Positions 1 through 64,000 of a stretch of 64,000 bases of DNA are shown in pieces. Under the pieces are notes generated by a model that saw only the letters and a program-made list of their open reading frames with translations, searched no databases and was not told the DNA's origin. The stretch is from Parabacteroides sp. AD58 (GTDB lineage: Bacteria; Bacteroidota; Bacteroidia; Bacteroidales; Tannerellaceae): assembly GCF_023744375.2 (NCBI RefSeq), contig NZ_CP146284.1, forward strand, positions 186,001-250,000, written 5' to 3'. Both the position numbers and the translations under genes were made by a program. Positions within the stretch are counted from its first letter, which is position 1. Each line of letters opens with the position of its first letter.

Positions 1-690
1 TACATTGGCTTCTTCTACTAGGGCTTCGAAAGCTGGCAGGTAAGTTGTCCATAGATCCCGTGGAGTGACTTCGGCATTATACTCATGTCGGTTCCATTCC
101 GGACCACTGTGTACGGCATAATGCTTGGCACAAGCGTGAGTCTTGAAGTATTTTGGATCGTTGCCTTGTAAGCCTTTTACAACGGCAACGCCCATGCGTG
201 AAGTAAGATATGGATCTTCTCCATAGGTTTCCATCCCGCGTCCCCAACGGGGGTCACGGAAAATATTGATATTGGGTGTCCAGAATGTCAGTCCTTTATA
301 ACGGTCGTATTCCTTGTCTTTCTGGTATTGATGGTATTTGGCCCGTGCTTCATCACTAATGATATTGAAGGTTTCATACACATCCTGATCATTAAAAGTA
401 GCAGCCAAAGCAATGGCTTGAGGAAAAACAGTCGCTTTTCCTGCCCGTGCCACACCGTGTAAAGCCTCGTTCCACCAGTCGTATGGAGGAATATCCAACC
501 GCTCGATAGCAGGAGTCTGGTTCATCATTTGTCCTACTTTCTCTTCAGGAGTCAGTCGGCTCAATAAATCATCGACGCGTTCCTCAATGGGAAGATCGGG
601 ATTCCTGAACGGAAAATCCTGTTTCTTTTCCGAACAGGATGTTACTGTAAGTACTGCAAGAGCAGTAAAGGTTAAGTGTTTTATTTTCAT
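1..690 (-). CDS. Glycoside hydrolase family 3 lipoprotein, N-terminal part (cut by window edge)
   Basis: This is the first 230 codons of a GH3 enzyme whose remainder lies beyond the left edge. The translation starts MKIKHLTFTALAVLTVTSCS, a lipoprotein signal peptide with the acylated cysteine near residue 19, so the enzyme is probably anchored facing the periplasm or cell surface. A conserved stretch of the GH3 N-terminal barrel follows: DWWNEALHGVARAG near residue 72 and later TFWTPNINIFRDPRWGRG and GEDPYLT. The WWNEALHGVAR form is more typical of beta-xylosidase/beta-glucosidase-like GH3 members than of NagZ. The catalytic aspartate and the C-terminal domain are not in view, so substrate cannot be assigned. 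It has its own promoter just upstream. Confidence 0.9.
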   Translation of the reverse strand, partial: MKIKHLTFTALAVLTVTSCSEKKQDFPFRNPDLPIEERVDDLLSRLTPEEKVGQMMNQTPAIERLDIPPYDWWNEALHGVARAGKATVFPQAIALAATFNDQDVYETFNIISDEARAKYHQYQKDKEYDRYKGLTFWTPNINIFRDPRWGRGMETYGEDPYLTSRMGVAVVKGLQGNDPKYFKTHACAKHYAVHSGPEWNRHEYNAEVTPRDLWTTYLPAFEALVEEANV

Positions 691-729
691 GTTATAAGAT
701 ATTTGTAAAAAATACATCAAGTTCTTTTG

Positions 730-760
730 CAAACGTACTGTTTTTATTCCTTTTTTCAAA
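730..760 (-). promoter_or_regulatory. Bacteroidetes-type promoter for the GH3 gene
   Basis: On the minus strand TTTG (757-760) and TACGTTTG (730-737) are separated by 19 bases, matching the Bacteroidetes -33/-7 consensus TTTG-N19-TAnnTTTG. It lies about 40 bases upstream of the GH3 start codon, so the GH3 gene can be transcribed independently of the esterase gene upstream. Confidence 0.75.
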
Positions 761-792
761 ACAAAAGAACAAGTTTCTAATCAGATGCAGAG

Positions 793-1782
793 TTAGGAAT
801 GACTATTTTCTCCGAGATTCTTTTTAAACCAGTCGACAACGGTCTGAATGAGTTTCGGCTGATACCAGTAAAGATCACCGTGTCCGGCATTCTCTACAAC
901 AATATAATCTACTTTGTTGTCTTTTTCTACTAAAGCGTTATATAGCTGTTCGCTTTGAACAGGGGAAACCAATAAATCGGCTGATCCATGCATAATCAGG
1001 AAAGGAGGCATGTTTTCCTTTATATGTCCCATCGGGCTGGCATCTAAAGCTTTTTGCGGATCACTCAGGATACTGGCTCCGGGATAGTCGGCAAAGGCTG
1101 GTCCATGTACGAGTAATGCTTCTGTTACAGCCGGCGAAGCATGGATGGCTTGTATGGTGTCTGAATAACCTTCACCAATGTTCATCAGGTTGCTAATACC
1201 ATAAATGGTAACGGCTGCCTGAACATCCGATGGAACTTCCGTAAAATCGCCTACATCAAAGCGCTTTTCTCCATTCGTTGTTCCCATCATTTGAGACACA
1301 TATCCTCCGGCGGAATCTCCAATCACACCAATGTATCGCGGATCTATTCCGAATTGACTAGCATGTGCACGCAGATAGCGTACAGCCGATTTGGCATCGT
1401 TAATTAAAGCCGGAAACTGATTCGGAACTGTTCTATATTCTGCAGCGGCAACTACAAATCCAGCTTTGGCAAGAGCCATACGCATTTCGATAAATTTTTC
1501 GTGATTAGCAGATGTAAAGCCACCACCCGGATAATAAATAATGGCTGGTTTTGGTTCGTTTGTCTCTGGTATAAGAATGGTCATTCGAAGTTGGCAGTTT
1601 CCATATTTGGAAGTAATTTGTGAATATATGATACCACTGACCACATCAATTCTGCTATCTGTAATTTCAACTTTTAACTGTTGTTTGTCTGATTTTGTCT
1701 GTGTCTGGGCTTGAGCCAATAAACTGTTGGGCATTAATCCTGCCAAAAGGATGGCAAATAAATATTCTTTTTTCATAAGCAT
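793..1782 (-). CDS. Secreted alpha/beta-hydrolase esterase (BD-FAE/lipase-like)
   Basis: Predicted secreted carboxylesterase. A signal peptide occupies about residues 1-25 (hydrophobic FAILLAGLMPNSLLAQA). The oxyanion motif YYPGGGF is at about residues 84-89, the nucleophile elbow GDSAGG at 155-160 (Ser157), the acid in MHGSAD (Asp269) and the base in AGHGD (His301), a complete Ser-Asp-His triad. Family members remove acyl or feruloyl groups from plant polysaccharides or small esters; the neighbouring GH3 gene on the same strand fits a role in glycan trimming, but the substrate is inferred only. The start could be the first ATG or the one two codons later (MKKEYLF). A TAAATTTG -7-like motif lies at 1797-1804 on the minus strand. 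Confidence 0.85.
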   Translation of the reverse strand: MLMKKEYLFAILLAGLMPNSLLAQAQTQTKSDKQQLKVEITDSRIDVVSGIIYSQITSKYGNCQLRMTILIPETNEPKPAIIYYPGGGFTSANHEKFIEMRMALAKAGFVVAAAEYRTVPNQFPALINDAKSAVRYLRAHASQFGIDPRYIGVIGDSAGGYVSQMMGTTNGEKRFDVGDFTEVPSDVQAAVTIYGISNLMNIGEGYSDTIQAIHASPAVTEALLVHGPAFADYPGASILSDPQKALDASPMGHIKENMPPFLIMHGSADLLVSPVQSEQLYNALVEKDNKVDYIVVENAGHGDLYWYQPKLIQTVVDWFKKNLGENSHS

Positions 1783-1876
1783 TTGATTTATGGTTGCAAA
1801 TTTACAATAAATTTGCCATTGCGGTTTTATTATTAAAATAATGATTATACGATGCTTATTATTTTCATATAACCTG

Positions 1877-1884
1877 TATTTTTG
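1877..1884 (+). promoter_or_regulatory. Putative -7 promoter element (TATTTTTG) for the Nim-like gene
   Basis: TATTTTTG matches TAnnTTTG. It would give a leader of roughly 85 bases before the start of the pyridoxamine-oxidase-fold gene. No convincing -33 TTTG was seen. Confidence 0.45.
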
Positions 1885-1977
1885 CCAACTAGGTATGGAT
1901 AATTTGTGTATTCATACATCGGTTACGCTATGTAGCAGCAGTTGAAAAGGTATAAATAATCGTGAATATACATTCGT

Positions 1978-2493
1978 ATGAGAAAGAAAAGCAGGGAAAT
2001 GGATAGTCATTGGGCTTTGGAAGTGATGCGTAAAGCCCCCTATATTACAGTGAGTTTTACACGGCCGGACGGAACAGCGTATGGCGTTCCGCTTTCGTTG
2101 GCCTGTACCCGTGATGATATATGGTATTTTCATTGTGCGCCTGAGGGAGATAAATTGGACGCAATTGCCGTTCATCCTGAAGTTTGTCTTTCTGCAGTAA
2201 CTAAGTGCCAGCCTACGATTGGACCAAAAGATGGTTCTTTTACCCTTCAATATCGTTCCGCTATGGCTTTTGGAAAAGCTGAGGTTGTAACAGATTTGGA
2301 AGAGAAGGTTCAGGCTCTTCGTGCCATCAGCCAGCGTTTCTTGCCTCAGCATATGGATGCTTTTGAGGATGCTGTTCATCGCAGTCTGCATCGTACGACG
2401 GTAGTTCGGATCACACTTTCAGCTCCACCCACTGGTAAACGCAAACAGTATGACCAAAATGGAGATGAAATGAAATATGGCAGGATGGAGTAA
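1978..2493 (+). CDS. Nim-like pyridoxamine 5'-phosphate oxidase-fold flavoprotein
   Basis: A 171-residue protein of the pyridoxamine-phosphate-oxidase-like split-barrel family, close in layout to the Nim (5-nitroimidazole reductase) group. The start MRKKSREM resembles the N-terminus of Nim-type proteins. GVPLSLACTRDDIWYFHCA is followed by EGDKLDAI at about residues 56-63; in the Nim family the equivalent FHCAxEGxKxDA block holds the conserved histidine by the flavin. It is probably a cytosolic FMN-dependent reductase. Family members occur in susceptible strains, so resistance should not be inferred from homology. It is a single-gene unit between divergent and small-ORF neighbours. Confidence 0.8.
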   Translation: MRKKSREMDSHWALEVMRKAPYITVSFTRPDGTAYGVPLSLACTRDDIWYFHCAPEGDKLDAIAVHPEVCLSAVTKCQPTIGPKDGSFTLQYRSAMAFGKAEVVTDLEEKVQALRAISQRFLPQHMDAFEDAVHRSLHRTTVVRITLSAPPTGKRKQYDQNGDEMKYGRME

Positions 2494-2701
2494 TGAACGG
2501 AATGAAAAATTATTTGGATGATAAAGGAGTGTTTGAAAATAGATTTTTGTTATAAAGGATGAGTTCTTCATTCATCTATTTTTATGACGTTTTGGCTGGT
2601 AAATGATTTAATAAACCTTTTATTAAAAGGAATAATAGTTAAAAAATAAGAAACAAGAATTATTTTTTTATGTTTTAGAACATAGTTATAGAAAAACTAT
2701 T

Positions 2702-2709
2702 TATCTTTG
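2702..2709 (+). promoter_or_regulatory. Putative -7 promoter element (TATCTTTG) for the small coiled-coil protein and RNA
   Basis: TATCTTTG is a perfect TAnnTTTG match about 75 bases upstream of the small ORF. Transcription from here would cover both the small ORF and the structured RNA downstream of it. Confidence 0.6.
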
Positions 2710-2785
2710 CAGTCGAAATAAGACAACAAGAGAGTTTAGGTATATTTATTATTAATCAGCCTCAGGCGTGAGGCATAAAACCAAA

Positions 2786-2953
2786 ATGAATATGAATGAA
2801 AAAAATGAACAAGTAACAAAGACATTAGAAATGTTGCGTTACCAGGTTAAGCGTTATCAGGCAATGAAGAACGGTTTGATGTGTCAGATGTTGAATACAC
2901 AGATTCGTCGTCTGGAAAATACGTTGAATCTTTCTACAGTTGCAGGTAATTAA
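2786..2953 (+). CDS. Small conserved-looking coiled-coil protein (55 aa), unknown function
   Basis: I do not recognise the family. The most likely start is MNMNEKNEQ (ATG at 2786, or the ATG two codons later); an upstream GTG at 2768 would add six residues but is less likely. The protein is almost entirely helical and charged (KTLEMLRYQVKRYQAMKNGLM, then QMLNTQIRRLENTL), with heptad-like spacing of Leu/Met suggesting a short coiled coil. It has no signal peptide or membrane segment. A strong -7 element upstream and a structured RNA ending in a T-run immediately downstream argue that it is a real transcription unit rather than chance. Confidence 0.55.
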   Translation: MNMNEKNEQVTKTLEMLRYQVKRYQAMKNGLMCQMLNTQIRRLENTLNLSTVAGN

Positions 2954-2990
2954 TTATGAGGTTTTAATAGGTATAGTTTGATGTGATGTG

Positions 2991-3079
2991 AAATCTCTTG
3001 CCACCGAAAGGGTTGGTAAGAGATAATGGAGACGGGAACTTTCGAGTGCGTAGGATGCACGAAGGAAGATCCTTTTTTT
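2991..3079 (+). ncRNA. Structured RNA with intrinsic terminator downstream of the small ORF
   Basis: Three hairpins can be drawn by eye. The first pairs ATCTCTTGCCA with TGGTAAGAGAT (one G-U) around a GAAA-containing loop (about 2993-3024). The second pairs GTGC with GCAC (about 3046-3060). The third, AAGGA-AGA-TCCTT followed by a T-run (3062-3079), looks like an intrinsic terminator. The region begins about 40 bases after the small ORF stop, so it may be a 3' UTR-derived RNA, a free-standing small RNA, or simply an elaborate terminator. I could not match it to a named RNA family. Confidence 0.4.
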
Positions 3080-3109
3080 ATGCCCATACGTTTTTCGGGT
3101 ATTTTTTTG

Positions 3110-3117
3110 TAGCTTTG
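3110..3117 (+). promoter_or_regulatory. Putative -7 promoter element (TAGCTTTG) for the M28 peptidase
   Basis: TAGCTTTG fits TAnnTTTG and lies 29 bases upstream of the M28 peptidase start codon, directly after the terminator of the preceding unit. Confidence 0.6.
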
Positions 3118-3146
3118 TCTCAAATTTAATCAATTACACAAATAAT

Positions 3147-4151
3147 ATGAAACAAAAGACTACTTTGCTTTGCCTTTCTTTGTTTATAGGATCTTCCTTA
3201 TGGGCAGAAGATGCCGAGAGAAAAGGTGTTGAATCAATTAATCAATTAACAGCCGAAGCTCATGTGGAGTTTTTAGCGAGTGATGAATTGCAAGGACGTG
3301 AAGCCGGTTTCCCTGGCGGACGAGTTGCCGGGCAATACATTGTCTCTGTCTTGAAATCCTTAGGAATCCAACCTGTCGGTGATTCGTATTACCATCCATT
3401 TGAAGTTTACCATGCCGAACGGCAGAAAAAGGGGAAGCAATGGCAAGTTGAACCGGATTCGATAGCCCAATTGAAGAAAGAGGTACATCAAAAATTATCC
3501 TTGAATAATATTTTAGGTATGATTCCGGGAAAGAATCCGGAAGAATATGTAATAGTTGGAGCTCATTATGATCATTTGGGTATGGATCCGATGCTGGATG
3601 GAGACCAGATTTATAATGGAGCAGATGACAATGCGTCTGGTGTATCTGCCGTCTTGCAGATAGCCCGTGCCTTTTTAGCAGCGGGTGAACAGCCGGAGCG
3701 GAATGTGATTTTTGCATTTTGGGATGGTGAAGAGAAAGGTTTATTGGGCTCCCGTGCTTTTGTTCAGAGTTTTCCGGAGATGAAAAAGGTAAAAGGGTAT
3801 TTAAACTTTGATATGATAGGCCGTAATAGTGATGAGTCAAATCCGGAAAATGTGGTTTATTTCTATACGGAATCTCATCCAGCTTTCGGGAAGTGGTTGA
3901 AGGAAGATATACAAAAATATAATTTGAAGCTTAAACCTGATTATCGTCCGTGGGATCGTCCGGTAGGAGGAAGTGATAATACTTCGTTTGCCAAATTGGA
4001 TATTCCTATTATCTGGTACCATACTAACGGTCATCCAGACTATCATTTACCCAGTGATCATGCTGAACGGATCAATTGGTCTAAATTGGTGGATATAACA
4101 AAAGCTTCATTCCTGAATATGTGGAATATGGCTAATGAAAAGACGTTCTGA
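3147..4151 (+). CDS. Secreted M28-family zinc aminopeptidase
   Basis: Predicted exported di-zinc metallopeptidase. The signal peptide is MKQKTTLLCLSLFIGSSLWA. A PA-like insert region is absent. The catalytic M28 domain shows all metal-binding and catalytic residues: GAHYDH (His140), NGADDNASG (Asp160), DGEEKGLLGS (Glu195 general base, Glu196 metal), FDMIGR (Asp222) and DYHLPSD (His300). Family members remove N-terminal residues from peptides in the periplasm; the exact specificity is not visible. Length (334 aa) fits single-domain bacterial M28 enzymes. It is monocistronic, with a hairpin element between it and the convergent pncC gene. Confidence 0.9.
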   Translation: MKQKTTLLCLSLFIGSSLWAEDAERKGVESINQLTAEAHVEFLASDELQGREAGFPGGRVAGQYIVSVLKSLGIQPVGDSYYHPFEVYHAERQKKGKQWQVEPDSIAQLKKEVHQKLSLNNILGMIPGKNPEEYVIVGAHYDHLGMDPMLDGDQIYNGADDNASGVSAVLQIARAFLAAGEQPERNVIFAFWDGEEKGLLGSRAFVQSFPEMKKVKGYLNFDMIGRNSDESNPENVVYFYTESHPAFGKWLKEDIQKYNLKLKPDYRPWDRPVGGSDNTSFAKLDIPIIWYHTNGHPDYHLPSDHAERINWSKLVDITKASFLNMWNMANEKTF

Positions 4152-4182
4152 TAGCAGTCTTTAATAAAATTCGTTGGATTTG

Positions 4183-4230
4183 TTTTCAAAACTCGTTGGA
4201 TTCAAAATTAATTCCAACGAGTTTTGAAAA
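4183..4230. terminator. Perfect 18-bp inverted repeat between convergent genes
   Basis: TTTTCAAAACTCGTTGGA (4183-4200) is the exact reverse complement of 4213-4230, with a 12-base loop. It lies between the convergent M28 peptidase and pncC genes and probably terminates both. Its central 30 bases (4192-4221) match a second hairpin at 37744-37773, so it is also a member of a dispersed repeat. Confidence 0.75.
4192..4221. repeat. 30-nt dispersed hairpin element, copy 1
   Basis: The 30-nt core starts CTCGT, contains GGATTCAAAA and ends CGAG. It aligns without gaps to 37744-37773 at 24 of 30 positions. Changes at the arms partly preserve pairing (TGG/CCA here, GGG/CCC there). A partial extra copy of TCGTTGGATT precedes it at 4171-4180. 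Confidence 0.65.
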
Positions 4231-4262
4231 TGATGATAATAAGAGCTTGTTTGAATGTAGTT

Positions 4263-4742
4263 TTATTTGATACCGTTTTCTTCTAATAAGCCAAGCAGCT
4301 TGACAAGAGCCGTTTCTGCAGATGCTTCGATGTTTCCGCTTCTATAGAAAGGAAAATGATGGCAGTCGGCAACAACCTTGTCTTTATAGGCTGCTGCTAT
4401 CCAAACTGTCCCAACAGGCTTTCCGGGAACAGCTCCTCCAGGCCCTGCTATGCCGGATGTGGCTACGGCACAATCACATTTAAGAACACGGATAGCGCCT
4501 AAAGCCATTTGTTCAACGACAGGCTTACTGACGGCACCAAACTTTTCCAGGTCGTCGGATGAGACTCCTAAGACCTGATGTTTTACCTCATTACAATAGG
4601 AAACGATTCCTCCTTTAAAATAAGCAGAACTACCAGCCTGACTTGTAATCATGTGGGCAATTTTCCCTCCCGTACAGCTTTCTGCTGTTCCCATTGTAAG
4701 TTGATGCTTCTCAAGCAATATGGCTAATTCTTCTACAATCAT
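4263..4742 (-). CDS. pncC: Nicotinamide-nucleotide amidohydrolase PncC (CinA C-terminal domain)
   Basis: Single-domain CinA-C protein that deamidates nicotinamide mononucleotide to nicotinate mononucleotide in NAD recycling. The start MIVEELAILL is chosen because its ATG overlaps the tsaD stop as ATGA (4 bases), the usual sign of translational coupling; a longer frame extending 13 codons into tsaD is unlikely. Family motifs are present: TAESCTGGKIAHMIT near the N-terminus, SYCNEVK, and ATSGIAGPGG followed by KPVGTVWIA. The N-terminal MoCF-like domain of full-length CinA is absent, as is normal for PncC. It is cotranscribed with tsaD. Confidence 0.88.
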   Translation of the reverse strand: MIVEELAILLEKHQLTMGTAESCTGGKIAHMITSQAGSSAYFKGGIVSYCNEVKHQVLGVSSDDLEKFGAVSKPVVEQMALGAIRVLKCDCAVATSGIAGPGGAVPGKPVGTVWIAAAYKDKVVADCHHFPFYRSGNIEASAETALVKLLGLLEENGIK

Positions 4743-5758
4743 ATTTGTACTCTTGAAAATGGAGCGGCATCCATCGGACAAAAATCTTTATCCATGTATT
4801 TGTAATATCCTGTAATAGCTACCATGGCAGCATTATCGGTAGTAAAAGAGAATTTAGGAATATGTACTTTCCAGCCATACCGTTTGGCATGATCGAGGAA
4901 TGCGTCTCTTAAACCTGAATTGGCTGAAACACCACCGGCAACGGCTACTTCTTTAATGTTCAGATCTTTGGCTGCCATCCGTAGTTTCTGCATTAAAATA
5001 TCAATAACCGTAGCTTGCAATGAGGCACATAAATCCTTTTTATTTTTCTCAATGAAATCAGGATCTTTCTGGAGTTCATCTCTCAACGTATAGAGGAATG
5101 ATGTTTTAAGCCCGCTGAAACTATAATTGTATCCGGGAATATGGGGCTTACTGAATGTAAAAGCTTTCGGATTTCCTTCGTTGGCAAGGCGGTTGACAAC
5201 CGGGCCGCCCGGATATCCAAGTCCCATTACCTTGGCGCATTTGTCGAAGGCTTCGCCCGCCGCATCGTCGATGGTCTGACCAATTACTTCCATATCATTG
5301 TATGCATTTACTTTTATTATCTGAGAGTTTCCTCCAGATACGAGTAAGCATAAGAATGGAAATGAAGGGGCATGATTATCATCTGCGCTCTCTTTGATGA
5401 AATGAGCCAGAACATGGGCCTGCAGGTGATTAACTTCAATCATTGGAATTCCCAAAGCTGCCGAGAAACCTTTGGCAAAAGAAGTTCCAACGAGCAAGGA
5501 TCCCATTAAGCCGGGACCGCGGGTAAAAGCAACAGCATCGATTTGAGATTTGTCAATACCTGCTCTTTTGATTGCTTCCGAAACAACCGGAATGATATTT
5601 TGTTGGTGGGCACGAGAGGCTAATTCCGGGACTACACCACCATATGCTTCATGCACAGCCTGGCTGGCAATTACATTAGACAACATAACACCGTCTTGAA
5701 TGACAGAAGAAGAAGTATCGTCACATGAAGATTCGATACCAAGAATTGTTATACTCAT
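4739..5758 (-). CDS. tsaD: tRNA N6-adenosine threonylcarbamoyltransferase TsaD
   Basis: Catalytic subunit that transfers the threonylcarbamoyl group to A37 of ANN-decoding tRNAs. The start MSITILGIESSCDDT is preferred because the family begins directly before the ILGIESSCDDT nucleotide-binding segment; an upstream ATG seven codons earlier gives an atypical charged extension. Visible motifs are ESSCDDTS, NHLQAHVLAH (the two metal-binding histidines), LVSGGNS and GGVSANSGLR. The gene is divergent from tamB across about 55 bases and overlaps pncC by four bases at its end. A TsaC-type enzyme for the preceding step is encoded at about 29.3 kb. Confidence 0.93.
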   Translation of the reverse strand: MSITILGIESSCDDTSSSVIQDGVMLSNVIASQAVHEAYGGVVPELASRAHQQNIIPVVSEAIKRAGIDKSQIDAVAFTRGPGLMGSLLVGTSFAKGFSAALGIPMIEVNHLQAHVLAHFIKESADDNHAPSFPFLCLLVSGGNSQIIKVNAYNDMEVIGQTIDDAAGEAFDKCAKVMGLGYPGGPVVNRLANEGNPKAFTFSKPHIPGYNYSFSGLKTSFLYTLRDELQKDPDFIEKNKKDLCASLQATVIDILMQKLRMAAKDLNIKEVAVAGGVSANSGLRDAFLDHAKRYGWKVHIPKFSFTTDNAAMVAITGYYKYMDKDFCPMDAAPFSRVQI

Positions 5759-5812
5759 ATTCTCTTGTTTTTTTTGCAAAATAACGAAATCTATCGCGAT
5801 ATTGTTTTATTT

Positions 5813-8800
5813 TTGTCCTTAAAATTAATCAGAAGCGTTATTAGGGGATTAAAATACATAGTAATATTTTTGCTCTCGTTGGTTTGGATTCTGTATGTAG
5901 TTCCAATCCTGCTGGTCAATATTCCGTTTGTACAAAAAGAGATTGCAACGACGGCAACGCAGGAATTGTCTCGTCGGCTGGGTGTGCCGGTGCAGATAGA
6001 GCGGGTCGATATTGAATGGTTTAACCGTCTGGTGTTAGAAGGTCTGTATTTGGAAGATCAGCAAGGAAAAGTCATGTTCAAGGCAAATCATGTCGCTGCC
6101 GGCTTTGATATTTTACCTTTGTTGGATGGAAAACTTACATTTAATACAGTTCGTCTGTTTGGTCCGCATATTCATTTAAGTCGGAAAACGGCTACTGATC
6201 CGTTAAATCTGAAGTTTGTCATTGATGCATTTGCTTCAAAAGATACAACGCCCAAGAAAAAACTGGATATAGATTTGCGGTTTAATACTGTTCTGATTCG
6301 TCAGGGACATTTCAGTTATGATGTGGAAGATGTCCCTCAGACTCCGGATAAATTTAATGCCAAACATATAGATATTCGTGATTTAAGCGCCAAGATTTCT
6401 TTGAAAGCTTTGCGTAAAGATAGTATTCATGCCCAAATCAAGAAATTGTCTTTAAAGGAAGGTTCAGGTTTCTCGTTAGACAAACTGACCTTGTCGGTTG
6501 TTGGAAATTCTGATAGTATCTATGTTAAAGATTTTAAGATAGCTTTACCTCAAACAGATTTGCGTATATCAGAAGCTAAAGTAGATTTGACTGAGATTGA
6601 CAGTACGGCTTCCAATTTTGTGGATAAAGCGAAGTTGTCTTTGCGGATTGCTCCTTCACACGTCCGTTTGCGGGATTTATCGGCATTTGTTCCTGCCTTC
6701 CGCAATTTTACAGATTCTATTGAGATTTATGCACAAGCTGCTGGACATGTGAATCATTTCAGTCTGAAAAATCTGACGTTGAGATATGGTAAAAAGATGC
6801 TTCTGGTTGGGAAGATGGACTTGAAGGGTATTACTCATCCACAGGAGGCCTATGTTTATGGGCAGGTCAGCAAGATGTACATCACCACAGTAGGGCTCAG
6901 TGACTTGCTGAATAACTTCAGTAAAGACAGAGTCGTATTGCCTGCTCCTTTTGTCAAATTAGGAACCATTAATTTTACGGGCGAGATTTCAGGTTTCTTT
7001 GATAACCTGGTAGCGTATGGAAGGTTATCAACGGCTGTCGGTTCGTTACAGACCGATTTGATTTTTGGAAATGATAAAGCGAAGAATGTAGCCGCTTTTC
7101 TGAAAGGACGTGTTCAGACCAATGAATTGAATTTGGAGGAGCTGTTGGGAGAACAGTCTCAATTAGGGAAAGCGAAGTGTGGAATACGGATTGATACAAA
7201 GCGTCCGGTGGGCGGACATTTTGCAGGTGAGATTCAGGCAAATGTTGAACGATTAGACTATAAAAACTATACTTATCAGGATATCCGGCTGGCCGGAAGC
7301 TTCAGGCGTAATGCTTTTGACGGTAGTCTGCAAGTAGAAGATCCGAATATTTCTCTTCTGGTAAATGGGCTCTTGGAGAGTAAAAAAGAAAATACAGTAG
7401 TGAACTTGGCTGTTGATTTAGCCCATTTCAAGCCTGATAAGCTGCATCTGTCAGACAAATATGAGGAACCGGATATTTCTCTTTCTCTGAATGCCGATTT
7501 TACAGGAAACAATATCGATAACGTGGTCGGAACGATTGAAGTCGATGACTTGTCGTTTAAGACGAAACCAGATAGTTTTGCCTTGAAAAAATTATTGGTC
7601 AAAGCCGGATCAGAGAATGGATTACGTCAGTTGAAAATCTCTTCTGATATCGTGAATGGAGAAGTGAACGGGGCTTATTCGTTCGGAACGATTGTCCCCA
7701 GTTTTATGAATACCTTGAAAGGCTATATTCCGACGCTGATCAATACCCGAACCCTTTCAAAAAAAGTGGATGAGAATGATTTTACCATGCTATTGACTAT
7801 AGAGAATACCGAAGCTCTTTCGCATACGTTAAAGCTTCCGGTTACCATGTTGCAGCCGGCTCGGATCGCAGGGTCATATAATAATGCCTACAATAAATTC
7901 CGCTTTGAAGCTTATTTGCCTCAGTTCCAGTTGGGCAATTCAAGCTTTGAAGGAGGCTATCTGCATTGTAGTAATCCTACCGACAAAATGGATCTTTCCT
8001 TGAAAGCAACCCAATACAATGCAAAAGGTACACGCAATTATCTTGATTTACATCTGGATGCTAAAGAGGATTGTGTGAATACATATGTCAAATGGAATAA
8101 TAACAAGGAACATCGGTTTGGAGCGGATGTTTCGGCTACTACCTGTTTCTTTATGGAAGAACCTGATCCGGAAGATAAGGAGGCTAAGCCTGTCCTCCGG
8201 ACGGAAATAGCTTTGCATGAGACTCCTCTCATTGTGAATGATACGGTATGGTATATACGTCCGTCGTCTGTTACACTGAGGAATGGAAAGATTGATGTTA
8301 ATAATTTCGTGGTTGAGCGAGGAAAGGAATTTGTCCATTTGAATGGAATGGTCTCTAAAGAAGTAACAGATTCACTCAAGATGGATCTGAACAACTTCGA
8401 ATTGGGCTATATATTCGATATTCTGAATATTGAATCTGTTAAATTTACGGGAAAGGCTACCGGGAAATTCAATATCTGTGATTTGTATGGCAGCAGGATG
8501 TTGAATACAGATCTTGAGGTTCAGGATTTCTCGTTCAATGGCGTAAAGCTGGGACGACTGAATTTGTTCAGCGAGTGGGACGATTCTCAACGTGGAATAC
8601 TGATGTTAGGAAGCATTTATAAGAATGATTCGACGTGGAGTGACGTGAGTGGTTATATTTATCCGGTGCGCACGCCTGAGCGAGAACCGGGATTATCGCT
8701 GCATTTTGATGCGAATGATATGAATATCGCCTTTTTGCAGCCCTTCATGGAAAAGATTGTCCAAAATGTAAAAGGAAGTGGCTTTGGTAAGATCCATCTT

Positions 8801-10366
8801 TTCGGTCCGTTTAAGGAACTGAATGTGGTCGGTGATGCCTACGTAGCTGATGGCGGAATGGGTATTGAATTCCTAAATACGTATTATACGTTTTCAGATT
8901 CCATTCATTTGGATACGACAAGCATACAGATCCGTAATCTGGCTTTTCACGATAAGTTCAATCATACGGGGCATGTCGATCTTCGGGTCAATCATGCGCA
9001 TTTTAAGAATTTTGATTATCATGTCAATATCCAAGCCGATAATATGTTGATGTATGATGTCCCTGAAAAGCAGAATCCATTGATTTATGGTGTGGTATAC
9101 GGAACCGGTACGGCTGCAATCAATGGTAACGGGCAGGTGACGAATTTTGATATTAATATGCAAAGTCGTCCCAACACACATGTGTATCTGAATTTCATGG
9201 GTAATTCAACGGCTTCGGAATATGATTTCATTACATTCGTTGATAAGAAAAAGTTGCGGGAAGAGGCTTTGCTCAGAGAAGAAGCAGTTCGTGATTCAAT
9301 TGCCGGTCAGCTGTTTGCAGACGACGAAAGCTCTGACTTACGGATGAACTTCCTGTTGGATATCACTCCTGATGCCAATATTGAGCTGATTATTGATCCG
9401 AATGCCGGTGACCGTATCAAAGGATATGGAAGCGGAAGCATGCAGATTCAATACGGTACGCGTTCAGATGTCCGGATTTATGGGAATTTCGGTATCGAAA
9501 GTGGAAATTATAATTTTAGTTTGCAGCAGTTGATTCATAAGGACTTTAAGATTCGTGAAGGAAGTATGATCAGCTTTAATGGTGATCCGTTTAATGCGAA
9601 CTTGGATATCAATGCCATATATAATGTAACGGCCAATTTGAGTGATTTGGATCAAAGCCTGGCATTGGAGAGTGCGCGGACGAATGTTCCGGTTAATTGC
9701 GTTTTGCAGCTGAGCGGCATGTTGCGACAGCCGAGTATCTCGTTTGATTTGGAATTACCTGGCTCGAACGAGGAACTGGAACGTCAGATGAAAAGTCTGA
9801 TTGATACGGATGATATGATGACTCGTCAGATCGTCTATCTTCTGGTTCTGAACAAATTTTATACGCCTGAATATACAGGAACGCAAGGTTCTAATAATTT
9901 TACCGCTGTGGCTTCTTCCGCTTTGTCGTCTCAGATTTCCAGTTTGCTGAATAATATTACGGATAAAGTGCAAATTGGAACCAATATCCGGGCCAGTGAA
10001 GACGGCATTACTGACACAGAAGTTGAGATGCTTCTTTCAAGCCAGCTACTCAACAACCGATTGCTTTTTAACGGTAACTTCGGATATAAGAACAATCCGA
10101 CCCAAAAGAATGCTATTATCGGTGAGTTTGACCTTGAATATAAGCTGACCCGCAGCGGAGAGATTCGCCTGAAGGCTTATAATCATGCCAACGACATGTA
10201 TCAGTATCTGAAGCAGGCTTTAACAACGCAAGGTGTAGGTATCATGTTTAAGAAAGATTTTACACATTTCTCAGAGTTGTTCCAGCGTCGTCGTCGCCTG
10301 TTTCCTCTTCCGATGCCTGCCGACACGGTTTCTGTACCGCTTGCCCCTAAAGATTCTGTCCGCTGA
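5813..10366 (+). CDS. tamB: TamB/DUF490 family inter-membrane protein
   Basis: A giant (about 1,515 aa) AsmA-superfamily protein. One N-terminal membrane segment (YIVIFLLSLVWILYVVPILL) is followed by long repetitive beta-strand sequence typical of the lipid-conducting groove, and a C-terminal TamB domain (GYGSGSMQIQYG, then LSGMLRQPSISFDLELPG and the tail). It would span the periplasm and assist outer-membrane protein insertion or phospholipid transport. The start is uncertain: no ATG precedes the membrane segment in frame. TTG at 5813 is the best candidate, but it overlaps a TAnnTTTG match (5808-5815), so translation may begin later at a rare start. No TamA neighbour is present here. Confidence 0.88.
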   Translation: MSLKLIRSVIRGLKYIVIFLLSLVWILYVVPILLVNIPFVQKEIATTATQELSRRLGVPVQIERVDIEWFNRLVLEGLYLEDQQGKVMFKANHVAAGFDILPLLDGKLTFNTVRLFGPHIHLSRKTATDPLNLKFVIDAFASKDTTPKKKLDIDLRFNTVLIRQGHFSYDVEDVPQTPDKFNAKHIDIRDLSAKISLKALRKDSIHAQIKKLSLKEGSGFSLDKLTLSVVGNSDSIYVKDFKIALPQTDLRISEAKVDLTEIDSTASNFVDKAKLSLRIAPSHVRLRDLSAFVPAFRNFTDSIEIYAQAAGHVNHFSLKNLTLRYGKKMLLVGKMDLKGITHPQEAYVYGQVSKMYITTVGLSDLLNNFSKDRVVLPAPFVKLGTINFTGEISGFFDNLVAYGRLSTAVGSLQTDLIFGNDKAKNVAAFLKGRVQTNELNLEELLGEQSQLGKAKCGIRIDTKRPVGGHFAGEIQANVERLDYKNYTYQDIRLAGSFRRNAFDGSLQVEDPNISLLVNGLLESKKENTVVNLAVDLAHFKPDKLHLSDKYEEPDISLSLNADFTGNNIDNVVGTIEVDDLSFKTKPDSFALKKLLVKAGSENGLRQLKISSDIVNGEVNGAYSFGTIVPSFMNTLKGYIPTLINTRTLSKKVDENDFTMLLTIENTEALSHTLKLPVTMLQPARIAGSYNNAYNKFRFEAYLPQFQLGNSSFEGGYLHCSNPTDKMDLSLKATQYNAKGTRNYLDLHLDAKEDCVNTYVKWNNNKEHRFGADVSATTCFFMEEPDPEDKEAKPVLRTEIALHETPLIVNDTVWYIRPSSVTLRNGKIDVNNFVVERGKEFVHLNGMVSKEVTDSLKMDLNNFELGYIFDILNIESVKFTGKATGKFNICDLYGSRMLNTDLEVQDFSFNGVKLGRLNLFSEWDDSQRGILMLGSIYKNDSTWSDVSGYIYPVRTPEREPGLSLHFDANDMNIAFLQPFMEKIVQNVKGSGFGKIHLFGPFKELNVVGDAYVADGGMGIEFLNTYYTFSDSIHLDTTSIQIRNLAFHDKFNHTGHVDLRVNHAHFKNFDYHVNIQADNMLMYDVPEKQNPLIYGVVYGTGTAAINGNGQVTNFDINMQSRPNTHVYLNFMGNSTASEYDFITFVDKKKLREEALLREEAVRDSIAGQLFADDESSDLRMNFLLDITPDANIELIIDPNAGDRIKGYGSGSMQIQYGTRSDVRIYGNFGIESGNYNFSLQQLIHKDFKIREGSMISFNGDPFNANLDINAIYNVTANLSDLDQSLALESARTNVPVNCVLQLSGMLRQPSISFDLELPGSNEELERQMKSLIDTDDMMTRQIVYLLVLNKFYTPEYTGTQGSNNFTAVASSALSSQISSLLNNITDKVQIGTNIRASEDGITDTEVEMLLSSQLLNNRLLFNGNFGYKNNPTQKNAIIGEFDLEYKLTRSGEIRLKAYNHANDMYQYLKQALTTQGVGIMFKKDFTHFSELFQRRRRLFPLPMPADTVSVPLAPKDSVR

Positions 10367-10440
10367 AGAAATAGATTCTTGTCCGGATTGTTGATGTTGA
10401 AAAGAAAGATTTCTTGCAGATAGTAATTTGGTTTATCCTA

Positions 10441-10475
10441 TTTGCTGATGGAGTCATGTCCTTTTTTTACTTTTG
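10441..10475 (+). promoter_or_regulatory. Promoter for the outer-membrane protein gene
   Basis: TTTG (10441-10444) and TACTTTTG (10468-10475) are 23 bases apart. The element overlaps an in-frame TTG at 10473, which supports using the ATG at 10500 as the real start. Confidence 0.6.
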
Positions 10476-10499
10476 CACCTAATAAAAGAAGTGAGGAAA

Positions 10500-11720
10500 A
10501 TGAGAAAATGGATTCTTTTGCTGACCTGGATAGGTTGCACATTTTCAGCCGTAGCACAACTTGATACGAAATTATATCGTTCGGAAACAAAGATAGATTC
10601 GTTGGATCAGGGTAAATGGCTGGTGGAGTTGGATAATATTACCTTTTTCAAGGATAATGAATACGCCGGAAGGTTACAGAAAGGTTACACCTTGCCGGGG
10701 TTTTGGTTACAGCCGAAGCTGGTATACTATCCTTTATCGAATGTTAAACTGGAGTTAGGGGCACATTTACTACGTTACTGGGGCGCTGACCGCTATCCTG
10801 ATGGAACATATCAAGGCATCGCAGACTTGAATAGCCCTACGTATCAGAAAGGATTTCATGCTTTACCCTGGTTGAGAGCACAAGTTGATTTGGGCAATTG
10901 GTCGCTTGTCTTTGGTGATATTTATGGGAAAAGCAACCATCGTCTCGTAGATCCTCTGTATAGTTCTGAGTTGAATCTGACGGCTGATCCGGAGGCCGGA
11001 TTGCAGGTTTTATATTCATCTGTTCATTTTGATATGGATGTGTGGGTTGACTGGCAAAGCTTTATTTTTCGGGATGATACGCATCAGGAACGATTTCAGG
11101 TAGGTTTCTCTTCCCGATTTAAGTGGAACAGTGAAGAAAGTCCTTTTCATGCTTATCTGCCGTTGCAGGTTATGGCACAGCATCGAGGTGGAGAAATTGA
11201 TACTATTCATGTAAATTCGGTGCAGACACTGATGAATGGAGCGGCCGGTTTAGGTTTAGTATGGAACACGAAAAAGCCTGTATTGAGAAGAGTGGGTGCG
11301 GAAGCCGATTTCGTCTTTTCATATCAGCAGGCTGGACACCTTTGGCCGGTAGAGTCGGGAACTGGTTATTATCTGAAAGCTTATGCTGATCTGAAGGACT
11401 TTCGCGTAAAGGCTGCCTGGTGGAGAAATTACTCATTTGTTTCTTTGCAAGGAAATCCTTTTTATAGTTGCCTGTCGGTTGATGAACCGGGAACTCAATT
11501 CCGTTCGACAGGTATGTTCTGCTTAGGGTTGGAATATGCCCGAAATTTAGGACATGGAATAATCTTGGGAGCTGATGCCGATATTTATCTTCACAAACCT
11601 TTTGAGAAACTTGTTTCAGGAGAAGGCTGGGAACACAAGTCTTTTTCAAATAGTTTTTCGATAGGTGCTTACTTGCGTGTTAATCCTTCCATTCTGATCA
11701 GACATTTTGGAAAAGAGTGA
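10500..11720 (+). CDS. Predicted outer-membrane beta-barrel protein, unknown function
   Basis: Secreted 406-residue protein, start MRKWILLLTWIGCTFSAVAQ (signal peptide). The ATG at 10500 is chosen because a promoter -7 element covers the upstream in-frame TTG. The mature part has alternating hydrophobic/polar strands rich in aromatic residues (KLVYYPLSNVKLELGAHLLRYW, DLDVWVDWQSF-like segments) and ends in ISIGAYLRVNPSILI-like strands, as expected for a barrel. It resembles a conserved Bacteroidales protein without assigned function. It is downstream of tamB but has its own promoter, so the link to TamB is only positional. Confidence 0.75.
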   Translation: MRKWILLLTWIGCTFSAVAQLDTKLYRSETKIDSLDQGKWLVELDNITFFKDNEYAGRLQKGYTLPGFWLQPKLVYYPLSNVKLELGAHLLRYWGADRYPDGTYQGIADLNSPTYQKGFHALPWLRAQVDLGNWSLVFGDIYGKSNHRLVDPLYSSELNLTADPEAGLQVLYSSVHFDMDVWVDWQSFIFRDDTHQERFQVGFSSRFKWNSEESPFHAYLPLQVMAQHRGGEIDTIHVNSVQTLMNGAAGLGLVWNTKKPVLRRVGAEADFVFSYQQAGHLWPVESGTGYYLKAYADLKDFRVKAAWWRNYSFVSLQGNPFYSCLSVDEPGTQFRSTGMFCLGLEYARNLGHGIILGADADIYLHKPFEKLVSGEGWEHKSFSNSFSIGAYLRVNPSILIRHFGKE

Positions 11721-11765
11721 ACATATAGAGATTTATTTTTAAGAATTTGTGAAATTAAGTCCCAA

Positions 11766-11773
11766 TATATTTG
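11766..11773 (+). promoter_or_regulatory. Putative -7 promoter element (TATATTTG) for the YqgE gene
   Basis: TATATTTG matches TAnnTTTG and lies about 64 bases upstream of the preferred yqgE start. Confidence 0.5.
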
Positions 11774-11836
11774 TTATAGTCATTTATAAACCTTATCTTG
11801 GAGCTTAAATTATATACACATCTAATTAAGAAGCTG

Positions 11837-12436
11837 ATGATCTCTAATAATAACATCTTTAAAGTAGTCCACAATGATTTACTTCCTCAGCCTGGTCGTT
11901 TATTGATTTCGGAACCTTTCTTGCGTGACGCCTATTTCCAGCGTTCGGTAGTCTTATTGGTCGAGCACTCCGGTGATACGGGTTCCATGGGGTTTATCCT
12001 GAATAAAAAGACAGACATGACAATCAACATGCTGTTCTCTGAATTCGAACATTTACCGGAAATACCTATTTATTTAGGTGGTCCGGTGGCATCAAACCGG
12101 TTGTTCTTCGTTCATTCATTGGGCAATACGGTTGTTCCCAATTCATTTGCCATCAATGATCATTTGTATTTTGACGGAGATTTCGACGCTTTACGGGATT
12201 ATATGCTTTCGGGAAATAGCATTCATGATAAAGTAAAGTTCTTCATCGGATATTCGGGTTGGGAGAAAGGGCAGTTGAAAGATGAAATCAAAGCCAACTC
12301 CTGGGCCGTAGGTCATGCTGATGACCAACGGGTGTTTGAAGATTCGGGTGAGGCTTTCTGGAAGCATTCTGTTGTGAATTTGGGAGAACAGTATCGCCCG
12401 TGGATTCAATTTCCAAAAGATCCGTTTTTGAATTAA
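11837..12436 (+). CDS. YqgE/AlgH family protein
   Basis: A 199-residue member of the YqgE/AlgH (UPF0301) family, cytosolic, function poorly defined. The start MISNNNIFKVV is chosen because it gives the usual family length; an in-frame TTG 13 codons earlier is less likely. Family segments seen are GRLLISEPFLRDAYFQRSVV, GSMGFILNK, IYLGGPV and FIGYSGWEKGQL. Its stop codon overlaps the stop of the convergent acetyltransferase gene by a few bases, so there is no room for a separate terminator between them. Confidence 0.88.
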   Translation: MISNNNIFKVVHNDLLPQPGRLLISEPFLRDAYFQRSVVLLVEHSGDTGSMGFILNKKTDMTINMLFSEFEHLPEIPIYLGGPVASNRLFFVHSLGNTVVPNSFAINDHLYFDGDFDALRDYMLSGNSIHDKVKFFIGYSGWEKGQLKDEIKANSWAVGHADDQRVFEDSGEAFWKHSVVNLGEQYRPWIQFPKDPFLN

Positions 12437-12975
12437 TCTCTTTTCTTTTCCTGAGCGCGGATTCGCTGCAGAACGAGAACGTCTTTATATCCTTCGGTTG
12501 TATGGAGCCAGTCTTTCAGTGTCCCCTGAATCTCAAATCCATTCGTGAGGAATAGTTGCAGACTGGCTGTATTTTGGGCCGGGATATGTACATACAGCTG
12601 ATGAAGTTTTAAGAAGGAAAAACCATACTCGAGCGTCAGTTTGAGGGCTCGCCTTCCTATTCCTTGATGTTGATATGCCGGATCGACAAGCATTCCCATG
12701 GCTGCCCGGCTATGATGCGGGTCAAAATTGAAAAGATCCATCAGACCGGCTGCTTTCTGGTCTTTCCGGTGTTCGATGATCAATCGCAATTGTTTGAGAT
12801 CATAGATGTCGCGATGTGATTCAGCAATGTACTCTCGTAGTACATATTTCGAAAAAGGAGCTAATGTATCGCCAACTTCCCACCAGTCGGCATTATTTTC
12901 CCATCGGTATAAAACATCCAGATCTTCTGGTTCAATGGCTCTCAGCTGTATTAGGTCGTCTCGTAGTAAAGTCAT
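12433..12975 (-). CDS. GNAT-family N-acetyltransferase (RimJ/RimL-like)
   Basis: About 180 residues with the GNAT fold: N-terminal LIQLRAIEPEDLDVLYRWENN, a substrate segment, the acetyl-CoA loop DPAYQHQGIGRRAL (Q/R-x-x-G-x-G/A) and the C-terminal AS-LQLFLTNGFEIQGTLKDW. RimJ/RimL-type enzymes acetylate N-termini or small molecules; the substrate is not visible. The start MTLLRDDLIQL is preferred over an ATG nine codons upstream, which lies inside the glycosyltransferase stop region. It follows the glycosyltransferase gene by seven bases and is probably cotranscribed. Confidence 0.85.
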   Translation of the reverse strand: MTLLRDDLIQLRAIEPEDLDVLYRWENNADWWEVGDTLAPFSKYVLREYIAESHRDIYDLKQLRLIIEHRKDQKAAGLMDLFNFDPHHSRAAMGMLVDPAYQHQGIGRRALKLTLEYGFSFLKLHQLYVHIPAQNTASLQLFLTNGFEIQGTLKDWLHTTEGYKDVLVLQRIRAQEKKRD

Positions 12976-12982
12976 ATATATC

Positions 12983-14155
12983 TTATTTTCCAGGTGAAAC
13001 AAATAAGTTGTGTTCTCTGTGGAAGATATGATAGATCATCTGCTTGTTGGGCATTAAGTCCATCAACAGAAACATCTGTTCGAAGCGGGTGTCCGGATAA
13101 ACGAAGACAATGTCGGTAAAACGCTTCATCTGATTCTTCCGGCAGACAGCCGCTGTAATCCGTTCTTCATTCAAGTCCCATAGATTGATATATTCGCAGG
13201 TCGGAAATTTCTTAGCAATGATTTTCTTTGCTTCTTCCAAAGATTCTTTCCGGCAAACCACTAATACACGGCGATGTTTAGGCGTAGCCGACTTTTTCCT
13301 GCCTATATTACAGAGTGTTGTCAATCCGGCACGAAGCATAACGGCCGTTCTGACAGCCAGGCTTAATAAAGGAGACGACTGGGAATAATGCTTACGGTAG
13401 AAGATCAGCATGGCTCCATAAAAACGCTGGAGAAAACGATATGACATTTTCTGTGTGCTTTCTCCTTTATAATGCAGCATCCGCTCCGGCATGTAGTAAT
13501 TCTTGTAACCTCCCTGGATAAACCGATAGGATAGATCGATGTCTTCACCGTACATAAAGAAGTCTTCGTCCAATAATCCGATCTTGTCGAGAGCCTCGTG
13601 ACGCATTAGCATGAAAGCCCCGCAGAGCACATCCACTTCGTGTTGTTCATCCGGTGAAAGATACGGCAAAGCATAGCTGGCATACTTGGGTGAGTTGGGG
13701 AATAGTTTTGATAATCCGAACAACTTGCAGAATGAAACCCAAGGTGTTGGGAAGGAACGCTTGCTTTCTGCCAGGAATACGCCATTTCCGTTAAGCATCT
13801 TTAATCCTAAAGCTCCAGCTTCGGGATGATCTTCCATAAAGAAGTAAAGACTCCGCAGTGATTCTTCTCCAATCACTGTATCGGGATTCAGCATCAGTAC
13901 GTATTCTCCTTTGCAGATCCGGAATGCCTGGTTGTTGGCTTTGGCAAAACCAACATTCTCCTGATTTTCGATGAAAGTGACTTCCGGAAACAATGGTCGC
14001 AGATAGGCAATAGACTGATCGGTTGAATGGTTGTCGACTACATAAATGTCTGTTTCCAAGCCTTGCGTAGCCGCCCGGACCGAATAGAGGCATTGCTCCA
14101 GAAAATACTTGACATTATAATTAACGATAACGATAGATAACTGAGTCTCGTACAT
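12983..14155 (-). CDS. Family 2 glycosyltransferase
   Basis: Cytosolic GT2 enzyme of 390 residues. The GT-A fold is clear: LSIVIVNYNVKYFLEQCL, VVDNHSTDQS, then VGFAKANNQAF and LMLNPDTVIG (DxD-like metal-binding loop). It continues with GAFMLMRHEALDKIGLLDEDFFMYGEDIDLSYR, the conserved acceptor/base region of rhamnosyl-type GT2 enzymes. A C-terminal extension (from about residue 290, RRVLVVCRKESLEEAKKII) looks like a small separate alpha/beta domain of unknown role. Donor and acceptor are unknown. It sits between recR and the acetyltransferase, outside any visible polysaccharide cluster. Confidence 0.87.
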   Translation of the reverse strand: MYETQLSIVIVNYNVKYFLEQCLYSVRAATQGLETDIYVVDNHSTDQSIAYLRPLFPEVTFIENQENVGFAKANNQAFRICKGEYVLMLNPDTVIGEESLRSLYFFMEDHPEAGALGLKMLNGNGVFLAESKRSFPTPWVSFCKLFGLSKLFPNSPKYASYALPYLSPDEQHEVDVLCGAFMLMRHEALDKIGLLDEDFFMYGEDIDLSYRFIQGGYKNYYMPERMLHYKGESTQKMSYRFLQRFYGAMLIFYRKHYSQSSPLLSLAVRTAVMLRAGLTTLCNIGRKKSATPKHRRVLVVCRKESLEEAKKIIAKKFPTCEYINLWDLNEERITAAVCRKNQMKRFTDIVFVYPDTRFEQMFLLMDLMPNKQMIYHIFHREHNLFVSPGK

Positions 14156-14171
14156 GTGGGAAACCGATTAA

Positions 14172-14795
14172 TTAAAGTTTTATTGCATCATTAAAGCTGG
14201 TCCGGTTCAGGATAGAACGGCCCAGGGTTACTTCATCGGCGTATTCGATTTCATCGCCGATGGAAACACCGCGTGCGATTACGCTTATCTTTACATCAAA
14301 CGGTGAAAGCTTGCGGTAGATAAAGAAATTGGTCGTATCGCCTTCCATGGTCGTACTTAATGCCAGGATAACTTCCTTCACCTCTCCACTTTTGACACGT
14401 TCTACCAAGCTGTCGATTTCCAGATCACCCGGTCCGATTCCGTCCATAGGTGAAATGATTCCGCCTAACACGTGATAGACGCCGCGGAATTGTCCGGTAT
14501 TTTCGATGGCCATCACTTCCTTGATATTTTCGACAACGCATACAAGCGAATGGTCGCGTGCCGGATTGGCGCAGATCGAACAAAGATCCTCATCGCAGAT
14601 ATTATGGCAAACGCGGCAGTACTTGATGTCTCTCCGCAGGTCTACAATAGCCTTGGCAAAGCTTTCGGCATAAGGCAAGTCTCTGCGCAGGATATGCAAG
14701 GCCAGCCGAAGTGCCGTTTTCCGGCCTACGCCGGGTAACGACGCCAGTTCGTTGACTGCATTTTCCAGTAAGACGGATGGATATTTGTTGTTCAT
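14172..14795 (-). CDS. recR: Recombination mediator RecR
   Basis: RecR of the RecFOR pathway, which helps load RecA at gaps. The family order is complete: helix-hairpin-helix [14 protein letters not shown], zinc finger [16 protein letters not shown] (Cys60, 63, 72, 75), Toprim segment [15 protein letters not shown] and [18 protein letters not shown], and C-terminal [20 protein letters not shown]. At 207 residues it has normal length. recJ and recQ, which act in the same repair route, are encoded about 11-14 kb away on the same strand. Confidence 0.95.
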
Positions 14796-14825
14796 GAAAG
14801 ATAACCAGCTAATTGATACGAAAAA

Positions 14826-14876
14826 TCAATCATTACCGGATATGACGGAATCATCAGCACCTCCGGTAATGATTGA
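14826..14876. terminator. Inverted repeat after fabD, before recR
   Basis: TCAATCATTACCGG (14826-14839) pairs perfectly with 14863-14876 (14 bp). It lies in the 104-base gap between fabD and recR on the minus strand and may terminate or attenuate fabD transcription. No long T-run follows. Confidence 0.5.
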
Positions 14877-14899
14877 GAAAGAAAGGGAAATTCGGAAGA

Positions 14900-15781
14900 T
14901 TATTGTCTGCCTTCCGTTGTAACTTCTTTGTTGATCTTCTTGATCAGACCCTGCAGAACGCTGCCCGGACCTAATTCGATGAAATGTGTAGCTCCATCAG
15001 CGATCATGTTCTGAACAGACTGCGTCCAGCGAACCGGAGCTGTCAGCTGAGCAATCAAGTTTGCCTTGATGGTATCCGGACAAGTTTCACCCTTGGTGCT
15101 TACATTCTGGTAAACCGGACAAGAAGGAGCCTTGAATGAAGTTGATTCGATGGCTGCTGCCAGTTCGGCACGGGCCGGTTCCATCAGCGGAGAATGGAAT
15201 GCACCACCTACTTTCAGCTTCAGAGCACGTTTAGCTCCTGCTGCCAGCATCTTTTCGCATGCTTCGTCAATACCTGGAATCGTACCGGAAATAACGATCT
15301 GTCCCGGACAATTATAGTTGGCACAAACTACTACCTCGTCATGAATACCTGCACAGATTTCTTCCACCTTTGCATCCGGCAATGCCAATACGGCTGCCAT
15401 TGTCGACGGAGTCTTTTCACAAGCTTTCTGCATTGCCATGGCACGTTTTGAAACCAAAACCAAACCGTCTTCGAACGACAAGGCTCCGGCTGCTACCAAA
15501 GCAGAAAATTCACCTAATGAATGACCTGCTGTCATATCCGGCTGGAAGTCTTCGCCCAATGTTTTAGCCAGGATCACGGAGTGAAGGAAGATGGCAGGCT
15601 GAGTAACTTTCGTTTGTTTCAAATCTTCATCTGTACCTGCGAACATCAGGTCTGTAATACGGAAACCTAAAATATCGTTCGCTTTTTCAAACATCTCTTT
15701 TGCAAGAGAATTGTTGTCGTACAGGTCTTTGCCCATACCTACAAACTGCGCGCCCTGACCGGGAAATACATACGCTTTCAT
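14900..15781 (-). CDS. fabD: Malonyl-CoA:ACP transacylase FabD
   Basis: Transfers malonyl from CoA to acyl carrier protein for fatty-acid elongation. Motifs are FPGQGAQ at residues 6-12, the nucleophile elbow GHSLGE with Ser88, the conserved arginine in SKRAMAMQ (Arg113), GAFHSP with His196, and the C-terminal VRWTQSVQNM and IELGPGSVLQGLIKKI. Length 293 fits the family. It has its own promoter on the minus strand, divergent from tatA; the other fab genes are not adjacent. Confidence 0.95.
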   Translation of the reverse strand: MKAYVFPGQGAQFVGMGKDLYDNNSLAKEMFEKANDILGFRITDLMFAGTDEDLKQTKVTQPAIFLHSVILAKTLGEDFQPDMTAGHSLGEFSALVAAGALSFEDGLVLVSKRAMAMQKACEKTPSTMAAVLALPDAKVEEICAGIHDEVVVCANYNCPGQIVISGTIPGIDEACEKMLAAGAKRALKLKVGGAFHSPLMEPARAELAAAIESTSFKAPSCPVYQNVSTKGETCPDTIKANLIAQLTAPVRWTQSVQNMIADGATHFIELGPGSVLQGLIKKINKEVTTEGRQ

Positions 15782-15822
15782 GATTCTTAATAATTTTCTA
15801 ATTTTAGTTTTTTAAGACGGCA

Positions 15823-15830
15823 CAAAGGTA
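15823..15830 (-). promoter_or_regulatory. -7 promoter element (TACCTTTG) for fabD
   Basis: On the minus strand TACCTTTG lies about 42 bases upstream of the fabD start. Together with the tatA element at 15871-15878 it forms a divergent promoter pair. Confidence 0.65.
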
Positions 15831-15870
15831 ATAAATTTCGAATAATGTGGGTATAATTCATTTCAAATAG

Positions 15871-15878
15871 TATCTTTG
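15871..15878 (+). promoter_or_regulatory. -7 promoter element (TATCTTTG) for tatAC
   Basis: TATCTTTG is a perfect TAnnTTTG match about 47 bases before tatA. Confidence 0.65.
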
Positions 15879-15924
15879 TGCCCGTTAAAGATTTATTAAT
15901 AGATTATTTTAATGTAATAATATC

Positions 15925-16128
15925 ATGGATAATTTACTATTTATTGGAAATTTAGGAACAGGCGAAATCATTATTATCGCCCTGATTGTGCTTTTGTTGT
16001 TTGGTGGTAAGAAAATTCCTGAACTGATGAAAGGCTTGGGTAAAGGAGTGAAGAATTTTAAAGACGGCGTTAAAGGCTTAGAAGACGATATTAAGTTAGA
16101 CGATACGGACAACAAAGGTAAGAACTAA
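15925..16128 (+). CDS. tatA: Twin-arginine translocase subunit TatA
   Basis: A 67-residue TatA/E protein. It has a short N-terminus, one membrane helix ([26 protein letters not shown], with the FGGKKIPEL hinge) and an amphipathic helix ([14 protein letters not shown]) followed by an acidic tail. TatA oligomerises to form the passage for folded proteins exported by the Tat route. It is followed by tatC after five bases; no tatB is seen, so this is a minimal TatAC system as in many Bacteroidetes. Confidence 0.93.
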
Positions 16129-16133
16129 GAAAG

Positions 16134-16958
16134 ATGGAACAACAAGATGAAATGTCATTCTGGGATCACCTGGAAGAACTTCGTTGGACCTTATTTCGCA
16201 TCATTGTAGCTCTTTTTATCTTTGCCATTGCCGGTTTTTCGGTAATGCCGTGGTTGTTCGACCATGTGGTGACGGCTCCTTGCTATTCTGATTTTATTAC
16301 GTACAGGGAAATGTGCAAGATCAGTTCGGTACTCTCCGTTTTACCTGATTTCTGCAATGAAGATTTCCATGTGAATATTGTCAATATCAAGTTGGCGTCG
16401 CAGTTTTTTACTCACATGACGACTTCGTTCTGGCTGGCTCTTCTGCTGACATTCCCGTATATGATGTACGAGATCTGGAAGTTTATCAGTCCGGCTTTGT
16501 ATGAGAACGAAAAGAAAAACGTCCGCTGGGTGTTTTTGTGCGGCACGATCATGTTCTTCATTGGTTGTGCTGTCGGGTACTTCCTGGTGTTTCCGATGAC
16601 GCTCCGCTTTCTGGCGACTTATCAGTTAAGTGCGGCGATCGTCGAGCAAGTATCGTTGGATTCGTATATGGACAATTTCCTGATGCTTATTTTTGTGATG
16701 GGACTTGTCTTTGAAATGCCGCTCGTGTCGTGGCTTCTGTCGCAGATCGGTGTGTTGAATCGCTCATTCTTCCACAAGTACCGTCGTCATGCCATTGTGG
16801 CTTTGCTGGTAGCGGCTGCCTTTATTACACCAAGTAGTGATCCGTTTACGTTGGGTATCGTCTTTTTCCCGCTTTACGGGCTATATGAATTGAGTGCGTT
16901 CTTTGTGAAGAAAGCACCAAAGGAGGACGAGACAGAAACGGAACTCGAAGCGGAATAA
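16134..16958 (+). CDS. tatC: Twin-arginine translocase subunit TatC
   Basis: Integral membrane receptor for twin-arginine signal peptides. The N-terminus SFWDHLEELRWTLFRI carries the family HLEELR motif; six membrane spans are apparent, including FPYMMYEIWKFISPALYENE with the conserved periplasmic/cytoplasmic glutamate and the FRGM-like F-E-MPL segment VFEMPLVSWLL. There is a longer first periplasmic loop (residues about 45-85) than in E. coli TatC. It is cotranscribed with tatA and followed by a strong terminator. Confidence 0.94.
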   Translation: MEQQDEMSFWDHLEELRWTLFRIIVALFIFAIAGFSVMPWLFDHVVTAPCYSDFITYREMCKISSVLSVLPDFCNEDFHVNIVNIKLASQFFTHMTTSFWLALLLTFPYMMYEIWKFISPALYENEKKNVRWVFLCGTIMFFIGCAVGYFLVFPMTLRFLATYQLSAAIVEQVSLDSYMDNFLMLIFVMGLVFEMPLVSWLLSQIGVLNRSFFHKYRRHAIVALLVAAAFITPSSDPFTLGIVFFPLYGLYELSAFFVKKAPKEDETETELEAE

Positions 16959-16983
16959 AACAATAAAGTTCATTTACCTGAAT

Positions 16984-17032
16984 AAAAAGATCGCTTCGGC
17001 AGATGGAATATCTGCCGGGGCGGTCTTTTTTT
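16984..17032 (+). terminator. Intrinsic terminator of tatAC
   Basis: A stem formed by AAGATCGCTTCGGCAGAT and ATCTGCCGGGGCGGTCTT, with a five-base loop and followed by a T-run, gives a strong rho-independent terminator just after tatC. Confidence 0.85.
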
Positions 17033-17088
17033 GTTTATAGGCTTGATAGAAAAGTGTTGACTGTTATGGATTTTCTCGTCAGTTATTG

Positions 17089-17096
17089 TATATTTG
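17089..17096 (+). promoter_or_regulatory. -7 promoter element (TATATTTG) for the HU-related gene
   Basis: TATATTTG lies about 208 bases upstream of the HU-related start codon. If used, the 22-bp repeat array would lie in the transcribed leader. Confidence 0.5.
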
Positions 17097-17116
17097 CATA
17101 CAGGAAATAAACTTTC

Positions 17117-17204
17117 CGACGGTCGACGGAATAATGTGCGACGATCGGCGGAATAGTTTCCGACGGTCGGAGGAAATATATCCGATGGTCGACGGAAGAT
17201 TAAT
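17117..17204. repeat. Four degenerate 22-bp tandem repeats upstream of HU-related gene
   Basis: The word CGAYGRTCG starts at 17117, 17139, 17161 and 17183, exactly 22 bases apart. Units begin CGACGGTCGACGGAATA (copy 1), CGACGATCGGCGGAATA (2), CGACGGTCGGAGGAAAT (3) and CGATGGTCGACGGAAGA (4). The first half is GC-rich and near-palindromic (CCGACGGTCGG in copy 3); the second half is AT-rich and variable. The array is non-coding. Function is unknown; protein-binding sites phased at about two helical turns are one possibility. Confidence 0.75.
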
Positions 17205-17303
17205 TACTCATTGATTTTTCTGTAATAGGTAGGCGGTGAACAGTTAGTCTTTGGGGAAAGGAATAATAATATCATGGGGAAATAAAGTGAAAGGAAAGAA
17301 AAA

Positions 17304-17888
17304 ATGACAGCAAATTACAAGTTGGTGAAGAATTTATCGGCCCGGAAGTCAGACGGGAAAGTCTTGTATCATGCACGCTATGTGCCGGAAAAGACGGTCA
17401 GGACAGACGAGCTGACCAATCAGGTCAGGGAACGGACGGCCTTGTCGCCGGCTGATCTGAAGGCAGCCCTGCAGGTATTACAGGATTTGATTGTCGATTC
17501 GTTGAGCAACGGGCGTAATGTCGAGCTCGAAGGCATAGGAACATTCAGTGTGGTGTTGGCACATCGTCCGCTTGAAGATAAGAAAGTGCGGGCAGAATCC
17601 ATTCATTTTCGGGATGTTCATTTCCGTTCGTCAAGTAAATTACGCGAGCGGTTACAGCATATGCTATTGAGGCGGGTCGATGCCGAAACTCCTTCGGTCC
17701 TGACAGATGCCGAGCGGGAAGAACGTACGTTGTCTTATCTGCAGGATCACCCGTATATAACTGGTCGGGAATATGCCTCTCTGAATGAATGCGGCCGTAC
17801 GAAAGCATCGGCCGATTTGCGACAGATGCTGGAAAAGGGTAAGTTACAGCGTAAACGTTTTGGTGGAATGTGGTTGTATTCCATCTGA
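17304..17888 (+). CDS. HU-related DNA-binding protein with C-terminal winged-helix-like region
   Basis: A 194-residue protein of the Bacteroidales HU-related group. Residues about 1-120 carry an HU/IHF-like fold (LSPADLKAALQVLQDLIVDSL, then the strand motif GRNVELEGIGTFSVVLAHRP), with VHFRSSSKLRERLQ closing it. The C-terminal 60 residues (AEREERTLSYLQDHPYITGREYASLNECGRTKASADLRQMLEKGKL) look like a winged helix-turn-helix. The protein probably binds DNA as a dimer. It has a leader of about 200 bases containing four 22-bp repeats, which may be its own binding sites (inference). It is monocistronic or reads into the GH92 gene 55 bases away. Confidence 0.8.
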   Translation: MTANYKLVKNLSARKSDGKVLYHARYVPEKTVRTDELTNQVRERTALSPADLKAALQVLQDLIVDSLSNGRNVELEGIGTFSVVLAHRPLEDKKVRAESIHFRDVHFRSSSKLRERLQHMLLRRVDAETPSVLTDAEREERTLSYLQDHPYITGREYASLNECGRTKASADLRQMLEKGKLQRKRFGGMWLYSI

Positions 17889-17896
17889 TTTTTCTT

Positions 17897-17904
17897 TACA
17901 TTTG
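17897..17904 (+). promoter_or_regulatory. -7 promoter element (TACATTTG) for the GH92 gene
   Basis: TACATTTG matches TAnnTTTG 40 bases upstream of the GH92 start, immediately after the HU-related stop codon. Confidence 0.55.
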
Positions 17905-17943
17905 CATAGATGATAACAATAAACATTTAATACATTCATAAGC

Positions 17944-20154
17944 ATGAAACACAAATACACTTTCTTGTTCGCTTTGCCTTTGTGCATGGGACTGGCTTGT
18001 ACGCCTTCTCCTCAGAAAGAGGGTAAGGATAATCTGATCGGATATGTAAATCCGATGATCGGTACAGACTTTACCGGAAATACTTATCCGGGAGCCCAGG
18101 TGCCGTTTGGTATGGTACAGCTGAGCCCGGACAACGGACTGCCGGGTTGGGACCGTATCTCCGGTTATTTCTATCCGGATTCTACGATCGCCGGATTTAG
18201 TCATACACACCTTTCGGGAACAGGAGCGGGCGATTTATATGATATCTCCTTTATGCCCGTAACGAATCCGTATAAGACGGGAGCAGAGCCGTTGGGAATT
18301 TATTCTTCGTTCTCACATAATGACGAGTCGGCTTCTGCCGGATATTACCGGGTATTATTGAAAGACTATAATATTAATGTAGAACTGACGGCAACTGAGC
18401 GTTGTGGTATCCAGCGTTATACGTTCCCCGAAGCCGAATCATCCATCTTCCTGAATCTGAAGAAGGCGATGAACTGGGATTTTACGGCTGATTCGCATAT
18501 CGAAGTGGTCGATTCATGTACTATTCGCGGGTATCGTTATTCGTGGGGCTGGTCACCGAAACAGCATGTCTATTTCCAGACCCGTTTCTCTCGTCCGTTT
18601 GATGCCTTCCAGCTGGATACGACAGCGGTTATAACGAAGGATAAAGGTCGTGTCGGCACGGCAACTGTAGCCCGTTTCGATTTTAAGACCAAGCAAAATG
18701 AGGAAATTCTGGTGACGACGGCCTTATCGGGTACCAGCATGGAAGCCGCTGCCCGAAATCTGGAAGCAGAAGCTCCGAAAGATGATTTTGATTCTTATCA
18801 TCAGCAGGCAGAAACCAAATGGAGCAAGGAACTGGCTAAGATTGAGGTAACATCGGAAGACGCAGATAAGAAGACAATTTTTTATACTGCCATGTATCAT
18901 GCTATGTTAGCGCCGACTATCTATTCGGATGTAGACGGTTCTTATTTCGGACCGGACGGGCAGGTACATCAAGCCGAAGGTTGGACAAATTATTCAACTT
19001 TCTCTTTATGGGACACCTTCCGTGCTTCTCATCCGTTGTTTACCTATATCCAGCCGGAACGGGTAAGCGATATGATTCAGTGTTTCCTGAACTTTTATGA
19101 ACAGAGCGGAGCTCTTCCGTTGTGGAACCTGTATGGCTGGGAGACCGATATGATGATCGGTTATCATGCGGTTCCCGTAATCGTGGATGCTTATCTGAAG
19201 GGAGTTGGAAATTTTGATCCGGTGAAAGCCCTCGAAGCCTGTGTGGCAACGGCAAACCGGGATGATTATCGTTCGATAGGTTTCTATAAGAAAAACGGAT
19301 ACGTGCCCAGTGATCAGGAAAACTGGTCGGTGTCGAAGACGTTGGAATATGCTTATGATGATTATTGTATAGCCCGGATGGCCGAAGCGATGGGAGAGAA
19401 GGAAATCGCCGATGAGTTCTACAGCCGTTCGCAGAATTACAAGCACACATTCAATCCGGCAACATCGTTCATGCAGCCGCGCGATTCGAAAGGAAACTTC
19501 AGTACAGACTTTGACCCGGAAGCATATATCGAAGATATTTGTGAAAGCAACGGATGGCAATACTATTGGTCGGTTGCCCATGATATCGATGGCTTGATTA
19601 AACTGACAGGTGGTGAAGCTCGTTTTGCCGAACGTCTGGACAGTATGTTTACCTATGAAACGGCCGATAAGAGCAAGTTGCCAATTTTCAATACGGGAAT
19701 GATTGGCCAGTATGCACATGGTAACGAACCGAGCCATCATGTGATTTATTTGTTTAATCGGGTAAAGCAGCCTTGGAAAACGCAAAAGTATGCATCGCAG
19801 GTAATGCATACCTTATATACGAATACACCGGATGGTATTTGTGGTAACGAAGATTGCGGACAGATGTCGTCGTGGTTTGTATTCAGTGCGATGGGATTCT
19901 ATCCGGTAGATCCGGTTAGCGGGCAGTATGAAATCGGTTCACCGATTTTCCCGGAAGTCAAGATGCACCTGGCTAATGGAAAGACTTTTGTTGTCCAGGC
20001 AGAGAATGTAAGTGATGAGAATATCTATATCCAGTCGGTAAGCGTAAATGGCCAGCCATACAATAAGAGTTATATCACCCATGAGATGATTATGCAAGGT
20101 GATACCATTCATTTTGTAATGGGTAACCAGCCGGGACCGGTTTGGTATGAATAA
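17944..20154 (+). CDS. Glycoside hydrolase family 92 alpha-mannosidase, lipoprotein
   Basis: Exo-acting, calcium-dependent alpha-mannosidase that trims mannose from host or fungal glycans. The lipoprotein signal is MKHKYTFLFALPLCMGLACT (Cys19). The GH92 N-terminal domain starts YVNPMIGTDFTGNTYPGAQVPFGMVQLSPD, followed by GFSHTHLSGTGAGDLYD. The catalytic (alpha/alpha)6 domain contains TFSLWDTFRASHPLFT, GNEPSHHVIYLF and DGICGNEDCGQMSSWFVFSAMGFYPVDPVSGQYEIGSP; the family's Glu and paired Asp catalytic positions fall in these conserved stretches. At 736 residues it is full length. It is not in a visible SusCD polysaccharide locus; the antiporter gene follows after 28 bases. Confidence 0.95.
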   Translation: MKHKYTFLFALPLCMGLACTPSPQKEGKDNLIGYVNPMIGTDFTGNTYPGAQVPFGMVQLSPDNGLPGWDRISGYFYPDSTIAGFSHTHLSGTGAGDLYDISFMPVTNPYKTGAEPLGIYSSFSHNDESASAGYYRVLLKDYNINVELTATERCGIQRYTFPEAESSIFLNLKKAMNWDFTADSHIEVVDSCTIRGYRYSWGWSPKQHVYFQTRFSRPFDAFQLDTTAVITKDKGRVGTATVARFDFKTKQNEEILVTTALSGTSMEAAARNLEAEAPKDDFDSYHQQAETKWSKELAKIEVTSEDADKKTIFYTAMYHAMLAPTIYSDVDGSYFGPDGQVHQAEGWTNYSTFSLWDTFRASHPLFTYIQPERVSDMIQCFLNFYEQSGALPLWNLYGWETDMMIGYHAVPVIVDAYLKGVGNFDPVKALEACVATANRDDYRSIGFYKKNGYVPSDQENWSVSKTLEYAYDDYCIARMAEAMGEKEIADEFYSRSQNYKHTFNPATSFMQPRDSKGNFSTDFDPEAYIEDICESNGWQYYWSVAHDIDGLIKLTGGEARFAERLDSMFTYETADKSKLPIFNTGMIGQYAHGNEPSHHVIYLFNRVKQPWKTQKYASQVMHTLYTNTPDGICGNEDCGQMSSWFVFSAMGFYPVDPVSGQYEIGSPIFPEVKMHLANGKTFVVQAENVSDENIYIQSVSVNGQPYNKSYITHEMIMQGDTIHFVMGNQPGPVWYE

Positions 20155-20182
20155 GCTTATATGTGTAGTTTAATATAAAATA

Positions 20183-21157
20183 ATGTTGGATTTAATCTAT
20201 TTGATAGGAGGATTGGCGCTTATTTTGGTAGGCGCCAATGCGCTGACCGACGGTTCGGCAGCAGTGGCGAAGAAGTTCCGGATTTCGGATTTAGTGATAG
20301 GTCTGACGATTGTCGCTTTCGGTACATCGGCACCCGAATTGGTTATCAGCCTGCTGTCGTCAATCAAAGGCAGTGCAGAAATGGCTATCGGTAACGTAGT
20401 CGGGAGTAATATCTTCAATATTCTGATGATTATCGGTTGTACAGCATTGGTCTTGCCGATGAAAGTGGGAGAAGGAACGATGAGTAAGGAAATTCCCCTG
20501 GTTATCTTGTCTTCATTTGTGTTGGCCTTCTTTGCCAACGACATTTTATTAGACGGAGGAACGGTGAATGTTATCAGCCGGATCGATGGTCTGGTTCTGC
20601 TGGCCTTTTTCCTGATCTTCATGCGTTATACCTTTGCCATTGCCCATAACGGATCGGAGACAGAATCTGGTGAAGAACAGAAAATCAAAGAGATGCCGGG
20701 CTGGAAATCCGCATTATTTATCTTGGGTGGTCTGGCCGGGCTGATCGGAGGCGGACAATTGTTCGTAGAAGGTGCGAGCGGGATTGCCCGTTCGTTGGGA
20801 GTCAGTGAGTCCATCATAGGTCTGACATTGGTGGCTGGTGGAACTTCTTTACCCGAATTGGCTACTTCCATTACGGCAGCCTTGAAGAAGAATTCCGGTA
20901 TTGCCATAGGAAACGTGATTGGTAGTAACTTATTCAATATCTTCTTCGTGTTGGGTTGCAGTGCAACGGTTTCTCCATTGCCAATGGGAAATATCAATAA
21001 TGTAGATGTGGCCGTATTGATCGGATCTTCTGTGTTATTCTGGCTGGTTGGCTGGTTCTTCAAGAAACGGACCATTACCCGTATCGAAGGAGCCTTGCTG
21101 GTGATTTGTTACGTGGCTTATACAGGATATTTGATATCCCAGCAGGCAAGTGTCTGA
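20183..21157 (+). CDS. Calcium/sodium antiporter (CaCA family, YrbG-like)
   Basis: Integral membrane cation antiporter of about ten helices with the two inverted alpha-repeats of the family: GLTIVAFGTSAPELVISLLSSIKG with GNVVGSNIFNILMI in the first half, and GLTLVAGGTSLPELATSITAALKK with GNVIGSNLFNIFFV in the second. The E and N residues in these repeats bind the ions. Family members exchange Ca2+ for Na+ or H+ at the inner membrane. Upstream of the AraC regulator and possibly cotranscribed with GH92; GH92 enzymes need calcium, but a functional link is speculation. Confidence 0.92.
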   Translation: MLDLIYLIGGLALILVGANALTDGSAAVAKKFRISDLVIGLTIVAFGTSAPELVISLLSSIKGSAEMAIGNVVGSNIFNILMIIGCTALVLPMKVGEGTMSKEIPLVILSSFVLAFFANDILLDGGTVNVISRIDGLVLLAFFLIFMRYTFAIAHNGSETESGEEQKIKEMPGWKSALFILGGLAGLIGGGQLFVEGASGIARSLGVSESIIGLTLVAGGTSLPELATSITAALKKNSGIAIGNVIGSNLFNIFFVLGCSATVSPLPMGNINNVDVAVLIGSSVLFWLVGWFFKKRTITRIEGALLVICYVAYTGYLISQQASV

Positions 21158-21167
21158 GGAAAGAACG

Positions 21168-22061
21168 ATGAAAAGTAATCAGCCCATCAGGTTAGGTCTG
21201 GAAGAAATTAGCCGGTTTCAGATAGACATGCGGAATAAGAACCGTATTCTGTTGCCTGATTTCGGCATATTGAATGCAATCGATGAAGAAATTCTGGTTC
21301 GTATGGTTCGCGGTGTTCCTTACCGTTTGACGGAAGGACGGATTGCTTTGCTTTTGAAAGGGGAAGGCATCATACATGCTAAACTGCAGACATTCCACGT
21401 GAAAGCTCCGGCGGTTGTCATCCTTTCACCAGGCGTGATTGCACAGATTGAAGATATATCTAGGGCAGAGCAAGTTCGCTTTCTGATTTTTCAGAATGAT
21501 TTTATCTGTGAACCCAAACCGTCTGATCTGTTACAAAAGTATTTGAACGGAATGTTGAATGTTTTTCTGCCTTTGAAAGAAGAAGAAGCCTTTTGCGTAG
21601 ATCAGTTTTTTCAGACTATCTGGCAAACTCTTCAGACCAAGGGCTGGCAGCGTGAAGCCGTTCGTCATGTGGTATTCGCCCTCTTTCATTATTTATCTTG
21701 CCTGTTGCAAGAGCAGATGCTTTACGAAGAAAAGCATCAGTCTCGGCAGGAATATATATTCAATCAGTTTATTCAGTTAGTCAACCAGTATGCCAATCAG
21801 GAACGGAATGTGTCATTTTATGCCGACAAGCTCTGTCTTACTCCTCGGTATCTGAATAGTCTGATTCGACAGGCCAGTAGCCGGACAGTAATGGATTGGA
21901 TTAATGAGGCTGTTATTATAGAGGCGAAAGTTCTGTTGAAATACAGCGATAAGCTGATTTATCAGATAGCTGATGAACTGAATTTTCCCAATACCTCTTT
22001 TTTCTGTAAGTTCTTCAAGCGAATGACCGGAATGACACCGTTGGCCTATCAGAAGAGCTGA
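21168..22061 (+). CDS. AraC-family transcriptional regulator
   Basis: DNA-binding regulator of 297 residues. The N-terminal half (about 1-170) is a cupin-like sensor domain (EGRIALLLKGEGIIHAKLQTFHVKAPAVVILSPG). The C-terminal part holds two helix-turn-helix motifs: VSFYADKLCLTPRYLNSLIRQASSRTVMDWI and LIYQIADELNFPNTSFFCKFFKRMTGMTPLAY. The start ATG at 21168 is chosen because a GAGGAAAG ribosome-binding sequence lies just before it; a GTG six codons earlier overlaps the antiporter stop. Its effector and targets are unknown; the GH92/antiporter genes or the downstream sugar-phosphate gene are candidates by position. Confidence 0.88.
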   Translation: MKSNQPIRLGLEEISRFQIDMRNKNRILLPDFGILNAIDEEILVRMVRGVPYRLTEGRIALLLKGEGIIHAKLQTFHVKAPAVVILSPGVIAQIEDISRAEQVRFLIFQNDFICEPKPSDLLQKYLNGMLNVFLPLKEEEAFCVDQFFQTIWQTLQTKGWQREAVRHVVFALFHYLSCLLQEQMLYEEKHQSRQEYIFNQFIQLVNQYANQERNVSFYADKLCLTPRYLNSLIRQASSRTVMDWINEAVIIEAKVLLKYSDKLIYQIADELNFPNTSFFCKFFKRMTGMTPLAYQKS

Positions 22062-22165
22062 CAGACCGTTTATCTTAATTCCGTTTTTTTATACGAACAG
22101 ACAACAAATCCCGAAAATTATTTGTTCCTTTATAGAGAGAAATAAAATACGTCTTAAACAATAAT

Positions 22166-24160
22166 ATGATGAAAACAAATTTAAGTTCACAAATTACGCT
22201 GACGCGTATCCCAACCCGGTATTACCGTCCGGAAAATGCGTTTGAACATTCGGTACTGACCCGTTTGGAAAAAGTGCCGACAACCATTTACGAATCGATG
22301 GAAGAGGGTTCGTTTGCGATAGCGAAAGAGATTGCCACTCAGATCCGGAAAAAGGAAAGTGCAGGTCAGAAATTCGTCCTGGCTTTGCCAGGAGGCCGTT
22401 CTCCGGAGAGCGTTTATAAAGAATTAGTCCGGATGCATAAGGAAGAACAATTGAGTTTCCGTCATGTCATCGTTTTTGTTGAATACGAATTCTACCCACT
22501 GTCATCTTCAACAAGTGGAGTGGTGAACCGACTGAAAGCTGAATTATTCGACCAGGTTGATATATTACCGGAGAATATTTATTATCCGGATGGCTGCATG
22601 CCGAAAGATGCAATACTTGAATTCTGTACACAGTATGAAGAGAAGATTCAGCAGGTAGGAGGCATCGATTGTATGTTACTTGGAATAGGGGCAAACAGCA
22701 ATATCATGTTCAATACGGCAGGAACTTTACAGAGTTCACGCACACGGATGGTTCTGCTTGAAGGCGCTTCCCGAAAAGAAGCAGCAGCGACTTTCTCTTC
22801 GACAGACAATGTACCGGCTGGTATCATTACGATGGGAATCTCGACGATGCTGAAAGCCCGTAATGTTATTCTGATGGCTTGGGGAGATGAAAAAGCGGCG
22901 ATTATGAAAGAGACAATTGAAGGTAAGATCAGTGATGGTGCGCCTTCAACTTATCTGCAGATTCATCAAAATGCAAAAGCAGTTGTTGATTTGTCGGCTG
23001 CTTATAGCCTGACACGTATCAGTCATCCATGGCTGGTAACAAGTTGCGAGTGGGACAATAAACTGATTCGCCGTGCTATCGTCTGGTTGTGTCAGAAGAC
23101 AGGGAAACCTATTCTGAAGCTGACAAACAAAGATTACAGCGAACACGGACTGGGAGAATTGTTAGCTCTGTATGGTTCTGCTTATAATGTAAATATTAAG
23201 ATATTTAATGATATTCAGCATACAATTACAGGTTGGCCTGGTGGTAAACCGAATGCCGATGATACCGACCGCCCCGAACGGGCTACTCCATATCCGAAAC
23301 GGGTATTGATCTTCAGTCCGCATCCCGATGATGATGTGATTTCGATGGGTGGAACTTTCCGCCGTTTGTGTGATCAGCATCATGATGTACATGTCGCTTA
23401 CCAGACTTCTGGAAATATTGCGGTAGGTGATGAAGAAGTTGTTCGCTATTGTGAATATCTGCGCGATGTATGCAGTAAATATTCGCCTTCGGATACGGTC
23501 ATTAAGGATAAAGCTGATGAAATTATCCGCTATCTGCGTTATGAGAAGGTAGAGAATAACGAAGCAGAACGTCCGGATGTCCTTTTCATGAAAGGAACCA
23601 TCCGTCGGGAAGAAGCACGTCATGCCTGCCGTTACACCGGTATCAAAGATGACAGCCACATTCACTTCCTGGATCTTCCGTTCTATGAAACCGGTCTGGT
23701 AAAGAAGAACCCGATCAGTGAAGCCGACAAGGATATTATCAAAAATCTGCTGGAAGAATTGAAACCTGATCAGATCTTTGTGGCTGGTGATTTGGCCGAT
23801 CCGCACGGTACGCACAAGGTTTGTCTGGATGCGATCCTGGCTGCCGTGGATGAAATTAAGGATGAAGACTGGCTGAAAGCTTGCCGAATCTGGATGTATC
23901 GTGGTGCTTGGGCTGAATGGGAAATGGACCATATCGAAATGGCTGTTCCTATTTCTCCGGAAGAATTGCGCCATAAGCGGAATGCTATCTTAAAGCACCA
24001 GTCGCAGGCGGAGAGTGCTCCTTATCTGGGTGACGACGAGCGTCTGTTCTGGCAGCGGGCAGAAGACCGTAACCGGGCAACGGCTGAATTATACCGTCAG
24101 TTAGGATTGGCTTCTTATGAAGCGATGGAAGCTTTTGTTCAGTATATTCCTTTGCGGTAA
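22166..24160 (+). CDS. NagB-like domain fused to PIG-L/LmbE deacetylase
   Basis: Two-domain cytosolic protein usually labelled glucosamine-6-phosphate deaminase. Residues about 35-300 have the NagB fold (FVLALPGGRSPESVYKELV; ITMGISTMLKARNVILMAWG). Residues about 375-640 are a PIG-L deacetylase with the zinc-binding SPHPDDD (386-390) and HGTH (547-550). Aligned to E. coli NagB, all four catalytic residues are changed: Asp72 to Tyr107, Asp141 to Asn177, His143 to Asn179, Glu148 to Thr184. The deaminase half is therefore probably inactive or altered, whereas the deacetylase half looks intact. It may deacetylate an amino-sugar, with the NagB half binding substrate; this is inference. The AraC regulator is immediately upstream. 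Confidence 0.85.
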   Translation: MMKTNLSSQITLTRIPTRYYRPENAFEHSVLTRLEKVPTTIYESMEEGSFAIAKEIATQIRKKESAGQKFVLALPGGRSPESVYKELVRMHKEEQLSFRHVIVFVEYEFYPLSSSTSGVVNRLKAELFDQVDILPENIYYPDGCMPKDAILEFCTQYEEKIQQVGGIDCMLLGIGANSNIMFNTAGTLQSSRTRMVLLEGASRKEAAATFSSTDNVPAGIITMGISTMLKARNVILMAWGDEKAAIMKETIEGKISDGAPSTYLQIHQNAKAVVDLSAAYSLTRISHPWLVTSCEWDNKLIRRAIVWLCQKTGKPILKLTNKDYSEHGLGELLALYGSAYNVNIKIFNDIQHTITGWPGGKPNADDTDRPERATPYPKRVLIFSPHPDDDVISMGGTFRRLCDQHHDVHVAYQTSGNIAVGDEEVVRYCEYLRDVCSKYSPSDTVIKDKADEIIRYLRYEKVENNEAERPDVLFMKGTIRREEARHACRYTGIKDDSHIHFLDLPFYETGLVKKNPISEADKDIIKNLLEELKPDQIFVAGDLADPHGTHKVCLDAILAAVDEIKDEDWLKACRIWMYRGAWAEWEMDHIEMAVPISPEELRHKRNAILKHQSQAESAPYLGDDERLFWQRAEDRNRATAELYRQLGLASYEAMEAFVQYIPLR

Positions 24161-24173
24161 TCATTCATAGAAA

Positions 24174-24218
24174 ACGAGTTGACAAGCGGTGCGTTTCAAG
24201 CTCTCCTTGTCAACTCGT
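24174..24218. repeat. 13-bp inverted repeat between the PIG-L fusion and ThuA genes
   Basis: ACGAGTTGACAAG (24174-24186) is the exact reverse complement of 24206-24218, with a 19-base loop. It is followed by further GTCAACTTGTTAAC-like sequence. It may be a weak terminator or RNA processing site between the two genes; no clear T-run follows. Confidence 0.5.
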
Positions 24219-24263
24219 CAACTTGTTAACTTAACAGACAACATCTTAAACTCACACAATATC

Positions 24264-25169
24264 ATGAAACAAATCAAGAAATTAGGGCTTCTCCTGGCAG
24301 CCTTTATGTTAGGAATCTTTTCTGTCTGGGCTCAAAAGCCAATCAAGACGTTGGTTGTAACCGGACAAAATAACCACAACTGGCCAGTCAGTCACATAGC
24401 TATCCAAAAGATTTTGGAAAATTCCGGCTTATTCCAAGTTGATTTTGCTATTTCTCCTCAGAAGGGAGAAGATATGTCGGCTTTTGCTCCCGACTTTTCT
24501 GCCTATCAATTGGTCGTACTCGATTATAACGGCGATCCATGGCCCGATAAAACCAATCAGGCATTTGTAGATTATGTCAATAACGGTGGGGGCGTGGTGA
24601 TTTACCATGCTGCCAATAATTCTTTCCCCAACTGGAAAGAGTATAATGAAATTTGTGCGTTAGGTGGTTGGGAAGGTCGTGATGAGAAGTCTGGACCTTA
24701 TGCCTATTGGGAAAACAATCAGTTGAAGAAAGACATGACGGCAGGTCCGGGCGGTTCACATGGCTCGCAGCGTGAATATGTATTGACAGCGCGTAGCCAA
24801 GGACATCCGATTATGCAGGGTTTGCCGGACAAATGGATGCATGCTCAGGATGAACTTTATGACCGGATGCGTGGTCCTGCCAATATCGGAACGCTGATGT
24901 ATACGGCTTTCGCTATCAAAGATGAAGGTGGCTCAGGTCGTGAAGAACCCCTTGTCTTTACGGTTGATTATGGTAAAGCCCGGATTTTCCATATCATGTT
25001 GGGACATGCCGGTGAAACTCTGGAAAATAATCCGGCCATGCAGTGTACCGGTTTTCAGGTCTTGTTGCTACGCGGTTCAGAATGGGCAGCTACTGGAAAG
25101 GTAACTCAGAAAGTTCCTGCTGATTTCCCGACAGCTACAAAGGTTTCTTATCGGAAGGATTATAAATAA
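24264..25169 (+). CDS. Secreted ThuA-domain protein (trehalose-utilisation-like)
   Basis: A 301-residue exported protein with signal peptide MKQIKKLGLLLAAFMLGIFSVWA and a single ThuA (glutamine amidotransferase-like) fold: IKTLVVTGQNNHNWPVSH, YQLVVLDYNGDPWP, GGGVVIYHAANNSFPNWKEYNEICALGGW, then QGHPIMQGLPDKWMHAQDELY and RIFHIMLGHAGET. ThuA proteins are often linked to sugar (trehalose, keto-sugar) metabolism, but the reaction here is unknown. The start MKQIKK is chosen because it yields a clean signal peptide; an earlier in-frame GTG would add 25 residues over the upstream hairpin. Confidence 0.85.
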   Translation: MKQIKKLGLLLAAFMLGIFSVWAQKPIKTLVVTGQNNHNWPVSHIAIQKILENSGLFQVDFAISPQKGEDMSAFAPDFSAYQLVVLDYNGDPWPDKTNQAFVDYVNNGGGVVIYHAANNSFPNWKEYNEICALGGWEGRDEKSGPYAYWENNQLKKDMTAGPGGSHGSQREYVLTARSQGHPIMQGLPDKWMHAQDELYDRMRGPANIGTLMYTAFAIKDEGGSGREEPLVFTVDYGKARIFHIMLGHAGETLENNPAMQCTGFQVLLLRGSEWAATGKVTQKVPADFPTATKVSYRKDYK

Positions 25170-25217
25170 GTGGTTGGATTTATAGTATCTTTTGCAGTAT
25201 CGGCGAGAATTGTACTT

Positions 25218-25273
25218 GATCACATGTGATTACTTCTTGAAGATAGATTTTCAACCTTTAATCACATGTGATC
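25218..25273. repeat. Paired ATCACATGTGAT palindromes between convergent genes
   Basis: The 12-base palindrome ATCACATGTGAT occurs twice (25219-25230 and 25261-25272). The flanks make a larger perfect inverted repeat, GATCACATGTGATTA (25218-25232) against 25259-25273. It lies between convergent thuA-like and recQ genes, so it may act as a bidirectional terminator; as two palindromes it could also be a pair of protein-binding sites. Confidence 0.65.
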
Positions 25274-25310
25274 TGTAACTGATAAAGATGTCTTCAGTAA
25301 AAAGGAAAGT

Positions 25311-27239
25311 TTAGGACTTTACTTCGTTAGACTCATCATGAACCATAGAGAGGAATCCTTCTTCCAAATGAAAATGTTCATCGTTATCTGCCAGAAATCG
25401 GATCACTTGTAAAATCTTTTCTTGCGGGAACGTCAATATTTGCAGAAGCGACGTAACTGATGCAGGTTTTTCCCGAAGTTGCTCAGTCAAGGCTTCTTGG
25501 ATGGAATGAAACTCGGCTAGAGTCAGTCCGCTGCTGTGCTGTTGCAAACAGACGTCACATGTTCCGCAATCTTTATCCTGCTTCTCCCCAAAATATCCCA
25601 AAAGAATACGTGTACGGCAGATATGCTGGTTGTGAATATATTCCAATACTTTCCCGATTCGCGCCTCGTTGCGTGCCTTTCTTTCTTCGTAAGCAGAGCG
25701 GGGAATTGACAGATACTTTTGTTCTTCACGAACTTGCCGGTAAATAATCAGAGGCGTTTTCTTCTGTGGGATATAGTTCACAATACGGTATTTGGAAAGA
25801 CCTACCAGCAGATGATATACTTCGTCTGGTGTACATCCGGCACGTGTAGCAATTAGGCTTTCGTTGATATAAACATAATCAGCGAATAAACCGGTGTAGG
25901 AGCGAAGAATAACTTTGATAACTGTATCCGTCAGTTCATCCTGACGCAGGTAGCTATACAGTTCTTCGCGGGTAGCCGTAAAGATGAGTCGGGAAGCATT
26001 GTCTACTTCTTCAACATATTCCAAGTATCCTGCCAGTTCCAGCAGTTTGATGGCGCTGTGAGTTTGGATAATAGGTAACTTAAAAGCCGAACAGAAATCC
26101 GTGATGAGGAAATCGTGGGCTGTATCTAATCCAAAACCTACAGCTATCTGGAAATAGTTTCCCAAAGCTTCGTATACCCGATAGATAAATTCCTTGGGTG
26201 GAAATTCGTCACTGATACGTTTCTTTAATTGGGCCGTATCAGTAGGAGAACAAAGAGCAACTGCATAGGCTTTGCGTTCATCACGCCCTGCTCGTCCGGC
26301 TTCCTGATAATATTCTTCGAGTGAGCCTGGCATATCTAAATGTACTACAACACGAACATCAGGCTTATCAATACCCATTCCAAATGCATTTGTAGCGACA
26401 ATGACGCGGATTTCATTATTCTTCCACTGGTTTTGTTTTCTCTCTTTTTCGTCGTGATTGAGTCCGGCGTGGAAGAAATCGGCAGAAATGCCCTCTTTGC
26501 GTAAGTACTCTGCTACTTCTTTTGTCTTTTTCCGGTTACGAACGTAAACAATGGCTGTTCCCGGTACCCGACTGAGAATATGAACCAGCATTTGCAGTTT
26601 GTCTTCCGTTTGTCGGACAATGTAAGCGAGGTTCTTACGTGCAAAGCTTTTGGAAAATACGTTCTTCTTTCTGAAGAGCAGGCGATTCTGAATATCGTCT
26701 ACCACTTCCGGTGTAGCAGTTGCTGTGAGGGCTAATACAGGAATATTGGGTAAGAGCTTTCTAATCTCTGCTATTTTCAGATAAGAAGGACGGAAATCAT
26801 ATCCCCATTGGGAAATACAATGGCTTTCATCGATTACGAGCAGACTTACCTTCATTGCCTGAAGCTTGGCCAGAAAGATTTCGCTTCCCAGTCGCTCAGG
26901 TGAGATATATAAGAATTTGTATTCACCAAAAATACAGTTCTCGAGTTGGGTAATAATCTCCTGCCGGCTCATTCCTGAATGAATGGAAGTAGCTTTGATA
27001 CCGATTCGTTTCAGGTTGTCAACCTGATCTTTCATTAATGCAATCAATGGAGTAATGACAATACACGTTCCGTCCATGAGCAGGGCCGGTACCTGAAAAG
27101 TGATTGATTTACCGCCTCCAGTAGGCATCAATCCTAAAGTATCGTTTCCTTCATAGACGGAATGTATAATGTCTTCCTGAAGTGGTCTGAAAGAATCGTA
27201 TCCCCAGTATTTCTTCAGAACATCATGGAACGATGTCAT
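25311..27239 (-). CDS. recQ: RecQ-family ATP-dependent DNA helicase
   Basis: 3'-5' DNA helicase for recombination repair. Motifs: FRPLQEDII (motif 0), LMPTGGGKSITFQ (Walker A), VIDESHCISQWGYDFRPSYLKI (DESH and aromatic-rich loop), LTATATPEVVDDI, VIVATNAFGMGIDKPDVRVVVH and QEAGRAGRD. The RecQ C-terminal zinc region is represented by CRTRILLGYFGEKQDKDCGTCDVC (about residues 555-580). The tail after it has no recognisable HRDC domain, so this is the short RecQ form. It lies 20 bases downstream of recJ, and the two are almost certainly cotranscribed. Confidence 0.93.
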   Translation of the reverse strand: MTSFHDVLKKYWGYDSFRPLQEDIIHSVYEGNDTLGLMPTGGGKSITFQVPALLMDGTCIVITPLIALMKDQVDNLKRIGIKATSIHSGMSRQEIITQLENCIFGEYKFLYISPERLGSEIFLAKLQAMKVSLLVIDESHCISQWGYDFRPSYLKIAEIRKLLPNIPVLALTATATPEVVDDIQNRLLFRKKNVFSKSFARKNLAYIVRQTEDKLQMLVHILSRVPGTAIVYVRNRKKTKEVAEYLRKEGISADFFHAGLNHDEKERKQNQWKNNEIRVIVATNAFGMGIDKPDVRVVVHLDMPGSLEEYYQEAGRAGRDERKAYAVALCSPTDTAQLKKRISDEFPPKEFIYRVYEALGNYFQIAVGFGLDTAHDFLITDFCSAFKLPIIQTHSAIKLLELAGYLEYVEEVDNASRLIFTATREELYSYLRQDELTDTVIKVILRSYTGLFADYVYINESLIATRAGCTPDEVYHLLVGLSKYRIVNYIPQKKTPLIIYRQVREEQKYLSIPRSAYEERKARNEARIGKVLEYIHNQHICRTRILLGYFGEKQDKDCGTCDVCLQQHSSGLTLAEFHSIQEALTEQLREKPASVTSLLQILTFPQEKILQVIRFLADNDEHFHLEEGFLSMVHDESNEVKS

Positions 27240-27259
27240 ACGCTAAATTTCTTCTTTTA

Positions 27260-28987
27260 TTATGTTGTTTCGGTTTGTATATCCTTAATCATCAGCTGAA
27301 AAGACGCATTCCCGTTGTAAATGCTTTCTTCGATGGTATAGCAAATATTAAAAGGTTTCATCAGCTTTATATGTGCATTATACTGACTCATGCCGAAAGC
27401 AATGCCATGAATGGGTACACTGGCTGATTTGCTGTCGATAATCTCCAATTTAATATGTTCCTGATCTCTTCCAACAAGCTTGCTGGTGCCGTAGTCCTGC
27501 ACACCATATGTACAGAAGATTGGCTTCTGATTGTTCGGACCAAATGGACTCATCTTTTTCAGATCACTCAGGAATTTGGGCGTAATCTCTTTCAAATCCA
27601 GAATCGCATCAATATCCAATTGAGGAATCATTTGTTCCGGTATGATGTGTTCCGCAGCTAACTGGAAGAAACGCTGTTTGAATGCTTCCAGATTCTCTTC
27701 TTTCAAAGAGAAACCCACGGCATAGGTGTGGCCACCAAAGCTTTCTAATAAGTCTCGACATCCTTCAATGGCTTTATAGATATCGAAACCTGTGACAGAA
27801 CGGGCCGATCCTGTAATCAGATCAGACGATTTTGTCAGAACAACAGCAGGACGATAGTACTTTTCGGTAAGTCGGGAAGCTACAATTCCGATAATACCTT
27901 TATGCCATTTCGGATTGTAGACAATGACTGCCTTTTGATGGTCTATATCGTTAAATTCATTGATGATAGCATTAGCTTCATCAGTAATCTTTTTATCGAG
28001 TTCCCGCCGTTCTTCATTATATTGATTGATATTCTCGCTCATCTTACGTGCAACCGCACTGTCTTTGGCCAGTAATAATTCAACGGCTTCTTCCCCTTTC
28101 ATCATGCGCCCTGAAGCATTGATACGTGGACCAATCTTGAATACAATGTCACTGATGGTGATTTCCTTACCGGATAATCCACATACGTCAATAATTCCCT
28201 TTAGTCCTAGACTTGGATTGCTGTTGATTTGGCGAAGTCCGTAATAGGCGAGTATTCTGTTCTCGCCCGTGATAGGGACGATATCAGAGGCAATACTGAC
28301 TGCTGTAAACTCCAGAAGCTTTTCCAACTCAGAAAAAGGACGCTTATTGCTGATGGCAAAAGCCTGCATAAACTTGAATCCGACTCCACAGCCCGAGAGA
28401 TGTTCATACGGATAAATTGAGTCTTCTCGTTTGGCATCGAGCACAGCAACGGCATCCGGAAGAGTCTCATCCGGCATGTGGTGGTCGCAAATGATAAAGT
28501 CTATGCCTTTCTCTTTTGCATATTCAATCTTGTCGATCGCTTTAATACCGCAATCTAACGAAATGATCAGGGTGACACCTATGCTATGTGCATAATCTAT
28601 CCCTTTAATGGATATTCCAGAACCTTCATCATACCGGTCAGGAATATAGTAATACAAATTCGATGTATAAGCTCTCAGATACTTATACACCAACGACACA
28701 GCTGTTGTGCCGTCAACATCATAATCCCCGTAGATAAGGATTTTCTCCTTTTCACCTAATGCCTGATTTAGCCGGCTGACCGCTTTCTGCATGTCAGGCA
28801 TTAAAAAAGGATCTTCCAAGTCATTCAGACTAGGTCTGAAGAACTTCTTTACCTCTTTGGCAGTTTTTAATCCACGCCGGACCAATAGTAAACTGATAAC
28901 CGGACTGAGTCCCAGTTCGGCAGCCAGATGGTCTCTTTCTTGAATTTCTGTCTGTGTTGGAGGTTGATAATTCCATTTGTTAGTCAT
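27260..28987 (-). CDS. recJ: Single-stranded-DNA-specific exonuclease RecJ
   Basis: 5'-3' exonuclease that works with RecQ to make recombinogenic ends. The DHH catalytic domain shows YGDYDVDGTTAVSL (Asp motif), SLDCGIKAIDKIEYAKEKGIDFIICDHHMPDE (DHH) and KIGPRINASGRM. DHHA1 and the OB region follow (GIVASRLTEKYYRPAVVLTK, GSARSVTGFDIYKAI, ESFGGHTYAVGFSL). At 575 residues it is normal length. It leads the recJ-recQ operon; a gap of about 240 bases separates it from the divergent downstream cluster. Confidence 0.95.
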   Translation of the reverse strand: MTNKWNYQPPTQTEIQERDHLAAELGLSPVISLLLVRRGLKTAKEVKKFFRPSLNDLEDPFLMPDMQKAVSRLNQALGEKEKILIYGDYDVDGTTAVSLVYKYLRAYTSNLYYYIPDRYDEGSGISIKGIDYAHSIGVTLIISLDCGIKAIDKIEYAKEKGIDFIICDHHMPDETLPDAVAVLDAKREDSIYPYEHLSGCGVGFKFMQAFAISNKRPFSELEKLLEFTAVSIASDIVPITGENRILAYYGLRQINSNPSLGLKGIIDVCGLSGKEITISDIVFKIGPRINASGRMMKGEEAVELLLAKDSAVARKMSENINQYNEERRELDKKITDEANAIINEFNDIDHQKAVIVYNPKWHKGIIGIVASRLTEKYYRPAVVLTKSSDLITGSARSVTGFDIYKAIEGCRDLLESFGGHTYAVGFSLKEENLEAFKQRFFQLAAEHIIPEQMIPQLDIDAILDLKEITPKFLSDLKKMSPFGPNNQKPIFCTYGVQDYGTSKLVGRDQEHIKLEIIDSKSASVPIHGIAFGMSQYNAHIKLMKPFNICYTIEESIYNGNASFQLMIKDIQTETT

Positions 28988-29260
28988 TTATATATTCTTT
29001 TTCTTTTTATCTATCTCATCTTTCATATTGAAATAAGATCGAGAGGCATGATGTATGTGCTTCATTGTACAAGATTTTCTTGCTATAACTGTCTGCCTAT
29101 GGAGTCTATTCTTTAATTAAAAACAAGACCTCAATATGAAAGTTCAAGCTTTCCACCTGAATTAATCCGTAAAGTTAGAAATTATAATTGGGTTTCATGC
29201 TGTTCTTTTCCGAAAATAGTTTTTTTCTTGTTATTTTTTCTAAGTACGCAGAATGATTTG
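28988..29260. other. Intergenic region between divergent recJ and the tsaC-like gene
   Basis: AT-rich, with no convincing ORF, repeat or RNA fold seen. It must contain the recJ promoter, which I could not identify confidently; the promoter of the rightward cluster is listed separately. Confidence 0.5.
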
Positions 29261-29268
29261 TATTTTTG
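29261..29268 (+). promoter_or_regulatory. -7 promoter element (TATTTTTG) for the tsaC-like/clcA/fmt cluster
   Basis: TATTTTTG lies 22 bases before the tsaC-like start codon and is the only clear promoter seen ahead of four tightly spaced genes. Confidence 0.6.
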
Positions 29269-29290
29269 TCAGACTAAAAATAAGCGAACA

Positions 29291-29860
29291 ATGATTTCAA
29301 TGGAAGAAGATATAAAAAATGCGTGCCGGGTTATGCAGGAAGGTGGATTAATCCTTTATCCTACCGACACAATTTGGGGAATTGGCTGTGATGCAACCAA
29401 TGAAGAGGCTGTAAGGAAAGTTTACGAATTGAAGAAGAGAGCGGATAATAAGGCTATGTTGGTATTGATGGACAATCCGGTTAAACTAGAAACCTATGTA
29501 GAAGATGTTCCTGATATTGCATGGAATCTGATAGAAGTAGCTGACAAACCTTTGACGATTATTTATTCAAAAGGGAAAAATTTAGCATCAAATCTATTAG
29601 GGGCAGACGGTAGTATTGGCATTCGGATTTCACAAGAAGCTTTTTCAAACAAGCTTTGTTTTCAGTTTCGTAAACCATTGGTTTCTACATCTGCAAATGT
29701 GAGCGGTGAACCTTCACCCGCCAACTTCAGTGAAATTTCAGATGAAATTAAACGAGGCGTAGACTATATAGTAAATTATCGGCAGGATGATATGAGTAAA
29801 GCTTCTCCTTCAAGTATCATCAAATTAGGTAGTGGTGGTTTGTTCCAGATTATCCGTTAA
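29291..29860 (+). CDS. L-threonylcarbamoyladenylate synthase (TsaC/Sua5/YciO family)
   Basis: A 189-residue YrdC-domain protein that makes threonylcarbamoyl-AMP from threonine, bicarbonate and ATP, the substrate for TsaD in t6A modification. Motifs: GGLILYPTDTIWGIGCDATNEEAVRKVYELKKR, PVKLETYV, IGIRIS and PLVSTSANVSGEPSPANF. The start MISMEED (or the second Met) is favoured because a -7 element lies just upstream, excluding the longer frame. The Sua5 C-terminal domain is absent, so it is TsaC-like. First gene of a run of four with gaps of 3 to 5 bases. Confidence 0.88.
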   Translation: MISMEEDIKNACRVMQEGGLILYPTDTIWGIGCDATNEEAVRKVYELKKRADNKAMLVLMDNPVKLETYVEDVPDIAWNLIEVADKPLTIIYSKGKNLASNLLGADGSIGIRISQEAFSNKLCFQFRKPLVSTSANVSGEPSPANFSEISDEIKRGVDYIVNYRQDDMSKASPSSIIKLGSGGLFQIIR

Positions 29861-29865
29861 TTTGT

Positions 29866-31269
29866 ATGAGCTATAATAGAGAAACCTGGAGATATATTGT
29901 TACAGACTTTCTGACAGCGGCCTTGGTTTGGCTGGCTTTCAATGTGCTGCGCTATTATCAGCAGGTTATCTTTCGTGATGCAAGTACACTAGGTGAGTTT
30001 TTACTCTACCCATCTGTCTGGTTCGGACAAATCTTTATTCCATTTTACTGGCTGGTAATTTATTATTTTTCGGGCTACTATAATAAACCGCTGGCTAAGT
30101 CTCGGCTCTCTGAGTTTTGGGTAACATTAATTTCTTCCGTAATAGGAGTATTTGGTATTTTTATGTTCTTGATCCTGAATGAACTCCCCATTCGGTATCA
30201 GATATATTATTACTTTTTCTTTGAATTGCTTGGGTTGCATTTTATTGTAACTTACTTGACTCGTCTTCGTTTGACTATACATTTGTTGAGGCGAATTCGG
30301 CAAGGTGATTTTGCTATTCACGTATTAATTTTGGGTACGGGCGAGAAAGCGTTATCTCTATCTCAATATTTAGAGAAAATAGGGACAAAGGTGGTGGGTT
30401 TTGTTCGTATTTCGAAGGAAGAGGATAATCAGGTTAACTCTGAAAAGATCTTGGGAAGTTACACCGATCTGCCAGTATTGATGAAACAATATTCTGTAGA
30501 AGAGCTGAATGTCGCGACAGATGCCTTGGGCGAAGCTGCGTTATCTCAGTTTCTTTATTCCTTGTATCTGTATAAGAAGCCGATCAAGGTGTGGATGGAT
30601 AAGAAAACAATATTATTTTCTAAAGTGAGGCTGAAGACAATCAGTTCCGTACCTTTGGCTGAGATTACCGAGAATAATTTTTCGGAAGCAGAAAAGAATA
30701 TTAAAGCTTTTGCCGACCGGTTTGTTTCTTGTTTAGTCCTGATACTTTTGTCGCCTTTATTTGCTTATATCGCATGGCGTGTTAGAAAAGATTCGCCCGG
30801 ACCTATCATTTATCGGCAGGAGCGAATTGGATTTCATGGCCGTCCGTTTATGATTTACAAATTTCGCACGATGTATGTCGGAGCTGAAGATGCAGGGCCG
30901 GAATTGTCTCATGAAAATGATTCTCGGATTACACCGTTTGGTGCTGTCATGCGGAAATATCGTCTGGATGAATTACCTCAGTTTTGGAATGTATTGAAAG
31001 GCGATATGTCGTTGGTCGGACCCAGGCCTGAACGGAAGTATTTTATTGATCAGATTGTGCAGAGGGCTCCATATTATTATTTATTACATAATGTGAAACC
31101 GGGAATTACTTCTTTAGGAATGGTAAAGTATGGATATGCGAGTACTGTTGACCAGATGTTGGAACGGTTAGAGTATGATATCATTTATTATGAAAATATG
31201 TCGCTGGCTTTAGATATAACTATTTTGGTTTATACCATAAAGACAGTTGTGACAGGAAAGGGTATTTAA
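29866..31269 (+). CDS. Undecaprenyl-phosphate sugar phosphotransferase (exopolysaccharide-type, WcaJ-like)
   Basis: Inner-membrane initiating glycosyltransferase that places the first sugar-1-phosphate on the polyprenyl carrier. The N-terminal half has four to five membrane helices and a CoA-binding-like domain (VLILGTGEKALSLSQYLEKIGTKVVGFV). The C-terminal catalytic domain has a membrane helix, then KDSPGPIIYRQERIGFHG, FMIYKFRTM, RKYRLDELPQFWNVLKGDMSLVGPRPE and the C-terminal YYENMSLALDITIL. At 467 residues it is full length. No capsule genes are adjacent, so it may serve a general surface glycan such as the O-antigen or protein O-glycan pathway (inference). Confidence 0.9.
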   Translation: MSYNRETWRYIVTDFLTAALVWLAFNVLRYYQQVIFRDASTLGEFLLYPSVWFGQIFIPFYWLVIYYFSGYYNKPLAKSRLSEFWVTLISSVIGVFGIFMFLILNELPIRYQIYYYFFFELLGLHFIVTYLTRLRLTIHLLRRIRQGDFAIHVLILGTGEKALSLSQYLEKIGTKVVGFVRISKEEDNQVNSEKILGSYTDLPVLMKQYSVEELNVATDALGEAALSQFLYSLYLYKKPIKVWMDKKTILFSKVRLKTISSVPLAEITENNFSEAEKNIKAFADRFVSCLVLILLSPLFAYIAWRVRKDSPGPIIYRQERIGFHGRPFMIYKFRTMYVGAEDAGPELSHENDSRITPFGAVMRKYRLDELPQFWNVLKGDMSLVGPRPERKYFIDQIVQRAPYYYLLHNVKPGITSLGMVKYGYASTVDQMLERLEYDIIYYENMSLALDITILVYTIKTVVTGKGI

Positions 31270-31273
31270 AGAT

Positions 31274-33064
31274 ATGACAACAGAAAAGGGATGGTTTTAT
31301 AAGTTTCTTGTTTGGCGGGCAAATAATATAAAGGAGAAACACTTTGTATTGATTGTCAGTTTTCTTGTCGGAATCTGTACGGCAGCTTCCGCTATCATCT
31401 TGAAGAATCTGATTCATTTTATTCAGCACTTATTGTCTGTAAACTTTGAAGCAGATCAAGTCAATTATCTGTATTTGCTGTATCCGGTACTAGGTATCTT
31501 GTTGTCCGGTTTGTTTGTGAAATATGTGGTACGAGATGATATCAGTCATGGTGTGACTAAGATTCTGTATGCAATTTCTCAGCGGAAGAGCCGGATCAAG
31601 CCTCACAACATGTGGACTTCTATTGTAGCAAGTTCTGTAACTATTGGCTTTGGTGGTTCTGTCGGTGCTGAAGCCCCGATTGTTTTGACTGGTGCAGCGA
31701 TTGGTTCTAATTTAGGCCGTTTGTTCAAGATGGAGCAAAAGACGCTGATGTTACTGGTTGGTTGTGGTGCGGCTGGTGCGATTGCCGGTATTTTTAAGGC
31801 TCCAATTGCTGGACTGGTGTTTGTGATAGAAGTATTGATGCTGGATTTGACTATGACTTCGGTCTTGCCTTTGCTGATTACCTCTGTAACTGCTGCTACG
31901 GTTTCTTATATTTTCACAGGAACTGAAGCTATGTTTAAGTTCTCGCAGACGGAAGTTTTCGTTATTGAACGCATACCTTATGTCATCCTTTTGGGGATTT
32001 TCTGTGGCTTGGTTTCTCTGTATTTTACGCGGGTGATGAATTGGATAGAAGGTGAGTATCGCCGTTATGGTACAACTTATTTACGTAAGTTCATGATGGG
32101 CGGTATTATGTTGAGTTTGTTGATTTTTATCTTTCCTCCGTTATACGGTGAAGGCTATGATACGATTGGACTGTTATTGAACGGACAATTTGCCGGATTG
32201 ATGGATAATAGTATGTTTTATCCGTTGAATGGTTCTTATTTTGGCATTGTGATATTTTTAGGACTTATCCTTCTGACGAAGGTTTTTGCCTCGAGTGCTA
32301 CGAATGGAGGTGGCGGTTGTGGTGGTATTTTTGCTCCTAGTTTGTATTTAGGGTGTATAGCAGGGTTTATTTTTGCTCATGTAAGTAATTATTTCCCTTT
32401 TACCATGTATCTCTCTGAAAAGAATTTTGCTTTGTTGGGAATGGCTGGAATTATGTCAGGCGTTATGCATGCTCCTTTAACTGGAGTATTCCTGATAGCA
32501 GAACTGACCGGAGGATATGATCTTTTTCTTCCGTTGATGATTGTCTCGATAGGCTCTTATATTACCATCCTGATGTTTGAACCTCATAGTATTTATTCTA
32601 TGCGTTTAGCCCAGAAAGGTGAATTATTGACGCATCATAAAGATAAAGCTGTCCTGACATTATTAAGTGCGGATAATGTGATTGAGCGTGATTTTCAGAT
32701 TGTTTCTCCCGAGATGACATTGGGCGATATGGTGAAAGTGATAGCTCGTAGTAGCCGAAATACATTCCCGGTGGTAGATGATCGAGGTATTTTGTTAGGA
32801 ATCGTTCTGCTGGATAATATACGGAATATTATGTTCCGTCCGGAATTGTACAATCGTTTCCGTGTTTCCAAATTTATGGTCTCTGCTCCTGCCAAGATTG
32901 TTGTCAATACGCCGATGGATCAGATTATGCAGATATTTGATGATACAAAGGCATGGAATTTACCGGTAGTCGACGAAACGGGCAGGTATATGGGATTTAT
33001 GTCAAAATCAAAAATATTTAATTCTTATCGGGAAGTTTTGGTTGATAATTTTTCAGGTGATTAA
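31274..33064 (+). CDS. ClC-family chloride channel/transporter with tandem CBS domains
   Basis: Membrane protein of about 17-18 helices (residues 20-450), then two CBS domains (about 460-590). Ion-path motifs: GGSVGAEAPIVLTG with gating Glu133, KAPIAGLVFVIEV, and GGGGCGGIFAPSLYLG. In E. coli ClcA the internal proton residue is Glu203 of FIIEEM; the aligned position here is Val187 (FVIEV), as in channel-type ClCs, so coupling to protons is uncertain. It starts five bases after the sugar transferase gene and is followed five bases later by fmt, implying cotranscription. The CBS pair may sense a nucleotide. Confidence 0.92.
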   Translation: MTTEKGWFYKFLVWRANNIKEKHFVLIVSFLVGICTAASAIILKNLIHFIQHLLSVNFEADQVNYLYLLYPVLGILLSGLFVKYVVRDDISHGVTKILYAISQRKSRIKPHNMWTSIVASSVTIGFGGSVGAEAPIVLTGAAIGSNLGRLFKMEQKTLMLLVGCGAAGAIAGIFKAPIAGLVFVIEVLMLDLTMTSVLPLLITSVTAATVSYIFTGTEAMFKFSQTEVFVIERIPYVILLGIFCGLVSLYFTRVMNWIEGEYRRYGTTYLRKFMMGGIMLSLLIFIFPPLYGEGYDTIGLLLNGQFAGLMDNSMFYPLNGSYFGIVIFLGLILLTKVFASSATNGGGGCGGIFAPSLYLGCIAGFIFAHVSNYFPFTMYLSEKNFALLGMAGIMSGVMHAPLTGVFLIAELTGGYDLFLPLMIVSIGSYITILMFEPHSIYSMRLAQKGELLTHHKDKAVLTLLSADNVIERDFQIVSPEMTLGDMVKVIARSSRNTFPVVDDRGILLGIVLLDNIRNIMFRPELYNRFRVSKFMVSAPAKIVVNTPMDQIMQIFDDTKAWNLPVVDETGRYMGFMSKSKIFNSYREVLVDNFSGD

Positions 33065-33069
33065 TATAT

Positions 33070-34044
33070 ATGAAGAAAGAAGATTTGAAAATTGTATATA
33101 TGGGGACACCCGACTTTGCCGTAGAAAGTCTGCGGGCTCTTGTGGAAGGCGGTTATCGGGTAGTGGGTGTAATAACGATGCCAGATAAACCCATGGGGCG
33201 ACATGGAAGCGTATTGCAGTCGAGTGCAGTTAAGAAGTATGCTGAATCTGTCGGTTTGCCAGTTTTGCAGCCGGAAAAACTGAAAGATGAAGCTTTTCTC
33301 GAGGCTCTTCGGGCCTGGAATGCTGATTTGCAGATTGTAGTTGCTTTTAGAATGTTACCTGAAGTGGTTTGGAATATGCCTCGTTTGGGTACATTTAATC
33401 TTCATGCATCCTTGCTTCCTCGTTATCGTGGTGCTGCTCCTATTAATTGGGCTATTATTAATGGTGATACGCAAACTGGGGTAACAACATTTTTCTTGGA
33501 TCACGAGATTGACACGGGTAGTATTATCATGCGCGAAGCATTACCTATCTCAGATACAGATGATGCAGGAAGTTTACATGATGCCTTGATGGCGTTAGGA
33601 GCACAAACTGTTCTGAAATCTGTTGATCAGATTATAGACTGTAATGTTGTTACTTATCCTCAAAAAGACTTATATGATGGGGTTTCAGAATTTCTTCCAG
33701 CTCCTAAAATTTTTAAGGAGACTTGCCGGATAGATTGGAATAAGCCATTAAAGAACTTGTATGATTTTGTGAGAGGCTTATCGCCTTATCCTGCTGCCTG
33801 GACGGAGTTAGTCACAAGTGATGGAAAAAGACAGGTGTTAAAGATTTATCAAACCGAAAAACGTCTGGTTCAACATCAATTATCAGCCGGTACAATTCAG
33901 TCGGACGGAAAAAGTTTTGTTGATGTAGCAGTTGATGGAGGTTATCTGCGCTTATTATCTGTTCAATTAGCAGGAAAGAAGCGGATGGATATCGTTGCTT
34001 TCTTAAATGGTTTTAAGCAGATCGCGGGTTGTCACGTTGAATAA
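33070..34044 (+). CDS. fmt: Methionyl-tRNA formyltransferase Fmt
   Basis: Formylates initiator Met-tRNA using 10-formyl-tetrahydrofolate. Catalytic domain motifs: IVYMGTPDFAVESLRAL, FNLHASLLPRYRGAAPINWAIINGDTQTGVTTF (SLLPRYRG with the conserved Asn/His/Asp set) and LDHEIDTGSII. The C-terminal OB-like tRNA-binding domain follows from about residue 210 (RIDWNKPLKNLYDFVRGLSPYPAAWTEL). Length 324 is typical. Last gene of the four-gene run, followed by a bidirectional terminator. Confidence 0.95.
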   Translation: MKKEDLKIVYMGTPDFAVESLRALVEGGYRVVGVITMPDKPMGRHGSVLQSSAVKKYAESVGLPVLQPEKLKDEAFLEALRAWNADLQIVVAFRMLPEVVWNMPRLGTFNLHASLLPRYRGAAPINWAIINGDTQTGVTTFFLDHEIDTGSIIMREALPISDTDDAGSLHDALMALGAQTVLKSVDQIIDCNVVTYPQKDLYDGVSEFLPAPKIFKETCRIDWNKPLKNLYDFVRGLSPYPAAWTELVTSDGKRQVLKIYQTEKRLVQHQLSAGTIQSDGKSFVDVAVDGGYLRLLSVQLAGKKRMDIVAFLNGFKQIAGCHVE

Positions 34045-34066
34045 AGGGAATTAAAGGGCATATATA

Positions 34067-34101
34067 CAAAAAGAGGAACCGATTGGAGGTTCCTCTTTTT
34101 G
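34067..34101. terminator. Bidirectional terminator between fmt and the DUF4270 gene
   Basis: CAAAAAGAGGAACC (34067-34080) pairs perfectly with 34088-34101 around a seven-base loop; A- and T-runs on either side allow termination of both convergent units. Confidence 0.85.
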
Positions 34102-34108
34102 TGTTATT

Positions 34109-35491
34109 TTAGTCGTTATATTTACTTGTCAGTACAACCATTTGCATGGACTCTTTATCCTTTTTTAATCGGACACCGGCCGGTTTCATGTAATTGGTAA
34201 TAGATGTAGTGACTGGTTTTGACTCGCCGTAATAGTTGTTTGAATTTTGTGTTCCACGAGCCACAGGAATAATCAATAACCTAAGGTCTTCATTAGGCTT
34301 ACTTTCTACATGCTTTTTCAGTAGGTTAGAGATATTACCGAATGAATATGTTTTAGAGCTTGATGTATAAGAGGCCAGATAGGCAGTAACGCTATCTTCT
34401 ATCTTATTGTTTAAGAAGAAGCTTTGTACAGAATCTTCAGGCAAAAGCAATACATAATCAGGTGCTTCAAAAGCATATAACCATTCTTCCTGAGGCATTG
34501 CTTTTACTGAAAAATTAAGGCCATTTATAATACGTCCTTCAATCTTTTCGCTAATGACGGATGTCGGAACAATCACCTTTGTGCATACGCCTGCTGGACT
34601 TTTTATATAAGCATATTCATCGTTCGGCTGCAGTAATTGTTCGATATTTCCATTTTCTACTTGATTCATCTGAATCACCTCTTTCGTTACATTAAATTGT
34701 TCTCGGGTGTGGATAATGGTATCGTTGCCTGCACTTGTTTTTGACATATATTTGTAATATATGAAGAATGATGATTGCGCTACTTCCAAGATGTTGCCTG
34801 TTCCGAAACCTGTCGTTACATAAAAACCGGGGAAGAAATTATTAAAGGCTTCCTGATTGTGGAACGAGTTCGGATTATTAATTGTCTCATCATAAAAACT
34901 CTGGGCGACGTCAGTGTTAATCCGGATACGGACATTGGGCGTATAATAATTAGGATCGCTTGTGTCTGTAATTTTTCGAATAGAATCAGAAATACTTAAA
35001 TCATATGCTGTGTAAGTTTTCTCTCCTATCAGCGTCTGCAAGTCACAATATTCCGCAGGATCCATATTGGTGTAATAATTACGGTCTAGCGGTTTCGTTA
35101 CTTTATATATTTTAGCCTGCATAGGTGCCAATGAATCTCCTACATATCCTCCATTATTATACATAATGAAAAAAGCCATCGAATCGACTTTCCCATCAAT
35201 AGGTTCATGGGCAAATTTATAATCTTCCGGGCAATAAAACTGACAGATATAATCTGTTTTCAGGTTACCATACAGAGGATCGTATATTTGACCTAACAAT
35301 CCGTTTACAGTACGGGCATATACCGAATCCAATTTGATAGTCGATGCTTCAACTTGAAATGTATCCGCATAAACAAAAGAACGGTCTCCCTCCGGCTGAA
35401 TACTTGGTCCAACCTGGCTCAATTCATCATTACACCCGCTAAACAGCACACCACCGAAAGCGAGCCCAAGTATAAGTCTTTTTAAATCCAT
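34109..35491 (-). CDS. DUF4270 family lipoprotein
   Basis: A 460-residue lipoprotein (MDLKRLILGLAFGGVLFSGC, Cys20) of the DUF4270 family, recognised by the start of the mature part, QVGPSIQPEGDRSFVYADTFQVEASTIKLDSVYARTVNGLLGQIYDPLYG. The rest is beta-rich with no catalytic motif seen. Function is unknown in the family; it is likely anchored at the outer membrane. It begins nine bases after the end of the GlgA-like gene, an order often kept in Bacteroidales, so the two are probably cotranscribed. Confidence 0.85.
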   Translation of the reverse strand: MDLKRLILGLAFGGVLFSGCNDELSQVGPSIQPEGDRSFVYADTFQVEASTIKLDSVYARTVNGLLGQIYDPLYGNLKTDYICQFYCPEDYKFAHEPIDGKVDSMAFFIMYNNGGYVGDSLAPMQAKIYKVTKPLDRNYYTNMDPAEYCDLQTLIGEKTYTAYDLSISDSIRKITDTSDPNYYTPNVRIRINTDVAQSFYDETINNPNSFHNQEAFNNFFPGFYVTTGFGTGNILEVAQSSFFIYYKYMSKTSAGNDTIIHTREQFNVTKEVIQMNQVENGNIEQLLQPNDEYAYIKSPAGVCTKVIVPTSVISEKIEGRIINGLNFSVKAMPQEEWLYAFEAPDYVLLLPEDSVQSFFLNNKIEDSVTAYLASYTSSSKTYSFGNISNLLKKHVESKPNEDLRLLIIPVARGTQNSNNYYGESKPVTTSITNYMKPAGVRLKKDKESMQMVVLTSKYND

Positions 35492-35500
35492 GTTAAATAA

Positions 35501-36319
35501 CTATTTAGATTCCAAAACGACATCGTAGAATTTATTAAATTCATCCATGTACGTTTCAGGTGATTGATACGGTAAAAATGGAGTGTCAGATTTAGTCTCG
35601 ATGTATTTCATAATATCCGGATGGATGGTCTCACTTCCTTGAATGACACCGTCAGCAAAGTCGATAGCTAATTTAGAAAGACCGACAAAACTGGTATCTT
35701 TACGTAAATTCTCGACGTCAGCTTCCTGAGCTTGGTCCATAATCAGTTTATCAGCCAAACTTTGTGCCAAAGGCTTTTTGAAATCATCATTGTAAACGGA
35801 ATAAACAATTTTGGCGTTTCGTACGCACGGATCATCAGCATACATGCGTTTGATGTACAATCCTGTAAGAGCCGACATCCAACCATGGCAATGTATTACA
35901 TCCGGAATCCAACGTAGTTTTTTTACAGTTTCTATTACGCCACGTACATAGAATATGGAGCGTTCATCGTTGTCTTCATATTCATTCCCATTTTCATCAA
36001 CAATGGTAGATTTACGTTGGAAATAATCGTCATTGTCAATGAAATATACCTGCATACGGGCAGCTTGTATAGATGCAACCTTAATAATCAGCGGATGATC
36101 GGTATCGTCGATAATCAGATTCATTCCCGAGAGGCGGATTACTTCATGTAATTGGTTACGACGTTCGTTAATGTTACCAAATTTAGGCATGAAAGTTCTG
36201 ATTTCGCGGCCTCGTTCCTGAATTCCTTGTGGAAGATTCCGGCAGATTGTTGCAATTTCAGATTCCGGTAAATAAGGGGTGATTTCCTGAGCTATAAACA
36301 AGATTTTTTTTGCATCCAT
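35501..36319 (-). CDS. Glycogen/starch synthase N-terminal (GT5) domain protein
   Basis: A 272-residue protein that matches only the N-terminal half of GlgA: KKILFIAQEITPYLPESEIATICRNLPQGI, EIRTFMPKFGNINERRNQL, then DVIHCHGWMSALTGLYIKRM and a C-terminal AIDFADGVIQGSETIHPDIMKYI. The C-terminal GT-B lobe that carries the nucleotide-sugar and catalytic residues is missing. The KTGGL-type ADP-glucose motif of GlgA is replaced by PYLPESEIA. It may be a binding or regulatory protein, or a subunit that needs a partner; I cannot assign activity. The frame is intact and it has its own promoter, so it is not decayed. Confidence 0.8.
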   Translation of the reverse strand: MDAKKILFIAQEITPYLPESEIATICRNLPQGIQERGREIRTFMPKFGNINERRNQLHEVIRLSGMNLIIDDTDHPLIIKVASIQAARMQVYFIDNDDYFQRKSTIVDENGNEYEDNDERSIFYVRGVIETVKKLRWIPDVIHCHGWMSALTGLYIKRMYADDPCVRNAKIVYSVYNDDFKKPLAQSLADKLIMDQAQEADVENLRKDTSFVGLSKLAIDFADGVIQGSETIHPDIMKYIETKSDTPFLPYQSPETYMDEFNKFYDVVLESK

Positions 36320-36347
36320 TCTGTATTTTTCTTTTATTTAGACGGTA

Positions 36348-36355
36348 CAAAGATA
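36348..36355 (-). promoter_or_regulatory. -7 promoter element (TATCTTTG) for the GlgA-like/DUF4270 unit
   Basis: On the minus strand TATCTTTG lies about 29 bases upstream of the GlgA-like start codon; the panC gene diverges on the other side. Confidence 0.65.
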
Positions 36356-36418
36356 GTAAAAATCTTTTATTTCTGATAATTATTTTGTTGCTTTGCACCG
36401 TTTTTAAGCATCTATAAG

Positions 36419-37258
36419 ATGAAAATAGTAAGTTCTATCAAAGATTTAAAGAATTTCTTGGCTCTTGAGCGAGAGAAAGGTAAGAAAATCGGCTTGGTTC
36501 CTACAATGGGGGCTTTGCATGCCGGGCATATCAGTTTGGTAAAGCGCTGTGTGGCCGAAAATGATATTTGCGTAGTTAGTGATTTCGTGAATCCGACTCA
36601 GTTTAATGATAAGCATGACTTGGAGACTTATCCACGTACGCTGGAGGCTGATTGTGCTTTGCTTGAACCGGTTGGTTGCGATTATGTTTTTGCTCCGTCA
36701 GTAGCAGAAATGTATCCAGAGCCTGATACGCGCGTATTTGATTTAGGTCCGGTTGCAGCCGTGATGGAAGGTCCTCGGCGTCCGGGGCATTTTAATGGTG
36801 TCGCTCAGGTCGTTAGTAAACTTTTCTATATTGTTGAGCCAGATAACGCTTATTTTGGTGAAAAAGATTTTCAGCAGATCGCTGTTATTCGGGAAATGGT
36901 GAGACAGTTAAATTTACCGGTTCATATTGTAGATTGCCCGATTCAGCGGGAAGCAGATGGATTGGCTTTGAGTAGTCGGAATACTCGTTTAACACCCGAA
37001 CAACGTCAAAAAGCACCGGTAATTGCCCGTACATTAAAAGAAAGCACTACCTTTGTACCCGCGAAGAGTGTTCAGGAGGTGATTGATTTTGTTGTGAATA
37101 CGATCAATCAGGTTCCGGAAATGAAAGTGGAGTATTTCGAAATTGTAGATGGTCATACGATGCAGTCTATCAAGAACTGGTCGGATACGACATATCCCGT
37201 AGGCTGCATAACCGTTTATTGTGGCGAAGTACGTCTGATTGACAATATTAAATATTAA
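36419..37258 (+). CDS. panC: Pantothenate synthetase PanC
   Basis: Joins pantoate and beta-alanine with ATP to form pantothenate. Motifs: [16 protein letters not shown] (HIGH-like), [57 protein letters not shown] and [12 protein letters not shown] (KMSKS-like). Length 279 is typical. panD follows after 15 bases, so both later steps of pantothenate synthesis are in one unit. Confidence 0.96.
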
Positions 37259-37273
37259 TCATAGAGGTAAGAG

Positions 37274-37624
37274 ATGTATATAGAAGTTGTTAAATCAAAG
37301 ATTCATCGGGTGACGGTTACTGAGGCCAACTTAAATTATATTGGAAGTATTACGATTGACGGCGCTTTGATGGAAGCGGCTAATCTGATTCCAAACGAGA
37401 AGGTTTCAATTGTTAATAATAACAATGGAGAACGTTTTGAAACGTACGTCATTAAAGGTGAACCTGGTTCGGGGGTTATCTGCTTGAATGGGGCTGCTGC
37501 CCGCAAGGTTCAACCGGGAGATATTGTCATTATTATGTCATACGCATTGATGGATTTTGAGGAAGCAAAGACATTCAAACCGGCCGTCATTTTCCCGGAT
37601 ACGGCAACGAATCGTCTGATTTAG
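37274..37624 (+). CDS. panD: Aspartate 1-decarboxylase PanD (proenzyme)
   Basis: Makes beta-alanine for PanC. It is a self-processing pyruvoyl enzyme: cleavage between Gly24 and Ser25 in NYIGSITID generates the cofactor. Other conserved parts are [42 protein letters not shown] and IIMSYA. Length 116 fits the family. It is cotranscribed with panC. Confidence 0.96.
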
Positions 37625-37739
37625 CAAATTCTGCTTCGTGGTGAAGAGTTCTGAAAAATAAACGCGTTTTGTGCAATACAAGTTGTGTCTGCATTCAAAG
37701 GCGGTGTTTTTTTAGAAGAATCAGGATATTTTTATAAAC

Positions 37740-37793
37740 GATTCTCGTGGGATTCAAAAATGATACCCTCGAGAATCATTTTTGATTCTCGAG
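37740..37793. repeat. Overlapping inverted repeats; 30-nt dispersed hairpin element, copy 2
   Basis: Three pairings compete here: GATTCTCG (37740-37747) with 37770-37777; TCAAAAATGAT (37754-37764) with 37775-37785 (11 bp); and CTCGAGAATCA (37768-37778) with 37783-37793 (11 bp, four-base loop). The segment 37744-37773 aligns ungapped with 4192-4221 at 24 of 30 bases. It lies in the 199-base gap between panD and the Nudix gene, and may terminate panCD or control the Nudix gene by alternative folding. Confidence 0.65.
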
Positions 37794-37823
37794 AGATCTT
37801 TGCTTAGTCAATGATGGAATAAA

Positions 37824-38336
37824 ATGGTGAAGGAAGAATGGTTCCCCTTAGTGAATGAAGAAGGGGAGACGATAGGAAAAGCAACCCGCAGAGAATGTCA
37901 TAGTGGATGCAAATGGTTGCATCCCGTTGTTCATTTGCATATTTTCAATGCTGCTGGTGATCTGTATTTGCAGAAACGTTCGATGACGAAGGATATTCAG
38001 CCCGGAAAATGGGATACGGCTGTGGGAGGTCATGTGGATTATGGAGAGACGGTTGAAAATGCTTTACGCAGAGAGGTGCGCGAAGAATTAGGTATTACTG
38101 ACTTCAAACCGGAATTTCTGATGCGGTACGTCTTTGAATCAAAAATAGAGAAAGAATTAGTTAATACATTCCGGACTGTATACGAAGGTCCGTTTTTCCC
38201 TGATCCGGAGGAGATCGATGAAGGTCGTTTCTGGTCTCGTGCGGAAATAGCTTCTCAGCTTGGAAAAGGAGTTTTTACTCCAAACTTCGAGAATGAGTAC
38301 AGAAAGATTTGCATGTTAGGTGCACAATTTAAATGA
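37824..38336 (+). CDS. Nudix hydrolase (YfcD/IPP-isomerase-like group)
   Basis: A 170-residue Nudix enzyme with a complete catalytic box, GHVDYGETVENALRREVREELGI (G-x5-E-x7-REVxEELGI), at about residues 73-95. The N-terminus (EWFPLVNEEGETIGKATRRECHSG, WLHPVVHLHIFNAAGDLYLQKRS) resembles the YfcD group related to isopentenyl-diphosphate isomerase. It hydrolyses a nucleoside-diphosphate-linked or similar substrate that cannot be predicted. It is followed after 30 bases by the M13 peptidase gene. Confidence 0.88.
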   Translation: MVKEEWFPLVNEEGETIGKATRRECHSGCKWLHPVVHLHIFNAAGDLYLQKRSMTKDIQPGKWDTAVGGHVDYGETVENALRREVREELGITDFKPEFLMRYVFESKIEKELVNTFRTVYEGPFFPDPEEIDEGRFWSRAEIASQLGKGVFTPNFENEYRKICMLGAQFK

Positions 38337-38366
38337 TAATCGTTTAAACAAAAAGAATATAGTAAG

Positions 38367-40415
38367 ATGAAAGTGAAGATTATGTTCCCGCTTATGGCAG
38401 CAGGACTTATGGCGCTGGCGGGATGTGGCAACAACGCCCAAAAGACAGATGGACAATCTTCTTGTAAGTCTGTTAATTTGGCAAATTTGGATACGACAGT
38501 AGCGGCGGGTGCAGACTTCTATCAGTATGCTTGTGGCGGCTGGATGAAAGAACATCCTTTGAAACCGGAATTTTCCCGTTATGGCGTATTTGAACAGTTA
38601 ATGGAGACAAACCGCGAACAACTTCGGGCTTTGGTAGAAGAACTGAAGGCTGCTCCGCAGGAAGAAGGCAGCGTCGCCCAGAAAATTGGTATGCTGTATG
38701 AACTGGCTTTGGATAGTGTGAAGACGAATGAAGACGGCTTCGAACCCGTAAAAGAAGAACTGGCAGCTATTCGTGACCTGGGTACCAAGGCTGAATTGTC
38801 GAAAATGGTAGCATATTTGCATAAAGAAGGCATCACTCCTTATTTTGCTCTTTATGTTGGAGCTGACGAAAAGAACAGTTCTATGAATATTGTCCAGTTG
38901 TATCAGGCTGGATTAGGAATGGGTGATCGTGATTATTATCTGCAGAATGATGAGACTTTCAGCAAGATCCGGGAGGCTTACAAAGCTTATATTTCTCGTT
39001 TGTTTGTATTGGCCGGCCATTCTCCAGAACAAGCTGATGCAGCTGTAACTGCTGTCATGAATGTTGAAAATGGAATTGCTAAGATTTCATTCTCACGTGA
39101 AGAGATGCGCGATTCACAAAAGAATTACAATAAAATGTCGTGTGCAGATTTTATTAAATCAAATGATGCACTTGACTGGAATGCTTATTTCTCAGCAATG
39201 GGCTTGGATAGCATACCTGAATTGGATGCTAAGCAGTTTGCTTATTATAAGAAACTGGGCGATTTCTTAAAAACAGTTTCTTTAGACGATCAGAAGTGCT
39301 ATTTGGCATTTAATTTATTGAGAGCTGCTGCTCCTTATTTGAGTGACAATTTTGTAAATGCCAACTTTGATTTCTATGGAAAAACAATGTCAGGAAAGCA
39401 GGAGTTGGAACAACGTTGGAAACGTGCTTTGTCGACTGTAAATGGCGTATTGGGAGAAGCTGTTGGTCAGATGTATGTGGCTAAATATTTCCCTGCCAGC
39501 TCGAAAGAAAAGATGCTGACATTAGTGGGTAATCTTCAGAAGGCTTTAGGTGAACGGATTAATAACTTGGAGTGGATGGGTGATTCGACAAAGCTGAAAG
39601 CTCAGGAAAAACTGGCTGCTTTTACAGTGAAGATTGGTTATCCTGACAAATGGAGAGATTATTCCGCTTTAGAAATTAAGCAGGACTCTTATTGGGCAAA
39701 TGTTAGACGTTCTTCTATCTTTGAAATGGATTATATGTTGGCTGATGCCGGCAAACCGGTAGATAAGTCTCGCTGGTATATGACTCCGCAGACTATCAAC
39801 GCATACTACAATCCGACTACTAACGAAATCTGTTTCCCGGCTGCTATTCTTCAGCCTCCGTTCTTCGATCCGGAAGCCGATGATGCTATCAACTATGGGG
39901 CTATTGGAGTCGTTATTGGACATGAGATGACACACGGATTTGATGACCAGGGGCGTAATTATGATAAGGAAGGTAATCTGACAGACTGGTGGACAGCCGA
40001 CGACGCTACTCGATTTACAGAACGGGCTAATAAGCTGGTCGCTCAATATGACAATATTCTTGTATTGGATACGATGCATGCTAATGGTAGTTATACGTTA
40101 GGAGAAAACATTGCTGACCAGGGCGGTTTGCTGATTTCTCATCAGGCTTATCTGAACAGCCTTCAAGGACAGACTCCTGCTGTGATCGATGGCTTTACGG
40201 GCGAACAGCGTTTCTATTTAGGTTACGCAACTTTATGGGCACAGAATATCCGGGATGAAGAAATTGTTCGTCTGACGAAGATGGATCCGCATTCATTAGG
40301 TAAATGGCGTGTGAATGCAGCCTTGAAGAATATAGACGCATTCTATGAGGCTTTTGGAATCAAAGAGGGTGATGCTATGTATATGCAGCCTGCAGACCGG
40401 GTTAATATCTGGTAA
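38367..40415 (+). CDS. M13-family metallopeptidase (neprilysin/PepO-like), lipoprotein
   Basis: Zinc endopeptidase for short peptides, exported as a lipoprotein (MKVKIMFPLMAAGLMALAGC, Cys20). The M13 N-terminal domain begins DTTVAAGADFYQYACGGWMKEHPLKPEFSRYGVFEQL. The catalytic domain shows NAYYNPTTNEICFPAAILQPPFF, VIGHEMTHGFDDQGRNYD (HExxH) and ENIADQGG (third zinc ligand Glu and catalytic Asp). Length 682 fits the family. It is probably cotranscribed with the Nudix gene. An IS element sits immediately downstream without disrupting the frame. Confidence 0.95.
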   Translation: MKVKIMFPLMAAGLMALAGCGNNAQKTDGQSSCKSVNLANLDTTVAAGADFYQYACGGWMKEHPLKPEFSRYGVFEQLMETNREQLRALVEELKAAPQEEGSVAQKIGMLYELALDSVKTNEDGFEPVKEELAAIRDLGTKAELSKMVAYLHKEGITPYFALYVGADEKNSSMNIVQLYQAGLGMGDRDYYLQNDETFSKIREAYKAYISRLFVLAGHSPEQADAAVTAVMNVENGIAKISFSREEMRDSQKNYNKMSCADFIKSNDALDWNAYFSAMGLDSIPELDAKQFAYYKKLGDFLKTVSLDDQKCYLAFNLLRAAAPYLSDNFVNANFDFYGKTMSGKQELEQRWKRALSTVNGVLGEAVGQMYVAKYFPASSKEKMLTLVGNLQKALGERINNLEWMGDSTKLKAQEKLAAFTVKIGYPDKWRDYSALEIKQDSYWANVRRSSIFEMDYMLADAGKPVDKSRWYMTPQTINAYYNPTTNEICFPAAILQPPFFDPEADDAINYGAIGVVIGHEMTHGFDDQGRNYDKEGNLTDWWTADDATRFTERANKLVAQYDNILVLDTMHANGSYTLGENIADQGGLLISHQAYLNSLQGQTPAVIDGFTGEQRFYLGYATLWAQNIRDEEIVRLTKMDPHSLGKWRVNAALKNIDAFYEAFGIKEGDAMYMQPADRVNIW

Positions 40416-40448
40416 TCTTTGTCTGTCAATAAGTAATTAGAAAATATG

Positions 40449-40485
40449 AAAGAGGGTGTGTCGTAATACGCGATTCACCCTCTTT
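40449..40485. terminator. Hairpin after the M13 gene, overlapping the left IS end
   Basis: AAAGAGGGTG (40449-40458) pairs with CACCCTCTTT (40476-40485), followed by TTTTCTTT-like sequence. It coincides with the left terminal repeat of the insertion sequence. Confidence 0.6.
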
Positions 40486-40518
40486 TCTTTATCAACGATA
40501 AGAGCGTAGTTAACTTTT

Positions 40519-42174
40519 TCAGGCAGCGATATTCTGAAGATAATCTCGATTATTTTGTTCCCAATAGCTTAAATGAGCGGTAATAAGGCCGTAAAGGTGT
40601 TTAATTGGCCAATTTATACCCTCTTTATTCATCTTGGTACACATCTTTTTTATATTGAAGGCGATGGCCAGGAAGGAAAAGTCCATGAGAACCTTGTCCT
40701 TTCCAAAATGACGGAAGCGCTTGTAGTTCATGTTGAATTTTATCTGTCCAAATACAGCTTCCGGTTCTATGCACCTTTGCCCTCTGTGTTTCAGCCCTTC
40801 TTCGGAACAGAGAAGTTCCCGGGCTTTCTGTTTGTATATCCAGAGTCGGTGATTCAGTTCTATCGTCCTGTTTCCTTTAGCTTTAAAACACAGACATCTT
40901 AACGGACATCCTTCGCATCTGACAGCCCTATACCTGGCATATTCGACTACATATCCGGATTCGGTTTTCGTATGCCTGGTGCCTGCCCTCTGCATCTTTT
41001 GTCCCATTGGACAGACACAGTAATCCTGTTCTTCATTGTAGAAAAAGTTTTCGGCTTTAAAAGGATTCGGTTTAAATCTTGGCCGCTGCTCCATGTGGAA
41101 ATAATTGTATTTGACGTATGCTTCCATCCCGTTTTCCGACATAAAGTGGTAATTCTCTTCTGATCCGTAACCGGAATCAGCAACCACCGTATGAGCCAAC
41201 TGGCCGTATCTGTCGGCAAAGGACTTCAGGAAGGGAATCATCGTCAAGGTGTCAGTCGGATTCGGGAAAAGAGAATAATCGATAATGAATTGATTTTCCG
41301 TAGCAATCTGAAGATTATATCCGGGTTTTGTCTGACCGTTGCGCATGGCATCCTCCTTCATTCTCATAAAGGTGGCCTCTTTGTCTGTCTTGGAATAAGA
41401 GTTGCGGTCCTGAAGATTGTCCAGATGGTTATTGTATTCCTGAAGCTTATCTCTATGTGCTTCCAGTTCTTTCAGCTGCCTGCGTTTCTTTCTCAGTGCA
41501 GATTTCTGCTCTTTCGTGGATGGTTCTGAAGCCTGTTCAAGGGCATTGCGTAATTCTCCTGCCATTTCTGTCAGCATGGAAGGGGAAAACTCAATTTCCT
41601 CGTTGTTTTCCGAAGCTTTTTCCTGAGCGATGACGTCATCTATTTGGCTTAACAAAACACTGATTTTCTTCATCAGTCGTTCACGGTTTCGCTCAACGCT
41701 CTTCCGCCATACAAAAGTATATTTGTTGGCCTTGGACTCAATCTTTGTTCCGTCAATATATTCCACATTCAGACTGATGAAACCTTTGGATGAAAGCAGA
41801 AGTACGGTTTGGGTAAACACTTCGTTAATTTCCTTCTTCACCCGGTTACGGAAACGGTTGATAGTAATGAAGTCCGGTTTCTCATAACCGGCTAACCATA
41901 TGTAATGGATATCACGACGAAGATGCTTTTCTATTTTCCGGCAGGAGTATATATTGTTCATATAGGCATACAAGATAACCTTTAGCATCATCTTGGGATG
42001 GTAAGGACTACGGCCGTATTCTTTGTATAACTTCCTGAAACCTTCAAGATTCAGGCTTTCAACCAAAGCGTCAACCATGCGTACAGGATCGTTTTCTGCA
42101 ATATCTTCATCGATTCTTTGCGGAAAAAGTACCGTTTGGTTGGGAGTGTATGGACGAAAATGTATCTTTGTCAT
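40519..42174 (-). CDS. IS1182-family transposase
   Basis: A 551-residue DDE transposase. The N-terminal DUF772-like DNA-binding domain (DPVRMVDALVESL, YGRSPYHPKMMLKVILYAYMNNIYSCRKIEKHL) is followed by a catalytic core with YIDGTKIES (Asp141), VVADSGYGSEENY (Asp333) and IEPEAVFGQIKFNMNYKRFR (Glu472 or Glu470). An acidic/basic coiled segment (about 170-250) interrupts the core, as is usual for this family. A cysteine cluster (CVCP, CEGCPLRCLC) near 385-430 is also typical. The frame is complete, so the element may be active. Confidence 0.93.
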   Translation of the reverse strand: MTKIHFRPYTPNQTVLFPQRIDEDIAENDPVRMVDALVESLNLEGFRKLYKEYGRSPYHPKMMLKVILYAYMNNIYSCRKIEKHLRRDIHYIWLAGYEKPDFITINRFRNRVKKEINEVFTQTVLLLSSKGFISLNVEYIDGTKIESKANKYTFVWRKSVERNRERLMKKISVLLSQIDDVIAQEKASENNEEIEFSPSMLTEMAGELRNALEQASEPSTKEQKSALRKKRRQLKELEAHRDKLQEYNNHLDNLQDRNSYSKTDKEATFMRMKEDAMRNGQTKPGYNLQIATENQFIIDYSLFPNPTDTLTMIPFLKSFADRYGQLAHTVVADSGYGSEENYHFMSENGMEAYVKYNYFHMEQRPRFKPNPFKAENFFYNEEQDYCVCPMGQKMQRAGTRHTKTESGYVVEYARYRAVRCEGCPLRCLCFKAKGNRTIELNHRLWIYKQKARELLCSEEGLKHRGQRCIEPEAVFGQIKFNMNYKRFRHFGKDKVLMDFSFLAIAFNIKKMCTKMNKEGINWPIKHLYGLITAHLSYWEQNNRDYLQNIAA

Positions 42175-42220
42175 ATGTGTAAATCTTTATGCTTAAAGAT
42201 ACAAAATCTTTAGGTAATAA

Positions 42221-42252
42221 CAAAGCCCCAGCTTGTGAAAGTCGGGGCTTTG
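42221..42252. terminator. Hairpin inside the right IS end
   Basis: CAAAGCCCC (42221-42229) pairs with GGGGCTTTG (42244-42252). It lies upstream of the transposase and could block transcription entering the IS. Confidence 0.55.
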
Positions 42253-42256
42253 TGCT

Positions 42257-42294
42257 AAAAAAGAAGGTGTGCTTTTTGACACACCTTCTTTTTT
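42257..42294. terminator. 15-bp hairpin at the right IS terminus
   Basis: AAAAAAGAAGGTGTG (42257-42271) pairs perfectly with 42280-42294 around an eight-base loop, with A/T runs on both sides. It overlaps the right terminal repeat. Confidence 0.7.
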
Positions 42295-42396
42295 GTTGAC
42301 GAAAATATCTACTCTTTGCAGCAAAAAATCATGTTGTTGCATCTATTCTTATGAGAGAGATAGAAATGGTCTAAAATGAATGTTAAAGTTGTGAGT

Positions 42397-42431
42397 TTTG
42401 ATATGACCTAATAGACAAATAGTTATATTTG
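42397..42431 (+). promoter_or_regulatory. Promoter for the Trp/Tyr/Gly-rich protein gene
   Basis: TTTG (42397-42400) and TATATTTG (42424-42431) are 23 bases apart, giving a leader of about 130 bases before the start codon. Confidence 0.55.
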
Positions 42432-42567
42432 TAACTAGAATAAAAGGTCTGTTTCGCAAACGAAGCTTGCAAATATATAATAAGCTCAAAAAGACTTTGT
42501 TTGATTAAACGAAACAAGATAGGTTGAGTCAAAAGAGTAACAGGCAATAAATTAGGAGGAGAAAAAT

Positions 42568-43908
42568 ATGAAACCTAAAAAATTAACATCCTTGATGGTG
42601 ATGCTTCTGTTGGCATTAAATGCAACAGGGCAGGAGCAATTCTTCGATGATGTTTATTATTCTTCGAGCCATTCGAAAGAAAAGGCTTCGGAAGAAAAAA
42701 ACATAAAGGAAGAAGAAGTGAAGAGCGATGATCTGGATGCTGAGCCGACAGAGACGGTTTTGCCAAGTAGCTATACTCGTTCTGATACTGCTGAAGAACG
42801 AGATGTTGATGAGTACAATCGTCGTTATTCAGGATATGATGAAGATACATATGCTGTAGAGGAAGATACTGCGCAGGAACCCGAGAAAACGCAAGTGACA
42901 GTAGAACCAGAACGTCGTTCAGATTTGGAATACAGTGAGCGTATTATCCGTTATCACTCTCCGAGTAAGATTTCGATTGTGGGAGCGGATCAGGTAGATT
43001 TATACTTGGAAGACGGTTATTATGCTTATGATTATGACACGGATTATGCGAATGGGACAACCAATGTTTCTGTAAATTTCAACTTTGGTTCACCTTGGTA
43101 TTCATGGGGTTGGTATGATCCTTGGTTCTACAATCCTTGGGGTTATTATTCATCCTGGTGGTATCGTCCGTATTATTGGGGCTGGGGCGGCTGGTATGCC
43201 GGTTACTATAGTCCTTGGTATGATCCATGGTGGGGTCCGTCATGGGGATGGGGCTATTACGGATATTATGGAGGATATTATCCTTATCATCATTATTTCG
43301 CTTATGCTCCGACATATTATCACAGATATGATAATGGTCGTTCTTCTTATGGCCGAAATGGTCGTTCGAGTGGTTATACGGCAAGCAGTAGTAATAGTCT
43401 GAGAAGTTCTGGCCGTTATTCTTCTGGCCGTAATGCGGGATATGTGACTTCCTCATCTTCTGGTCGTAGTTCCGGCCGTTATTCTTCAGGGAATTCAACT
43501 TCATTGAAGAGTTATGCAGCCAGCGGCCGTTCAAGTGGTCGTTCGAGCGTTGGTCGTGGATCTTCTTCAAGTACAATTGGATCTTCTTCAATCACGCGAG
43601 GAAGTGGTCGCAGTAGTGGAATTACTTCATCTTCAGCTCGTACACGCATAAGCAGTAATTCGGCGGCATCTTCTGGTCGCAGCAGCTATTCTACGGGTCG
43701 CAGTAGTTATTCTACAGGCCGTAGTAGTGGTACTTTCAACAGCCAGATAAATTCGCAGTCAAATCGTACAACGAGAAGTTTCAGCGCGCCGTCCAACTAT
43801 GGAAGTGGCCGTTCAAGTGGCTCATTTAGCAGCGGCAGCATGGGCGGAGGTCGTTCAAGTGGAGGCGGTTTTAGCGGTGGTGGCCGTTCAAGTGGAAGAG
43901 GTAGATAA
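42568..43908 (+). CDS. Secreted low-complexity protein: acidic, Trp/Tyr/Gly-rich and GRSSG-repeat regions
   Basis: I do not recognise a named family. A signal peptide (about residues 1-21, LTSLMVMLLLALNATGQ) precedes an acidic region (25-110). A segment at about 120-160 (SDLEYSERIIRYHSPSKISIVGADQVDLYLED) looks folded. Residues about 170-255 are extremely rich in Trp, Tyr, Gly and Pro (repeated PWY, WGWY, GYYGGYY). The last 190 residues are Ser/Arg/Gly-rich with many GRSSG or GRSSY repeats. It has no membrane anchor beyond the signal. It probably lies in the periplasm or on the surface and may self-associate or bind polymers (inference). A FadL-type porin gene follows after 27 bases. Confidence 0.75.
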   Translation: MKPKKLTSLMVMLLLALNATGQEQFFDDVYYSSSHSKEKASEEKNIKEEEVKSDDLDAEPTETVLPSSYTRSDTAEERDVDEYNRRYSGYDEDTYAVEEDTAQEPEKTQVTVEPERRSDLEYSERIIRYHSPSKISIVGADQVDLYLEDGYYAYDYDTDYANGTTNVSVNFNFGSPWYSWGWYDPWFYNPWGYYSSWWYRPYYWGWGGWYAGYYSPWYDPWWGPSWGWGYYGYYGGYYPYHHYFAYAPTYYHRYDNGRSSYGRNGRSSGYTASSSNSLRSSGRYSSGRNAGYVTSSSSGRSSGRYSSGNSTSLKSYAASGRSSGRSSVGRGSSSSTIGSSSITRGSGRSSGITSSSARTRISSNSAASSGRSSYSTGRSSYSTGRSSGTFNSQINSQSNRTTRSFSAPSNYGSGRSSGSFSSGSMGGGRSSGGGFSGGGRSSGRGR

Positions 43909-43935
43909 TTTAAGGTTGATTTTGATTTAGGAGTA

Positions 43936-45531
43936 ATGAAAAAAGTATTGACAATAGCATCAGCACTGGTACTAAGTACTGGTGCTGCTTTTTCTCAAGG
44001 TCTTACAGATGCTTACAAGTATGTACCGAATGGTGATTTGAATGGTACAGCCCGTAGTATGAGTATGGGCGGTGCTTTTGGCGCTTTGGGCGGTGATATA
44101 TCTGTTTTGAATAGTAATCCGGCAGGTTTAGCTGTTTATCGTAGTTCGGAAGTAGTTGTAACGGCCGATGTGACTATGGCTTCAGCAAAGACAAACTGGC
44201 TGGGAAATAGTACGACTGCTGATAAAACCAAATTTAATTTTGATAATATTGCTTATGTAGGCTATTTCCCAACAGGAAATGATTCTGGATTATTAAGTTG
44301 GAATGTGGGCTTTTCATATAATAGGTTGAAAAATTATACTCGGAATTATTCCTTGCGCGGAAGTGGTGATATGGGTGCTTCTTTGGCAGATTATGTGGCT
44401 GCTCGTGCCAATAAAGGAAGATTGACTCCCAATGATATTGATTTTCGTAAAGATGGGAATGGCAATATTACGTATGATCCTTATGAATCAGTAGGCGACT
44501 GGTTGTCTGTCTTATCAAATGATGCTGGTTTCTTAAATTATAATGGAAAACAGTACGAATCATCTTTACGTAGTACAGCTGGTATTCCTTATACACGTTC
44601 AAATACAGAAATGCATGTACAGGAGTCAGGAGCTGTTGATCAGTACGCTTTGGCTTTTGGAACGAATATATCAGACTTCTTGCTGTTAGGAGCAACTGTA
44701 TCGATAACTGATCTTCGTTATGATTTGTATTCATACTATGCAGAAGACTATGCATCCAATAAGAATAGCTATATTGAACTGAAAAACAATCTGACTACAA
44801 AAGGAACAGGATATGGCATTAACATCGGTGCAATTTGTCGTCCGGTTGATTTCTTGCGTATAGGAGTTGCCTATAATTCTCCTACGTGGTATAAAATGAC
44901 TGATTATTATAATGCTAAGGGGGCTTCAGATATTGAATCATTGCCAGATAAATATGAAGCGAATTCGCCTGTAGACGCATATAGCAAATATAAATTCCGT
45001 ACACCTGATAAATGGATTTTCAGTGCGGCAGCCATCTTTGGGCAGACAGCATTATTGAGCGTTGATTACGAAGTTATGAATTATCGCCGGATGTATTTGT
45101 CGGATGATTATGGTAATGCCAATGTTGAAACAAATAATGAAATAGATCAGAAATTAGGTATAGCTAATACACTTCGTGTTGGAGCGGAAGTTAAAGTGAC
45201 TCCTCAGTTTTCCGTTAGGGCAGGTGCTTCGTGGTCAGGATCCGGTATGAGTTCAACATTAAGGAACGGAGATGCAGAAGTCATTACTGTGGGAACATTG
45301 CCACATTACACGTTGACAAACAACATTACCAATTATACTGTGGGTTTTGGATATCGCTTTACTCCGCAGTTCTATGTTGATGTAGCTTGCGTACTCAAAA
45401 ACGTAAAAGAAGATGCATATGCATTTTCAACACTTTATTCTGATTCGGGAGAGACAATGGTGCAAGCAACTCCTTCATCATTGAAGACCAGTTCGACACG
45501 CGTAGCGTTGACATTGGGCTATAAGTTCTGA
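43936..45531 (+). CDS. OmpP1/FadL/TodX-family outer-membrane transporter
   Basis: A 531-residue beta-barrel for uptake of hydrophobic compounds. The signal peptide MKKVLTIASALVLSTGAAFS is followed by the family's N-terminal hatch, YVPNGDLNGTARSMSMGGAFGALGGDISVLNSNPAGLAVYRSSEVV. Barrel strands follow and the chain ends in a canonical terminal strand, TRVALTLGYKF. The ligand is unknown. It is almost certainly cotranscribed with the low-complexity protein before it and ends in a strong terminator. Confidence 0.9.
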   Translation: MKKVLTIASALVLSTGAAFSQGLTDAYKYVPNGDLNGTARSMSMGGAFGALGGDISVLNSNPAGLAVYRSSEVVVTADVTMASAKTNWLGNSTTADKTKFNFDNIAYVGYFPTGNDSGLLSWNVGFSYNRLKNYTRNYSLRGSGDMGASLADYVAARANKGRLTPNDIDFRKDGNGNITYDPYESVGDWLSVLSNDAGFLNYNGKQYESSLRSTAGIPYTRSNTEMHVQESGAVDQYALAFGTNISDFLLLGATVSITDLRYDLYSYYAEDYASNKNSYIELKNNLTTKGTGYGINIGAICRPVDFLRIGVAYNSPTWYKMTDYYNAKGASDIESLPDKYEANSPVDAYSKYKFRTPDKWIFSAAAIFGQTALLSVDYEVMNYRRMYLSDDYGNANVETNNEIDQKLGIANTLRVGAEVKVTPQFSVRAGASWSGSGMSSTLRNGDAEVITVGTLPHYTLTNNITNYTVGFGYRFTPQFYVDVACVLKNVKEDAYAFSTLYSDSGETMVQATPSSLKTSSTRVALTLGYKF

Positions 45532-45563
45532 TTCCGTTAGTAAAAAGTATAAGTTTTGTCCTT

Positions 45564-45605
45564 AAAAATCCCTTATTCGTACAAAAATGCGGATAAGGGA
45601 TTTTT
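45564..45605 (+). terminator. Intrinsic terminator of the FadL-type gene
   Basis: AAAAATCCCTTAT (45564-45576) pairs with ATAAGGGATTTTT (45593-45605); the stem continues inward with one G-U pair and a T-run follows. Confidence 0.85.
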
Positions 45606-45643
45606 TATTTCTAAAAAAATTGGTGAAATAAAATGTTTTATGT

Positions 45644-45651
45644 TACTTTTG
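45644..45651 (+). promoter_or_regulatory. -7 promoter element (TACTTTTG) for the ECF sigma gene
   Basis: TACTTTTG is a perfect match, with a TTGG (45620-45623) 20 bases upstream as a weak -33. It gives a leader of about 75 bases. Confidence 0.6.
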
Positions 45652-45734
45652 CATAGTAATAAAATATGTTTAACTCTTAAACCCCGATCGCCTATAGCAT
45701 AACATTACTCGTAGAAATCATAAAAATAGTAGTA

Positions 45735-46328
45735 ATGAATAAATTAGAGATGATGACAGACGAAGATCTGGTCGTCCTTTATGCAGAAGGTAATAACGCT
45801 GCTTTTGATGTCTTGTTGAACAGATACCAAAGTAGTATTCATTCCTATATTTTCTTTATTGTACGTAACAAAGAGTTGGCTGAAGATATTTTTCAGGAAA
45901 CTTTTGTGAAGGTGATTATGACGATAAAACAAGGCCGTTATACCGATAATGGTAAGTTTAAAGCATGGATCACACGGATTGCGCATAACCTGATCATTGA
46001 TAATTATCGTCAGGAACGTAATGAGAATACCATCTCAAATGATGAGGTTGAAGTCGATTTGTTGAATAATATCAAGTTATGCGATGGAACGATTGAAGAC
46101 AAACTTGTGAAACATCAGGTTCTGTCGGATGTTCGGCGTTTGTTAAAATCATTACCGGATAATCAGCGGGAAGTTTTGGAAATGCGTTATTACCGGGATT
46201 TGAGCTTTAAAGAAATTGCAGATCTGACAGGAGTTAGTATTAATACGGCTTTAGGACGGATGCGTTATGCCATTTTGAATCTTCGCCGCTTGGCAGAAGA
46301 ACATCATATAGAGTTATCATACGCATAA
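45735..46328 (+). CDS. RNA polymerase ECF-type sigma-70 factor
   Basis: A 197-residue ECF sigma factor with only regions 2 and 4. Region 2: EDLVVLYAEGNNAAFDVLLNRYQSSIHSYIFFIVRNKELAEDIFQETFVKV and FKAWITRIAHNLIIDNYRQER. Region 4: LLKSLPDNQREVLEMRYYRDLSFKEIADLTGVSINTALGRMRYAILNLRR. No FecR-type anti-sigma factor or TonB receptor is next to it, unlike typical SusCD-linked sigma factors in this group. The next gene is a roughly 60-residue protein, which may be a partner. Confidence 0.93.
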   Translation: MNKLEMMTDEDLVVLYAEGNNAAFDVLLNRYQSSIHSYIFFIVRNKELAEDIFQETFVKVIMTIKQGRYTDNGKFKAWITRIAHNLIIDNYRQERNENTISNDEVEVDLLNNIKLCDGTIEDKLVKHQVLSDVRRLLKSLPDNQREVLEMRYYRDLSFKEIADLTGVSINTALGRMRYAILNLRRLAEEHHIELSYA

Positions 46329-46407
46329 AGAAAAAGACAATTTTACGTGAATAAGCACAATATTTTCATAGCATATCCGTTTTTTATTTAGAACACTAAA
46401 AAACAGA

Positions 46408-46590
46408 ATGCCTATGAAGAAAATATCTACGTCATGTTTTTCTAAGTTTGATCATTCATTGAAAGCGCAGAATACAGATCTGGAAGTAAAGCCAACTCGG
46501 CAGACATTAGATTTTTTACGACAGTTTGCACGTTCTTATCATGCAGAATCTTCTTTAGATTCAGGCTTATGTGGCTTCGTTATGAACTGA
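46408..46590 (+). CDS. Small protein following the ECF sigma gene (60 aa), unknown function
   Basis: A short ORF 79 bases after the sigma factor, ended by a strong terminator. It starts MPMKKIST (or at the second Met). The chain is hydrophilic: KAQNTDLEVKPTRQTLDFLRQFARSYHAE, then SGLCGFVMN; two cysteines (residues 10 and 55) are present and there is no membrane segment. I recall similar short ORFs beside ECF sigma genes in Bacteroidales but cannot name a family. A regulatory or anti-sigma role is possible but unproven. Confidence 0.6.
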   Translation: MPMKKISTSCFSKFDHSLKAQNTDLEVKPTRQTLDFLRQFARSYHAESSLDSGLCGFVMN

Positions 46591-46603
46591 TCAACGATAG
46601 ATG

Positions 46604-46638
46604 AAAAGAGAATACATTGGTTTGTATTCTCTTTTTTT
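46604..46638 (+). terminator. Intrinsic terminator of the sigma/small-protein unit
   Basis: AAAAGAGAATACA (46604-46616) pairs perfectly with 46623-46635 around six bases, followed by T-rich sequence. Confidence 0.85.
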
Positions 46639-46639
46639 A

Positions 46640-46647
46640 TACCTTTG
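46640..46647 (+). promoter_or_regulatory. -7 promoter element (TACCTTTG) for rpe
   Basis: TACCTTTG directly follows the preceding terminator. Its position leaves only about six bases of leader before the ATG at 46660 but about 15 before the ATG at 46669, which decides the rpe start. Confidence 0.65.
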
Positions 46648-46668
46648 CTTAAAATTTAAATGTCCTTT

Positions 46669-47322
46669 ATGAAACAGTTGATAGCTCCTTCCTTATTGGC
46701 TGCTGATTTTATGAATTTGCAGCGAGACGTTGAAATGATTAATCAGAGTGAGGCAGATTGGTTACATTTGGATATTATGGATGGTGTGTTTGTCCCTAAT
46801 ATTTCTTTCGGTTTTCCTATATTGAAAGGACTGAAAAAAATTTGCCGAAAACCGATGGATGTTCATCTGATGATTGTTGAACCGCATAAATTTATTCGTG
46901 AAGTGGCTGAGACGGGTGCATATCTGATGAATGTACATTATGAAGCATGTACGCATTTACATCGGACTATCGCTGGTATTCATGAAGCCGGCATGAAAGC
47001 GGGCGTTACGTTAAATCCTCATTCTCCAGTCAGTTTGTTGGAAGATATTGTTCAGGATGTTGAAGTCGTGATGTTGATGTCTGTTAATCCGGGATATGGA
47101 GGACAGAAGTTTATCGAGCATACTGTAGAGAAAACCCGTCAGTTGCGTGAGATGATAGATCGGAAAGGCTTGAATACGTTGATTGAAATAGACGGTGGCG
47201 TTAACTTTGAAACGGGCAAACGCTTATTGGATGCGGGAGCAGATGTTTTGGTTGCCGGTAGTTTTGTCTTTAGTGCTGCTGATCCCGCTTCTGTTATTAA
47301 AGAGCTTAAAGCTCTCAAGTAG
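46669..47322 (+). CDS. rpe: Ribulose-phosphate 3-epimerase
   Basis: Interconverts ribulose 5-phosphate and xylulose 5-phosphate in the pentose phosphate pathway. The TIM-barrel motifs are complete: IAPSLLAADFMNLQRDVEMI, DWLHLDIMDGVFVPNISFG, MDVHLMIVEPHKFI, GVTLNPHSP, VMLMSVNPGYGGQKFI, LIEIDGGVNFETGKRLLDAGADVLVAGSFVF. The start MKQLIAPS is chosen because the promoter lies too close for the ATG three codons upstream. Length is normal. Confidence 0.95.
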   Translation: MKQLIAPSLLAADFMNLQRDVEMINQSEADWLHLDIMDGVFVPNISFGFPILKGLKKICRKPMDVHLMIVEPHKFIREVAETGAYLMNVHYEACTHLHRTIAGIHEAGMKAGVTLNPHSPVSLLEDIVQDVEVVMLMSVNPGYGGQKFIEHTVEKTRQLREMIDRKGLNTLIEIDGGVNFETGKRLLDAGADVLVAGSFVFSAADPASVIKELKALK

Positions 47323-47389
47323 TTGAGTTATAAGACAAAGTACTCAACTGCTGATTTTCGATATTTTATTATTATTCAAAACTGAAACT

Positions 47390-48649
47390 ATGACAAAGGA
47401 ATTAAGAAAGCGGCCCTTTGCCAGGCCGCTTTTTATTTGGATTAGCGGAATATGCTTTTCGGTATATATACCATTCGAATATGTTACATTTGGATTGAGT
47501 GTATTATGCTTGATCTTGCTATTTTATTCATTCAATTTTAAGAATGAGCGTTCATTGTATAGTGAGCGATGGCAATGGGGAGCTTGGTATATGTTGCTTT
47601 TATTAGCGCTATCGTGTGCTTATGTGAGCTATCGCTTGCGGGTACATCCTTCAACGGATTTATCGGAATGGCAAGTCTGGTGTCATTCTTTTCAGCAGCA
47701 ATTATTGGAGCCGATTGCTTTATTGGATTTGGCTGATTGGGAGAAAAATGTATTAGCCACATTGACTTTAGGCTATCGTCAGCAATTGGAGTGGACTGTT
47801 CGTGAGCGATTTTCCTTAGCGGGTGCTGCACATATTTTAGCGGTTAGCGGATTTCATGTAGGTGTAATATATTCTTTTCTTCGGCTGTGTTTATTCCCTT
47901 TGTCTGATAAATCCGGATTGAGATTTCTGAAGAATGGTTTATTGTTGATGGGGATTTGGTTATTTGCTGCTATAACCGGTTTGGCTGCATCGGCTGTTCG
48001 GGCAGCCTGGATGCTTTCTCTTTACTTGATTGGTATTACAATCCGGAAAAAACGAGACTCATACAATACCTGGTGTGCCGCTGCCTTTTGCATGTTGGTT
48101 TATAATCCCTTTTATTTATTTGACATTGGGTTTCAATTAAGTTTTCTGGCTGTCCTTTCCATCTTTTTTTTCTATCGTCGCATTTCTTCTCTGCTTCAAT
48201 TACGTAATCCTCTTATCCGGGCACCTTGGGATTGGTTATCCATCAGTCTGGCTGCTCAAATAGGGACATTTCCGTTATGCTTGTATTATTTCGGAGAATT
48301 GTCATCTGTATCATTATTGGCAGCCTTGCCGGTCTCTTTCTTTTCCATATTGATCATTCCGTTAGCATTCATCTGGATTATCTGTGTTTGTTTGGGTTGG
48401 ATCTGCGCACCATTGTGCTGGTTGATCAGTCTGATTGTGGAAACCTTTTGTCTATTTGTCGACCGGATGGGCCGAATAGATCCGATTACACCGGCTGAAC
48501 CTCTCTCTGCCTGTATGTTGTTCGAATTATATCTGGCTCTTCTGTTCTTTTGTCTTTATATTCGGGAAAAATATTTCCGACATTTATGGGCTACGTTTCT
48601 TTTCTTTTTTCTCTTTTCCGCGTCTATGCTTATTGAACGAATAAGTTGA
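47390..48649 (+). CDS. Short ComEC/Rec2-family DNA-uptake-type membrane protein
   Basis: A 419-residue integral membrane protein covering the competence domain of ComEC. The family signature is NVLATLTLGYRQQLEWTVRERFSLAGAAHILAVSGFHVGVIY, then ITGLAASAVRAAWML, YNPFYLFDIGFQLSFLAVLSIFFFY and LAAQIGTFPLCLYYFGELSS. About ten membrane helices are apparent. The metallo-beta-lactamase-like C-terminal domain of full-length ComEC is missing, and the segment between helices 2 and 3 is too short for a complete OB-fold (DUF4131). The frame is intact with a proper stop before the next promoter, so this appears to be a naturally compact version. A function in DNA import is inferred from the family only. Confidence 0.82.
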   Translation: MTKELRKRPFARPLFIWISGICFSVYIPFEYVTFGLSVLCLILLFYSFNFKNERSLYSERWQWGAWYMLLLLALSCAYVSYRLRVHPSTDLSEWQVWCHSFQQQLLEPIALLDLADWEKNVLATLTLGYRQQLEWTVRERFSLAGAAHILAVSGFHVGVIYSFLRLCLFPLSDKSGLRFLKNGLLLMGIWLFAAITGLAASAVRAAWMLSLYLIGITIRKKRDSYNTWCAAAFCMLVYNPFYLFDIGFQLSFLAVLSIFFFYRRISSLLQLRNPLIRAPWDWLSISLAAQIGTFPLCLYYFGELSSVSLLAALPVSFFSILIIPLAFIWIICVCLGWICAPLCWLISLIVETFCLFVDRMGRIDPITPAEPLSACMLFELYLALLFFCLYIREKYFRHLWATFLFFFLFSASMLIERIS

Positions 48650-48669
48650 GAAATATTCAGAAAAAGATG

Positions 48670-48677
48670 TACCTTTG
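48670..48677 (+). promoter_or_regulatory. -7 promoter element (TACCTTTG) for the DHH phosphoesterase gene
   Basis: TACCTTTG lies 22 bases before the start codon. Confidence 0.65.
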
Positions 48678-48699
48678 TGCCGATTAAATTGTAGATTTC

Positions 48700-49752
48700 A
48701 TGATTACTAAAATCATTTCTGAAGAGCTGATCCAGAAAGCTAAAAAGTATGTTGAAAAAGGTGATAAGTTTGTTATTGTCACTCATGTTTCCCCCGACGG
48801 AGATGCTTTAGGTGCTTCCTTGGGATTATATCATTTCTTGAATACTTATGGCAAAAGTCAGGTGACTGTTGTTGTCCCCAATGAATTTCCTTTATTCTAT
48901 AAATGGATGCCAGGTGCTAAAGATATTGTTATATATGATAAATATCAGGAATTTGCCGACCAGCTACTCCAGGAAGCTGATGTCATTTTCTGTTTAGATT
49001 TTAATGAACCTAAACGAGTTGAAAAGATGGCTGATGCTCTTTTGAAAGCAGAAGGCAGAAAAGTGATGATCGATCATCATCTGAATCCGGCCGACTTTTG
49101 CCGGGTAACAATGTCTTATCCGCAGATGTCATCAACCAGTGAGATGATTTTCCGTTTCATTTGCCGAATGGGTATGTTTGACCTTTTACCGCGGGAATCG
49201 GCCATTTGTATTTATACCGGAATGATGACGGATACCGGATCATTTACCTATAATTCGAATCAGCCTGAAATTTATACGATCATCAGTGAACTGATTAAGA
49301 AGGGTATTGATAAGGATGAAATCTACCGGAAAGTATTCCAGGTCTATTCAGAGAGCCGCTTGCGCCTGCAAGGATATGTATTGTATGAGAAGATGAAAGT
49401 TTATCCCGGTAAGCAGACGGCCATGTTGTCATTGTCGGCTGAAGAGTTGGAGCGTTTCCATTATGTGACAGGTGATTCAGAGGGCTTTGTCAATATGCCA
49501 TTAAGCATCGAAGATGTTTGTTTCAGTGTTTTCCTGCGTGAGGACAAAGATTATGTGAAGGTTTCGCTGCGTTCGGTAGGAGATTTCCCTTGTAATGAGT
49601 TTGCCACAAAATACTTTCATGGCGGTGGGCATAAAAATGCTTCGGGCGGAGAGTTTTTCGGAACACTGGATGAAGCGATTGCCTGTTTTGAGAACGCATT
49701 AGAAGAGTTTAACCCAAGCCTGGAAAAAGAAAAGAGAGAAAATCAACATTGA
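48700..49752 (+). CDS. DHH-family phosphoesterase (NrnA-like oligoribonuclease/pAp phosphatase)
   Basis: A 350-residue DHH/DHHA1 protein. Motifs: FVIVTHVSPDGDALGASLGLYHFL (Asp motif), VIFCLDFNEPKRV, KVMIDHHLNPADF (DHH), GMMTDTGSFTYNSNQPE and the C-terminal FHGGGHKNASGGEFFG (GGGH substrate loop). NrnA-type enzymes degrade 2-5 nt RNA and dephosphorylate pAp; cyclic-dinucleotide breakdown products are also substrates in some members. It is cytosolic, monocistronic or read together with the lipoprotein gene that follows. Confidence 0.9.
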   Translation: MITKIISEELIQKAKKYVEKGDKFVIVTHVSPDGDALGASLGLYHFLNTYGKSQVTVVVPNEFPLFYKWMPGAKDIVIYDKYQEFADQLLQEADVIFCLDFNEPKRVEKMADALLKAEGRKVMIDHHLNPADFCRVTMSYPQMSSTSEMIFRFICRMGMFDLLPRESAICIYTGMMTDTGSFTYNSNQPEIYTIISELIKKGIDKDEIYRKVFQVYSESRLRLQGYVLYEKMKVYPGKQTAMLSLSAEELERFHYVTGDSEGFVNMPLSIEDVCFSVFLREDKDYVKVSLRSVGDFPCNEFATKYFHGGGHKNASGGEFFGTLDEAIACFENALEEFNPSLEKEKRENQH

Positions 49753-49769
49753 AATTCTCTGAGAATGAT

Positions 49770-49777
49770 TATATTTG
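49770..49777 (+). promoter_or_regulatory. -7 promoter element (TATATTTG) for the DUF4827 gene
   Basis: TATATTTG lies 28 bases before the start codon of the lipoprotein gene. Confidence 0.6.
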
Positions 49778-49805
49778 CCTTTAATTATATTTATAATAGA
49801 ATCAA

Positions 49806-50393
49806 ATGAATAAAATATTAGGAAGTTCGTTGATGATAAGTGCTGTTTTGTTGGCAACTTCATGCGACAAAACACAGTCTTATGCCGATATGTTGAAAGC
49901 CGAAGAGAAGGCAATTGAGAAGTTGATGGACGAAGAAGACATCGTAATCTTGAAAGAGTATCCGGCTGATGGAGTCTTTAAGGAAAATGAGTTCTATCAG
50001 ATGGATAATGATGTTTATATTAATGTCATTGATTCCGGAAATGGTAATAGGATAGGTACGAAACGCCAGAATGTAAATGCGCGTTTTGTCGTTCGCTTCT
50101 TTAAGTCGGATACAATAGAATTGGATGGTTTTGCCAGTTCACGTCTGCCTGTTACTTTTTCTTATCAGAAATATTCAGACAATTATTATATATGGGGATA
50201 TGACCAGAACGATACGAATGTCGATGCTATCATGAGTAGCTTTATCTGCGAAGGTCTGGCTTCGGGTCTGCAGTACGTAGGTGATAGTTCGATCGTGAAG
50301 CTGATCGTTCCGTTTAAGGTCGGTCCAACTTCGTTCCAGAGTTCGGGCGAACCTCTTTATTATACGAAAGTAAGATATACTTTCGAGCAGTAG
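49806..50393 (+). CDS. DUF4827 family lipoprotein
   Basis: A 195-residue lipoprotein with signal MNKILGSSLMISAVLLATSC (Cys20), followed by KTQSYADMLKAEEKAIEKLMDEEDI, a helix typical of the family. The rest is beta-rich with FVVRFFKSDTIELDGFASSRLPVTFSYQKY and a C-terminal IVPFKVGPTSFQSSGEPLYYTKVRYTF, which resembles an FKBP-like fold. No isomerase active site can be verified by eye. It is placed directly before glmM, 25 bases away, possibly in one transcript. Confidence 0.8.
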   Translation: MNKILGSSLMISAVLLATSCDKTQSYADMLKAEEKAIEKLMDEEDIVILKEYPADGVFKENEFYQMDNDVYINVIDSGNGNRIGTKRQNVNARFVVRFFKSDTIELDGFASSRLPVTFSYQKYSDNYYIWGYDQNDTNVDAIMSSFICEGLASGLQYVGDSSIVKLIVPFKVGPTSFQSSGEPLYYTKVRYTFEQ

Positions 50394-50418
50394 AATCATT
50401 GATTAATCTATATATACT

Positions 50419-51810
50419 ATGACATTAATTAAATCTATTTCCGGTATTCGTGGTACAATTGGCGGAGATCCGGAAGATGGCTTGAATCCGTTAGCCATAG
50501 TTAAGTTTGTTGCTGCCTATGCGACATTTATCCGTAAGAATACAAAGGTAACGACGAACAAGATTGTTGTCGGCCGGGATGCTCGTATCTCTGGACCGAT
50601 GGTAAAGCAGGTGGTTTTAGGAACCTTGATGGGCATGGGTTTTGATGTAGTGGATATTGACCTAGCTACTACACCGACAACCGAACTGGCCGTTGCTATG
50701 GAAGGCGCCTGTGGCGGTATTATCTTGACTGCCAGTCATAATCCGAAGCAATGGAATGCCTTGAAACTGCTGAACGAGAAAGGAGAGTTCCTGAATGCAG
50801 CCGAAGGAGCTGAAGTGTTGGCTTTGGCGGCAAAAGAAGATTTCCAGTTTGCGGATGTAGATCATTTGGGAAAGGTAATTACTGATACGACATATATCCA
50901 GAAACATATTGATTCTGTATTGAAGTTGGATCTGGTCGATGTAGAAGCAATCAAGGCTGCGAACTTCAAGGTGGCAATCGACTGTGTGAATTCAGTGGGT
51001 GGTATTGCTATTCCAGCTTTGCTGGAAGCTTTGGGTGTAAAGCAGGTATTGAAGCTGAACTGCGAACCGACTGGTCATTTTGCGCATAATCCGGAACCGC
51101 TACCGGAACACCTGACGGATATTTCCAATCTGATCCGTACTGAAAAGGCAGATGTTGGTTTTGTTGTAGATCCGGATGTGGATCGTCTGGCCATTGTTTG
51201 CGAGAACGGTGAAATGTTCGTTGAAGAATATACTTTGGTGGCCGTAGCTGATTATGTATTAAGCCGTACGCCGGGTAATACAGTCAGCAACCTGAGTTCA
51301 AGCCGTGCCTTGAGAGACGTAACTCATCGTTATGCCGGTTGTGAATACAATGCAGCTGCTGTGGGCGAAGTGAATGTGGTTACGAAGATGAAGGAAACCA
51401 ATGCCGTGATCGGTGGTGAAGGGAATGGCGGTGTAATCTACCCGGCCAGCCATTATGGTCGTGATGCCTTGGTGGGTATTGCCTTGTTCCTGACTCATCT
51501 GGCGAAGAAACATATGACGGTAAGTGAACTGCGTGCTACGTATCCTCCTTATTTCATCTCGAAGCAGAAAGTTCAGCTGACGCCGGAGATTAATGTGGAT
51601 GCCATTTTAGCCAAGGTTAAGGAAAAGTTTGCTCAGTATGATATTACGGATATTGATGGGGTGAAGATCGATTTCCCCGACAAATGGGTTCATTTGCGCA
51701 AGAGCAATACGGAACCGATTATCCGTATCTATTCGGAAGCTCATACTATGAAGGAAGCTGAAGAGCTGGGTGGTGAACTGATTCAGATCATCCATGACAT
51801 GTGTAAATAA
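50419..51810 (+). CDS. glmM: Phosphoglucosamine mutase GlmM
   Basis: Converts glucosamine 6-phosphate to glucosamine 1-phosphate for UDP-GlcNAc synthesis. Motifs of the alpha-D-phosphohexomutase family in order: ISGIRGTIGG, VVGRDARISGP, the phosphoserine loop GIILTASHNPKQWNALKLL, metal loop VDPDVDRLAIV, sugar loop GGEGNGGVIYPASHYGRDA and phosphate loop VHLRKSNTEPIIRIYSEA. The phosphoserine loop TASHNP and the sugar loop fit glucosamine or related hexose phosphates; a general phosphoglucomutase/phosphomannomutase role cannot be excluded. Length 463 is typical. Confidence 0.9.
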   Translation: MTLIKSISGIRGTIGGDPEDGLNPLAIVKFVAAYATFIRKNTKVTTNKIVVGRDARISGPMVKQVVLGTLMGMGFDVVDIDLATTPTTELAVAMEGACGGIILTASHNPKQWNALKLLNEKGEFLNAAEGAEVLALAAKEDFQFADVDHLGKVITDTTYIQKHIDSVLKLDLVDVEAIKAANFKVAIDCVNSVGGIAIPALLEALGVKQVLKLNCEPTGHFAHNPEPLPEHLTDISNLIRTEKADVGFVVDPDVDRLAIVCENGEMFVEEYTLVAVADYVLSRTPGNTVSNLSSSRALRDVTHRYAGCEYNAAAVGEVNVVTKMKETNAVIGGEGNGGVIYPASHYGRDALVGIALFLTHLAKKHMTVSELRATYPPYFISKQKVQLTPEINVDAILAKVKEKFAQYDITDIDGVKIDFPDKWVHLRKSNTEPIIRIYSEAHTMKEAEELGGELIQIIHDMCK

Positions 51811-51833
51811 GCAGCGACAGTTAGTCTTCTTAT

Positions 51834-51884
51834 AAAAGGAAATCGCCAATCTGAAGATGTTTTCGGATTGGCGATTTCCTTTTT
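51834..51884. terminator. Bidirectional terminator between glmM and the persulfide enzyme gene
   Basis: AAAAGGAAATCGCCAATC (51834-51851) pairs perfectly with the segment starting GATTGGCGATTTCC at 51866; A- and T-runs flank the stem, serving both convergent genes. Confidence 0.88.
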
Positions 51885-51899
51885 ATATGAACTGAATCA

Positions 51900-54353
51900 T
51901 CAGATGAAGAGATTCAGATTCGCTTCTTCGGCTCTTTCCAGATAGGTGGCTACACCGCCTAATTTGACGTTATCCAGCAGTTCTTCCTGCTTGACTCCCA
52001 TCACATCCATGCTCATGGTGCAGGCAATCATTTCTACTCCGTTGTCGATGGCCTGTTGCATCAGACTTTCCAGGCTGTCAATGCGTTTCTGTTTCATGAT
52101 CATCCGCATCATCTTGCTGCCCATACCGCCCATATTCATCTTAGACAGTTTGAGCTTTTCACTGCTGGATGGAAGCATCCAACCGAACATTTTCCCCATG
52201 AAGTCTTTTTCAACGGCCGGTTTGTTCCGCTTCTTGATGATGTTCAGTCCCCAGAACGTGAAGAAGAGGGTGACTTTCTTTCCTGCGGCTGCTGCTCCAT
52301 TGGCAATCACGAAAGTAGCTAAAGCCTTGTCTAAGTCGTCACTGAAGACAACGATGGTCTTGTGATCGGCCGGCTGGCTCGTGGCGGCAGAACAGACTGG
52401 CGCTGCTTTTTGGATGGTTGCGGCTACAATTCCGTTCCGGTTTTCCAGACTTGTCAATTGGGCTCCGGTCATTTTACACCAGGAAGCGACATCTTTCCCG
52501 AAAGCCTGATCGGTCGCTTTGATGACTAAGGCTTCCCCTTCTTTCAGTTCTGCATAGTTCTTCTTCAGCTGCAGAATAGGACCAGGGCACATCAATCCGC
52601 AGGCATCGACCGATAAAACCGGTTTGGATGGATTGGCAGGCTGGCCATCGTCTGTTTTTTCCTCTGTGTCGGCTTTGGCCTGGCAGTGGGCATCGTTGCA
52701 GACAGGAGCCGTGGCTGTACTCCAGGTCTTATATCCACCCGATAAGTTCCGTACATTCTTGAATCCGTTCTGTACCAAGATTCGATAGGCAAGATAACCT
52801 CTTAATCCGACGGCACAAGTAACCACAATCGGTTTGTCTTTGGGCAGTTCGTCCAGATGTTCGCGTAATTCGTCCACCGGGATATTGATAAAGCCCGGAA
52901 TCGTTCCTAAGCTGTATTCATCTTTAGTACGGACATCAATCTTGACTACATCGGCTTCGAGCTTGTCGATATCGCGCCAGGTGATGATCCGAACGCGGTC
53001 TTTCAGGATGTTGTCGGCAACGAAACCGGCCATGTTCACCGGATCTTTGGCGGCGGCGTATGGAGGCGCATACGCATGTTCGAGTTCCATCAGGTCATAA
53101 ATCGTACCTTCGTGCTGGATGGTCTGGGCCAACATTTCAATACGTTTGTCCACACCGCCGAATCCTACTACCTGCGCACCCAGCAACACACCTGTTTCGG
53201 GCGCAAACAAGATCTTGATGGATAAAGGAACGGCTCCCGGATAATAACCCGCATGCGAACTTCCGTGTGTATAAGACGAGATATACGGAATGCCTTCCCG
53301 TTTCAACAGCTTGGCATTGGCTCCAGCTGCAGCAACTGTCAGGTCGAATATCTTGGCGATTGATGTTCCCATCGCTCCTTTATATACTTCCTTGTTGCCG
53401 TAAACGATATTATCGGCGGCAATACGACCTTGCTTGTTGGCTGGTCCTGCCAATGGAATCATGGCTGGCTTGTGAGTAATCAGATGTTGGATTTCGACAG
53501 CATCACCCAAGGCATAAATATTCGGATCCGACGTTTGCAGATAGGCATTGACCTGGATTCCGCCTCGTTCTCCCAAAGACAAACCAGCTTCGCGGGCCAG
53601 TTGGTTTTCCGGGCGCACACCAATGCTCAGGATTACCAGATCGGTCTGTACGGTTTTTCCGCTTGCCAGATGAACAGCCAGGGATTGGTCCGCAAGGGTT
53701 TCAAATTTCTTCACGCCGTCGCCCAAAAGCAATGTTACACCTTTGCTGGTGAGATGTTGGTGCACCAAGGCTGCCATCGAGAAGTCAAGAGGAGCCATGA
53801 CCTGATCGGCCATTTCAATCACTGTTACCTGTACTCCGGCTTCATGCAGGTTCTCTGCCATTTCCAGTCCGATGAATCCACCGCCTACGACAACCGCTTT
53901 CTTCGGCTTCATCTGTTGCAGGAATCCTTTGATGGCATCTGTATCGGGAACATTCCGCAGGGTAAAGATTTTCGGACTGTCAATGCCTTCGATTCTCGGG
54001 CGCAACGGCTCGGCTCCCGGCGAGAGTACCAGTTTGTCATAACTCTCTGTATAGACTTCTCCGCTTTGCAGGTTCTTAACTTCCACCTGTTTTGTTCCAG
54101 GTAATATACGGGTTACTTCCTGACGGGTACGGATGTCAATACGGAAGCGGCTGACAAACCCCTTTACGGTCTGTACAAACAGCTTGTTCCGTTCTTTGAT
54201 GGTACCGCCAATGTAATAGGGCAGACCACAATTGGCGTATGATACGTATTCCCCTCTTTCAAATAAGATGATCTGGGCTTTCTCGTCGTTTCTTCTGAGT
54301 CGTGCGGCAACGGTGGCACCTCCGGCTACACCTCCAATAATCAAGTACTTCAT
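51900..54353 (-). CDS. CoA-disulfide-reductase-type flavoprotein fused to rhodanese, TusA and DsrE domains
   Basis: An 817-residue cytosolic fusion for sulfane-sulfur handling. Residues about 1-320 are the FAD/NAD(P)H domain (IIGGVAGGATVAARLRR; active Cys42 in SYANCGLPYYIGG), followed by the dimerisation domain to about 440. A rhodanese domain (about 450-545) has the loop VTCAVGLRG with its catalytic Cys. A TusA-like domain (about 585-655) has DACGLMCPGPILQLKK. A DsrE/DsrE2-like domain (about 670-817) starts KTIVVFSDDLDKALATFVIANGAAAAGKKVTLFFTFWGL and has a conserved Cys in MIACTMSMDVMG. It probably reduces CoA- or protein-bound persulfides and relays sulfur between domains. A riboswitch-like leader precedes it. 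Confidence 0.92.
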   Translation of the reverse strand: MKYLIIGGVAGGATVAARLRRNDEKAQIILFERGEYVSYANCGLPYYIGGTIKERNKLFVQTVKGFVSRFRIDIRTRQEVTRILPGTKQVEVKNLQSGEVYTESYDKLVLSPGAEPLRPRIEGIDSPKIFTLRNVPDTDAIKGFLQQMKPKKAVVVGGGFIGLEMAENLHEAGVQVTVIEMADQVMAPLDFSMAALVHQHLTSKGVTLLLGDGVKKFETLADQSLAVHLASGKTVQTDLVILSIGVRPENQLAREAGLSLGERGGIQVNAYLQTSDPNIYALGDAVEIQHLITHKPAMIPLAGPANKQGRIAADNIVYGNKEVYKGAMGTSIAKIFDLTVAAAGANAKLLKREGIPYISSYTHGSSHAGYYPGAVPLSIKILFAPETGVLLGAQVVGFGGVDKRIEMLAQTIQHEGTIYDLMELEHAYAPPYAAAKDPVNMAGFVADNILKDRVRIITWRDIDKLEADVVKIDVRTKDEYSLGTIPGFINIPVDELREHLDELPKDKPIVVTCAVGLRGYLAYRILVQNGFKNVRNLSGGYKTWSTATAPVCNDAHCQAKADTEEKTDDGQPANPSKPVLSVDACGLMCPGPILQLKKNYAELKEGEALVIKATDQAFGKDVASWCKMTGAQLTSLENRNGIVAATIQKAAPVCSAATSQPADHKTIVVFSDDLDKALATFVIANGAAAAGKKVTLFFTFWGLNIIKKRNKPAVEKDFMGKMFGWMLPSSSEKLKLSKMNMGGMGSKMMRMIMKQKRIDSLESLMQQAIDNGVEMIACTMSMDVMGVKQEELLDNVKLGGVATYLERAEEANLNLFI

Positions 54354-54359
54354 ATTTCA

Positions 54360-54470
54360 GTAAGTTTTTTAGTTCCTGTCTTTATCTATGGTAAGTTTTC
54401 GGGGTCCTTCAGCATGGCGGTTGTGTCCCGCAGCTGGCATTCCTACCTGTAAAACTTAGCGTGTTTGTTG
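54360..54470 (-). promoter_or_regulatory. Riboswitch-like structured 5' leader of the persulfide enzyme gene
   Basis: On the minus strand TAAGTTTT (54451-54458) pairs with AAAACTTA (54392-54399), closing a long hairpin. Inside are GGT/ACC, CAGC/GCTG and GCGG/CCGC stems separated by conserved-looking asymmetric loops (AGGAATGC opposite AAGG; apical GACACAA). The same AAAACTTA recurs at 54361-54368, about seven bases before the start codon, so the 5' arm has two alternative partners. This layout suits a translational switch. I could not match it to a known riboswitch class; a ligand linked to sulfur metabolism would be a guess. Confidence 0.55.
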
Positions 54471-54476
54471 TAAAAA

Positions 54477-54511
54477 CAAAGGTAATTAATGTTTTGTACT
54501 TCTCCTTCAAA
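54477..54511 (-). promoter_or_regulatory. Promoter of the persulfide enzyme gene
   Basis: On the minus strand TTTG (54508-54511) and TACCTTTG (54477-54484) are 23 bases apart. Transcription would start near 54470, just upstream of the structured leader. Confidence 0.65.
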
Positions 54512-54609
54512 AATAGCATCAATGAAATTTATAGTCTGATAGATAGTTTATTGATGTGTAAGTAAAAATGCGAATTTATTGTCATGATGTAATTTTATTG
54601 CTGCTTTCT

Positions 54610-54802
54610 CTGGCATATGAAAAAGAAAAATGAACGCAAATTCGTGAAAACATAATACCTTCTTTTTTAATTCCGGCATATTTTGAATAAAAGCTGGCGT
54701 ATTTTACTGAAAAGGTAGGCATAAATTTATGAAAAGGTAGGCATGTTTTCATACGAAAGTAACGAGAATTGAATGAAAAACTGGTGTGTTTTGCCTCCAA
54801 AA
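54610..54802. repeat. Degenerate 21-22-bp tandem repeats, about nine units
   Basis: Units start near 54610, 54631, 54652, 54672, 54693, 54715, 54737, 54759 and 54781. The best-kept ones read CTGGCATATGAAAAAG, CTGGCGTATTTTACTGAAAAG, GTAGGCATAAATTTATGAAAAG and GTAGGCATGTTTTCATACGAAAG in shortened form. The last five units are spaced exactly 22 bases. The repeat is non-coding and different in sequence from the array at 17.1 kb but has the same period. Confidence 0.6.
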
Positions 54803-55189
54803 CAGATGTTGAAGGTTAAAATGTGTTCTGATTGAATATTGATCTGTTAAAATAGATGTATAAAATAGTCGATTGGTGTATTCATAAAGCTACTGAATCC
54901 TGATTTTTTATCAGAAACGATTTAAAATCTGATTCACTTTTAAATAATAAAAAGATAGCTTTACAAGCAGGATGCTGACAAAACCGTTTGATTCCTGCAA
55001 GGGAATTCCTGCATGACTGTCCGATAGTCATTGAATAGGTGTTTCGGGCAACTTTTTGTCAAAGCTGAACTCGCTGTGCGTCGTTTATTTCCAACCAACC
55101 TTACGACTGCTTTTAAATATCGCAGAAATGGAAAGGTAATTTTGACAAAATGTCAAAATATGCTTATTGATGCAGTAGCTAGCCTTGTA
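54803..55189. other. AT-rich intergenic region left of the acyltransferase cassette
   Basis: About 390 bases without a supportable gene. A frame at 55031-55249 has no recognisable features, an alternative start codon and runs into a terminator copy; I do not call it. No tRNA or RNA fold was seen. Confidence 0.5.
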
Positions 55190-55270
55190 CAAAAAAGAGA
55201 AAATATCCTAATCAGATACTTTCTCTTTTTCGTATATAAGCCCCAATGATTTTTAGTCTCTGTTGGAGAA
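55190..55270. repeat. 81-bp direct repeat, left copy (terminator plus gene 3' end remnant)
   Basis: The first 40 bases (55190-55229) are identical to 57681-57720 and form a terminator hairpin, AAGAGAAA / TTTCTCTT with an inner TATC / GATA. The next 41 bases match 57721-57761 at 34 positions, ending in an identical block that on the minus strand reads TTCTCCAACAGAGACTAA, the last codons of the dihydroorotate-dehydrogenase-like gene. This copy is therefore a detached 3' end of that gene. Confidence 0.85.
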
Positions 55271-55271
55271 G

Positions 55272-56171
55272 TTATGGAAGGTCTATAATAGCAGTTAAAA
55301 TTGTTGTGAATTTTTGTGCGCCATTGGTATTCAGATGATCTACGTCGTAAAAGTCATTATGATTGAATCGCTTATCATTCATGAAATTTAAATATATAGT
55401 TTCAGGATACGTATCTAAGATTTCATTTATAGATTTATGCATGAGATTTAATTGTGTTGGATCAAGACAGCTTGAGTAAAGGTCTGTTACAGGTGTTGTT
55501 AGTATGATAAGCTTGATGTTTTTTTCTTTACATATATTGGCAAAATGATATAGTATAGCCATATTTTCTTTAACGTGACTAGGATTCTTGTTTGTATGAT
55601 ATTTAGCCGTTATATTGGCATTGTGTAAATTTAAATCTTTTTTTCTGTTCTCTATCGTATAATCAGTTCCGAATCCTAAATAATTACATTTGCATGTATT
55701 TTCTCCTTTTACGTGCATAAGAAACTTGTTTTTCCATTGAGGAATAGTCAGTTCTAAGCTAAAACGCGTTGGAGGATAATCCATATATATACCATAATAT
55801 TTTAATAGAGTTTCTGAAGAACTGAAATCTTCCATCATTTCAGGTAAAGTATGATATGATATTGCAATAACAATTTGTTTTAAAGATGACATATTTTCGA
55901 TGAAACGGTCAAATAAAAATACGTCTCTTTTTAGATCTTGTGATGAGTAAGCTATGTTGAAACATTTAGATTTAAATAATATTGGATTTATAGCGTGATA
56001 CGTATGAGAGCTTCCAAATACGAGGGTCTCAATTTCTCCTGCATGATTTTCCATAAATAGATTTTTTAGCTTATAAGCATTAGGAATGCTGCGAAGATAT
56101 ATTTCGACAATTGGTAAAATAATTAATAAGGGGATAATAAATAATATAATATTTTTGATGAATTTTTTCAT
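55272..56171 (-). CDS. Membrane-anchored SGNH-like hydrolase/acetyltransferase partner
   Basis: A 299-residue protein with one N-terminal membrane helix (NIILFIIPLLIILPIVEIYL) and an extracytoplasmic SGNH-type domain. The block I-like motif is VFGSSHTYHAINP (Ser near residue 54) and the C-terminal catalytic pair is DFYDVDHLNTNGAQKF (DxxH-like). Such proteins accompany MBOAT acyltransferases and move acetyl groups onto polysaccharides (compare AlgJ/AlgX or PatB-like partners). The coding sequence is notably AT-rich. It starts five bases after the MBOAT gene, so the pair is one transcript; its stop abuts the left direct repeat. Confidence 0.75.
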   Translation of the reverse strand: MKKFIKNIILFIIPLLIILPIVEIYLRSIPNAYKLKNLFMENHAGEIETLVFGSSHTYHAINPILFKSKCFNIAYSSQDLKRDVFLFDRFIENMSSLKQIVIAISYHTLPEMMEDFSSSETLLKYYGIYMDYPPTRFSLELTIPQWKNKFLMHVKGENTCKCNYLGFGTDYTIENRKKDLNLHNANITAKYHTNKNPSHVKENMAILYHFANICKEKNIKLIILTTPVTDLYSSCLDPTQLNLMHKSINEILDTYPETIYLNFMNDKRFNHNDFYDVDHLNTNGAQKFTTILTAIIDLP

Positions 56172-56176
56172 GTGAA

Positions 56177-57610
56177 TTAAAATTGAAAAAAAATAAATTG
56201 GGCTGTTTCTCCTTGAAATATAATTATAATGGAAATAATGGCATAATAGATAAAGTGTCTGATATATTTATTCTGTATGCTATTTTCTATTTGTAAGGTA
56301 TGTTGTTTATCTCTTTGCAACCATTCAGCAACAAGCATAATAATGATCCAAATTAGAGCTGTTTTTCCATATTCTGGTAAAGTGAGTTCAAAATTAGTAA
56401 ACATTCTGTTGTAGTACTTTATGGCTATACCTATATTTTCAGCTCTAAAAATGATCCAGCCCATTAGTACTAATATGAAGGTTGTAGTCATTTGAATTAA
56501 TTCTTTAAAAGATGGGAGAATTGAGTGTTCTGCAATTCCTGCAAGGTGTTTTCTGTTTTTGTTTGTTATTAAAAGAGGAATAAAGAGTAGTGCATGATAG
56601 GCGCCCCATAAGAGAAATGTCCAATTAGCACCATGCCATAGGCCACTGGTCAAAAATATAATAAGAGTATTTTTTATGCTTTTTAATTTTCCATAGCGGC
56701 TTCCTCCCATTGGTATATATAAATAATCACGGAACCAGGTGGTAAGTGAAATATGCCATTTCCTCCAAAACTCTGCAATATCTCTTGAAAAATAGGGGTA
56801 ATTAAAATTCCTCATCAACTTGATACCGAATATTTTAGATGTTCCAATAGCTATATCACTATAACCTGAGAAATCGCCATATATTTGCATTGAAAACATC
56901 AATGCTCCATAAAACAAAGAGATAGAGTCCAAGCTGTCTATTTCCGCAAATACATGATTGACTCCTGCTGCGCAATTGTCTGCTACGACAATTTTTTTAA
57001 AGAAGCCCCATAACATTTGGCGTAGACCATCGATTGCTGTTTCATATTTAAATGTCCGTATACTTGAAAATTGTGGTAGTAGATTTGTTGATCTTTCTAT
57101 AGGACCTGCTACCAATTGAGGAAAGAAACTGATATATGCAAAAAATGAAATAATATTATGAGACGCTTTAATATCTCCTCTATATACATCTATTGTATAG
57201 CTTAAAGCTTGGAATGTATAAAAACTTATACCTACCGGTAAAATTATATTTATAGTTATGAAGTCAAGATGAATTCCGAATTGTAAGAGAATATAGGATA
57301 AACTTTGTATGAAAAAGTTGTAATATTTAAAAACTGCTAGGATGCCAATGTTGATTAATATGTTACAGATAGCAATAAGTCTTTTCTTAGATTTGTCTGA
57401 TTGATAGTAGTCTATCATAATACCACTATAAAAACTACATAGAGAAGTAAAAGAGATTAGAAATAAAAAACGGTAATCCCACCATCCATAAAAAATATAG
57501 CTTACAACAACTATAAATAGATTTTGTAGATTTATATTATTTTTTAGTTGCCAGTATAAGATAAATACAATTGGTAAAAAAATTAAAAAATCAATTGAGT
57601 TAAAAATCAT
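56177..57610 (-). CDS. MBOAT-family O-acyltransferase (AlgI-like)
   Basis: A 477-residue polytopic membrane protein. Family motifs are GISFYTFQALSYTIDVYRGDI, FFPQLVAGPIER, MQIYGDFSGYSDIAIGTSKIFGIKLMRNFNYPYFSRDIAEFWRKWHISLTTWFRDYLYIPMGGSR and FLTSGLWHGANWTFLLWGAYH, the last holding the conserved catalytic histidine. AlgI-type proteins pass acetyl (or another acyl) groups from the cytosol across the inner membrane to a periplasmic partner, here the SGNH protein. The target is probably a surface polysaccharide (inference). Spot counts give about 20-40% GC in this cassette against about 50% in the next gene, suggesting transfer. Confidence 0.92.
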   Translation of the reverse strand: MIFNSIDFLIFLPIVFILYWQLKNNINLQNLFIVVVSYIFYGWWDYRFLFLISFTSLCSFYSGIMIDYYQSDKSKKRLIAICNILINIGILAVFKYYNFFIQSLSYILLQFGIHLDFITINIILPVGISFYTFQALSYTIDVYRGDIKASHNIISFFAYISFFPQLVAGPIERSTNLLPQFSSIRTFKYETAIDGLRQMLWGFFKKIVVADNCAAGVNHVFAEIDSLDSISLFYGALMFSMQIYGDFSGYSDIAIGTSKIFGIKLMRNFNYPYFSRDIAEFWRKWHISLTTWFRDYLYIPMGGSRYGKLKSIKNTLIIFLTSGLWHGANWTFLLWGAYHALLFIPLLITNKNRKHLAGIAEHSILPSFKELIQMTTTFILVLMGWIIFRAENIGIAIKYYNRMFTNFELTLPEYGKTALIWIIIMLVAEWLQRDKQHTLQIENSIQNKYIRHFIYYAIISIIIIFQGETAQFIFFQF

Positions 57611-57680
57611 TATGTATGAGAAATATTAATTCGAATTTTAATGATCGACGAAGATATGCATTATATCCATACCTCCAAAG

Positions 57681-57761
57681 CAAAAAAGAGAAAATATCCT
57701 AATCAGATACTTTCTCTTTTCCATATATATACTCCAACGACTTTTAGTCTCTGTTGGAGAA
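57681..57761. repeat. 81-bp direct repeat, right copy (terminator plus intact gene 3' end)
   Basis: This copy contains the terminator (57681-57720) and the genuine last codons of the dihydroorotate-dehydrogenase-like gene on the minus strand. Against the left copy, 74 of 81 bases agree with no gaps; the mismatches all fall between the terminator and the gene end. Confidence 0.85.
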
Positions 57762-58721
57762 ATATTTCATGAACTGTGAACGTTCGTATAAAGCTGGATT
57801 CGGAATATTGGCATAATTCAGCTTTCCGATAAACTGATCCAATGATTCATAATGAGCCTGATGCATCCATTCTTCTACACAAGTAGTGATTTGTGAGATG
57901 ATTTCTGCTCCGTGTGTGTAGATAGCGCTGCACATTTCAACGGCAGATGCTCCGGCCAGCAAGCATTTCACAACGTCTTCCCAGTCGTGTACGCCAGTAG
58001 AAGAAGCAATGCTGATATTAGGAATCTTACCCGATACAATGGCTGTCCAGCGAATGGTGTCACTCAAGTCTGCATGGCTACTGAATACATTGCCTGATAC
58101 CAGCTGCATTGTATTCAGATCAATGTCCGGCTGATAGAAACGGTTGAACAGAACAACTCCGTCAGCTCCATTAGCCTTCAGTTGATTAACCAATGCCGGC
58201 ATGTTAGAGATGTATTTTCCGAGTTTGATGATGACAGGAATCGTAACCACTTGTTTTACTTTCTTCAGGATCTGAGTATATAACCGATACAAGTCTTCGC
58301 AGCTGTGATGGATGTCTGTCTCAAGGAAGAAGACATTCAGTTCAATCGCATCGGCTCCGGCATCTTGCAGTTGTTTGGCAAACTCAATCCATGTATCTGC
58401 CCGATAGCAGTTGATGCTGGCAATGATAGGAATGGTACACAATTCTTTTGATTTGCGGATCAGTTCCAGATAGTTCTCTACATGATTTGCTTTGATGTAG
58501 CCACGGATGTAATCAGCAGCTTCCGGATAATCAGATTCTTGTAACATGGCGTCGCTCTGCATTTCCATTTGTTCCTCAAATAAAGATTTCAGAACGATGG
58601 CACCGGCACCGGCTTTTTCAAATTCCTTGTTGCGTTCTGCGTTGTTGGTCAAGCCAGAACTGCTGACGATAATAGGAGACTGAAGTGTCAGTCCCGCGTA
58701 TTGTGTCTTTAGGTTAATCAT
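57744..58721 (-). CDS. Dihydroorotate dehydrogenase-like flavoprotein
   Basis: A 325-residue FMN-binding TIM barrel of the DHOD-like group. It starts MINLKTQYAGLTLQSPIIVSS and contains AGAGAIVLKSLFEEQ, IIASINCYRADTWIEFAKQLQDAGADAIELNVFF, VIIKLGKYISNMPALVNQLKANGADGVVLFNRF and SSTGVHDWEDVVKCLLAGASAVEMCSAIYTHG. It is a class often found in Bacteroidetes besides the true PyrD, and is closer to PreA/DHOD-like proteins; the substrate is unknown. Its last 18 bases plus terminator are duplicated 2.5 kb away. It follows yggS by 64 bases. Confidence 0.87.
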   Translation of the reverse strand: MINLKTQYAGLTLQSPIIVSSSGLTNNAERNKEFEKAGAGAIVLKSLFEEQMEMQSDAMLQESDYPEAADYIRGYIKANHVENYLELIRKSKELCTIPIIASINCYRADTWIEFAKQLQDAGADAIELNVFFLETDIHHSCEDLYRLYTQILKKVKQVVTIPVIIKLGKYISNMPALVNQLKANGADGVVLFNRFYQPDIDLNTMQLVSGNVFSSHADLSDTIRWTAIVSGKIPNISIASSTGVHDWEDVVKCLLAGASAVEMCSAIYTHGAEIISQITTCVEEWMHQAHYESLDQFIGKLNYANIPNPALYERSQFMKYFSNRD

Positions 58722-58785
58722 ATCTATTTTGTTTTTGTTGTTTATTTACTTTGTCGTTGTGTTAACTCGCTTTGGATATTGGTTT

Positions 58786-59448
58786 TTAATATTCTCTCTC
58801 ACCAAAGATATAAGTTCCCACACGTATCATGTTGCTTCCTTCTTCGATGGCCAGCTTGTAGTCGTGTGTCATTCCCATCGAAAGGATGGAAAATGCTTCC
58901 GACTGACTGAAAACACTTCCTTTTAGCTCGGTGAAAAGCTCATGCAAGGTATGAAATTCCTTGCGGATCTGTGTTTCGTCGTCTGTTAAAGTTGCCATAC
59001 CCATAATACCGCAGATTTGTACATGTGGCAAATCCGGCAGGTGATGGACCAAATCACGACATTCGTTGGGTGTAAATCCGTGTTTAGTCTCTTCTGCCGC
59101 CACATGGATTTCCAGTAAGACGCGGATGATCCGTTCATTCTTGGCCGCCTGTTTGTCTATTTCCTTCAATAGCTTCAGAGAGTCGACGCTATGAATCAGA
59201 CTGATGAATGGAGCAATCTCTTTCACCTTATTGCTTTGCAGCGGACCGATGAAATGCCATTCAATATCTTTGGGGAGAACATGCTGTTTGGCTACCAGCT
59301 CTTGAGCTCTGCTTTCTCCGAATACTCGCTGTCCGGCCTGATAAGCTTCTTGCAGAGCTTCAACCGGATGAAACTTTGAAACGGCTACAAGCGTCACTCC
59401 TTGAGGAAGTGAAGCCTGTAGTTCTTGAATATGCTGAGCTATATCCAT
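58786..59448 (-). CDS. YggS-family pyridoxal phosphate homeostasis protein
   Basis: A 220-residue PLP-binding barrel (PROSC/YggS) that buffers vitamin B6 and has no known catalytic reaction. The PLP lysine lies in LVAVSKFHPVEALQEAY (Lys26). Further motifs are VFGESRAQELVAK, IEWHFIGPLQSNKVKEI, LIHSVDSLKLL, ETKHGFTP and LSMGMTHDYKLAIEEGSNMIRVGTYIFGER, the phosphate-binding C-terminus. It lies 12 bases downstream of the DUF4494 gene, implying cotranscription. Confidence 0.93.
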   Translation of the reverse strand: MDIAQHIQELQASLPQGVTLVAVSKFHPVEALQEAYQAGQRVFGESRAQELVAKQHVLPKDIEWHFIGPLQSNKVKEIAPFISLIHSVDSLKLLKEIDKQAAKNERIIRVLLEIHVAAEETKHGFTPNECRDLVHHLPDLPHVQICGIMGMATLTDDETQIRKEFHTLHELFTELKGSVFSQSEAFSILSMGMTHDYKLAIEEGSNMIRVGTYIFGEREY

Positions 59449-59460
59449 ATATGATATGTT

Positions 59461-59964
59461 TTAGATCGTTGTTTCTGCCGCTTTCTTTTGTTCAGCAATC
59501 AGTTCTTCACCTGATTTGGGTTCAGAAGGAATGCTGTTCGGATCAAACGGGAATACGTCCATCAACTGAGTTTCTGTAACCGAAGCGATTGTATAATCGG
59601 ATAAAGTACCTTTCATGCCTTCTTCCAATACAGCGATGGCTTCTTTTAAGGTTGATGCCTGAGCCAGCATCTGGGCTGCTGTTTTCTTTTCAGCCCCGCT
59701 CTTTTCATCAAGGGTAATGAAATATACTTTTATTTTATAGTAACGATCGCCATTCTCATTGAAGAATAATTCTGAAATACGTGCACGCTTGATGTCTGTT
59801 ACCGTAAACTCACCTGTAATGAAAGGACGAATTTCTTCGATAATACGTGATTCAGCTTCAGTAAACGACAGGGCATCTACAAGATAAGGCTCTGTTACTT
59901 TCTTCTGCATACCATTTTCAAGCATCTTCTCGAAAGAGACTTTACATTCAAACCAGTTGTGCAT
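59461..59964 (-). CDS. DUF4494 family protein
   Basis: A 167-residue cytosolic protein of the Bacteroidetes DUF4494 family. It begins MHNWFECKVSFEKMLENGMQKKVTEPYLVDALSFTEAESRIIEEI and continues with GEFTVTDIKRARISELFFNENGDRYYKIKVYFITLDEKSGAEKK, the two segments that identify the family. The C-terminal tail is low in structure. Function is unknown. It is the first gene of a DUF4494-yggS-DHOD-like series with a promoter just upstream. Confidence 0.87.
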   Translation of the reverse strand: MHNWFECKVSFEKMLENGMQKKVTEPYLVDALSFTEAESRIIEEIRPFITGEFTVTDIKRARISELFFNENGDRYYKIKVYFITLDEKSGAEKKTAAQMLAQASTLKEAIAVLEEGMKGTLSDYTIASVTETQLMDVFPFDPNSIPSEPKSGEELIAEQKKAAETTI

Positions 59965-60004
59965 CTTTATTCTGTTTATATTAATATTATCTTGTTTCTT
60001 CCGA

Positions 60005-60012
60005 CAAAGGTA
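60005..60012 (-). promoter_or_regulatory. -7 promoter element (TACCTTTG) for the DUF4494-yggS unit
   Basis: On the minus strand TACCTTTG lies about 41 bases upstream of the DUF4494 start codon. The fkp gene diverges on the other side. Confidence 0.65.
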
Positions 60013-60128
60013 ATAGCAATTTATAAATAAAACAATTGATAGCTATTTTTTCGGAAATGTATTTTCGTGAATAATTTGTACTTTTATCGCCTCATAGAAT
60101 GGTATAAAATCAAGTTAAACAGAATTAC

Positions 60129-62963
60129 ATGAAGACATTGCTTTCATTGCCACCTAATTTGGTGGGTTGTTTTCATCAGATAGAAAAGGTTTCGGAAGGA
60201 GACTGGTATTGTACGTCTGATCCCGTCGGTGTCCGGTTGGGTTCGGGTGGCGGAACTACCTGGCTATTGGAATCATGTTGGCAGAAAGAAAATAAAGACA
60301 TTGACTTTTCTTCTTGGCTGGCTGCCGAAAAAAGAATCCTGCTCCATGCCGGCGGACAAAGCCGGCGTTTGCCTTCGTATGCGCCTTCGGGAAAGATTCT
60401 GACGCCTGTTCCGGTGTTCCGTTGGGCTCGCGGACAACGGCTGTCGCAGAATCTGCTGTCGTTACAGCTCCCGTTGTATCGGGAAATTATGCAGAAGGCA
60501 CCAGATTCTTTGCATACCTTAGTGGCCAGCGGAGACGTTTATATCCGCAACAGTGAGCCTTTGCAGGAAATACCTGACGTGGATGTTGTATGTTATGGCT
60601 TATGGGTTGACCCTTCACTGGCAACCAATCATGGCGTTTTCGTTTCAGATCGGAATTATCCGGACGAACTGGATTTTATGTGGCAAAAGCCTTCTTTGGA
60701 ACAGTTGGCTTCTTTGTCGGGTTCACATTTGTTCCTGATGGATATTGGTATTTGGCTGTTGAGTGACAAAGCTGTCCGGTTGTTGGCAGAGCATTCGAAG
60801 AAAGCCGACGGAAGCTGGAACTTCTACGATATGTATGGCGAATTCGGTTTGGCATTGGGGCGGAATCCGCAGGTAAAGGATGAAGCTTTGAACCAGCTGA
60901 AGGTGGCTATTCTGCCGTTGCCTGGAGGTGAGTTTTATCATTATGGGACGAGTAGGGAATTGATTTCTTCTACGTTGGCCGTACAGAACCTGGTGCGCGA
61001 CCAGCGGGCCATTATGCATCGGAAAGTCAAACCGCATCCGGCAATGTTTGTACAGAATGCCATACTGGATAAGCCTTTAACGGCTGATAATTCGGAAGTA
61101 TGGATTGAGAATAGCCATGTGTCAGGAAAATGGCAACTGGCCAACAGGCATATTATAACCGGTGTGCCACGAAATGATTGGAGTCTGACTTTGCCTGCTG
61201 GTGTTTGTGTCGATGTTGTTCCTTTGCGGGAAGCGGTTTTTGTGGCCCGTCCGTATGGTTTCTATGATGCCTTTAAGGGAAAACGGGATGATGTTTCAAC
61301 ACAGTGGATGGGAAAACCGGTGCAGGCGTGGATGCAGGAACGTCAGGTTGCATTGCCCGATTTCTCGGATTTGCAGGAAGCTCCTATATTCCCGGTTTGT
61401 ACATCTGTTGAGGAGTTAGGGCTTGTCTTACGCTGGATGATATCCGAACCAGAGTTGACCGTCGGTAAAGAAGTCTGGGAGAAAGCCGAGAAGTTGTCGG
61501 CAAATCAACTGTCTGATCAGGCTAATCTTTTGCGGTTGGTAGAACAACGGGAATCTTATTGTCGGGAAAACTGGCCAATGTTGGCAAAGAACCATGCGAA
61601 AAGTGTCTTCTATCAGTTGGATTTGGCCGATGCAGCTGAAGCCTTTGCGCGTTGGCAGTTGCCTTTGCCCGATATATTGCCTGCTGATGAACCGATCATG
61701 AAGCGCATTCATAATTATATGTTCCGTTCGAAAGCTCATCAATTGGCCGGACAACCTTGGGAAGCCGAGCAGCAGGCTGCTTTTGCCTTACTACGGGATG
61801 GCTTGTTGCAAACGCTTGATTCGGATTTACAGCGTCCGCACCGGCAAGTTTATCCCGATCAGATCGTATGGGGAAGAAGTCCAGTGCGGATTGACTTGGC
61901 TGGCGGATGGACGGATACGCCTCCGTATTGTCTTTTCTCGGGAGGAAATGTAGTAAATGTGGCGATCGAGCTGAATGGGCAGCCGCCTTTGCAGGTATAT
62001 ATCAAGCCATCAAAAGAGTATCGGATTACGTTGCGCTCAATTGATTTGGGAGCCATGGAAGAAATACATACTTGGGAAGAATTATCCGACTTCAATAAAG
62101 TGGGTTCGCCTTTTTCTATTCCGAAAGCCGCCTTGGCCTTGGCCGGATTTTTACCCCGCTTTTCAGCAGATAAGTTTACTTCATTGGAAGAACAGCTGAA
62201 GGACTTCGGCAGTGGCTTGGAGATTACGTTGTTGGCCGCTATTCCGGCAGGTTCAGGTCTGGGGACAAGTTCAATTCTGGCAGCAACCGTTTTAGGTTCG
62301 TTGTCCGACTTCTGTGGCTTGGGCTGGGATAAGAATGAAATTGGTAGCCGTACATTGATCTTGGAACAACTGCTCACTACCGGCGGCGGCTGGCAGGATC
62401 AATATGGAGGCGTATTACATGGCTTGAAGTTATTACAGACCAACGATGGCTTTTATCAGCATCCGCAAGTCCGTTGGTTGCCTGAATATCTTTTCACGGA
62501 CCCATGTTATCGATCTTGTCATATATTGTATTATACGGGAATAACCCGGACAGCAAAGCATATATTGGCAGAGATTGTTCAGGGAATGTTTCTCAACAGT
62601 GCCACGCATCTGCATATTTTAGGCGAGATGAAACGTCATGCCTTGGATATGTTCGAGGCAATTCAGTTAGGAAACTTCGAGCAGTACGGCCGTCTGGTAG
62701 GAAAGAGTTGGGAACAGAACAAGGCGCTTGATTCCGGAACAAATCCTCCGGCAGTAGAAGCCATTATCAATTGTATCAAAGACGAGGCTTTAGGCTATAA
62801 GTTACCGGGAGCCGGCGGTGGCGGATATTTATATATCGTAGCGAAAGATCCGGAAGCTGCCCGTCGGATTCGGCAGACTCTGATGACGAATCCTGCGAAC
62901 GTAAACGCTCGTCTGGTAGAAATGAATCTTTCAGATAAAGGCTTGCAGGTAAGCCGGTCTTGA
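60129..62963 (+). CDS. fkp: Bifunctional L-fucokinase/GDP-L-fucose pyrophosphorylase Fkp
   Basis: Salvage enzyme that turns free L-fucose into GDP-fucose for capsule and glycoprotein decoration. The N-terminal pyrophosphorylase has GSGGGTTWLLESC and LHAGGQSRRLPSYAPSGKI (about residues 38-90). A beta-helix-like linker follows, and the C-terminal GHMP kinase starts with GRSPVRIDLAGGWTDTPPYCLFSGG and has PAGSGLGTSSILAATVLG and LPGAGGGGYLYIVAKD (ATP-binding loops). At 944 residues it matches the known Bacteroides fragilis enzyme in size and order. It appears to be monocistronic; the only promoter-like sequence seen is an imperfect TACTTTTA near 60079. Confidence 0.96.
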   Translation: MKTLLSLPPNLVGCFHQIEKVSEGDWYCTSDPVGVRLGSGGGTTWLLESCWQKENKDIDFSSWLAAEKRILLHAGGQSRRLPSYAPSGKILTPVPVFRWARGQRLSQNLLSLQLPLYREIMQKAPDSLHTLVASGDVYIRNSEPLQEIPDVDVVCYGLWVDPSLATNHGVFVSDRNYPDELDFMWQKPSLEQLASLSGSHLFLMDIGIWLLSDKAVRLLAEHSKKADGSWNFYDMYGEFGLALGRNPQVKDEALNQLKVAILPLPGGEFYHYGTSRELISSTLAVQNLVRDQRAIMHRKVKPHPAMFVQNAILDKPLTADNSEVWIENSHVSGKWQLANRHIITGVPRNDWSLTLPAGVCVDVVPLREAVFVARPYGFYDAFKGKRDDVSTQWMGKPVQAWMQERQVALPDFSDLQEAPIFPVCTSVEELGLVLRWMISEPELTVGKEVWEKAEKLSANQLSDQANLLRLVEQRESYCRENWPMLAKNHAKSVFYQLDLADAAEAFARWQLPLPDILPADEPIMKRIHNYMFRSKAHQLAGQPWEAEQQAAFALLRDGLLQTLDSDLQRPHRQVYPDQIVWGRSPVRIDLAGGWTDTPPYCLFSGGNVVNVAIELNGQPPLQVYIKPSKEYRITLRSIDLGAMEEIHTWEELSDFNKVGSPFSIPKAALALAGFLPRFSADKFTSLEEQLKDFGSGLEITLLAAIPAGSGLGTSSILAATVLGSLSDFCGLGWDKNEIGSRTLILEQLLTTGGGWQDQYGGVLHGLKLLQTNDGFYQHPQVRWLPEYLFTDPCYRSCHILYYTGITRTAKHILAEIVQGMFLNSATHLHILGEMKRHALDMFEAIQLGNFEQYGRLVGKSWEQNKALDSGTNPPAVEAIINCIKDEALGYKLPGAGGGGYLYIVAKDPEAARRIRQTLMTNPANVNARLVEMNLSDKGLQVSRS

Positions 62964-62975
62964 CAGATACAAGAA

Positions 62976-63010
62976 ATCCGTGCCAGATCTTCATCAGTTC
63001 TGGTACGGAT
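62976..63010 (+). terminator. Hairpin after fkp
   Basis: ATCCGTGCCAGA (62976-62987) pairs with TCTGGTACGGAT (62999-63010), one G-U pair. It follows the fkp stop by 13 bases; no T-run follows, so termination strength is uncertain. Confidence 0.5.
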
Positions 63011-63016
63011 ATAAAA

Positions 63017-63055
63017 AATCCCGGCTGCTTTCTTTGGGGATAAGCAACCGGGATT
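63017..63055 (-). terminator. Intrinsic terminator of groEL
   Basis: AATCCCGGCTGCTT (63017-63030) pairs with AAGCAACCGGGATT (63042-63055) with one mismatch. On the minus strand the stem is followed by a T-run, as expected for groEL. Confidence 0.8.
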
Positions 63056-63081
63056 AGTTTATTATCTTATATGGGACGAGA

Positions 63082-64000
63082 TTACATCATACCTCCCATG
63101 CCGCCCATACCCGGATTCATTGCCGGAGCAGCCGGAGTTTCTTCTTTCTTGTCTGCGATAACACATTCAGTAGTCAAGAACATACCGGCAATTGAAGCGG
63201 CATTTTCCAAAGCTACACGAGTTACTTTAGCCGGGTCGATTACACCAGCAGCGCACAAGTTTTCGAAGCAATCCTTACGAGCATTGTAACCGAAGTCGCC
63301 TTTACCTTCCTTTACACGCTGAACGATAACGGCACCTTCTTTACCTGCGTTAGCAACGATCTGACGCAACGGCTCTTCGATGGCACGTTTAACGATTTCG
63401 ATACCTGTTGTTTCGTCTTCGTTATCGCCCTTCAAACCATCCAAAGCAGAGATGGCACGGATGTAAGCAACACCACCACCAGGAACGGTTCCTTCTTCGA
63501 TAGCTGCACGAGTTGCATGCAAAGCATCATCAACACGGTCTTTCTTTTCCTTCATTTCAACTTCAGAAGGAGCACCAACGTACAGAACAGCTACGCCACC
63601 TGCCATCTTAGCCAAACGTTCCTGAAGTTTTTCTTTATCGTAATCAGATGTAGTATTTTCCATCTGCATCTTGATCTGAGCGATACGATCCTGGATAGCT
63701 TTCTTGTCGCCGGCACCGTTTACGATAGTTGTGTTGTCTTTATTAACAACGATCTTTTCAGCAGTACCCAGCATATCCATAGTAGCGCCTTCCAGCTTCA
63801 TGCCTTTTTCTTCAGAGATAACGATACCGCCCGTCAATACAGCAATATCTTCCAGCATAGCCTTACGACGATCGCCGAAGCCCGGAGCCTTAACAGCACA
63901 GATCTTCAATGAACCACGCAGACGGTTTACAACCAAAGTAGCCAAAGCTTCGCTATCGATGTCTTCTGCGATGATCAACAACGGACGGCCGCTCTGAACT
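63082..64000 (-). CDS. groEL: Chaperonin GroEL, C-terminal part (cut by window edge)
   Basis: About 306 C-terminal codons of the 60-kDa chaperonin; the frame is open to the right edge ([58 protein letters not shown]). Conserved parts of the apical, intermediate and equatorial domains are present, including [30 protein letters not shown] and [31 protein letters not shown]. The tail ends in the expected Gly-Met repeats ([12 protein letters not shown]). It folds proteins with GroES, whose gene would be expected beyond the right edge. Confidence 0.97.

Follow-up and report, generated by a model that had tools for sequence, protein, structure and literature searches.

Among the closest described systems is the single-crossover integration of circularised fragments in E. 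coli, seen with an engineered conjugated plasmid in tests of homology-facilitated illegitimate recombination (PMC3240628). In that study, 56 of the 60 tested clones gave a PCR product diagnostic of partial target duplication and 14 sequenced clones carried duplications of 109-950 bp, for which the authors' explanation is circularisation followed by a single crossover; the event class is rare (5.8e-9 per recipient). A second point of comparison is offered by IMEs and CIMEs, which sit at the 3' ends of housekeeping genes and of which the latter lack an integrase by definition (PMC5704250). A third comes from phage serotype-conversion modules, such as Shigella Sf6 oac and the gtr clusters, with their horizontally spreading glycan-modifying cargo (PMC4159516).

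Here we describe a window of 64,000 nucleotides from Parabacteroides sp. AD58 (the whole stretch of DNA that was analysed), in which genes for a membrane-bound O-acyltransferase (MBOAT) and an SGNH/GDSL-fold protein lie between two copies of the tail of a dihydroorotate-dehydrogenase-like (DHOD-like) gene. As in the E. coli report (PMC3240628), the target is partially duplicated with foreign DNA in between and no integrase; here, however, we are dealing with a natural operon in several lineages, and the copies are short (80-90 bp), with the terminator included in the window and in loci L122 and L126. With the IMEs and CIMEs (PMC5704250) the locus shares direct repeats of which one is the end of an intact gene, whereas it differs in its exact two-gene cargo, in that no related element was recognised at the site, and in that other cases have other targets. 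The cargo is of the same kind as in the phage modules, and a related pair in the viral record L071 lies near an integrase, but the cassette comes without phage genes and no phage att sequence was identified. The features of the locus are:

55161..55191, no strand assigned: about 31 bp at the distal junction, missing from the empty site of P. faecalis (alignment with P. faecalis)
55190..55270, minus strand: detached copy of the DHOD-like gene 3' end (18 coding bases, spacer, terminator hairpin), 91% identical to the right copy
55272..56171, minus strand: SGNH/GDSL-fold protein, 299 aa, with an N-terminal helix at residues 2-28 (ORF and structure model)
56177..57610, minus strand: MBOAT, 477 aa, a DltB-like membrane-bound O-acyltransferase (PF03062, 1.6e-28; DltB 6bug, 2.9e-25)
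57611..57680, minus strand: 70-bp leader from the right repeat to the MBOAT start (sequence)
57681..57761, minus strand: right repeat copy, with which the DHOD-like gene natively ends, terminator included (repeat comparison and folding)
57744..58721, minus strand: intact DHOD-like gene, 325 aa (NF005741, 432.5 bits, cut-off 303)

In order of transcription on the minus strand, the DHOD-like gene is followed by its terminator, the leader, the MBOAT gene, the SGNH gene and the second gene-tail copy, which begins 1 base past the SGNH stop codon. Downstream of this left copy lie about 836 bp without a large gene and then an oxidoreductase gene (51900-54353), whose 817-aa product fuses domains of the pyridine-nucleotide oxidoreductase, rhodanese, TusA and DsrE types. 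The direct repeats (55190-55270 and 57681-57761) are 81 nt long and align gap-free with 74 identical positions; all 7 mismatches fall at positions 20-40 (0-based, from the gene side), and read on the plus strand the initial 40 bases are without any difference. The right copy includes the final 18 bases of the DHOD-like gene (57744-57761, FSNRD-stop). Both copies form strong hairpins (z -6.07 left, -6.14 right) with a T run after each, and the identical 40-bp part holds 15-bp inverted arms (93%) and a 7-bp loop. With up to 3 mismatches allowed, the 29-base hairpin core occurs at just these two places in 64 kb, against 0 expected from 100 shuffles. The only ORFs of at least 80 aa between the repeats are MBOAT and SGNH; no recombinase or integrase ORF is in the list at that length, and when the interval was considered as an integron cassette an integrase ORF was likewise absent from it. 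An Rfam and tRNA search of the window gave no match. The initial annotation had described the two genes between repeats of this length and identity, the right one as the true gene end with terminator and the left as a detached copy with the last 18 bases, and had seen no integrase inside; the repeat alignment and the ORF list confirm this description.

The sister species Parabacteroides faecalis AGMB00274 (L001) has an empty site with a single repeat copy. On the gene side, window positions 57683-62973 align with it as 5.3 kb of 90.2% identical DNA, and on the left side positions 54904-55270 align at 67%; on L001 the two flank alignments share just one repeat copy (8961-9039). At the distal junction L001 has 31 bases fewer than the window, and we leave it undecided whether these are a native indel or scar. 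The single-copy empty site supports the insertion of the cassette, at the 3' end of the gene as the initial annotation had proposed, and it is at odds with a vertical history in which all relatives carry both genes and both copies. In a comparison of the kind that had been suggested for Parabacteroides, a window-type pair was found beside the DHOD-like gene at none of 33 other contig loci (judged on the sequence around the gene, sometimes little) and at none of 30 genus loci (flanks of up to about 1.5 kb, in a few cases very little), two sets that overlap. The 3' part of the DHOD-like gene was matched in 37 of 38 genus genomes, P. faecalis among them, with loci obtained for 30; SGNH relatives occur in 5 of the 38, at 23-42% identity and in different places. 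Protein clusters comprise 220 sequences for the DHOD-like protein, 32 for MBOAT and 31 for SGNH, sizes that give only a hint of patchiness because clusters at 90% identity mix species.

Behind the same DHOD-like gene, two Tannerellaceae MAGs carry a different, convergent MBOAT (36%) with neighbours (L011:2771-7038 and L012:9008-11873), possibly by chance. The intergenic stretch that the window shares with P. faecalis runs, in that species, into broken-looking MacB-like genes (L001:9760-12370) where the window has the oxidoreductase gene. Neither the window (54354-55160) nor P. faecalis has a MarR-family gene there, and several other Parabacteroides have one between the DHOD-like and oxidoreductase genes; at least 6 of the scanned neighbour proteins belong to this family.

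The cassette has a GC content of 0.296 against 0.417 for the whole window, and the AT-richest 2.4-kb stretch of the window coincides with it. GC3 is 0.24 for SGNH and 0.26 for MBOAT, and 0.29-0.57 for the 38 other listed ORFs. Of the initial estimate of 20-40% GC in the cassette against about 50% in one neighbouring line of sequence, the AT-richness stands, whereas the second figure fits one side only: gene GC is about 42-45% on the DHOD side and about 45-53% on the opposite side. Composition alone carries little weight, because the non-coding DNA adjoining the left repeat is also AT-rich (GC 0.30-0.34) and the pair is AT-richer than its own flanks in 33 of 41 other pair-holding regions; AT-richness is partly a trait of the MBOAT-SGNH pair itself. 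The gap between pair and flanks in the window (0.30 vs 0.45) is the largest compared with those 41 regions.

DltB/DltD, PatA/PatB and AlgI/AlgJ are acyl-transfer pairs, and the cassette shares with them the combination, in one operon, of an MBOAT and an SGNH protein with an N-terminal helix. The MBOAT matches PF03062 with 100.4 bits (cut-off 27) and has DltB as its nearest solved structure, but scores below the cut-off of the NCBIfam DltB model (162 bits against 375). The model of the SGNH protein (pLDDT 94.1, pTM 0.90) resembles GDSL esterases, DltD and PatB; unlike in the known pairs, its sequence profile gave no match among the solved structures searched. It has no Pfam match, and some relatives have PF27429. 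Residues S55, D278 and H279 are invariant across 25 sequences, and we take the catalytic role to lie among them. Both parts of an MBOAT/SGNH system, the MBOAT domain and an adjoining SGNH-fold partner with a Ser and an Asp/His motif, are thus present. Judging from fold and pairing, the SGNH protein is the probable second step of a two-protein O-acyltransferase, in which MBOAT would carry an acyl group across the membrane and SGNH would put it on a glycan; the pair probably acylates a surface glycan.

Similar arrangements were found behind other genes at MBOAT-SGNH loci of Bacteroidota genomes, drawn from a part of the matches. In L121 the target is rnc (NCBIfam RNaseIII, above cut-off), and a 90-bp, 100% identical repeat includes the last 43 bases of the gene; it ends 12 bp from the MBOAT start, and the first codon of the detached copy is the SGNH stop codon. 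This repeat has no terminator-like fold (z about 0), and therefore a terminator is not a constant part of the scar. The MBOAT frame of L121 is split at a G run (2599-2847 and 1379-2506), possibly a phase-variable tract or an assembly error. In L122 and L126 the target is a gene with thioredoxin/AhpC domains, whose product, by the reading of its start, may be a lipoprotein. There the repeat comprises the last 20 bases and the terminator (80-89 bp), the operon runs ACP, short-chain dehydrogenase, KAS III, MBOAT, SGNH, and the SGNH gene is fused in frame to the copy, ending ...DALAQ like the upstream protein, with the terminator duplicated. In a third related genome the two junctions are on separate contigs (L282 and L097), the middle portion lying outside both. 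In L271 the SGNH end runs, out of frame by our own reading, into a copy (90%) of the xerD segment that encodes the C-terminal part, which is cut by the contig end and spans at least 252 bp; the best family of this xerD (205 residues present) is XerD, at 271.9 bits below the cut-off of 329.6. The target genes thus differ across cases (DHOD-like, rnc, thioredoxin-domain, xerD), the repeats look unrelated, a shared core being judged by eye only, and repeat lengths are 80-90 bp in the window, L121, L122 and L126. Two further loci were set aside. L083 (1151-6346) carries MBOAT-SGNH, a HigA-family antitoxin gene (TIGR02607) and a small gene between two 755-bp, 98.9% identical copies from the 5' part, and not the 3' end, of a Fic-domain gene; L117 has a 56-bp, 84% repeat behind a gene, with a third partial copy, which was not classed as a gene-end copy. 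In the literature searched we found no description of such a scar occurring naturally, which leaves its absence there unproven.

Insertion, duplication and recurrence behind other genes are established by these comparisons; food for thought is how the operons arrived. The explanation we favour, giving it slightly under an even chance, is that a horizontally acquired MBOAT-SGNH operon was inserted behind the DHOD-like terminator when a circularised fragment entered by a single homologous crossover, with no integrase. The incoming fragment would have consisted of the 3' end of a related gene followed by the operon. End joining would close it into a circle, creating the junction between SGNH and gene tail, and one RecA-type crossover in the homologous tail would bring the circle in. 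Gene conversion may continue between the resulting direct repeats, and recombination between them could also excise the cassette as a loop. Since the last 18 bases of the gene and the terminator are duplicated beyond the operon, the host gene is left intact and the newcomer obtains a ready-made terminator. We prefer this integrase-free route because the targets differ, repeat length varies and no recombinase lies between the copies. A target duplication of variable length enclosing foreign DNA is present (80-90 bp, and at least 252 bp in L271), and the different targets, unrelated-looking repeats and lengths from 80 to more than 250 bp would fit homology at any gene at hand. Moreover, the 7 differences between the window copies all fall in the 23-base spacer from stop codon to hairpin and none in the hairpin, a pattern that a crossover within the hairpin, joining on a foreign tail, would leave. 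The single-copy empty site, the outlying composition of the cassette, the signs of recombination between repeat copies in the thioredoxin-domain family and the E. coli products as a precedent (PMC3240628) speak for it as well. It counts against the single crossover that, for RecA to recombine efficiently, 81 bp is short, that the E. coli events were rare, and that no donor with gene tail and cassette but no duplication was among the loci read.

Site-specific integration is a doubtful though sizeable possibility. The repeats would then be attL and attR of an element (IME, island or prophage) for which the 3' end and terminator of the gene served as attB, its integrase having been lost, as in a CIME-like remnant, or acting in trans. 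The topology is the same as that of the crossover product, and at one locus the two are indistinguishable. As in a CIME, the repeats flank the cassette, one copy is the end of the intact target gene, and P. faecalis provides a relative with a single-copy empty site; the inverted arms and loop of the hairpin could also serve a tyrosine recombinase. In the viral record L071 (6321-10361) consecutive genes encode a tyrosine integrase, DUF3127, MBOAT and SGNH, beside a gene for an endolysin; its related pair (50%/37% identity) lies one small gene from the integrase. Of the 10 viral records with an MBOAT relative, integrase matches occur in 4. In L271 the duplicated xerD itself encodes a tyrosine recombinase, which leaves room for this explanation there. 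Against it, the window has no integrase ORF between its repeats, and a cargo of exactly two genes, with the repeats at distances of 70 and 1 bp (in L121, 12 and 0 bp), would be compact for a decayed island. In a scan of 71 of the 90 listed neighbour ORFs from this site elsewhere, no integrase was among the best 25 of 80 families (each of more than one protein). Among viral contigs the hairpin, gene-end and left-spacer patterns matched none, and the DHOD-like protein matched one stretch, with no relative; an SGNH alignment gave 8 stretches, none confirmed, in a search that was insensitive, since it missed the L071 relative. Plasmid and phage records contained no near match. One att site cannot account for like scars at several different target genes, whose repeats by eye look unrelated, and the recurrence of such scars therefore shifts the weight away from an integrase. 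The remark of the initial annotation that the cassette entered "as integrating elements do" consequently finds no support in its site-specific sense, with no recombinase inside, no element recognised at the site in the sequences compared and a scar that recurs with unrelated-looking repeats. A single common att site as a general explanation was rejected on the same grounds: the target genes differ every time and the repeats look unrelated.

Distinctly unlikely, in our judgement, is an insertion with a long target duplication, produced by template switching or a wide staggered break, whose copies were identical at first and have since drifted. It would account for 80-90 bp duplications at unrelated genes without an enzyme, and the L121 copies are identical. 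In the window, however, the left and right copies differ at 7 of 23 spacer bases, the right copy and P. faecalis at only 2, with the detached coding end unchanged (small numbers), and the repeats of 252 bp in L271 and 755 bp in L083 would demand a very long stagger. That terminator-like dispersed repeats flank the operon by chance, or that the assembly is at fault, is highly improbable: several other flanking repeats (L221, L223, L251, L235) do resemble promoter motifs or dispersed repeats by eye, but the window repeat contains coding sequence of the gene, its core is confined to two places in 64 kb, the empty site has a single copy, and the MBOAT cluster holds 32 sequences (proteins alone, without repeat context).

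How often does such a scar occur? The MBOAT-SGNH pair was contained in 99 of 105 regions surveyed, and in 8 of the 99 a direct repeat of some kind flanked it (E<1e-3). Among pairs with 300 bp or more on each side, flanking repeats were found for 7 of 85, compared with 6 of 197 gene pairs taken as controls (p 0.059; 2 of 201 in an earlier control set), and therefore flanking repeats in general are not clearly enriched; we reject the general claim that repeats flank these pairs as not significant. A narrower criterion, a repeat that covers a gene's 3' end and reappears at the end of a downstream gene, held in 150 sequences for 4 of 101 paired SGNH genes (window, L121, L122, L126) and 1 of 1357 other ORFs. 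In later sets no such repeat turned up, whether at SGNH genes (0 of 6), at their neighbours (0 of 57) or at ORFs from stretches of Parabacteroides chromosomes (0 of 496). With the window excluded, the counts are 3 of 106 paired SGNH genes and 1 of 1910 other ORFs (p 0.0005), or p 0.008 with L122 and L126 counted as one event; this low rate (2 events) is itself a point against the single crossover. The enrichment at SGNH genes is only suggestive, because the cases had been seen before the criterion was fixed, resident genes make up most of the controls, and there are related loci in the set. The sole gene-tail repeat at a non-SGNH gene (L246:5755-5792 and 11783-11820; 38 bp, 89%) lies in an apparent polysaccharide gene cluster.

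Entry of a small operon without integrase or transposase is usually traceless, and a duplicated gene tail with terminator is a readable footprint: it names site and orientation, the host gene still works, a terminator is supplied, and repeats are there for a possible loss of the operon. It is tentative, and on the unlikely side, that Bacteroidales gain glycan-modifying operons integrase-free and are left with a standard scar, in which the operon stands behind a conserved gene and a copy of the gene tail, often with a terminator, directly follows the operon's last gene or is fused with it, and that active repeats make of it a cassette reversible by homologous recombination alone. If general, such scars would allow integrase-free acquisition to be recognised simply from sequence, and the surface-sugar chemistry of gut bacteria would have a reversible switch.

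Whether the copies recombine can be read from the three genomes with the thioredoxin-domain target, to which the insertion is common. Six columns show, in both copies, a state peculiar to one species, and no column sets the two copies apart in all three genomes; in two-species comparisons inside the repeat, 11 columns pair by species and 4 by copy. Among the 58 gene-side columns the grouping follows species (with ties); in the last 18 columns, as in the flanks, it follows the copy. Measured across the full repeat, the G210 and G303 copies have equally close or closer counterparts in other species. A mosaic of this kind is consistent with partial gene conversion and not with full homogenisation, and partial conversion between the copies appears well supported in this family; because concerted evolution is only partial, our confidence in the single crossover is slightly lowered. 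In the window, the copies differ at 0 of 18 bases in the coding end and 7 of 23 in the spacer (Fisher 0.012, comparison chosen post hoc), and the two hairpin loops are alike, with 3 sites at which P. faecalis has a different base.
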